DNA of 26,955 nt from a virus. This document shows positions 1-26,955 of this stretch, one piece after another; positions within the stretch are counted from its first letter, which is position 1, and each line of letters opens with the position of its first letter. The stretch is taken from positions 1 through 26,955 of the IMG/VR virus record IMGVR_UViG_3300020370_000027; one strand, written 5' to 3'. The notes below the pieces were generated by a model. The model had not been told where the DNA came from. It did no database searches and saw nothing but the letters and a program-made list of their open reading frames with translations. The translations under genes were made by a program, and so were the position numbers.

Positions 1-1009
1 CCCATTCGTACCAACCAAGATTGTCATCATAGTCTCCTACTCTTCTAATGTTTTCTTTTAATTCTATGTCTGATGCGGACATCGCTGCCGCAATTCCACC
101 AGCAGCAGTTCCTACAGAGCCTGCAGCACCTGCTATTTGAGATAACACTGAAGGTTGTTGATATACTTGTGGTTGATATATTTGAGCGCCTGTGCCCCCA
201 GAAATGCCTCCAGAAGGCATTCCAGCTAAGAGTTGTTGTCCTCTTTGCAATCTCGTAAATGGTTCATCAGCTAATACATCAGCTGCTCTAAATCTTCTAG
301 ATAAATCTGCTTGTTCTATACCTCTACCGATACCTCCTTGAGTGGACATTGCGCCTATTCTGCCGATAGCTTGTTGTTGTCCAGCGCCGCCAAGTCCAGA
401 AATACCAGTGCCAATATTTTGTAATTGAGTTATATTCTGACCAACTTGTGATTGAGCGTCTTGAAATCCTTGTCTTCTAATGCCACTAACAGCGTCTAAC
501 AAACCTCTACCTAAAGCAGTTTGATTTTCTGCTTGTTCTAATCTACCTCTAGAACCGCCGTAAGCCCCGGCTCTGTAAGCAGCGTCTCTAATACCAATAT
601 CTTTTTGTTCATAAGCTTTGATAATATCATCTATCGATTGTTGTACCACGGCATCTTCAAAAGGATTAAATCTAGCTTGGGCTGCTGCCATAGGATCTCT
701 CGCTAAAGCACCAGCATCTCTTAAATAATTAATACCTTCTGGAGTATAGCTTGCAAATCTTTCTAAACCTCCGGCACCAGTTGCTGCTTGTCTTTCTAAA
801 TCAGATAGTTGTGCTGTGCCTTCAATAGGTATAGGTCTTTCTTGAGATATTAAACCTTCGTATTCTCCAGGCTCACCGAAGTAAGCTCCTAATAATCTTC
901 TACTATAGTCCTCCATATAAGGAGATACAAAAGAATATCCAGTAGTTGGCAGCTCAACTGCTTTAGCGGCTGGTTGCTCTATTGATTTGCTTGAACATGT
1001 ACATCCCAT
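1..1009 (-). CDS. S74-chaperone-terminated virion protein, C-terminus cut by window edge
   Basis: A reading frame starts at the ATG at 1009 and stays open to base 1, giving 336 residues with the 3' end outside the window. An AGG ribosome site lies 8 bases before the ATG, which follows the GNAT stop by 4 bases. The N-terminus is MGCTC. The body is rich in Gly, Ala, Gln and Arg with helical stretches (for example AYGGSRGRLEQAENQ). Near the end, SDIELKENI begins at Ser313 with Lys318 five residues later. This is the start of a peptidase S74 intramolecular chaperone domain, where a Ser-Lys dyad cuts the chaperone off after trimer folding. It is probably a virion protein of the tail or ejection apparatus. 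The S74 call rests on its first 24 residues only, because the rest is off the edge. Confidence 0.8.
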   Translation of the reverse strand, partial: MGCTCSSKSIEQPAAKAVELPTTGYSFVSPYMEDYSRRLLGAYFGEPGEYEGLISQERPIPIEGTAQLSDLERQAATGAGGLERFASYTPEGINYLRDAGALARDPMAAAQARFNPFEDAVVQQSIDDIIKAYEQKDIGIRDAAYRAGAYGGSRGRLEQAENQTALGRGLLDAVSGIRRQGFQDAQSQVGQNITQLQNIGTGISGLGGAGQQQAIGRIGAMSTQGGIGRGIEQADLSRRFRAADVLADEPFTRLQRGQQLLAGMPSGGISGGTGAQIYQPQVYQQPSVLSQIAGAAGSVGTAAGGIAAAMSASDIELKENIRRVGDYDDNLGWYEW

Positions 1010-1013
1010 AATA

Positions 1014-1499
1014 TTACCTATTTACACCATTATAATAAGTTCCACCTATTTGATGAAACCCTTTATTTAATAATAATTTTTCTGCTTTATCCAGACTACC
1101 AACATTGTATATGCCCATGATCAGTGGTAAATTTTGTTCTTCAGCATATTTCATGCCAGCTTCCAATAACATATTAGAAGGCTTTACATCATCTTTAACA
1201 TTTCTAAATTCTGGTCTAACAAAAAACCAAGTATCACCTATAAAAGCGTCATCTGACCACCAGTGTGAGCATTCTTTTAATCCTAAAGTGCCTATGATGT
1301 TTTCGTTTTTTCTTACCACATAGACAATGCCTTTTAATAAGACATTGTTTATCTGCCAAGATGTTTTGCCCCAATGTATTTTTGGAGACTTGCCACCATC
1401 TAAGGAATGTTCGGCATGAAAATATCTAGCTAAAAAATCAGCTATATCTTTGCCATCTTGTTCGTTAAAAGAAAGTTTATCTAAAGTAAATTTACTCAT
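1014..1499 (-). CDS. GNAT-fold acetyltransferase-like protein
   Basis: This 161-residue protein has the outline of a GCN5-related N-acetyltransferase: a central strand pair VYVVRKNENIIGTLGL at about 59-74, the strand TWFFVRPEFRN at 90-100 leading into a helix at 107-120, and a C-terminal part (NVGSLDKAEKLLLNKGF, 132-148) resembling the usual N..A..L...GF ending of the fold. The canonical acetyl-CoA loop R/Q-x-x-G-x-G/A is not clearly present between 99 and 107, so activity is uncertain. The start overlaps the stop of the upstream gene by 4 bases (ATGA). Placed between two internal virion protein genes, it may modify a virion or host protein; that role is inference. No substrate can be assigned. 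Confidence 0.7.
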   Translation of the reverse strand: MSKFTLDKLSFNEQDGKDIADFLARYFHAEHSLDGGKSPKIHWGKTSWQINNVLLKGIVYVVRKNENIIGTLGLKECSHWWSDDAFIGDTWFFVRPEFRNVKDDVKPSNMLLEAGMKYAEEQNLPLIMGIYNVGSLDKAEKLLLNKGFHQIGGTYYNGVNR

Positions 1500-2947
1500 G
1501 GCATGCTTCTTACTAATGCACCTAGCCCTTGCTCACCCATCTTTGCGGCTATATCTCCTCTTGGACCCATAGTATCTTGTAAGTATTCAAGAACTTTAGA
1601 ACCAATATTTCTTTGCTCTTCAAAATCCATTGGATTGGCTCCAGCTTGTAAGCCTAGACCTCTGACTGTTTTAGCATTAACAACAAACTCACCATCACTT
1701 AACATTGCTGGAATTTTGTCATCTCTTTCTCCTCCAGGACCTTCTACTCTTTCATCAGTTTCTGGAAAAAATTGACCATCTATTAACATACCGTCGGCTG
1801 CATATTGCACACCAGCAACTCTTCTAGGGCCTCCTAAAGTTCCATCTGAACGCATGCCTAAATTAAAATCTACTCTCTCTCTTGATGGGCCAGCTAGTGG
1901 CGAGAAAGTTGCCCCTGGTCTTGCTGCGTTATATGCTTTAGTTACTTCAGAAAAATAAGGTCTGTAAACAGCTTTGTATGGCGCGTCGGTAGGTATGTAC
2001 TGAGGTGTTCCTACCATGGTTTGTTGTGCTAATTGCATTCTAGCTATTTGTTTTTGTAAATTTTTTTCATCACTATCTAAAGGTGAATTTTGTATTATTT
2101 CTAATAATCTTTGTAATTGTTCTTCTGCCATTCCACCATTTGCCATCTCTGCTATACCGCCATCAGCCATACCAACTCTTGTAATTGGTACCATGTTAGG
2201 ACCTATTGCTTCACCAATGCCTCCTCTAGTAGTAAAGCCTTGAGGCATTAGATTTGATAATGATCCTAATCCCTCTAATATTGCAAGAGCCTTTTCTGAC
2301 TTAGAAAGTTTCTTATCTTTTTCTGGGTTTAATGCGTCAGCTTCTCCAACATACATTTTTTTATAATCATCTTCTGAAATATCTCCAGTTTGTTCCATTG
2401 TATAATCTGGAGTTATTACTTCTTCTAATAATTCCTCTACACCTTTATTTTCATTTGTTCTTGTATTTTCATTTGTTCTTGATCTTCTAGATTCTACTCT
2501 CGAGCCACTGTTAGCTTTTAAAATGCCGCCTTCATTAAATTTTTTTTCAAATCTAATACCGGTTTCCATAGGATTTCTATAAAAAGAAAATTCAGGGTTA
2601 ACATCAAAAATTATTTCTTTACCATCTTTTCTCAACGGTATGTTGCTTTCTTTTAATATTTGATTTATGCCTCCTTCTTCCAAAGCATCTCTAACATCTC
2701 TACCTCTAAGCACATCTCCTAATATTTTAGATATTGCATTTTTACCAATAAAATCTCGAAGATCATTTTCTGATTTCATTTTAAACAAATCTATCGCTGA
2801 GTCTGGATCGACTGAACCGCCGTTAGCTAACATCGCTAGTCCTCCGCCGTAAAAACTTTCTGGGTCGTAACCCATTTTTTTTACTACATCTGGCCTTTCG
2901 TCAGCTAAAGCTTTTAAACCTTCTTGATTTTCTTTTATATCTTTCAT
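1496..2947 (-). CDS. DGG-motif internal virion or ejection-type protein
   Basis: This is a 483-residue protein of low-complexity, helical and Gly-rich segments. It carries several short Gly motifs of the kind seen in marine phage structural proteins: MLANGGSV near residue 40, FNEGGILKANSG near 138, and MADGGIAEMANGGMAEE near 260. The C-terminal part contains DDKIPAMLSDGEFVVNAK at about 410-430, a motif found in many phage tail and internal virion proteins. It overlaps the upstream holin gene by 4 bases (ATGA) and the downstream GNAT gene by 4 bases. By position after the lysis genes and before an S74 protein it could serve as an ejection protein; this is inference and no enzymatic domain is visible. 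Confidence 0.6.
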   Translation of the reverse strand: MKDIKENQEGLKALADERPDVVKKMGYDPESFYGGGLAMLANGGSVDPDSAIDLFKMKSENDLRDFIGKNAISKILGDVLRGRDVRDALEEGGINQILKESNIPLRKDGKEIIFDVNPEFSFYRNPMETGIRFEKKFNEGGILKANSGSRVESRRSRTNENTRTNENKGVEELLEEVITPDYTMEQTGDISEDDYKKMYVGEADALNPEKDKKLSKSEKALAILEGLGSLSNLMPQGFTTRGGIGEAIGPNMVPITRVGMADGGIAEMANGGMAEEQLQRLLEIIQNSPLDSDEKNLQKQIARMQLAQQTMVGTPQYIPTDAPYKAVYRPYFSEVTKAYNAARPGATFSPLAGPSRERVDFNLGMRSDGTLGGPRRVAGVQYAADGMLIDGQFFPETDERVEGPGGERDDKIPAMLSDGEFVVNAKTVRGLGLQAGANPMDFEEQRNIGSKVLEYLQDTMGPRGDIAAKMGEQGLGALVRSMP

Positions 2948-3327
2948 TTTTTAGTGTCAGTTTTTTTCATTTTATCGTATGATCTAAGCCCAGACATTCC
3001 TAATAATGCCATGAGAATCGCAGATAACTGCGAAAAATCAAACTCTGGCATATCTATTTGTGCACCAGAGACTTTTATTATAACCTCAATTATAGGAGAT
3101 AGTATAAAATGATAAGCCAATGCAAAGCTGCATATCCAACCAACAGAAGGTCGCCAGTTTCTTTGAAAGGGCTTACCTTGAGCTTCTATCTTATTTACTT
3201 CTATCTGAGCTAAATTAGCTTGATGAAATAAAGTCGAAAGCTCATGGTCTAATTGAGCTTGTAAATCTTTATCTTTAACAAATTTACCAATTAAATTGCT
3301 TACTGGCTTTACTAGTGATTCAATCAT
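2944..3327 (-). CDS. Holin of the 3TM / gene-transfer-agent release family
   Basis: This 127-residue membrane protein matches the GTA_holin_3TM type. It has an amphipathic N-terminal region, then GKPFQRNWRPSVGW at 51-64, which is the family signature before the first membrane segment (about 62-84). A second hydrophobic stretch follows at about 100-115 and a basic tail ends the protein. It would form the inner-membrane lesion that releases the M15 endolysin encoded 5 bases upstream (3333-3809), so the two form a lysis cassette. It overlaps the next gene by 4 bases. The first helix of the three-segment model is weak here, so the topology may be two membrane segments plus a surface helix. Confidence 0.82.
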   Translation of the reverse strand: MIESLVKPVSNLIGKFVKDKDLQAQLDHELSTLFHQANLAQIEVNKIEAQGKPFQRNWRPSVGWICSFALAYHFILSPIIEVIIKVSGAQIDMPEFDFSQLSAILMALLGMSGLRSYDKMKKTDTKK

Positions 3328-3332
3328 AATAC

Positions 3333-3809
3333 TTAATCCTCTACTATTCTATAATGAGTGCCATCGAAAGTCATGGCTCTGTTCCTATTATCTTTGTCTG
3401 ATACATAAGATATATGAACCCAGCCACTGTTTGGATTTACGCCATCATAGTATTCTAAAATTACTTGGTCGAAATTTAATTCATTTTTTACATAATCAAA
3501 TAGATCTTGATTGCTTACTCTAGGTATCTCTAAATCTACCGCTTGGCCTAGTACATGTTGACTAGTATCAGAAGAGCCAATGTATCTGTTAAGAGTGATA
3601 CTGCGATAAGCACTATTAGGACTAAAAGGAATTTTAAAATGATTTCTAATTGGTTGAACGATGTTCTTACATAGTCGCTCAAGGTTTTTAAAAGTTTCTT
3701 TATCATGGACACAATTATCTATATTTTTTCTCTTTGCTACAAAACTTTTTTCAAATTCTTTTAATTTAAAATTTTGACTTAATTTAGTATCGCTATCCCA
3801 TTTACTCAT
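3333..3809 (-). CDS. Endolysin, peptidase M15 family (peptidoglycan endopeptidase or carboxypeptidase)
   Basis: This 158-residue protein carries the zinc site of the M15 D-Ala-D-Ala carboxypeptidase family, M15_3 subgroup. The motif S-x-H-x-x-G-x-A-x-D runs from Ser83 to Asp92 with His85 and Asp92 as ligands, and the third ligand is His132 in WVHIS. SAYRS at 66-70 is also typical. It would cut peptide bonds in the peptidoglycan stem during lysis. No signal peptide is seen, so it should depend on the neighbouring holin for access to the wall. The start follows the stop of the 109-residue gene by one base. The family call is firm; the exact bond cleaved cannot be read from the sequence. Confidence 0.92.
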   Translation of the reverse strand: MSKWDSDTKLSQNFKLKEFEKSFVAKRKNIDNCVHDKETFKNLERLCKNIVQPIRNHFKIPFSPNSAYRSITLNRYIGSSDTSQHVLGQAVDLEIPRVSNQDLFDYVKNELNFDQVILEYYDGVNPNSGWVHISYVSDKDNRNRAMTFDGTHYRIVED

Positions 3810-3810
3810 T

Positions 3811-4140
3811 TTATATACTTACTATTATTGCTATTGAACCTTCTTCATTAACAGTTACTTCTCCCAAAGAGGCAGTTGCTTGTAAAGAAGTTTTTGCTGT
3901 GCTTGTAATTTCTTGAAAACTTACACCATCAAAAAACTCTAAAGAGTTATTGTCAGTATTAAATACTAAATCGCCTGGGTTAAAATTATCTATTAATTTT
4001 CTTTGTTCATTTGTTAATGGCGTAGCATTTAAATCTACCTTTTGCAGATTTAATTCTAATATTCTTACTAGCCTGTTAAATATTTCTGGAGTTATTTCTA
4101 AACCAGCTAGTGGCAATCTAGTTTCTAATATTTTAGCCAT
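3811..4140 (-). CDS. Small conserved phage protein, probably tail-associated
   Basis: This 109-residue protein has a helical N-terminal half, including EIFNRLVRILELNLQKVDL at about 19-37. NEQRKLIDNFNPGDLVFNTD (44-63) leads into LEFFDGVSFQEI, a pattern resembling the short N-P-G-D-x-x-x-N-T ... W-x-G-x-x-W repeats found in phage fibre and tail proteins. Its ATG overlaps the stop of the gp10-like gene by one base (TAATG), so it is translated right after the tail hub protein. A role as an accessory tail or fibre-attachment protein is inferred from position and this motif. No enzyme domain is seen. Confidence 0.5.
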   Translation of the reverse strand: MAKILETRLPLAGLEITPEIFNRLVRILELNLQKVDLNATPLTNEQRKLIDNFNPGDLVFNTDNNSLEFFDGVSFQEITSTAKTSLQATASLGEVTVNEEGSIAIIVSI

Positions 4141-6029
4141 TATCTTCTTCCGTCGTTTCTAAAATTAAATCTAGTTGCTCCTAATCTAAACTCCATACCG
4201 TTTCTTACCGACACATCGTTGTCATCGTCAGACTCTATTCTATAAATCGCTTGTCGAGCTCTTGCTCTAGTATCTATTTTTTTTGTTGTGTTAGTGATTG
4301 ATGAGGTAACTTTTGTTGTCGGCGTATCATTTGGGAAGTCTCTGGTTTTTAAAACAACATTTAGTGCTGCGTTACCATTGCTCCCGGTAAATCTTATATC
4401 TGGTATTATTTCTCTAACCGAAATAAATTTATCACCATCTTCTAAATCAAAATCTCCTGATTCTATAAAAACATTATCCATTGGCGAGCCGTCATTATCA
4501 TTACCATTTTCATGATCGTATAAGTAAAAATAAGAACTATCTTTTCCAATTGCCATAGGGTATTGAAATATGCCTCTGTCAATCCAAGAGAATCTTGATA
4601 ATTCGCCTATGCTCCATACTTTTTCTAAGTAATTAAAAACTACATATTTATCTGGCTCAGTAGATGAACCAGAACAATAAAACCAACCTACTTCATTAAA
4701 CTCTCTATTGGTAAAAGCAAAGTTTTTATAAACTTCATCTAAATTTAAATTATCAAAAACATGATTTAAAACAGAACAAGGGAGTCTTTGTACTGAACCG
4801 TTGTAAAAATAAAATCCATCCGAGGCCATCCAATAAGCACCATTGTCTGCATTTATCGCAGCCTTTGGTCCAATTAACCCAACATTCTCACTAATTAAAT
4901 TAATCCCAAAGGTAAAAGGAGCGCCAACAAACTGTAGTGAGTGCATTGATACATCAGTCCAGATTAAAGTTTCTTGTCTGGCTTTTAATGCGCCTACTAT
5001 TAATGATCCAGAAGATATTCTTATTGAACCAGCTGTATTAGTAGCTTTAGCTTCAAATTCTAATAAATTTTCTTGATCAGAAAAAGCTACTAATAAAGGG
5101 TCTATTACTCCAGTTCTAGAAGTGCCGTTGGCATTCAAAGTATCAGAGCCTAAAACAATTAAATGTCTATCAACATCTGAAGTTAAAACTTGCAAACAAC
5201 GAGTTGGAACTAAGTTAGCTCCAGATATATTTTGTAACTCTACTGCTCTAGTTGTTAGTCCGTTAGTAGCGTCCCACCTAAATAAAGAACCAGCTCTAGG
5301 ATTTATTATTAAATCTTCGCCAAAATTATCATGAGTCCACATTCTTAATGTGTTGTTGGCCGCTAAAGGAGTAGAAGAACCCCAACCACTAGAACCCCAT
5401 GTTCCAGCCCCCCAACCAGTAGAAGGCACGAAAGCATCTAACCCAACATTTAATTGATAAGCAGCTACTGTACTGCCTCCACCATTTCCACCATCAGAGG
5501 CATTTGCTAAAACAGCATTACCGCTTGTGTCTTTTGCTTCAATGGTATAACTATTGCCATCAACAATAGTAGCAATTTGATATTCTTGGTTTAATACAGT
5601 TGCAGTTATATTACCCCCTAAACTTGCAGCTCCACTAAATGTTACAAAATCATTAATCGAAGCCCCATGAGAATTTTCAGTTACTGTTATCGTGGCATCA
5701 TCATTACCAACTTTGGCAAATGTTGCATCGCCAGCAGAGGTTGTTTCTCTAATAGGAGTAATGTCATTAAAATTAGATCCTTCTTTTATATAATATTTAA
5801 AAGTAGTGCCAATTCCTAAAAGATCTGTGCCATCTAGCTTTACCCAATCGTGTAAAGCTCTAGGAGTTCCTAATAAAGTAGAGTTAGAATTTTTTGTCCA
5901 GCCACCTATTTTTTCTGGAAAGCCTTTTCTAAATCTAACTAGATTACCGTCAAACCAACCATTCTCTGCGGTAAGGCTGGTCCCTTCTTTATCTATTCCT
6001 GGTTTAAATAAAATCTTATTGTAAGGCAT
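4140..6029 (-). CDS. Tail hub / packaged-DNA stabilization protein, P22 gp10-like
   Basis: At 629 residues this is the largest left-half protein, and it has the pattern of the P22 gp10 stabilization (tail hub or nozzle) family. The N-terminus (FKPGIDKEGTSLTAENGWFDG, then LVRFRKG) is typical, many short beta-strands suggest a propeller-like body, and the C-terminus ARARQAIYRIESDDDN ... EFRLGATRFNFRNDGRR matches the usual end of these proteins. A Gly/Ser/Trp-rich stretch near 200-220 and a Ca-dependent-looking run of acidic residues near 480-500 look like surface loops. gp10-type proteins close the portal-gp4 channel after packaging and carry the fibre or needle, so it supports a short-tailed virion. 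A T7 gp12-like nozzle is the alternative name for the same role. Confidence 0.75.
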   Translation of the reverse strand: MPYNKILFKPGIDKEGTSLTAENGWFDGNLVRFRKGFPEKIGGWTKNSNSTLLGTPRALHDWVKLDGTDLLGIGTTFKYYIKEGSNFNDITPIRETTSAGDATFAKVGNDDATITVTENSHGASINDFVTFSGAASLGGNITATVLNQEYQIATIVDGNSYTIEAKDTSGNAVLANASDGGNGGGSTVAAYQLNVGLDAFVPSTGWGAGTWGSSGWGSSTPLAANNTLRMWTHDNFGEDLIINPRAGSLFRWDATNGLTTRAVELQNISGANLVPTRCLQVLTSDVDRHLIVLGSDTLNANGTSRTGVIDPLLVAFSDQENLLEFEAKATNTAGSIRISSGSLIVGALKARQETLIWTDVSMHSLQFVGAPFTFGINLISENVGLIGPKAAINADNGAYWMASDGFYFYNGSVQRLPCSVLNHVFDNLNLDEVYKNFAFTNREFNEVGWFYCSGSSTEPDKYVVFNYLEKVWSIGELSRFSWIDRGIFQYPMAIGKDSSYFYLYDHENGNDNDGSPMDNVFIESGDFDLEDGDKFISVREIIPDIRFTGSNGNAALNVVLKTRDFPNDTPTTKVTSSITNTTKKIDTRARARQAIYRIESDDDNDVSVRNGMEFRLGATRFNFRNDGRR

Positions 6030-6046
6030 GCTAAATACCTACCTTA

Positions 6047-6256
6047 TTAAAAAAAAGTTTGTTGTATTAAGTAAGCTGTAACACTTAAAAATACCGTTAT
6101 GGTAAAAATTAAACTGTTTCTTATACTTTTATTTATTGAAGTAATGCCTTGTTCAATAGCATCTAAACGTCTGTAATTTTCTCTCCACCTTTGTTCACAT
6201 GCGGCTTCATGTGAGCTAAGTCTTTTATCTATTTCTGTTACTGTAGTTCTTGCCAT
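6047..6256 (-). CDS. Small tail-anchored membrane protein, XhlA-like
   Basis: This 69-residue protein has a charged helical or coiled-coil N-terminal part (about 5-45, including SSHEAACEQRWRENYRRLD) and a single hydrophobic helix at the C-terminus (SLIFTITVFLSVTAYLIQ, about 48-65). That layout is the one seen in XhlA-type phage lysis accessory proteins and related small coiled-coil membrane proteins. It lies in a set of three small membrane protein genes (6047-6781) just before the tail hub gene and about 2.2 kb upstream of the endolysin. A helper role in lysis or membrane penetration is inference. Confidence 0.55.
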   Translation of the reverse strand: MARTTVTEIDKRLSSHEAACEQRWRENYRRLDAIEQGITSINKSIRNSLIFTITVFLSVTAYLIQQTFF

Positions 6257-6284
6257 GTTTTTTTATATTTCGTTACATTTTATA

Positions 6285-6635
6285 TCAATCTTTGCGTTTG
6301 TCACTTCTTTGAGATTTAGATAATTTATTAGGCTCTATAAGCTCTGGCGCATTTAATAAAGTTTTTAGTAAAACATCTTGTCTTATTATTTCATTATCTA
6401 CAGATCTAACTCTATCTATTAATTGAACTAATATGCCCATTTGTGAGTCTAATTTAGAATCTAGTCTTTTTTCCATAGCTGCCATGCTTTCATTTATCTT
6501 GTCATCAACTACATCTATTTTTTGTTCCATGCCGTTAATGATTTTATTTAAAAGTTTCCAAAGAAAAAATCCTAAACCTAAAGTTGCTGCTATTGGAAAT
6601 CCTACTTCGTTAATTATTTTAACTAGATCGTCCAC
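6285..6635 (-). CDS. Membrane-anchored coiled-coil protein, possible holin-like accessory
   Basis: This 116-residue protein starts with GTG at 6635; an in-frame TAG lies three codons upstream, so no longer start is available. It has one N-terminal membrane helix (FPIAATLGLGFFLWKLLNKI, about 13-32) followed by a long heptad-like coiled coil to about residue 95 and a basic tail. No good ribosome site precedes the GTG, and the stop of the 44-residue gene lies 11 bases upstream, so coupled translation is likely. It resembles the single-helix plus coiled-coil proteins often found near phage lysis genes (BhlA or XhlA-like). The true 3TM holin at 2944-3327 suggests this is an accessory, not the main holin. 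Confidence 0.6.
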   Translation of the reverse strand: MDDLVKIINEVGFPIAATLGLGFFLWKLLNKIINGMEQKIDVVDDKINESMAAMEKRLDSKLDSQMGILVQLIDRVRSVDNEIIRQDVLLKTLLNAPELIEPNKLSKSQRSDKRKD

Positions 6636-6646
6636 CGCAATCTAAA

Positions 6647-6781
6647 TTAAAAATAACTTTTTAAATCTTCCCAATAATCTCTAGTTTTTTCATTTAATAA
6701 TCTATTCCACTCTGGCCTAATAGCTTTTAAAACTATCTTGCCAATTAAAAGAATAAATATTATCCATAATAAAATTTCCAT
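6647..6781 (-). CDS. 44-residue single-helix membrane protein (too short for the usual cut-off)
   Basis: The ATG at 6781 is preceded by GAGG five bases upstream, a good ribosome site, and begins 9 bases after the stop of the 202-residue gene. The product starts MEILLWIIFILLIGKIVLK and ends in a charged half with NRLLNEKTRDYWEDLKSYF. It is an N-terminal membrane helix followed by an amphipathic tail of about 25 residues. The frame fills what would otherwise be a 155-base gap in a genome with almost no gaps, which supports it as a real gene. It may work with the two other small membrane proteins that follow. No family recognised. Confidence 0.65.
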   Translation of the reverse strand: MEILLWIIFILLIGKIVLKAIRPEWNRLLNEKTRDYWEDLKSYF

Positions 6782-6790
6782 ATTATTACC

Positions 6791-7399
6791 TCATTTTGTA
6801 AAAGTTACCGTACTACTAGGATAAGTATCTTTATAGATAGGGTAAATATTGCTAGTTGTTCCTCCTCCTTGCGTAAAACTCCAAGCCCATGTGGTTAATG
6901 AACTACCTCCACTACCAGAATAACTATAACTTGCAGCAGTCCTGTTTAAAGATGTGCCATTAACATTTATCGTAGCGAAGGCATCACTATCAGAATTTGA
7001 AATAGTACCTGATACTTCTAGGTAAAAAATTCCCGCACCTGTTAAGTTGTGGTGTCTATTCCAAAGACTTGAAACAGAATTACCACCAAAAAAACTAGAT
7101 TTACTTGTAGCAGATGTAAAACTTCCATACTGTACACTATTAAAAACATCAACCCCAGTGGCTCTTATTTGAGTAGCTCCAGGACCTAATTGAATAGTCC
7201 AGACTCCAGGAGTAAAAGTAATTTGAAATTCTGCAGCTGCACCATACCATTCGTTAAAAAACATTGAAGCCTCTGAACTTTTACCTATCAATCCTCTGAT
7301 ATCAGAGTCATTTAAAGTACAAGCTGTACCACTACTACCGCCTGCTTCGGTGTGCATTTGATTTAAAGTTATATTACCACTAGATGGAATATCACTCAT
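6791..7399 (-). CDS. Beta-rich virion/fibre-associated protein, paralogue of the gene at 10720-11358
   Basis: The N-terminal 55 residues of this 202-residue protein carry the motif NITLNQMHTEAGGSSG then LNDSDIRGLIGKSS and FFNEWYGAA. This domain is common in marine phage tail and fibre proteins. The rest is Ser/Thr/Gly-rich predicted beta-strand. It aligns along its whole length with the 212-residue protein at 10720-11358, including the C-terminal TINVN ... NRTAASYSYS region. Its start overlaps the end of the S74 fibre gene by 8 bases, and the paralogue likewise closely follows the other S74 fibre gene. It probably sits at the fibre tip or attachment site; that is inferred from the pairing. 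Confidence 0.65.
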   Translation of the reverse strand: MSDIPSSGNITLNQMHTEAGGSSGTACTLNDSDIRGLIGKSSEASMFFNEWYGAAAEFQITFTPGVWTIQLGPGATQIRATGVDVFNSVQYGSFTSATSKSSFFGGNSVSSLWNRHHNLTGAGIFYLEVSGTISNSDSDAFATINVNGTSLNRTAASYSYSGSGGSSLTTWAWSFTQGGGTTSNIYPIYKDTYPSSTVTFTK

Positions 7400-8591
7400 T
7401 TTTTAGTTCCTCTATTTGTTTACTTAAATCTTTTACTGCTTCTATGAGTAGTCCTACAGTATTTGCATACTTCATGGTTTTTACTGTCCCTAGTTCTTTG
7501 TCTTCATGTTCATCTACTAGCTCTGGCACTACTTTCTCTACTTCGTTAGCTACTACTCCTATTTCTTTTGAGTTATTGGCTTTACGAGTAAAATGCACAC
7601 CTCTTAATTTTTTTACTTTATCTAAAGCGTTTTCTATTTGGTAAATGTCCTCTTTCAACGCTAGGTCAGAATATGCACCTACATTACCTGTAGCTGTAAA
7701 ATTACCACTAGTGTCAGTAGTCAACATAGTAGTTCCTGAATTATTTTGGACTAAAAAATTACCATCAAATTTAAGTATAGTGCTACCGCTTGCAGTGAAA
7801 TAAAGTCTATTCCTGCTATCAGCAGAACTAATCCAAGCGTCGTTAGGTAAAGCTGCATTTAGTTTAGTGCCTAATTGCGTTTGTATAGCAGAAGTCACAC
7901 CATCTAAATATCCTAATTCTGTTGAAGTCACATCGCTAACAGAAACATCGCCACTACCATCAGAAACTAAGGCTCTTGCTGTAGTAAGGTTTGCCATTTT
8001 GCTAAAAGCAATTGCAGCCGAAGCACTTATGTCAGCATTTTCTATATTAGATATGCTGTTACCTGTACCATTTGCATCAAAAGTTTTATTAGTAAAAGTA
8101 TCTGTAGTGCTTGCGGTCATAGTTCCTAAAGCAGTTCCGTTAATAGAAGAGCTCGATCCTAGATCTAAAGCATTAAAAGCATCTGTTATAGCTGCTCCAC
8201 TGCCAGCGCCGTCTGAAAAAACAGCTTTAATTTTACCCGTTGGAATAGTTACATTGGCTCCACTACCTTGAGAAATAATTATACTTTGTGATCCACTAGT
8301 ACCATTTTCAATAAACCATAATTTTGAAATAGTATTAGGGGCTATAGTAATAGTACAAGCAGAATCTAAACTTCCCGTATATTTAAGATATATTGCTCTG
8401 CCTGGGTCTGTTGAACCATCAGCTATTGTAGTTGTATGTGTATCAGCGTTAGTTGTAATGCTTTCAGTTCCATAACCTAAAGCCTCTCCAATTAATTCTA
8501 AATTTTCATTGGTACGAGTCCCCCAGGTACCTGATTCATCACCAGTTCCCATCTCTCTAAGTCTGAGATTATTATCGTAACTACTTGCCAT
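7392..8591 (-). CDS. Tail fibre with C-terminal peptidase S74 intramolecular chaperone
   Basis: This 399-residue fibre protein has an N-terminal part containing LREMGTGDESGTWGTRTN, a typical marine phage fibre start, then a Ser/Thr/Asn-rich repeat-like shaft. The C-terminal S74 chaperone domain starts at about residue 306 (AYSDLALKEDI). The dyad Ser308-Lys313 keeps the Ser-x4-Lys spacing of endosialidase chaperones. The Arg seen in the sister fibre's SDERLK is Ala here. The end is a coiled coil (IEAVKDLSKQIEELKNE). It should trimerise and then self-cleave to release the last 90 or so residues. GAGG stands 8 bases before the ATG. Confidence 0.85.
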   Translation of the reverse strand: MASSYDNNLRLREMGTGDESGTWGTRTNENLELIGEALGYGTESITTNADTHTTTIADGSTDPGRAIYLKYTGSLDSACTITIAPNTISKLWFIENGTSGSQSIIISQGSGANVTIPTGKIKAVFSDGAGSGAAITDAFNALDLGSSSSINGTALGTMTASTTDTFTNKTFDANGTGNSISNIENADISASAAIAFSKMANLTTARALVSDGSGDVSVSDVTSTELGYLDGVTSAIQTQLGTKLNAALPNDAWISSADSRNRLYFTASGSTILKFDGNFLVQNNSGTTMLTTDTSGNFTATGNVGAYSDLALKEDIYQIENALDKVKKLRGVHFTRKANNSKEIGVVANEVEKVVPELVDEHEDKELGTVKTMKYANTVGLLIEAVKDLSKQIEELKNE

Positions 8592-8628
8592 GTTTTTACC
8601 TCGTTAAATTATAATTAAATTATTAACA

Positions 8629-9600
8629 TTAAGCCACATCTTCCCAATCAGGAGTTTGAGTATCTGTTGTTTCACTAAAGCTTGATGTTTGTGTTTCTGT
8701 TATTTGACTAAAACTTGAGTCTTGATTTTCGCTTATATCTGAATAACTAGGTGTTTGCGAAGTAACAACTCCGCTATAACTAGAATTTTGACTTTCATCT
8801 ACTTCCCCCCAAACTAATACAAAACTTATATCTCCAGAGTTTCCAGCTTGCCCCAAAACAGTTACATTTGCTTTGCCTGTGAAATTAAGTGTGCCAAGGT
8901 TTGCAGTTAAACTTAATCCACTAACAGTTACTGAATTTGAAGATTTTTGAGTTACTGTGCCTAAAGCTACAGTTCCAACTTGGCCAGTTAGCGTTACATT
9001 AGCATCTGCGTTCGGCAAAATAGTTCCTAAAGCAGATGTGCCAGCTTGGCCAGTAATACTTACATTGCCTTTTCCTTGTATCGCAGTAGTACCTAAAGCA
9101 CCTGTCGCTAGTTGAGTTGCCGGGGTAACTTCTGCTTTTCCTTGAATTGTTAAAGTGCCTAATTCGCCATCTGCTTCATCAGCAGCAGGGATAGAAACAT
9201 TAGCTGCTGCATTTATACTTACACTAACAGAACCTACATTACCTGCTAAAGTGGGTAAGATAGCTACTACACTACCATTTACACCAACTCCTGATATCGC
9301 TCCAGTTCCTACTTGACCAGCGGGGGTTACATTAGCCTCTGCATCTGTAGAAATACTTCCTAAAGAACTTGTACTAACAAAACCACTTAAAGTTAAATTA
9401 GCTTCTGCATCTGGCGTGATAGAACCAACAGCTGAAGTTCCTACTTGAGATCCAAGAGTTATATTTGCTTTTCCTACAAAAGTAAAAGAGCCAACAGCAC
9501 TTGTACCAACTTGTCCTGTGACATTTACATCAACACTTACAGAACCGTCGCCAGCCAATGCTGAAAATGGGGTTTCTGAAAATGCACTTATACCAAACAT
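8629..9600 (-). CDS. Repeat-built virion protein with 22-residue and 11-residue repeats
   Basis: This 323-residue protein begins MFGISAFSETPFSALAG. About residues 26-260 hold roughly ten degenerate copies of a 22-residue beta-type unit with core N-V-T-x-x-G-Q-V-G-T-S-A-L-G-T-I. The last 60 residues, from W264, change to an 11-residue repeat with an aromatic residue at the start of each unit and a Gln at position 8. Strongly acidic, Ser/Thr-rich character suggests a virion surface or fibre protein. No ribosome site precedes the ATG at 9600; it follows the stop of a 34-residue frame, so it may be translated by coupling. Function unknown; the virion assignment rests on position between fibre genes and on composition. 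Confidence 0.65.
   Translation of the reverse strand: MFGISAFSETPFSALAGDGSVSVDVNVTGQVGTSAVGSFTFVGKANITLGSQVGTSAVGSITPDAEANLTLSGFVSTSSLGSISTDAEANVTPAGQVGTGAISGVGVNGSVVAILPTLAGNVGSVSVSINAAANVSIPAADEADGELGTLTIQGKAEVTPATQLATGALGTTAIQGKGNVSITGQAGTSALGTILPNADANVTLTGQVGTVALGTVTQKSSNSVTVSGLSLTANLGTLNFTGKANVTVLGQAGNSGDISFVLVWGEVDESQNSSYSGVVTSQTPSYSDISENQDSSFSQITETQTSSFSETTDTQTPDWEDVA
8632..9525 (-). repeat. Protein-level tandem repeats: 22-residue set (8821-9525) and 11-residue set (8632-8811)
   Basis: Within the 323-residue protein, the 22-residue unit repeats about ten times with core GQVGTSALG and a recurring G-K-A or D-A-x-A at the unit end; one unit near the middle is longer. The C-terminal set has five full units and a half unit of exactly 11 residues: WGEVDESQNSS, YSGVVTSQTPS, YSDISENQDSS, FSQITETQTSS, FSETTDTQTPD, WEDVA. 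The DNA copies have diverged, so these are old protein repeats and not recent duplications. Confidence 0.8.
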
Positions 9601-9602
9601 AA

Positions 9603-9707
9603 TTAATTATAAAATTTTTTTCTAAATTCTTTGCGTAATTTCTTTTCTTCTTCTAATTTTTTATAGAATTTTTTATCTATTTTTTTTGTATTTAATTTTA
9701 AAGCCAT
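9603..9707 (-). CDS. 34-residue lysine-rich helical microprotein (candidate)
   Basis: An ATG at 9707 overlaps the last codons of the 341-residue gene and has AAGG close upstream (spacing 3, short). The frame encodes MALKLNTKKIDKKFYKKLEE and continues to a TAA at 9603, with 17 Lys or Arg among 34 residues. It is predicted to be a single charged helix. It covers the only sizeable gap in this part of the cluster, and its stop lies 2 bases before the ATG of the next gene, which lacks its own ribosome site. Either it is a real microprotein or a translational coupler. AT-rich DNA readily encodes Lys-rich frames, so the confidence is moderate. Confidence 0.45.
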   Translation of the reverse strand: MALKLNTKKIDKKFYKKLEEEKKLRKEFRKKFYN

Positions 9708-10723
9708 TCGCCTTGATCAGTAGGATAACGAATATATCCTTTTACCTGTTTTATTTCTAAAGTATTTTTGTCATACACCAAGCCATATATCCAAATAAAG
9801 TCATCTTCTCTACTTTCTGGCACAGGAAAATTAAGACTTTTTTCTTTGCAAAATTCTTTCATAATATCTTTAGTGGTTGTAAAGAAAACATCATACTCAT
9901 CTGCTTCTGTACCATCTTCATTAAAAATTTTTGCAAAAAAGAAAGTTGTTGGTGCGTAAATAGGAACCTCTGGTCTTGGTATAAAAGTATCTGGGTGTTT
10001 TTGATAATTACTTGTATGTTCTGTATCTGCTATAACCAATTTAAACTGTTTTTTACCTGTCACTGTGTTGTATTTTATAGCGTTCCATTCTTTATATGTG
10101 TAGCCTACATTAGGAACTTTAAAAGCATTTAATGTTTCTGTTGGGACATCTAAAAAAACATTGTACCAACTATATGTTTTTACATTCGTGTATGGCGGTC
10201 TTAAAGGTGCATCATCATGTTCTTGGTAAGTACCAATAATATTAAATCTATTACACTTCCATTCTTGATCTTTGCCAAATACTTTTTCTACTTCTTTTAT
10301 TAATTTATCAGATTGCCATAGTCCTATATTATAATCAGTTCTCACTAATTTTTTATTTACATAAACTTCATCATAAGTGTTTGTGCTTTTTGGCACAGCC
10401 ATATTATTTTCAATATTATAGGTATCTGTTTCTTTAGGACGTATTAAAGTAGAAAGAGTTAAAAATTCTTGATAGGTATTTGCTTCCCATAATTTTTGAT
10501 AATATTCAACATCTTTAGTTTCTACATAAGTACCATCACTTTCTTCGGTAAGAATTATTCCACTATCTGTTTTGTTCCATTCATAACGTAAATTTTCCTT
10601 TGTAATTGGGTCTTGTACCCATAAAGATATTCTATTGAAGGGTTTATCATTTTCATCAACATCAGGATTTATCCCTATATTTCCAAATTCTTCTGTATAT
10701 TTTGTTAATTTTATTTTGCTCAT
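9698..10723 (-). CDS. Unknown 341-residue protein of the fibre region
   Basis: I do not recognise this protein. It is soluble-looking, mixed alpha/beta and rich in aromatic and charged residues, with no membrane helix or signal peptide. Motifs that stand out are RISLWVQDPITKENLRYEW at about 31-49, a Pro-rich FIPRPEVPIYAPTTFFFAKI at about 246-265, and a well-folded-looking C-terminus (DFIWIYGLVYDKNTLEIKQV). Its composition differs from its Ser/Thr/Gly-rich fibre neighbours. It overlaps the gene before it by 4 bases (ATGA), so it belongs to the same operon. It could be a fibre chaperone or assembly protein, or a virion component; neither is shown by the sequence. Confidence 0.55.
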   Translation of the reverse strand: MSKIKLTKYTEEFGNIGINPDVDENDKPFNRISLWVQDPITKENLRYEWNKTDSGIILTEESDGTYVETKDVEYYQKLWEANTYQEFLTLSTLIRPKETDTYNIENNMAVPKSTNTYDEVYVNKKLVRTDYNIGLWQSDKLIKEVEKVFGKDQEWKCNRFNIIGTYQEHDDAPLRPPYTNVKTYSWYNVFLDVPTETLNAFKVPNVGYTYKEWNAIKYNTVTGKKQFKLVIADTEHTSNYQKHPDTFIPRPEVPIYAPTTFFFAKIFNEDGTEADEYDVFFTTTKDIMKEFCKEKSLNFPVPESREDDFIWIYGLVYDKNTLEIKQVKGYIRYPTDQGEWL

Positions 10724-11358
10724 GGGTTTCTGTTAAACACAATAGAACAAGAGTTTCCTGGAGCAGTAAAAGGAATCAGAGCAGAAGTATTATTGGCTGC
10801 AACAGTTTGGGTTATAGTCCATTGCCATTGAGTTCTATCTCCAGAAGAAACTACGTAAGTAGCATCACTTCTATTGTAAACATTACTGTTTATAGTGACT
10901 TTTTTAAATGCAGTATCGTTGTTAGCAACAGTTGCTGAAGAGCTATCAGTTGCAAATAACAGGGTAGTTGATTGATTTCCAGAGACATCACTATCTCCAG
11001 CAACATTAAAAGTTTCTATAGTTTGTCCACCTAAAAAATCAGAGTCAGCGTAGTCATTCATAGAGCCATAATTAGTACCTGTAGGTCTAAAGGTAGTGTT
11101 ATAGCCTTTATATCTTATATTTGACCCAGCAACGTATTGACTACCAGGAGTATCTTTATTTGTAGCACCGACAGTCATTGAAATGCTCCAATCGGCTGCT
11201 TTGTCATAGTAGTCATTCCAAGAAGCTGTAGCACCTGAACTCTTGCCTGTTAATGCTCTTATATCGCTATCATTAATTGATACTGTAGATCCAGAAGAGC
11301 CACCTACCTCAACGTGCATTTCATTTAAACTTATGGCACCTGAACTTGGAGTAGCCAT
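10720..11358 (-). CDS. Beta-rich virion/fibre-associated protein, paralogue of the gene at 6791-7399
   Basis: This 212-residue protein has an N-terminal domain with SGAISLNEMHVEVGGSSG, then INDSDIRALTGKSSGAT and WNDYYDKAADW. It matches the first 60 residues of the 6791-7399 product and the common marine phage tail domain. The rest is Ser/Thr/Asn/Gly-rich beta structure ending ALIPFTAPGNSCSIVFN. Its ATG shares one base with the stop of a 61-residue membrane protein gene, and it overlaps the next gene by 4 bases. It follows the S74 fibre at 11543-12814 in the same way its paralogue follows the other S74 fibre. Probably a fibre-tip or attachment protein. Confidence 0.65.
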   Translation of the reverse strand: MATPSSGAISLNEMHVEVGGSSGSTVSINDSDIRALTGKSSGATASWNDYYDKAADWSISMTVGATNKDTPGSQYVAGSNIRYKGYNTTFRPTGTNYGSMNDYADSDFLGGQTIETFNVAGDSDVSGNQSTTLLFATDSSSATVANNDTAFKKVTINSNVYNRSDATYVVSSGDRTQWQWTITQTVAANNTSALIPFTAPGNSCSIVFNRNP

Positions 11359-11543
11359 TATTTATTCCTAGAATGTTTACCATTCCCTTTATTATTTCCT
11401 GAGTCGTATTGCGTTAATTCTTTGAAATAATATTTTCTTATAGTATTAACCTTGTACCAAAAAATATTCATACCTCTGGGATTAGAAAGTTCTCCTATCA
11501 TAATTACTATACAAGCTAATAAAGGTATAAATATAAGTTCCAT
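11358..11543 (-). CDS. 61-residue single-pass membrane protein
   Basis: This small protein has a hydrophobic N-terminal helix (LIFIPLLACIVIMIGEL, about 3-19) and a basic, Asn/Lys-rich tail ending GNNKGNGKHSRNK. It starts in a TAATG overlap with the stop of the S74 fibre gene and shares one base with the next gene, so it is translated as part of the fibre operon. Layout is similar to the 44-residue protein at 6647-6781, which also lies close to a fibre module. No family recognised. Roles in lysis or as a tail-tip membrane peptide are both possible. Confidence 0.55.
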   Translation of the reverse strand: MELIFIPLLACIVIMIGELSNPRGMNIFWYKVNTIRKYYFKELTQYDSGNNKGNGKHSRNK

Positions 11544-12814
11544 TATTTACCCTCTAATTCTTTTACTCTGGCTGATAAATCTTTTACAGCTTCGATCAAT
11601 ACTGCTGTTAATCTGCTGTAATCTACAGACTTAGTACCCATTTCATCATCTGCTGTTAATACTATTTCTGGTAATATCTTTTCTACTTCTTGAGCTATAA
11701 CACCTATATTTTCTCTTTCATCTCTGGTGTAAGTGACACCTCGTAATTGCTCTACTTTATCTAAACCATCAGTTAAAGTTTCAATATTATCTTTTAGTCT
11801 TTCGTCTGAATAAGCTGTGACATTATCATTAAAAGTTGCAGCACCTGCTGCTGACATATCTAGCGTAAGAGCAGTAATTTCTGAGCCACCATCATTTCCT
11901 AAAAGTACAATATCCTTATCTGAAACTGTGGAACGAATGTTTAGGTTTTGTGATCCCATGTCAATGTTCCCTATCTCAGTTCCATCATCTTTAAACCTTA
12001 TGTGTTCTCCACCAGCATCAATAGTAATGTCTGAATTACTATCTAGTATTAAATCGCCTGTGCCATTGTCAGCTATATATGAATTATTGGTATCGTGGTA
12101 AATGGATAAATCATCTCCTGCACCAAATATTAACTGACCATTATCGCCTAATTTAACATTCTCATTAAAGGTTGCTCTACCTGCTTGTGACATATCTAGT
12201 CTTAAAGCAGTAATTTCTGAGCCATCATCATTCCCTTTAACTATAAAGTCTCCATCGCTAATTTCAGGCTTTAGCATAAAATTTGTGCCATCATTTGATA
12301 ATGAACCCCAAATCGTACCATTATCTTTTAAGTTTATATCTGCACCATTAGCATCAAGAATAATATCTCCTGCAACATCTATAGTTAAATCTCCTGAACT
12401 TAAATCTATTTCAGTGCCATCAATAGTAATGTTATCTACAGTAATACCACCATCAACATCTAGTGTTCCCGGAAGTGTGACATTACCACTAGCGTCTTCG
12501 TGCACAGCTTTACTTGCAGGCATGGTACAAAATACATCTTTAGTTCCTGAAGAAAAATTAACTGCGGAATCAGAATTAGAACTGCTTATAACTGTAGTTC
12601 TAGCCAATGTATCTGGAGAAGCGTCTGCTACTGTGCCAAGGCCTACTTCAAACTCATCTGCTGTTTGATGAACTATTGCGTAATAACAAGTATTAGTATT
12701 ACCAATACCTGCTACAAAAGTTTCAAAACCAGTTTCAGCGCCTGCTAAATTTACTGTGCCTGTGCCAGTAGTGGTAGTGGTTTCTTTTACCCTATCATTT
12801 AGGACAAGAGCCAT
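11543..12814 (-). CDS. Tail fibre with C-terminal peptidase S74 intramolecular chaperone
   Basis: This 423-residue fibre protein has an N-terminal domain (about 1-110) of the type that attaches to the virion in marine phages, including LNDRVKETTTTTGTGTVNL. A repeat-containing beta shaft follows to about 333. The S74 domain starts at AYSDERLKDNI with the dyad Ser336-Lys341 and continues with ENIGVIAQEVEKILPEIV, ending in a coiled coil (DLSARVKELEGK). Self-cleavage should occur just before Ser336 after trimerisation. A strong ribosome site (AGGAGG, 5 bases before the ATG) suggests high expression. The shaft holds a 112-residue internal duplication. It would bind the host surface. Confidence 0.88.
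   Translation of the reverse strand: MALVLNDRVKETTTTTGTGTVNLAGAETGFETFVAGIGNTNTCYYAIVHQTADEFEVGLGTVADASPDTLARTTVISSSNSDSAVNFSSGTKDVFCTMPASKAVHEDASGNVTLPGTLDVDGGITVDNITIDGTEIDLSSGDLTIDVAGDIILDANGADINLKDNGTIWGSLSNDGTNFMLKPEISDGDFIVKGNDDGSEITALRLDMSQAGRATFNENVKLGDNGQLIFGAGDDLSIYHDTNNSYIADNGTGDLILDSNSDITIDAGGEHIRFKDDGTEIGNIDMGSQNLNIRSTVSDKDIVLLGNDGGSEITALTLDMSAAGAATFNDNVTAYSDERLKDNIETLTDGLDKVEQLRGVTYTRDERENIGVIAQEVEKILPEIVLTADDEMGTKSVDYSRLTAVLIEAVKDLSARVKELEGK
11816..12394 (-). repeat. Internal duplication in the fibre shaft, period 112 codons
   Basis: Residues about 141-221 and 253-333 of the fibre are copies 336 bases apart (11816-12058 and 12152-12394). The best-conserved part reads GNDDGSEITALRLDM in one copy and GNDGGSEITALTLDM in the other, each followed by S-x-A-G-x-A-T-F-N-x-N-V. 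The DNA is still clearly similar there, for example gcagtaatttctgagcca in both copies on the plus strand. Confidence 0.8.
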
Positions 12815-12823
12815 GCTCTCCTC

Positions 12824-13252
12824 CTACGCTATTCTTATAATAGCCGTGCTTGCTGCTGCTGCTGGGAAGACTATAGTAAAGTCTCCAGCGGTTGAAGTTT
12901 TATCTCCACCAAAATCTATAGTAGCAACTGATTTATTAGAATCAGAACTGTTATAGATCATACAACCTCTAGCTGTAACAGTGGCTGTTCCAAAAGTTAA
13001 ATCTGAAAAATCAGTTATAGCGGTAGTGCCGTCTATAGAAGGATCTACTCTTGTTAAAGTTCCTCCGCCAGAAGTATAGTTTGTACCACTAGCTTGACCA
13101 GTTGTTACGAAAGCAGTTGTAGCAGCTCCTAAAGTTGCAGAGCTAGTGTACAAAGCTAGTTTAAATGTATCACCACCAGAGTTTTTAAAATTATGAACTG
13201 CTTCTAAAAGTTCTTTTTTAAAACTACTGGTTAAAGTAGAAGTAATTGCCAT
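12824..13252 (-). CDS. Conserved phage virion structural protein
   Basis: This 142-residue protein has a short N-terminal helix with SFKKELLEAVHNF at about 10-22, then Ala/Thr/Gly-rich beta structure. It contains TFKLALYTSSATLG, NYTSGGGTL and FSDLTFGTATVTARGCMIYN, a set of motifs I recognise from small structural proteins repeated across many marine and soil phages. GAGG lies 7 bases before the ATG. It follows the connector genes and precedes the first fibre gene, so it may be a tail or decoration protein. The precise location in the virion is not shown. Confidence 0.65.
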   Translation of the reverse strand: MAITSTLTSSFKKELLEAVHNFKNSGGDTFKLALYTSSATLGAATTAFVTTGQASGTNYTSGGGTLTRVDPSIDGTTAITDFSDLTFGTATVTARGCMIYNSSDSNKSVATIDFGGDKTSTAGDFTIVFPAAAASTAIIRIA

Positions 13253-13277
13253 GTTTATTCCTCATAATAAGCTAAAA

Positions 13278-13571
13278 CTATTTTAAAATTTTAGCTAGTT
13301 CTTCTTCGCCACCTTTTATCAACTCTTGAATTAAAGTAGCTTTGTAAGATTTTATAGCATTTTTTATGTAAATTAAACAAACTTGTTTTATTTGCTCTTT
13401 ATAAGCTTTTGCTTGTTCTACAACATGAGGCTCATTATTCTCAGAATAACCAACTATTTTTTCAGCTAATCTTTCTGCCCAAAATTCTGGCGGATGGCCG
13501 CCGAAATTAGATGTTTTAGTTTCTACTACACCTAACTCTGGTATTCCGTCTGGAGTTATTTTTATTACCAT
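13278..13571 (-). CDS. Small conserved helical phage protein
   Basis: This 97-residue protein has a conserved middle part FGGHPPEFWAERLAEKIV at about 23-40, followed by two predicted amphipathic helices rich in Lys and Glu. I know similar small proteins from other tailed phage structural clusters but no named function. Its start overlaps the upstream Rossmann-like gene by 7 bases, so the two are co-translated. The position next to a tail-type gene could suggest a tail assembly chaperone, but a podovirus has no tape measure and no slippery frameshift site is evident, so I do not call it that. Confidence 0.55.
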   Translation of the reverse strand: MVIKITPDGIPELGVVETKTSNFGGHPPEFWAERLAEKIVGYSENNEPHVVEQAKAYKEQIKQVCLIYIKNAIKSYKATLIQELIKGGEEELAKILK

Positions 13572-14332
13572 TTTTTTGGCTCGTTATGACTTTCTTCTAT
13601 TATTTCTTTTAATTGTATCTCTGCTTTACCATCTTCTCTACCTACTAAAGTTGGCTGTGGTATATATTGTTTTTCTTTATTATTACTTTTCTTTCTAACT
13701 TTTAATTGTTGTTTTTCAGAATCATAATCAACTATTAAAGGATTTTCTAACCTATGATAGCCATAAAGTTTTTCTTCTGGCTCTACCGCTGTATCTAATA
13801 AATAACTAGAAGCGGCCACACCTATCTCTATACCAATATTCATACAGTTAGCTAACCAATATTCACAACAAGCTCTTCCAGCTTCAGCAAAATATAAATT
13901 ACCTTTGTAACCAAAATCTATACCAAACAAATGCAAAGAGCCAACTCTGTGCCAATAAGCAAAAGCTATCGCATAGGCAACTGTATTGTTTAAATAATAT
14001 GAATTATTTTCTTTTACTACTTGTTCAATTGGATATTCAACTAAACCTGGACAACGATTATCTAATTCACATGTATATATAGGACCTTCATGATTTAACA
14101 AAACTTCTTTCATGCCATTAGTTTGTAGCCCAGCATCATCACTATCTAAAAATCTAGAAGCTGGGTCCATCATAAAAACTCTATCGTGTTTAATTACGTT
14201 GGCTACAGCATTGATTACCCATATTTCATCAAAATGTTCGCCGTTAGATCTAGCTAATGCAAAGTCAAACCAACTTTTTCCCAAGCCAACTAAAGCTATT
14301 TTTTTACCTTGAAGTTCTTGAATCTTCTCCAT
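13565..14332 (-). CDS. Rossmann-like protein resembling DUF115 / GT42-type transferases
   Basis: This 255-residue protein begins with a beta strand and glycine loop KKIALVGLGKSWFDFALA (10-27), followed by strand IWVINAVA, then HDRVFMMDP at 49-57, NNTVAYAIAFA at 115-125, LHLFGIDFGYKG at 133-144 and EAGRACCEYWL at 150-160. The order of glycine loop, N, D-P, and a T-x-x-x-A-I-x-x-A helix before L-x-G-I-D-F resembles the nucleotide-sugar binding fold of DUF115 and sialyltransferase family 42 proteins. The last 60 residues are charged and probably flexible. It sits between neck and fibre genes, so it may glycosylate a virion or host component. The fold is a reasonable call; donor, acceptor and activity are not known. 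Confidence 0.5.
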   Translation of the reverse strand: MEKIQELQGKKIALVGLGKSWFDFALARSNGEHFDEIWVINAVANVIKHDRVFMMDPASRFLDSDDAGLQTNGMKEVLLNHEGPIYTCELDNRCPGLVEYPIEQVVKENNSYYLNNTVAYAIAFAYWHRVGSLHLFGIDFGYKGNLYFAEAGRACCEYWLANCMNIGIEIGVAASSYLLDTAVEPEEKLYGYHRLENPLIVDYDSEKQQLKVRKKSNNKEKQYIPQPTLVGREDGKAEIQLKEIIEESHNEPKKW

Positions 14333-14343
14333 TTTTTTTCTCT

Positions 14344-15024
14344 TTAAGTTACATTTGTTCTTAGTGCATCAGCTCTGTATTCATCTCTTCTACTTTTGCC
14401 TTCTGCTCTATTTTTAAGTCTTGCTATTTCTTCCATAAATCTTTTTTCATATTGACCCAATATTTCTGGCTCTCCTTTTAAAAAGGTGTAAGCCTCAACT
14501 AAAGAGCCATACAATAAAGCGTTTCTTGCATTTGTTGATAACCAAGTTGTGCCACTATCAGAACCAGATGTTAAAGAAGTTGGTTTGTAGAGGTAGTGAA
14601 GTTCGGCTGTGTAGTTTGCGTCTGGAACTGGGCTTACTGTTATGGTAGATCCATTATTAGAAGCTGTAGAAAGTTCTTTATCAAAATCAGCGTAATATAA
14701 AGGCAACCCTCTTAAATTAGTATCGGCTGGATCTTCTGAATACTCTTGCATAAATGTAGGGTGCTTTTTTAAAAGATAGTGATAATCTCCACCAGAGTCT
14801 AATACTGCTAAAGAAAAACTAGCTACGTAGTCTGAAGGTGCTGTTAAAAATCTATTCCCAGATGTAAAAGTTCCAGTTACATTTTTTCTAAAAAAATCAA
14901 ATTCAACTAGTTCAAATATTCTTTCTTCTGTATTTTTAATAAAGTCTGCAATAGTATTAACAAAAGTAGTTTCTGTGCTATCACAAAAGTTTTTAATTAA
15001 ATTAGTAAGCTCTGTGTAAGTCAT
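14344..15024 (-). CDS. Head-tail adaptor protein (SU10 adaptor / T7 gp11-like)
   Basis: This 226-residue protein begins with MTYTELTNLIKNFCDSTETT and a helix NTIADFIKNTEERIFELVE. It is followed by a beta region with FLTAPSDYVASFSLAVL and a C-terminal helical part (NARNALLYGSLVEAYTFLKG, then YEKRFMEEIARLKNR). This helix-beta-helix layout is that of phage adaptor proteins that form a ring under the portal, often annotated as phage adaptor protein or tail tubular protein A. Together with the 223-residue protein at 15878-16549 it would build the neck of a short-tailed virion. The tail module order supports this. Confidence 0.72.
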   Translation of the reverse strand: MTYTELTNLIKNFCDSTETTFVNTIADFIKNTEERIFELVEFDFFRKNVTGTFTSGNRFLTAPSDYVASFSLAVLDSGGDYHYLLKKHPTFMQEYSEDPADTNLRGLPLYYADFDKELSTASNNGSTITVSPVPDANYTAELHYLYKPTSLTSGSDSGTTWLSTNARNALLYGSLVEAYTFLKGEPEILGQYEKRFMEEIARLKNRAEGKSRRDEYRADALRTNVT

Positions 15025-15041
15025 ATTTAAATTATATCAAA

Positions 15042-15878
15042 TTAGCCGGGAGTATTTATTTCTCCTCCCATACCAGAGTGATTAGTACAATAATAATAGA
15101 GTGTTGATGCTCCAACTGCAACGGTTATTTGGGTATATGCTCCAGCATTACCAGGAGTTCCATTAGTAGTTACGCCTGTGGTGTATTCAGCTCCACCAAT
15201 AGCATGAGTTCCATTTGGCGTTGTTGAAAATCTTAAAGGATGTCCAGAATTACTTGAGTCAGATTGGTCAAATTTGAAAGTTTGTCCTTCATTTAAAGTT
15301 AAAGTAGGACTGACTACGCCATCTACATAGAATTTATTACCAGTTCCATAGAAGTTTGTTCCAGAAGCAACTGTAATAGTAAAGTTTGTAAAAGTACTAG
15401 TGACCGTAGGACTACCTAAAGCACTAGTAGCAGCGTAACCTAGAATTGAAACATCTTGAGTTATATTACCTGTAATAGTTGTTGTTCCTAAAGCAGTAGA
15501 TGCAGATACTCCAGATACATCAACTAACGCAGTGTTATCATTTTCAATAACAATAATAGTTCCTAAATTACTAGACAATTTAGCTAATTCAAATTTAGCA
15601 GGAATAGTATTAGGTAACATAGAAAAGTTTTTTGTAATGCTAGGAGAAGTTACAACTACAAAGCCATTGCCTCCATCTTCTGTTCTATCTGGTCTAGGAT
15701 TAAATAAAGCTTCTGGGTCTGCCGCATGAGTTCTTGGTTCTAATTGTGGGTGTTTTGGGCTCCATTGATCAGGACCCACTAATAGGCCATCCCAAGTTCT
15801 TTTCATATCTTTTAGTTTGTATCTAAATCCAGATATGTCGCATATTCCGTATGCTTGTTTACCTTTAGCGTAAGACAT
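15042..15878 (-). CDS. Virion protein with repeat unit and C-terminal cupredoxin-like domain
   Basis: This 278-residue protein has three parts. Residues 1-50 hold the phage motif YGICDISGFRYKLKDMK ... WSPKHPQLEP. Residues about 105-160 contain two copies of the A-S-T-A-L-G-T-x-T beta unit also found in the 8629-9600 protein. Residues about 165-278 look like a cupredoxin: FKFDQSDSSNSGHPLRF, then STLYYYCTNHSGMGGEI. His213, Cys264, His267 and Met270 match the four type-1 copper ligands, with the Cys-x2-His-x2-Met spacing of amicyanin. The gene shares one base with the upstream connector gene. It is probably on the virion surface or neck; copper binding is predicted, not proven. Confidence 0.7.
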   Translation of the reverse strand: MSYAKGKQAYGICDISGFRYKLKDMKRTWDGLLVGPDQWSPKHPQLEPRTHAADPEALFNPRPDRTEDGGNGFVVVTSPSITKNFSMLPNTIPAKFELAKLSSNLGTIIVIENDNTALVDVSGVSASTALGTTTITGNITQDVSILGYAATSALGSPTVTSTFTNFTITVASGTNFYGTGNKFYVDGVVSPTLTLNEGQTFKFDQSDSSNSGHPLRFSTTPNGTHAIGGAEYTTGVTTNGTPGNAGAYTQITVAVGASTLYYYCTNHSGMGGEINTPG

Positions 15879-16549
15879 TAGTTACCTTGTGAATATGGCG
15901 TAATTCTAAAAGAAGCTCGATCTTCATCTTCGTCAGCGGCTCTTCTAAATTCTTCTTCGTATATTATTTTTAATTGCTCTGTTAGTTGTGGATTTCTTTT
16001 CATAGATAAGTAATACGCCAAGCCAGCAACAAAACAAGGATAAAATCTAAATGGTAAATCCATAGTGTTGGTTGCTTTATCAGCATCATCCATTCTTACC
16101 ATTTTATTAAATACTAAAATATCAGTAGAGTTTTCTGGGGCTGGCCAAACTTTTAAAACTGGGGTATTTTGTTTATCTACAAAAAATTGAGTAGGTCTAG
16201 CTTTAGTGCTTTTGGTTGGAATATTAATGTATTCACTTCTGCTAACTCTAGACATTTGTGTATCGGTAGTAGTACCACCTTCTGTTCTTCTTAGTACAAC
16301 ATCTAAAATATCTATAACATTTGAATTTAGTGTGTATTCTCTAGTTCCCTCAGTTACTGTTTGTGTAGTTTCAGATATGGTCCATTGATTTAAACCTCTA
16401 TTAGCCCATTCAGCTAACATTAAATTAATAGATCTTCTTGCAGATTTTAAATCATATCCAGTTCTTAACTCTAACCCACATCTTTCATAAGCTTCTTCAA
16501 TAAACTCTGCGACATTTGGTTCAAAGTCTGTGCTGTTTGATGTTGCCAT
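15878..16549 (-). CDS. Head-completion / tail accessory protein, P22 gp4-like
   Basis: This 223-residue protein has a helical N-terminal part with VAEFIEEAYERCGLELRTG and ARRSINLMLAEWANRGLNQW. Next comes a small beta domain with the sequence REYTLNSNVIDILDVVLRR, and then a C-terminal helical part (MDLPFRFYPCFVAGLAYYLS and a charged end). It resembles the gp4 tail accessory factor family of P22-like phages, which binds below the portal and starts tail assembly. GAGG precedes the ATG by 7 bases. The next protein in the order is the 278-residue virion protein, and the second adaptor lies just beyond it. Confidence 0.7.
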   Translation of the reverse strand: MATSNSTDFEPNVAEFIEEAYERCGLELRTGYDLKSARRSINLMLAEWANRGLNQWTISETTQTVTEGTREYTLNSNVIDILDVVLRRTEGGTTTDTQMSRVSRSEYINIPTKSTKARPTQFFVDKQNTPVLKVWPAPENSTDILVFNKMVRMDDADKATNTMDLPFRFYPCFVAGLAYYLSMKRNPQLTEQLKIIYEEEFRRAADEDEDRASFRITPYSQGN

Positions 16550-16551
16550 GT

Positions 16552-17232
16552 TTAATCCTCATCATTATATAAATTATTAAAAGTTATCCTAGGATCTAAA
16601 TAACTCTCATGGCCTTCAGCAGAATGTAGATGTTGTGAAGGAGTAAAATCAGGTGCTCCTTCGCCAGTTCTCCACAAAGCCGGGCTAGTTGCTCTAACTC
16701 TATTGTTAGGAAGTGCAACTATATTGCCAGTCCACTTTCCAGCGTCTGTTAAATATATCACATGTGACTGTTTATGTTGAGCAGGATCATCTGCTATTTC
16801 ATGTTCTGTATAATCCACAGTAAACAAATATTTACCTTGATAAAATTTATTATCAATCTTGCATAGCCACGGAGAAGAGCTAACTCTGTCCATAGTTATG
16901 ATTGAATGGTTTCTAGATTCACAATCCCAAGGTTGACATAAATGATCTTCCATAGGTTCTGGCCATTCATCTAAAGGTACATCAGCTACTAATGCTTGAA
17001 TAGGCATTCTTGCCCACATAGCGCCACCGTGAATATTGCCCTCTTTCCAATCCTCGTCATCTATCTCGCACCCGGTAAAGACAACTTGAAAGCTAAGTGA
17101 TCTATCAGGGATAGTATTTACAGCTATTGCTAGCGCATGTAAATACTCTCCGTGATAGCGTAAATGATTACATGTGAACTCTCTTCTGACCCAACATTTA
17201 AAGTATGGGACATTGCTCATCAAATATGGCAT
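16552..17232 (-). CDS. Conserved marine-phage protein of unknown function
   Basis: I know close relatives of this 226-residue protein in other tailed phages but no assigned function. Conserved-looking parts are GGAMWARMPIQALVADVPLD at about 69-88, QPWDCESRNHSIITMDR at about 99-115, FTVDYTEHEIADDPAQHKQ near 136-154, and the C-terminal HLHSAEGHESYLDPRITFNN. It is rich in Trp, His and acidic residues, and has no membrane segment. The ATG at 17232 has GAGG 7 bases upstream and is preferred to the in-frame ATG four codons later. It lies in the neck gene cluster, so a head or neck virion protein is likely. Confidence 0.6.
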   Translation of the reverse strand: MPYLMSNVPYFKCWVRREFTCNHLRYHGEYLHALAIAVNTIPDRSLSFQVVFTGCEIDDEDWKEGNIHGGAMWARMPIQALVADVPLDEWPEPMEDHLCQPWDCESRNHSIITMDRVSSSPWLCKIDNKFYQGKYLFTVDYTEHEIADDPAQHKQSHVIYLTDAGKWTGNIVALPNNRVRATSPALWRTGEGAPDFTPSQHLHSAEGHESYLDPRITFNNLYNDED

Positions 17233-17255
17233 TTATACCTCAATCTTCTTTTTAT

Positions 17256-17405
17256 TTATTTTTTAGCAGCGCCGCCTCTTCTGTAACCTTTAGTTGCTTT
17301 ACCGCCTTTGCTATAACCTTTGGTGGCTTTACCTCCAGCTCTGTAGCCTTTGGTTTTTTTAGCCATGCCACCCATGCCATAGCCCTTAGTTTTTTTATAA
17401 ACCAT
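17256..17405 (-). CDS. 49-residue Gly/Lys/Tyr repeat microprotein (KxTKGYxxGG repeats)
   Basis: An ATG at 17405 opens a 49-codon frame that ends in TAA at 17256 and exactly fills the space between two genes. The product reads MVYKKTKGYGMGGMAKK and then three further copies of a ten-residue unit K-(A)-T-K-G-Y-x-x-G-G; the four units differ only at a few positions (GYGMGG, GYRAGG, GYSKGG, GYRRGG). It is strongly basic. AGGAG stands 7 bases before the ATG, a strong ribosome site. I do not know a function. Its basic Gly/Tyr-rich make-up suggests nucleic acid or surface binding. Confidence 0.7.
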   Translation of the reverse strand: MVYKKTKGYGMGGMAKKTKGYRAGGKATKGYSKGGKATKGYRRGGAAKK

Positions 17406-17415
17406 TTAATACTCC

Positions 17416-17826
17416 TTAATCGTATTCTTTAACAAGTTCTAAAATAATAGAATAGGTATTACCGCTACTGTGTCCTACAGTAGTAAAATCAATATCACCA
17501 GTTACTCCAGAACCAGCATTATTTGGTATGCCAGTAAAGACGTCACTGTAATATTCATCTCCAGTAGAATCTGCTGGTAAACCTGTAATTAAAACATTGG
17601 TACTAGCATCAAATTCAATATTGACACCCATACCTCTACAAGCCCACCAAATTTTAGCAACCTTTACTTTAGTGCAAGCTGTATTGCTTTTACTATGGTT
17701 TGCTAAAGCAGATACATCTACTTTTTTTACGGCAGATTCACCAGTGCCATCGCTGACATTGGTGAATTTTAGTATAGCTACTCTATCACCATCTTGAATG
17801 GTTTGAGATGTTACTGTATCAGCCAT
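17416..17826 (-). CDS. Conserved virion structural protein
   Basis: This 136-residue, beta-rich protein contains DGDRVAILKFTNVSDGTGES at about 12-31, VAKIWWACRGMGVNIEFDAS near 56-75 and a C-terminal strand SIILELVKEY. Similar short proteins occur near capsid genes of marine phages; I know no precise role. AGGAG precedes the ATG by 6 bases. It lies between a possible decoration protein and the repeat microprotein, all downstream of the terminator at 18443-18470. No membrane segment or enzyme motif. Confidence 0.55.
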   Translation of the reverse strand: MADTVTSQTIQDGDRVAILKFTNVSDGTGESAVKKVDVSALANHSKSNTACTKVKVAKIWWACRGMGVNIEFDASTNVLITGLPADSTGDEYYSDVFTGIPNNAGSGVTGDIDFTTVGHSSGNTYSIILELVKEYD

Positions 17827-17839
17827 AATTTACTCCTGA

Positions 17840-18346
17840 TTATGCGTCAGCAAATGGAGTAGCTATTGTTCCTGAACCTAAAATAATGCCTTCAACAGCA
17901 TATTTAGCAGCAGCTATAGCTGTAACTTTTACTATGCTTCCGGCTAATCCACCTTTGGTAGAACCATTCATAGTGATAACATCATTAGTTGCGCCAGAAA
18001 TAAATACTTTACCTGAAGCATCATCTTTACCTGTGTAAAGACCACCAACAAATTTGTCAGTACCGTCAGTTAAAATATCCATATCAGTTGCAGCAGTTTC
18101 TACTACAAAAAAGAAACTAGCCCCTAAATTATTTAATTGATTAGGATCATCGTTTCTGTCAGGAGCAGTTGCAACAATACTAGGTAAAGTAAATTTACCA
18201 TCAGCATCATTAGTTGTTAAAATTTTTCCTGCATGAGCAGCTACTGTCAAAGTAGTATCTGCTGTTAAGCTGACCACATTTGCATTACCTGCTGAAATAA
18301 ATCCAGCTAGGGATTTTACTGGTCCACTAAAAGTTGATTTTGCCAT
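17840..18346 (-). CDS. Putative capsid decoration or head structural protein
   Basis: This 168-residue, Ala/Gly/Thr-rich beta protein starts with KSTFSGPVKSLAGFI and continues TADTTLTVAAHAGKILTTND. A later part includes TKGGLAGSIVKVTAIAAAKY. It is of the type found next to major capsid genes in marine phages. The ribosome site is very strong (GGAGG, 6 bases before the ATG), fitting an abundant virion protein. It is the first gene after the capsid terminator, so it needs either read-through or a promoter in 18347-18442. The decoration role is inferred from position, size and composition. Confidence 0.55.
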   Translation of the reverse strand: MAKSTFSGPVKSLAGFISAGNANVVSLTADTTLTVAAHAGKILTTNDADGKFTLPSIVATAPDRNDDPNQLNNLGASFFFVVETAATDMDILTDGTDKFVGGLYTGKDDASGKVFISGATNDVITMNGSTKGGLAGSIVKVTAIAAAKYAVEGIILGSGTIATPFADA

Positions 18347-18442
18347 TATTACCTCCGTGTTGTTACTGTCTTGGCGAGTCTGCTAGGTCAGTCAGTAACG
18401 GATAATTAATCCTAGTTGCTATAGGATAACAATTTTTCTACT
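18347..18442 (-). promoter_or_regulatory. Leader region with palindromes and a weak promoter candidate
   Basis: On the minus strand this stretch between the terminator and the next gene holds TTGTTA (18432-18427), 17 bases, then TTAATT (18409-18404), a weak sigma70-like pair. The spacer is almost exactly filled by the inverted repeat ATCCTA-N7-TAGGAT (18409-18427). Closer to the gene is a 7-base inverted repeat, GTTACTG and CAGTAAC (18362-18368 and 18393-18399), 24 bases apart. GGAGG follows. No start site has been measured, and the -10 match is poor, so the promoter call is tentative; the inverted repeats are clear. Confidence 0.35.
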
Positions 18443-18470
18443 AAAAAAAAAGGCATCCGTCGATGCCTTT
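18443..18470 (-). terminator. Intrinsic terminator after the major capsid gene
   Basis: Minus-strand RNA forms the stem AAAGGCAUC / GAUGCCUUU (9 pairs) with the loop GACG, followed by a run of 8-9 U. It lies 56 bases past the capsid stop. This is a textbook rho-independent terminator for the head operon and separates capsid expression from the downstream tail genes. The 55 bases between the capsid stop and the stem also hold a weak 5-base inverted repeat (ATCCC / GGGAT, 18476-18499). Confidence 0.85.
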
Positions 18471-18525
18471 CTTTTATCCCTTGAGTTAAAAAGTGGGATT
18501 TACTTCTTATAAATCAGTACTAAGA

Positions 18526-19434
18526 TTAAGCTCCTTTAGATCCGTAAACTGCTCTTGGGTTAGAGAAACCAAATGAATATCTTTCTCTAGCCTTGAAACG
18601 CATATTACCAGTATCAAAATCACCTTCCATTGCAGTTGACAAAGGAGTTCTTTCAAAATGTTTAAACCCATCTGGGCAATCAGTTTTGAGGAAGAACGCA
18701 TCTGTATCTGTTAAGAAGTGATTTACAACATAGCCATCAGGTAACATTCCCATGTTTCTAATAGCATTAATATCGTTATCAGCAGTACTTACTCTACCAG
18801 GTGTTTGTAACAGTCTATCAGCAACGAACTGTAGATTTGTAGGAACGATTAATTTCATACCTTGAAGAGCCAAGATCATGTCTCGGTCATCTTTAAAGTT
18901 AGAAATATCGATCAACGCCGCTTCTAATGAAGTTTCGTTCAAATCAGCATCAGTGCTTGGTTCGTTTGCAAAAGTTCCGCCGCTTGCCAATGGGTGATCA
19001 GTAGCACAAAGCTCCTTACCATCGCCACCAGTAAAGCTACTATCGAAAGCGTTATTTAAAACAGCAGCAGCTTTAACTTGCTTGGTGTGAGCCATACTTC
19101 TAGCTAATGCTTTAGTATATCTAGCACCAAGTTTGTCATACAAATTATCTTCGATAGCTTCTTCAGTCAAAGCAAATGCTAATGCAATTGTTTCGTGAGA
19201 GTATCGAGCAGTGTATGACTCCATTGCTGTGTCAAAATTTACGCCTTGCCCTTCAGCTTTAGTTGGAGCATTTCCGAAACCTACTAGTAATACTTCTTCT
19301 TCAAACGCTCTGTCAGAAGTTTCAGTATCAAAGATTTCAGCGTGCTCGTTTTCGTACCTGTTGTACTCTAAACCGAAAAGGGCGTTTAATCCTGGTTCTA
19401 ATTCTTTCGCTAATTGTGCTCTAGAAATTGCCAT
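18526..19434 (-). CDS. Major capsid protein, Mu gpT-like (HK97 fold)
   Basis: This 302-residue protein matches the Mu-like major head subunit (gpT) family. It has the N-terminal LEPGLNALFGLEYNRYENEH, then EEEVLLVGFGNAPTKAEGQG, the family-typical YTARYSHETIALAFALTEEAIEDNLYD near 74-100, LARSMAHTKQVKAAAVLNNAF near 110-129, ALCATDHPLASGG-like KELCATDHPLASGGTF, and a C-terminal RERYSFGFSNPRAVYG. It forms the icosahedral shell over the scaffold at 20545-21543. GAGG is 7 bases before the ATG. It ends just before an intrinsic terminator, fitting a highly expressed gene. A maturation protease is not seen in the window, and the N-terminus has no long delta domain, so cleavage is not expected. Confidence 0.88.
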   Translation of the reverse strand: MAISRAQLAKELEPGLNALFGLEYNRYENEHAEIFDTETSDRAFEEEVLLVGFGNAPTKAEGQGVNFDTAMESYTARYSHETIALAFALTEEAIEDNLYDKLGARYTKALARSMAHTKQVKAAAVLNNAFDSSFTGGDGKELCATDHPLASGGTFANEPSTDADLNETSLEAALIDISNFKDDRDMILALQGMKLIVPTNLQFVADRLLQTPGRVSTADNDINAIRNMGMLPDGYVVNHFLTDTDAFFLKTDCPDGFKHFERTPLSTAMEGDFDTGNMRFKARERYSFGFSNPRAVYGSKGA

Positions 19435-19444
19435 TATTAAACCT

Positions 19445-20032
19445 CTACGCTAATCCAGCGCTTTTAGCACCCATGACGTGGTTTTGAATAACCACGATTA
19501 CATTTGTGCCAACGCTAGCTACGTCGGAATTTTCTGGATCTTGTGAAATGTCAATAGCCTTCAAAGGTAAAGTTGCTGTAGTAGCACCAGTTGAAGTATC
19601 TAATTGCATATTTGAAGTTCCAGTTTTTGTGTCGCCGACAGGAGATGAATCAACAATATCAAAGTTACCAAACAAATCAGCTACGGGGAAAGCCTCGTCT
19701 GATTGAATAGTAAATTGAACCATTGGGTCATCGATAACATTAGCAACAATATCACTAGCAGAAATACTGCCAGGATAACTGTTACTAAATACTGTTTCAC
19801 CACTAGTAGGGTCAGTGTATGAACAGCCATTGAAGACGCCAAGAATAGGTACAGTTCCAGAGGCAGCATGTCTGCCAATTACTCCCGCAGTAAGTTGAGT
19901 TACCAAATCACCTTGGAAAATAGCAGTAGTTGCACCACTTGCAATTCTGTATCTTTGTTGGCCGCCAGTCCATGATTGTCCACCGACTTTTCTAACAGGG
20001 ATTAATCCCATTTTAGTAGTTTCGTTTGCCAT
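19445..20032 (-). CDS. Beta-rich structural protein beside the capsid gene, possible head decoration protein
   Basis: This 195-residue protein begins with KMGLIPVRKVGGQSWTGGQQ and continues RYRIASGATTAIFQGDLVTQ and GVIGRHAASGTVPILGVFNG. It is Gly/Thr/Val-rich and almost wholly predicted beta, as in capsid decoration and spike proteins. Relatives stand directly upstream of gpT-like capsid genes in other marine phages. No clear ribosome site precedes the ATG at 20032, although nearby genes have one. It ends 10 bases before the capsid start. A head role is likely; the exact function is inference. Confidence 0.6.
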   Translation of the reverse strand: MANETTKMGLIPVRKVGGQSWTGGQQRYRIASGATTAIFQGDLVTQLTAGVIGRHAASGTVPILGVFNGCSYTDPTSGETVFSNSYPGSISASDIVANVIDDPMVQFTIQSDEAFPVADLFGNFDIVDSSPVGDTKTGTSNMQLDTSTGATTATLPLKAIDISQDPENSDVASVGTNVIVVIQNHVMGAKSAGLA

Positions 20033-20077
20033 GTTTATTCGACTTTAAATTCCAAACAATTAATAAATCAGAGGAAG

Positions 20078-20548
20078 TTATTTACCCCCTCCACCAAATG
20101 TAACCTTGCTCTTCCTTTCCCTAGAGATAGGCATTGCAGGGTTTTCTTCACGCATAAGGTCATTGTCCACTGCCGTCATTTGATTTTGTGTAGCTTGTTG
20201 AAAATACTCAGATCTTTGTTCGACAATATCTTTGTCTATTTTGCAGAGTATCAAACCACCCACTCCAATGACGCCCGCATGACGACCATCATCGACGGTT
20301 GGATAATCGTAACCAGGAACTTCTTCTGGCTTCACTGGCTCCCAGCCTTCACGAAACCTTTTGGAAACATTAGTTCGGTCCTCTTGACCTAACGTTTCAG
20401 CTCTTATCCATCGGTAAACCGTATTAGCTGGAGGATCGTTAGGAACCTCTAGCATAGAAGGTGGTTGCCAAGGAGTCTTAGCTTTTTTTGTTTCCCTAGT
20501 CTCTTGAGCTCTAGGTGCCCTTTTTTCAGTTTTAGTTTCTTTATTCAC
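20078..20548 (-). CDS. Conserved head-region protein of unknown function
   Basis: This 156-residue protein starts with GTG at 20548, overlapping the scaffold stop as GTGA, so translation is coupled. It has a basic N-terminal tail (about 1-27), then TPWQPPSMLEVPNDPPANTV, YRWIRAETLGQEDRTNVSKR and FREGWEPVKPEEVPGYDYPT, and IGVGGLILCKID. These middle motifs recur in marine phage head modules between scaffold and capsid genes; I know no assigned function. A Gly-rich basic C-terminus ends the protein. It may be a capsid assembly or head-stabilising protein. Confidence 0.6.
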   Translation of the reverse strand: MNKETKTEKRAPRAQETRETKKAKTPWQPPSMLEVPNDPPANTVYRWIRAETLGQEDRTNVSKRFREGWEPVKPEEVPGYDYPTVDDGRHAGVIGVGGLILCKIDKDIVEQRSEYFQQATQNQMTAVDNDLMREENPAMPISRERKSKVTFGGGGK

Positions 20549-21543
20549 GATTTCTGTAACCTCGCTTTTTGTATTGCGTAATCTTTAAATGAAACGCCTA
20601 AACGTTTCGCTAGTCTTTGCTCGCTTGGAGAAAGCTCCACTCGATTACTTGGTTTGCGTCCAGTCGATGTAGTGCGTGATGGTGAAGCAACGGTTTGGAC
20701 GGGTTTTGTGGCTTCCACGTTGTTATCAAACTTATTAGGTATTTCCGACCTAAGTCTGTTATCTAATTCATTGTAATACTCATCTGAGTTTAAATCAAAA
20801 CCTTCATTAGCTAATTGCTCATGAATAGTAAGGGCCACAGTAGTGGCTACTCGGTCTTGACCGAACCAAGAGTTTTTATTTGCCCATGCTTGTGCTTTCG
20901 GAGAAGGCTCTGCATATTCTTGAACCTGTTGTGGTTCTTGAAGTGGGCTCTCAACTTCTTGATTGACCGCTTGATCATAATCTGCTTCAAACTGGCTTCT
21001 TTGTTCATTTGCTTCGATATATTTTTTCTCAGCAATAGCAGTGCTCAATAATTCAGTAGCTCTTGCTATGGCTTCAGCATCGTTTACTTCGACAGCCTGT
21101 TTGTGAGCTTGTTTAGCTAATTCAATAGTTGAATCAGTTTCGCTCTTACGACTATCAAACATAGTCTTTTCAAAAGATTGTTTGGTCGCTTTTAGTTTAT
21201 TGTTTTCTTCTTCTAGCTGTTTAGCATATTGCACAGCCATAAGTTCACGACGTTGAAAATCTTTTGCTTGAGCAACAGCTTTGTTAATTCTGTTTTGTGC
21301 ATAAGCAGCTTTCTTTTCAACTTCGCCTTTGTCTTTGTTTTCTTCTACTACCTTGTCACTGGTTTCAAAGTTTTCTTGAATAGTGTCTTCTTCAATAGAT
21401 TTAAGTTCATCTTTGTTTTCTTCAAGATCGATGTACTTAGTTTCATCAGAAGCTTCTTGATCGGCCCTTTTACCAACTGGTAAAGCAGCTTTCTCTACTT
21501 GCTCTTCTGAAATATCTGGTAAAGCATATTCTTGTTCAGCCAT
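20545..21543 (-). CDS. Scaffold (capsid assembly) protein
   Basis: This 332-residue protein is acidic and Glu-rich at its N-terminus (to about 75). A long predicted coiled coil follows (about 75-200, rich in Ala, Glu, Lys and Gln). A conserved part with WANKNSWFGQDRVATTVALT leads to IHEQLANEGFDLNSDEYYNE, and the C-terminus is basic (SPSEQRLAKRLGVSFKDYAI and a Lys/Arg-rich end). This is the layout of phage scaffold proteins, where the basic C-terminus binds the coat protein. It is placed between GroES-like and capsid genes, as expected. Confidence is high for the role and moderate for the family name, because scaffolds diverge fast. Confidence 0.82.
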   Translation of the reverse strand: MAEQEYALPDISEEQVEKAALPVGKRADQEASDETKYIDLEENKDELKSIEEDTIQENFETSDKVVEENKDKGEVEKKAAYAQNRINKAVAQAKDFQRRELMAVQYAKQLEEENNKLKATKQSFEKTMFDSRKSETDSTIELAKQAHKQAVEVNDAEAIARATELLSTAIAEKKYIEANEQRSQFEADYDQAVNQEVESPLQEPQQVQEYAEPSPKAQAWANKNSWFGQDRVATTVALTIHEQLANEGFDLNSDEYYNELDNRLRSEIPNKFDNNVEATKPVQTVASPSRTTSTGRKPSNRVELSPSEQRLAKRLGVSFKDYAIQKARLQKS

Positions 21544-21550
21544 AAATCAC

Positions 21551-22027
21551 CTATAAAGTTTTAATATCATCTGGATCACTAATGGTTCCGATTACCTCGT
21601 CATCATTAATAATTCTTACCTCGTGATTGTCTTCCAAACGAAAGCGAGCTCCCGCATATCTGCCAATCAATACCCAATCTTTTTCTTTACACCAAGCCTC
21701 ACCTTCAAATTTATCATCGTCTTTATATGCGGTAGGACCTACTTTTAAAACATAGGCAACTACTGTAGCTAAAGATTCTCGATCTAAAGTAGATGTGGTT
21801 AAGTGTATGCCACCTTCGGTTACGCCTTTACCTTTGTAAGGTAAAACCAATATACGCCAGCCAGTGGGATTAGGCATTCTTTCAAGTAATGATTTGTCTA
21901 ACAGTGTAGGATCTAAAACTCTGTCTTCAGTTTTGACATAAGCTTTATCTACATCTGATCTTGCTGATTCTTCTCTTGCTTTTTTTCTTTCTTCTGCGAT
22001 GTGGTTTGGAACTGCTAGTTCGGTCAT
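21551..22027 (-). CDS. GroES-like co-chaperonin (viral cpn10) with N-terminal extension
   Basis: Residues about 52-150 of this 158-residue protein follow the GroES fold. The first strand is PTGWRILVLPYKG (54-66), the mobile-loop region (GKGVTEGGIHLTTSTLDRE, 66-84) holds GGIHL where GroES has GGIVL, and strand ATVVAYVLKVGP (87-98) is followed by WCKEKDWVLIGRYAGARFRL and the closing VRIINDDEVIGTI. About 50 charged residues precede the domain, which bacterial GroES lacks. It would cap the host GroEL during folding of the capsid protein, as T4 gp31 does. It lies directly before the scaffold gene. No GroEL gene is present in the window. Confidence 0.85.
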   Translation of the reverse strand: MTELAVPNHIAEERKKAREESARSDVDKAYVKTEDRVLDPTLLDKSLLERMPNPTGWRILVLPYKGKGVTEGGIHLTTSTLDRESLATVVAYVLKVGPTAYKDDDKFEGEAWCKEKDWVLIGRYAGARFRLEDNHEVRIINDDEVIGTISDPDDIKTL

Positions 22028-22029
22028 CG

Positions 22030-22218
22030 TTAATCCTCTTCTTGCAGCACTTCCCTTATTTCAGATTCCATGGTGCGAAGTGCTGTTAACTCACCAATGT
22101 GAAATCTGTAATCTTCAACGGATTTTATATTACCTGCACCTAATGTTTCAAGTATATCTTCTTGTCTTTGTCTAATTTTTTTTAATAGCCACTCGGCTAA
22201 ATTTAGATCTTCTGCCAT
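22030..22218 (-). CDS. Small helical protein of the head module
   Basis: This 62-residue protein is almost wholly helical: LNLAEWLLKKIRQRQEDILE at about 5-24, then FHIGELTALRTMESEIREVL. It resembles the small helical proteins of unknown function found in many phage head clusters. It lies 2 bases before the GroES-like gene. No function can be named; a coiled-coil partner for scaffold or portal is possible. Confidence 0.6.
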   Translation of the reverse strand: MAEDLNLAEWLLKKIRQRQEDILETLGAGNIKSVEDYRFHIGELTALRTMESEIREVLQEED

Positions 22219-22224
22219 TAATTT

Positions 22225-22572
22225 TTATGAATATCTAGTTTTCTTTCTTCTGTTTGACATCACCTTACCACAACCTTTGTGGAATTTTCGTATTAGTTTA
22301 CCGTCTTTAGCAAAAGTTTTTACGTTGGTAGGTTTACCTCCTGGATTACCAGCTGCACGTTTTCTCTTTACTGCGCTTCTTCTTTGTGCAGCCGTCATGC
22401 TTTTAGCTTTTGCTCGTGGTACGCATTTAGGATATTTTCTTTTAGAACCTTTTACTTTAGCTCGACCACACTTTTGAAACTTACCTTTTTTCTTAGGTGC
22501 TCCTATATCAACCCAATCGCCTTTGGGTCCTTTGCCAAACCATTCTGTTAATCCGCCTTGAGGTTTAGCCAT
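22225..22572 (-). CDS. Conserved small basic protein with WVDIGAP and YPKCVP motifs
   Basis: This 115-residue protein is very rich in Lys, Arg and Gly. It contains GLTEWFGKGPKGDWVDIGAP at about 7-26, then Cys-containing KCGRAKVKGSKRKYPKCVPR, MTAAQRRSAVKRKRAAGNPG (59-78), and a C-terminal KFHKGCGKVMSNRRKK. The pattern recurs in marine phages and some other large DNA viruses, but I know no named family or role. Three or four Cys among basic residues could bind metal. Its ATG shares one base with the stop of the preceding gene (TAATG). It is part of a run of three basic genes. Confidence 0.65.
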   Translation of the reverse strand: MAKPQGGLTEWFGKGPKGDWVDIGAPKKKGKFQKCGRAKVKGSKRKYPKCVPRAKAKSMTAAQRRSAVKRKRAAGNPGGKPTNVKTFAKDGKLIRKFHKGCGKVMSNRRKKTRYS

Positions 22573-22865
22573 TAGGAACTACGGTACCCACCGCCACGTT
22601 TTTTATAAGTTCTAACTAACCAAGCGTTAGCATAAGCTGAAGGATAAACTTTAAATTTACGTTTAGCTTCTGCTTTTACTCTAGCGTATAAAGCTGGATT
22701 AGTTGGCTTAGAACCACTTTTCTTTTTAGATTTAGTAGCTTTGCCGCCTTTTTTTAATTTTAAAGCACTTAAAGATTTAGCTTGTCTAGCATGAGTTTTG
22801 CTAGCTTTGTTTAAAGCTTTAACAACTTTTTTTACAGTTTTTTTATTTCTAGTATTTGTAGCCAT
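22572..22865 (-). CDS. Small basic protein, DUF5872-like
   Basis: The first half of this 97-residue protein is a Lys-rich tail with KKTVKKVVKALNKASKT. The second half is the conserved part, NPALYARVKAEAKRKFKVYP then SAYANAWLVRTYKKRGGGYR, which matches the DUF5872-type pattern found in phages and giant viruses. It is probably a nucleic-acid-binding or virion-internal protein; no function is established. Its ATG follows the stop of the upstream gene with no spacing, and the next gene overlaps it by one base. Confidence 0.65.
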   Translation of the reverse strand: MATNTRNKKTVKKVVKALNKASKTHARQAKSLSALKLKKGGKATKSKKKSGSKPTNPALYARVKAEAKRKFKVYPSAYANAWLVRTYKKRGGGYRSS

Positions 22866-23186
22866 TTAACACTTCCACCTTTTTCTTGCTTGTCTTAATC
22901 TTGAATTAGGATTCTTAGCTGCTTTAGGAAACTTCTTCATTTGTCCAGCTGATCTAGCACAAAATGATTTACGTCTCTTAGCTGCTTTACTACCCTTCTT
23001 CACCTTGCCAGTTACGGCAGTTTTTAATTTAGAACCGGGGTTCAGCTTCCTATATTTTCTGACTCCAGCCGCAGTCATACCTGCACCTTTTTTAGTAGGT
23101 CTAAAATTCTTTTTATTACGTTTGGGCATTTTGCCCTTTGGACTTTTTCTAGTAGTTTTTTTAAGTTGTGATCTAGTGATTCCCAT
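22866..23186 (-). CDS. Small basic protein, DUF6321-like
   Basis: This 106-residue protein has a Lys/Arg-rich N-terminal tail, then GAGMTAAGVRKYRKLNPGSK, AVTGKVKKGSKAAKRRKSFC, ARSAGQMKKFPKAAKNPNSR and a final KRWKC. This is the DUF6321-type pattern that occurs in phages and giant viruses. No function is established. The high charge and two Cys suggest nucleic acid binding. It is the first gene after the hairpin at 23195-23244, downstream of the portal gene. Confidence 0.72.
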   Translation of the reverse strand: MGITRSQLKKTTRKSPKGKMPKRNKKNFRPTKKGAGMTAAGVRKYRKLNPGSKLKTAVTGKVKKGSKAAKRRKSFCARSAGQMKKFPKAAKNPNSRLRQARKRWKC

Positions 23187-23194
23187 AGCTATTT

Positions 23195-23244
23195 AAGGTG
23201 CTAGGGCCGAGGGGAGAAGATTGAAAACTAGGCCCTAGCGTTTT
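23195..23244. other. Hairpin between the portal gene and the basic-protein genes
   Basis: A perfect 9-base inverted repeat (GCTAGGGCC at 23200-23208, GGCCCTAGC at 23231-23239) closes a 22-base loop within the 75-base gap. On the plus strand the stem can be extended by G-U and A-U pairs and is followed by five T. On the minus strand, the direction of the genes, no U run follows, so it is not a good terminator there. It could tune expression between portal and downstream genes, or be an RNA processing site. The 75-base gap holds no other signal. Confidence 0.6.
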
Positions 23245-23261
23245 TAATCTTATCACATTCA

Positions 23262-25736
23262 TTAGTTTCCTTTATTTTTTATCAATAACTCTGCTTTTTT
23301 TATTCTAGTACTAGAATCTAATCTATCACGACCTAAATCGTCTTTCATCTCGGCAATCGTTCTAGCAACATTTAATTTTTCTCTAGCTAATTCTAGTTGT
23401 TGCATTGCCTGCATAGCATCAAATTGTTGTCTAGCTGCAAACTCTTGACTTTTACGTTCTACATCTTGAGCCTTAATATCTAATTCTTTATCACGTAAAG
23501 CTACCAATGGGTCTGCTGGCGGTGCTGGTGGGACAAATGCCATATTAATTTGTGACATCAAACCAGCTTGAATTTGTGCTACATCTTTAGCAATCGCTTC
23601 ATCTATTTTTTGTTGTTGTTGCATAGCCATTTCTGGTGGCATTTCCATAAGCATTTGTTGAATTTGCATAAACTCTGGGTCTTGCATATTTTGCATGTCC
23701 ACAATTTCTGCAGCACGTAAAGCTACGTGTTGATAAACATGTGCTTGAATGTTAGTCATAATAATAGGTTCAATCATTACCGAACTGGTTTGTGCTAATG
23801 AGATATGCACATTGATATGTGAATCATGATCTTGCCCAGGGAAGGCTTGACAAGGCTGCCCTTTAATTAACAAAGCGTTTTCACTTGCTGGATCAGTAGG
23901 CATTGGCTGCGGCGGTGGAGGCAATAACTGTTCTATGTTTTGTACGCCCATAGAAGCATACATTCTGCGATATGCTTCATACATTCCTTGCGGCCCATGA
24001 ATTTGTGGATTTGAATTTACGACTTGTAATATTTCATTAGCCAACATAACACGCTGACTCATAGAGAAAATGTTTGGATCTGAAACTGGTAGAACATCTA
24101 CGCGTTCATCAAAATCCATTTGTTTTATCATGCCGTCACCAGCAGAAGTCATGTAAGGATATTCTGGTGGTAAGTAATCAGCGAATACTTTGGCTAATAA
24201 AATAAATTCAAATCTTTGTGAAGAGTGCAATCTTTTATGAATTGCTGACATGACTTTGGTACCACGCTCTAGCAAAGCTACAGTAGTACCAACTGGCATG
24301 TTTTGGTTAGCATCGCCAATTTGCATTTCAGCTAAAGCTGCAAATTTTCTGCCACTATCTACTAAGGTACCTAGCAGATTAAGTAAAGTGCCAGATGGCT
24401 CTTTAAATGGCAGTGGGACAAAAGCATCTCGTAAGCTCCCGCCAGGGGCATCCATGTCTCTGAACTCACCCGGCTGTAGCGGTTGGTCATCGTTTCTGAT
24501 ACGAATACCTCTTGCTTTAAAACCAGCTGGTAAGTTGGACAATGTACCAGCATCTATCAATTGTCTTAGGATAGATGTTGACGCTTTTGATAACCCACCA
24601 ATCATGTGAGTTAACCCAAATCCATAAAAACCTAAACCCGGTAAAAACTTATAATGCACAAAATAATTTATGCGTTTTTTCAATGGGTCGTTTTGTCTGT
24701 AGTTTCTTCTAATCGATAATACTTCGCTATTGGTGGTTGAAAGCGTAACTACATAAGGTAATTTAATTCCAGTAGGTTCGCCTTCAGCATCTAAATCTTC
24801 ATAACCAGAAATATCTAAATCAGTATGTATTTCATAAAGTTCACATTGATCGCTTTCGCCATAACTTGGTTCGATACCTTGCAACTCATCTATTTCTTCT
24901 TGGATTTCATCGGTATCGGTATCAACCATCATTGATTCAGATATATTCACATCACGATAAAATCCAGCTTGTTGTAATTTTTTAATATCGTTCATAGACA
25001 TATCAACGATATGCGTAATTCTGCCAGCACTATAAATATCAGTTGTGGCATAAGGCACAACTAAATCTTCTGCTGGAATAAATCTAGAAACAGCACGACC
25101 TAAATTTTGATCGTAATAAACTTTTCTAAATGCCGAACCAGATAATGGTAAATAAAATAATAGTTGGTCTGTTTCAGTATCGTATTCTTCCATGACATTC
25201 ATCAACTGATAGTTCATGAACTCACGAACACGATCAGCTTGAGCTTCACTGTCTGGACTTTTAGCACCAACTACTTGAGTTCTTACTGGGCCATTTGATG
25301 GCAGTATTTCTTTGTAAGCTTGTGCTTGAAACTGAGTTACCGATTCTGCTAAGAGTGGGTGCATAACGCCAGAGGCACCTTCAAAAGGTTGTGACCTTTC
25401 CTCGTAATTCATTCCTAAAGTTTCTAAACCTTCCTTGTAAGTATCTTCCCAACCTTGTCGTGAGGATTTGTCTGCTTCTACGGCGTCAACTAAATCACTA
25501 TAAATATTATCAAGCTCATCTTGCTCTAAATATTCAGCTAAGTTGTCATTGAATTGTTCGGATAAGTCTGGTGTTAATACCGAACCAAATGTTAAGGTGC
25601 CATCTTCCCCGCGCTCGAAGACAGATAAATCTATCTCGATGTCTTCTGGTACTTCGACGTTAATTGTTTTATCTTGATTCTCTACATCTAAATCTATTAG
25701 ATCGTCAGAACCTATCGCTTTATCTATATCTGCCAT
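23262..25736 (-). CDS. Portal protein, P22-type
   Basis: This 824-residue protein is the largest in the window. It begins with an acidic region (about 1-80), then GWEDTYKEGLETLGMNYEER, FEGASGVMHPLLAESVTQFQ and AQAYKEILPSNGPVRTQVVG (about 98-157), which are the N-terminal motifs of P22-like portals. A wing or stem region contains LFYLPLSGSAFRKVYYD and FIPAEDLVVPYATTD. From about 640 the chain is Gln/Met/Ala-rich helix ending in long coiled coils, like the P22 barrel. It forms the dodecameric DNA channel at one vertex. Its ATG shares one base with the stop of the 74-residue gene (TAATG). P22 gp1 is 725 residues, so this one is longer. Confidence 0.88.
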   Translation of the reverse strand: MADIDKAIGSDDLIDLDVENQDKTINVEVPEDIEIDLSVFERGEDGTLTFGSVLTPDLSEQFNDNLAEYLEQDELDNIYSDLVDAVEADKSSRQGWEDTYKEGLETLGMNYEERSQPFEGASGVMHPLLAESVTQFQAQAYKEILPSNGPVRTQVVGAKSPDSEAQADRVREFMNYQLMNVMEEYDTETDQLLFYLPLSGSAFRKVYYDQNLGRAVSRFIPAEDLVVPYATTDIYSAGRITHIVDMSMNDIKKLQQAGFYRDVNISESMMVDTDTDEIQEEIDELQGIEPSYGESDQCELYEIHTDLDISGYEDLDAEGEPTGIKLPYVVTLSTTNSEVLSIRRNYRQNDPLKKRINYFVHYKFLPGLGFYGFGLTHMIGGLSKASTSILRQLIDAGTLSNLPAGFKARGIRIRNDDQPLQPGEFRDMDAPGGSLRDAFVPLPFKEPSGTLLNLLGTLVDSGRKFAALAEMQIGDANQNMPVGTTVALLERGTKVMSAIHKRLHSSQRFEFILLAKVFADYLPPEYPYMTSAGDGMIKQMDFDERVDVLPVSDPNIFSMSQRVMLANEILQVVNSNPQIHGPQGMYEAYRRMYASMGVQNIEQLLPPPPQPMPTDPASENALLIKGQPCQAFPGQDHDSHINVHISLAQTSSVMIEPIIMTNIQAHVYQHVALRAAEIVDMQNMQDPEFMQIQQMLMEMPPEMAMQQQQKIDEAIAKDVAQIQAGLMSQINMAFVPPAPPADPLVALRDKELDIKAQDVERKSQEFAARQQFDAMQAMQQLELAREKLNVARTIAEMKDDLGRDRLDSSTRIKKAELLIKNKGN

Positions 25737-25960
25737 TAATGTAATACTCTTTCGTCTTTATCAAATATTTCGTACAAGTCATCGTAAAGAGAAATTATAT
25801 CTTGTAATTCCCCAACTACAGTAACTCCCATCTGTTTCGCTATATTTTCTGCTATTTCTGAGCTACTAGCAAATATATTAGGTCCTTCGTAAATTGTGTT
25901 CTCACCCTGCACTCTAAACTCAGTCAAATATATTTTTACTTTCGAGTTTTTTTGAGTCAT
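25736..25960 (-). CDS. 74-residue conserved phage protein of unknown function
   Basis: The start is set by a strong ribosome site, AAGGAG 7 bases before the ATG at 25960, inside the end of the XseB-like gene, giving a 41-base overlap in another frame. The product contains YLTEFRVQGENTIYEGPNIF and EIAENIAKQMGVTVVGELQD, a beta-then-helix layout seen in small phage proteins, with no known function. Its TAA overlaps the portal ATG, so it is translationally coupled to the portal. Confidence 0.6.
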   Translation of the reverse strand: MTQKNSKVKIYLTEFRVQGENTIYEGPNIFASSSEIAENIAKQMGVTVVGELQDIISLYDDLYEIFDKDERVLH

Positions 25961-26165
25961 CTACGTGCTCCTTGTCTAAGATTTTACTTATTTTATCTTC
26001 AGCAAAGTTTAACAATTTTTTAGCATGATTAGTAAGTTTTGTTCCATGAGCAAATGCTTCGATAGATTCTTCGAGAGTAAGATCTTTTCTATCTAAGTAA
26101 TTTACAATATTGGTAATCTGCTCCATGGCCTCTTCGTAAGAGAGATCCTCAATCTTCTTTGGCAT
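25920..26165 (-). CDS. xseB: Exonuclease VII small subunit homologue (XseB)
   Basis: This 81-residue protein is the length of bacterial XseB and follows it along nearly its whole length: SYEEAMEQITNIVNYLD at 9-25, LTLEESIEAFAHG at 29-41, and KKLLNFAEDKISKIL at 49-63, the same two-helix hairpin. Many XseB subunits coat one catalytic XseA in exonuclease VII, which degrades single-stranded DNA. No XseA is present in the window, so it would act with the host's XseA or alone. It lies just upstream of the portal in the virion gene cluster. AAAG-type ribosome signal before the ATG is weak. XseB is a known bacterial family; a phage role is inference. Confidence 0.85.
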   Translation of the reverse strand: MPKKIEDLSYEEAMEQITNIVNYLDRKDLTLEESIEAFAHGTKLTNHAKKLLNFAEDKISKILDKEHVDDSKKLESKNIFD

Positions 26166-26171
26166 AAAAAG

Positions 26172-26630
26172 TTATTTTTTGTTTTCTTTATCCTTTTTAG
26201 ATTGAATAGCTGCAGCTGCTGCCGCTGTACCAACAGCTACGACAGCCCTATTTCTTTTTTTTCTTTTTTGTGTTTTTTGGTAATTTTTAATTACATCAGC
26301 ATAATCTTGTTTAGAAAACTCTAAACTGCTGCTGTATATTTCTTTTTCATTTTTTATTTTTGGTTTGTAGTCATCTCTTAAAATTGATTTTTTAACTGCT
26401 CGTACCGCTTTACCAAGTTTAAAACTCTCTATCTTCTTATTGCCTCTAAAATCTTTTCTTTTGCTGTCATAAAGTTCTTCGGCAGACTTTGCTCTTGCTT
26501 TTCTTTTGACTCCAGCTGGTCCTTCTACAATTCTTGGTTTTCTCTTTTTAAATTTTTTTCTCGCCAATAATTCTGTGGAGTTATTTCTACGTTCGGGGCC
26601 TTTGCCTTTGAGTTTTAGATATGCAGACAT
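26172..26630 (-). CDS. Basic protein with C-terminal Ala-rich hydrophobic segment
   Basis: This 152-residue protein is very rich in Lys and Arg through its first 130 residues (for example ARKKFKKRKPRIVEG and KKRNRAVV), with a short hydrophobic segment AVVAVGTAAAAAAIQ at about 129-143 near the C-terminus and a charged end. No family is recognised. The basic body with a small hydrophobic helix resembles internal head proteins and membrane-active peptides. It stands just upstream of the XseB-like gene, with a gap of 6 bases. Confidence 0.55.
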   Translation of the reverse strand: MSAYLKLKGKGPERRNNSTELLARKKFKKRKPRIVEGPAGVKRKARAKSAEELYDSKRKDFRGNKKIESFKLGKAVRAVKKSILRDDYKPKIKNEKEIYSSSLEFSKQDYADVIKNYQKTQKRKKRNRAVVAVGTAAAAAAIQSKKDKENKK

Positions 26631-26632
26631 TA

Positions 26633-26955
26633 TTACTTCTGTCTCAAACCGTCTCTTTTACTTCTAACGTATTGAGCTAAAGTCATATTCTTTCTAGCTA
26701 AATCATCTTTGGTAACAGCAACGTATTTTTTATTGTTGTAAGTAAATTCCGTGCCCATACCTTTGTTTCTAGCAGTTCTAAAAGCTTTACCAAAGCCAGT
26801 TAGTTCTCCTGGTTTTGAGTCTTTAACTTCTTTTCTAGTTAATTGTTGAGGTTTCTTTTTTCCTTTACTCAACATAATTGGAGTGGTGGTTGCTATGGTA
26901 CCTAAAGCAGCAATAGTAGCTATGTTTGATCTTCTTCTGCCTCTAGCTAAAGCTT
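26633..26955 (-). CDS. Basic protein with conserved phage motif, N-terminus cut by window edge
   Basis: The frame is open from the right edge without a stop, so the ATG at 26875, which has no ribosome site, is probably internal. Visible upstream codons encode ALARGRRRSNIATIAALG and a hydrophobic stretch, then a basic part. The C-terminal region GFGKAFRTARNKGMGTEF, then TYNNKKYVAV, is the F-x-x-A-R-x-x-G ... F-x-x-x-x-K-x-Y motif found in many phage virion proteins. It ends 2 bases before the next gene. As with the next gene, an Ala-rich hydrophobic segment lies beside Arg/Lys clusters. Probably a virion or head protein; function unknown. Confidence 0.6.
   Translation of the reverse strand, partial: ALARGRRRSNIATIAALGTIATTTPIMLSKGKKKPQQLTRKEVKDSKPGELTGFGKAFRTARNKGMGTEFTYNNKKYVAVTKDDLARKNMTLAQYVRSKRDGLRQK

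Follow-up and report, generated by a model that had tools for sequence, protein, structure and literature searches.

Layout of the locus

The window, by which we mean the whole stretch of DNA analysed here, comprises 26,955 nucleotides from a marine virus of bacteria. An open reading frame for a 278-residue protein is present on its minus strand, and the ATG of this gene overlaps the stop codon of the gene upstream (TAATG). The features of the locus are collected in Table 1. The protein does not begin with a signal peptide (its start is MSYAKGKQAYG), and the HxH motif is absent from the whole 278-residue sequence. Three of the four putative ligands lie in the stretch YYYCTNHSGMGG, which has the pattern Cys-x2-His-x2-Met. 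An initial annotation of this DNA had proposed a cupredoxin-like domain with a type-1 copper ligand set of His213, Cys264, His267 and Met270 and with this spacing, and both the residues and the spacing are exact in the reading frame and its codons. In terms of the extent of the domain, the proposed domain itself was upheld but its boundary was not, as its start lies slightly before position 15380.

Table 1. Features of the window around the gene for the 278-residue protein.
Feature	Position	Strand	Evidence or remarks
Upstream gene, SU10-type adaptor	15878..16549	-	PF24175 (SU10_adaptor), E 2.2e-14
278-residue protein gene	15042..15878	-	N-terminal module, low-confidence linker and predicted C-terminal cupredoxin domain
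N-terminal module, residues 1-66	15681..15878	-	PHROG 28581, unknown function; zinc-ribbon-like
Linker, residues 67-160	15399..15680	-	pLDDT <50 over most of its length; short GxxxTSALG repeats
Predicted cupredoxin domain, residues 163-278	15045..15392	-	Structure prediction, structure search, alignment
His213 codon, putative ligand 1, in GHPLRFS	15240..15242	-	Alignment conservation
Cys264 codon, putative ligand 2	15087..15089	-	Alignment conservation
His267 codon, putative ligand 3	15078..15080	-	Alignment conservation
Met270 codon, putative axial ligand	15069..15071	-	Alignment conservation
Downstream gene, second SU10-adaptor-family protein	14344..15024	-	PF24175, E 4.8e-23

A structure prediction for the full-length protein was of low confidence overall (pLDDT 64.7) and gives no arrangement of the parts; residues 61-160 were mostly of low confidence. 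In several relatives the N-terminal module contains a CxxC...CxxC pattern, of which three of the four Cys residues are replaced in the window copy (CDIS...GPDQ), and all of its zinc-ribbon matches in Pfam were below threshold. With four Cys residues in some relatives and degenerate forms in others (L010, L011 and L035 among the loci compared), the module is a possible second metal site on the same protein.

Both genes flanking the 278-residue protein gene match the adaptor family of the tail of phage SU10 (Kuravirus). In SU10, the adaptor ring joins the portal and the nozzle and docks the long tail fibres (PMC9509320). In each of the 160 related loci examined, a homolog of at least one of the two window adaptor proteins lay close by, and the annotations of homologs of domain-bearing proteins designate them as tail fibre, baseplate or virion structural proteins. 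On the basis of gene order and homology, we infer that the 278-residue protein is a neck-region virion protein, in support of the neck or virion association suggested by the initial annotation.

Other genes of the window are described here for completeness. A 226-residue protein in the structural block (16552-17232, minus strand) matches PHROG 3704, 'ferredoxin' (E 8e-28), and has no Pfam match. Two fibre-like proteins (7392-8591 and 11543-12814, both minus) end in an intramolecular chaperone domain (Peptidase_S74, PF13884). The products of 6791-7399 and 10720-11358 (both minus) have an N-terminal module in common (PHROG 26746) and differ in their C-terminal parts, and are thus further modular virion proteins. 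A GroES-like co-chaperonin (PHROG 3188; 21551-22027, minus) is encoded among the head genes, as it is in phage 023Pt_psg01.

Predicted fold and homology of the C-terminal domain

The structure of residues 163-278 was predicted with AlphaFold2, using as input an alignment of 32 copies from the window and from metagenomic viruses. The resulting model was of high confidence (pLDDT 94.9, pTM 0.88). When the model was compared with the PDB using Foldseek, cupredoxin-fold copper proteins accounted for 49 of the 50 matches listed, with probabilities of at least 0.94. They included CueO and other multicopper oxidases, laccases, rusticyanin, three-domain nitrite reductases and AcoP. Scores against these solved cupredoxins were modest (best E 9.4e-4, query TM 0.44-0.61), as is expected for a small divergent domain, and the list was consistent. 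The putative ligands occupy canonical positions along the chain: one strand opens at His213, another closes at Cys264, and the loop after the latter contains His267 and Met270. This agrees with the type-1 copper pattern of a His followed by Cys-x(2-4)-His-x(2-4)-Met in the loop between the last two strands. In a Foldseek search of BFVD, we also noticed 'Beta-sandwich proteins' of Pithovirus and Marseillevirus with a similar fold (A0A481Z6J5, A0A481Z7Q7 and A0A481YVH3).

Curated models did not identify the domain in the window protein. Pfam gave no match to it, and NCBIfam gave no cupredoxin match to the protein, only one match below the cut-off to an anchor-domain model. A phmmer search of the PDB with the window protein returned chance matches only (best E 0.41), and a sequence profile search of the PDB gave nothing significant, mainly antibody chains. 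Among the relatives, the Pfam Copper-bind model (PF00127) was touched by 4 of 32 (best E 0.06), and curated cupredoxin models in general reached E values of 0.06 to 0.1. When the diverse alignment described below was scanned with NCBIfam and Pfam, the results were weak unrelated matches and, for each, one plastocyanin or Copper-bind match near E 0.09.

Homology was detected by more sensitive comparison. When the diverse alignment of the phage domain was compared with an alignment of PF00127 members by hhalign, P was 2.7e-6, and the first His and the C..H loop were aligned. A secreted protein encoded on the genome of Prochlorococcus MIT 9201 (L387, 1498-1902, minus strand; 134 residues with a signal-peptide-like start) passes the PF00127 cut-off and also matches the phage-domain profile at 40 bits with the four ligands in register, and is thus intermediate between PF00127 and the phage domain. 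Its gene adjoins a dehydroquinase-like gene. A phage baseplate-type protein with several cupredoxin-like domains (L523) likewise scores above the PF00127 cut-off. Taking into account the predicted fold, the profile homology and the bridging Prochlorococcus protein, we attribute the missing curated-model match to a limit of sensitivity; a match above a model's cut-off is an annotation convention and not a property of the fold. By computed fold and homology, residues 163-278 are predicted to form a true cupredoxin domain.

Retention and loss of the putative ligands

The conservation of the four residues was examined in a diverse alignment of 28 sequences (mean identity 49%). Eight of 107 columns were invariant, and four of these were His213, Cys264, His267 and Met270. 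The probability that four columns named beforehand all fall within the invariant set is 1.4e-5, and the motif is therefore not a chance one. We then gathered copies of the domain from viral contigs and from phage and cellular genomes, 358 of them distinct and 353 of these with a complete site. His-Cys-His-Met was present in 344 of the 353, a raw count that is biased upward because many loci were fetched by peptide patterns including the motif, the phage set obtained with tblastn and the gp7 set being less affected. Counted by cluster, 56 of 61 had the set at 70% identity and 16 of 19 at 50%. The spacing between the second His and the Met was two residues in 247 copies and three in 97; the length of the loop thus varies and the ligands stay.

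In the exceptions, the two His residues and the Cys were missing together, save for a single loss of Met alone; partial loss of the His, Cys and His trio did not occur among the 353 complete copies. The protein of S-RIM4 is the sole one without Met in which His, Cys and His are intact, and Met is the weakest ligand of type-1 sites. Small cyanophage proteins of the PSS2 type (the PSS2 gp080 group) have DATM, AATM or YAPM at the site, and gp7-like baseplate proteins show KGTL or KATL instead of HCHM in their second domain; the profile still matches both groups. In the two-domain gp7-like proteins of cyanophages, the set was found in 45 of 50 rows for the first domain (some of the others being incomplete) and in 2 of 50 for the second, the rest lacking the set or being incomplete. 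In the first domain of L523, the first His is kept and the Cys loop is missing at the aligned position. These degenerate copies indicate that the domain is usable without the metal site.

Ligands that hold a metal would be expected to stay or go as a unit; residues needed for packing or folding would not. The pattern therefore favours a working metal site in copies like that of the window, whose domain retains a complete, putative metal site of the type-1 kind (His, Cys, His, Met). The initial annotation would have been refuted by another predicted fold or by a lack of conservation of the four residues, and neither outcome was observed. Structure prediction returned this fold and no other, with cupredoxins making up nearly all of the PDB matches listed, and the ligands proved to be conserved rather than lost in the compiled copies.

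Spread among phages and cells

A query with the N-terminal module alone fetched 80 loci, and in only 6 of them was the cupredoxin domain present. Most of the other module proteins among these loci stop at about 100-130 residues or have C-terminal parts of a different kind. In the Pelagibacter phages HTVC023P and HTVC027P and the Roseobacter phage CRP-901, the adaptor and the module protein are both without the domain. On the other hand, the adaptor of phage 023Pt_psg01, a homolog of the upstream gene product in Table 1, bears the domain as an N-terminal fusion. The domain also occurs on tail fibres of the Pelagibacter phages EXVC032P, HTVC028P and Mosig and of a Fussvirus, on the 'virion structural' protein gp134 of S-TIM5, on the proximal tail fibre of P-SSM2, and on baseplate and structural proteins of cyanomyoviruses. 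One cyanophage homolog is named 'Immunoglobulin domain-containing protein'. Overall, carriers comprise many cyanophages, some pelagiphages and hundreds of metagenomic contigs; cultured carriers include S-TIM5, P-SSM2, P-HM2, Syn1, HTVC028P and EXVC032P. The domain is an optional module, and its presence or absence on adaptor-region proteins, fibres and baseplates is the behaviour of a display module.

Three viral contigs (L521, L523 and L525) encode on their plus strand a virion-like protein of more than 1,660 residues in which about six cupredoxin-like domains, with the ligands in some and without them in others, follow one another in tandem; the protein also has several YHYH stretches (PF14240) and matches baseplate wedge PHROGs. 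YHYH is also found around the intact and degenerate cupredoxin domains of the gp7-like baseplate proteins of S-CAM22 and S-RIM4 (L362 and L363). This combination points to YHYH as a possible member of the metal-related set to which the cupredoxin domains of gp7-like proteins belong.

The domain was also found in cells. A chromosomal lipoprotein of SAR86 (L099, 5857-6405), with a signal sequence ending in LAAC, carries it with the same four ligands. Within its genus, 5 of 8 genomes had a match to this form, and within its family 17 of 40, some of the matches lying in frames of roughly 320 or 570-600 residues; a plasmid search for it gave no match. Members of the lipoprotein family, to which Pfam is blind, were noticed at four further loci (L098, L102, L388 and L389). 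The SAR86 proteins differ from the phage proteins in being cellular and chromosomal and in having a lipobox signal. Located at the cell surface or in the periplasm, they are extracytoplasmic, where copper is available.

Discussion

We considered several explanations for these observations. The cupredoxin fold might serve purely as a structural or adhesive beta-sandwich that binds no metal in life, the four residues being kept for packing. Metal-free use is indicated by the ligand-less copies of the PSS2 gp080 group and the gp7-like second domains, and some members weakly match carbohydrate-binding or adhesin modules (CBM_4_9, E 0.0046). A packing role, however, would need the residues in the degenerate copies too, or would lose them singly; instead, all three strong ligands go as a set. 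Few other positions are as rigidly kept as the four ligands, and a free conserved Cys beside two His and a Met would otherwise be unexplained, so that we regard this explanation as unlikely. Another candidate is a real site in which zinc, or some other metal than copper, acts as a structural staple. Virions are assembled in the cytoplasm, where there is zinc and not copper, it is known that cupredoxins made recombinantly acquire zinc there, and the N-terminal module of relatives itself resembles a zinc ribbon. An axial Met with a C-x2-H-x2/3-M loop is nevertheless how type-1 copper sites are arranged; Met would be of little use in such a staple, but 344 copies have retained it, and S-RIM4 has the only protein in which it is missing beside an intact His, Cys and His. 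A zinc staple accordingly seems quite improbable to us.

Two further explanations appear very improbable. Plastocyanin genes are known in cyanophages, and together with the secreted Prochlorococcus relative they might point to a host-derived auxiliary electron carrier, a plastocyanin substitute made during infection and not part of the virion. Against this, the 278-residue protein has no signal peptide, its domain is fused to a module whose gene overlaps the adaptor gene, and its relatives sit on tail fibres and baseplate proteins. The second is that an Ig-like or other beta-sandwich was misread as a cupredoxin, as the name given to the cyanophage homolog and the antibody chains, all insignificant, of the PDB sequence profile search might imply. 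The first 50 PDB structure matches, however, contain no Ig domain and list copper proteins instead, and profile homology links the domain to PF00127 members and to the bridging Prochlorococcus protein. We see next to no room for either explanation.

The reading that we consider probable is a virion module that is optional, is displayed on the surface and preserves a type-1-like metal site, and that would make an accessory contact with the host; its copper, its place on the particle and its function are put forward here as proposals. Gene order, homology and the low-confidence linker lead us to picture a protein based at the neck, with a flexible tether leading to a cupredoxin tip. The N-terminal module would dock at the adaptor or neck, and the flexible linker would keep the cupredoxin domain clear of the particle, at the tip, facing the medium and the host surface. 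In the reducing cytoplasm of the host, the site would be made empty or zinc-filled. As the host cytoplasm is copper-poor, copper would be loaded after lysis, or another soft metal would be taken up in its place. The bound metal may then stiffen the loop bearing three of the four ligands, and the domain may act as an accessory adhesion module, as is thought for Ig-like domains on other phages. In our own estimate, metal binding in life is likely and copper is somewhat favoured as the metal, whereas a role in adhesion or recognition is plausible but tentative. Electron transfer, though possible, is unlikely because no redox partner is in sight.

Several known systems resemble the phage domain in part. 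With the plastocyanin/azurin family of PF00127, including amicyanin and rusticyanin, it has in common the fold, the order of the ligands and a short ligand loop, which in amicyanin is C-x2-H-x2-M. It differs from this family in being too divergent for the Pfam model and in residing on a virion-type protein without a signal peptide. In addition, its first His is followed by Pro and not Asn, and a long conserved YTTGV..GTPG..GAYT stretch lies between His and Cys. The type-1 domains of CueO-type multicopper oxidases and of nitrite reductases are its best structural matches, and the HPxHxHG motif of the oxidases has His-Pro at the first ligand, as in the phage domain. Identity with a multicopper oxidase was rejected, as the window protein has a single cupredoxin domain, no trinuclear site and none of the HxH motifs of that centre. 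The Ig-like accessory domains of tailed phages are likewise optional beta-sandwiches found at either end of many unrelated virion proteins, but they belong to another fold family and lack the metal-ligand set.

HxH tail fibres of the T4 gp37 type bind iron, and in the 'Ferrojan Horse' hypothesis such metal binding is proposed for marine phages too (PMC11705849). As proposed for the phage cupredoxin, such fibres hold metal ligands on the outside of the virion. In gp37, however, the iron is held by HxH in a trimeric fibre, whereas the phage domain has a cupredoxin site; with no HxH in the window protein, identity with an iron-binding tail fibre was rejected.

Cupredoxins and accessory domains of virions are each known, and a complete type-1 set on virion proteins was not found in the open-access literature searched. 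In that literature, judged by titles and the beginnings of abstracts, we found no paper describing a virion cupredoxin domain; as the search covered open-access papers, this absence is weak evidence of novelty. The consulted part of the SU10 tail paper (PMC9509320) does not mention a cupredoxin domain, nor does the main text of a paper on HTVC023P-type pelagiphages mention copper or cupredoxin. Metal sites of virions are rarely documented, the main case being iron in tail fibres, which is also the nearest published concept to a virion copper site.

Many proteins annotated as 'hypothetical' or 'tail fiber' and invisible to Pfam gain meaning from the domain, and this unnoticed class of virion domains is testable because cultured carriers exist. 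One can go further and suppose that necks, baseplates and tail fibres of marine phages carry working type-1 copper sites that are loaded with copper from seawater or the lysate and aid the recognition or engagement of host surface components, and that phages thereby use and move copper in the ocean. We regard this wider proposal as rather doubtful. If true, a blue-copper-type site would give the virions of abundant marine phages a redox-active metal, and copper loading would be the copper counterpart of the iron 'Ferrojan Horse' idea.
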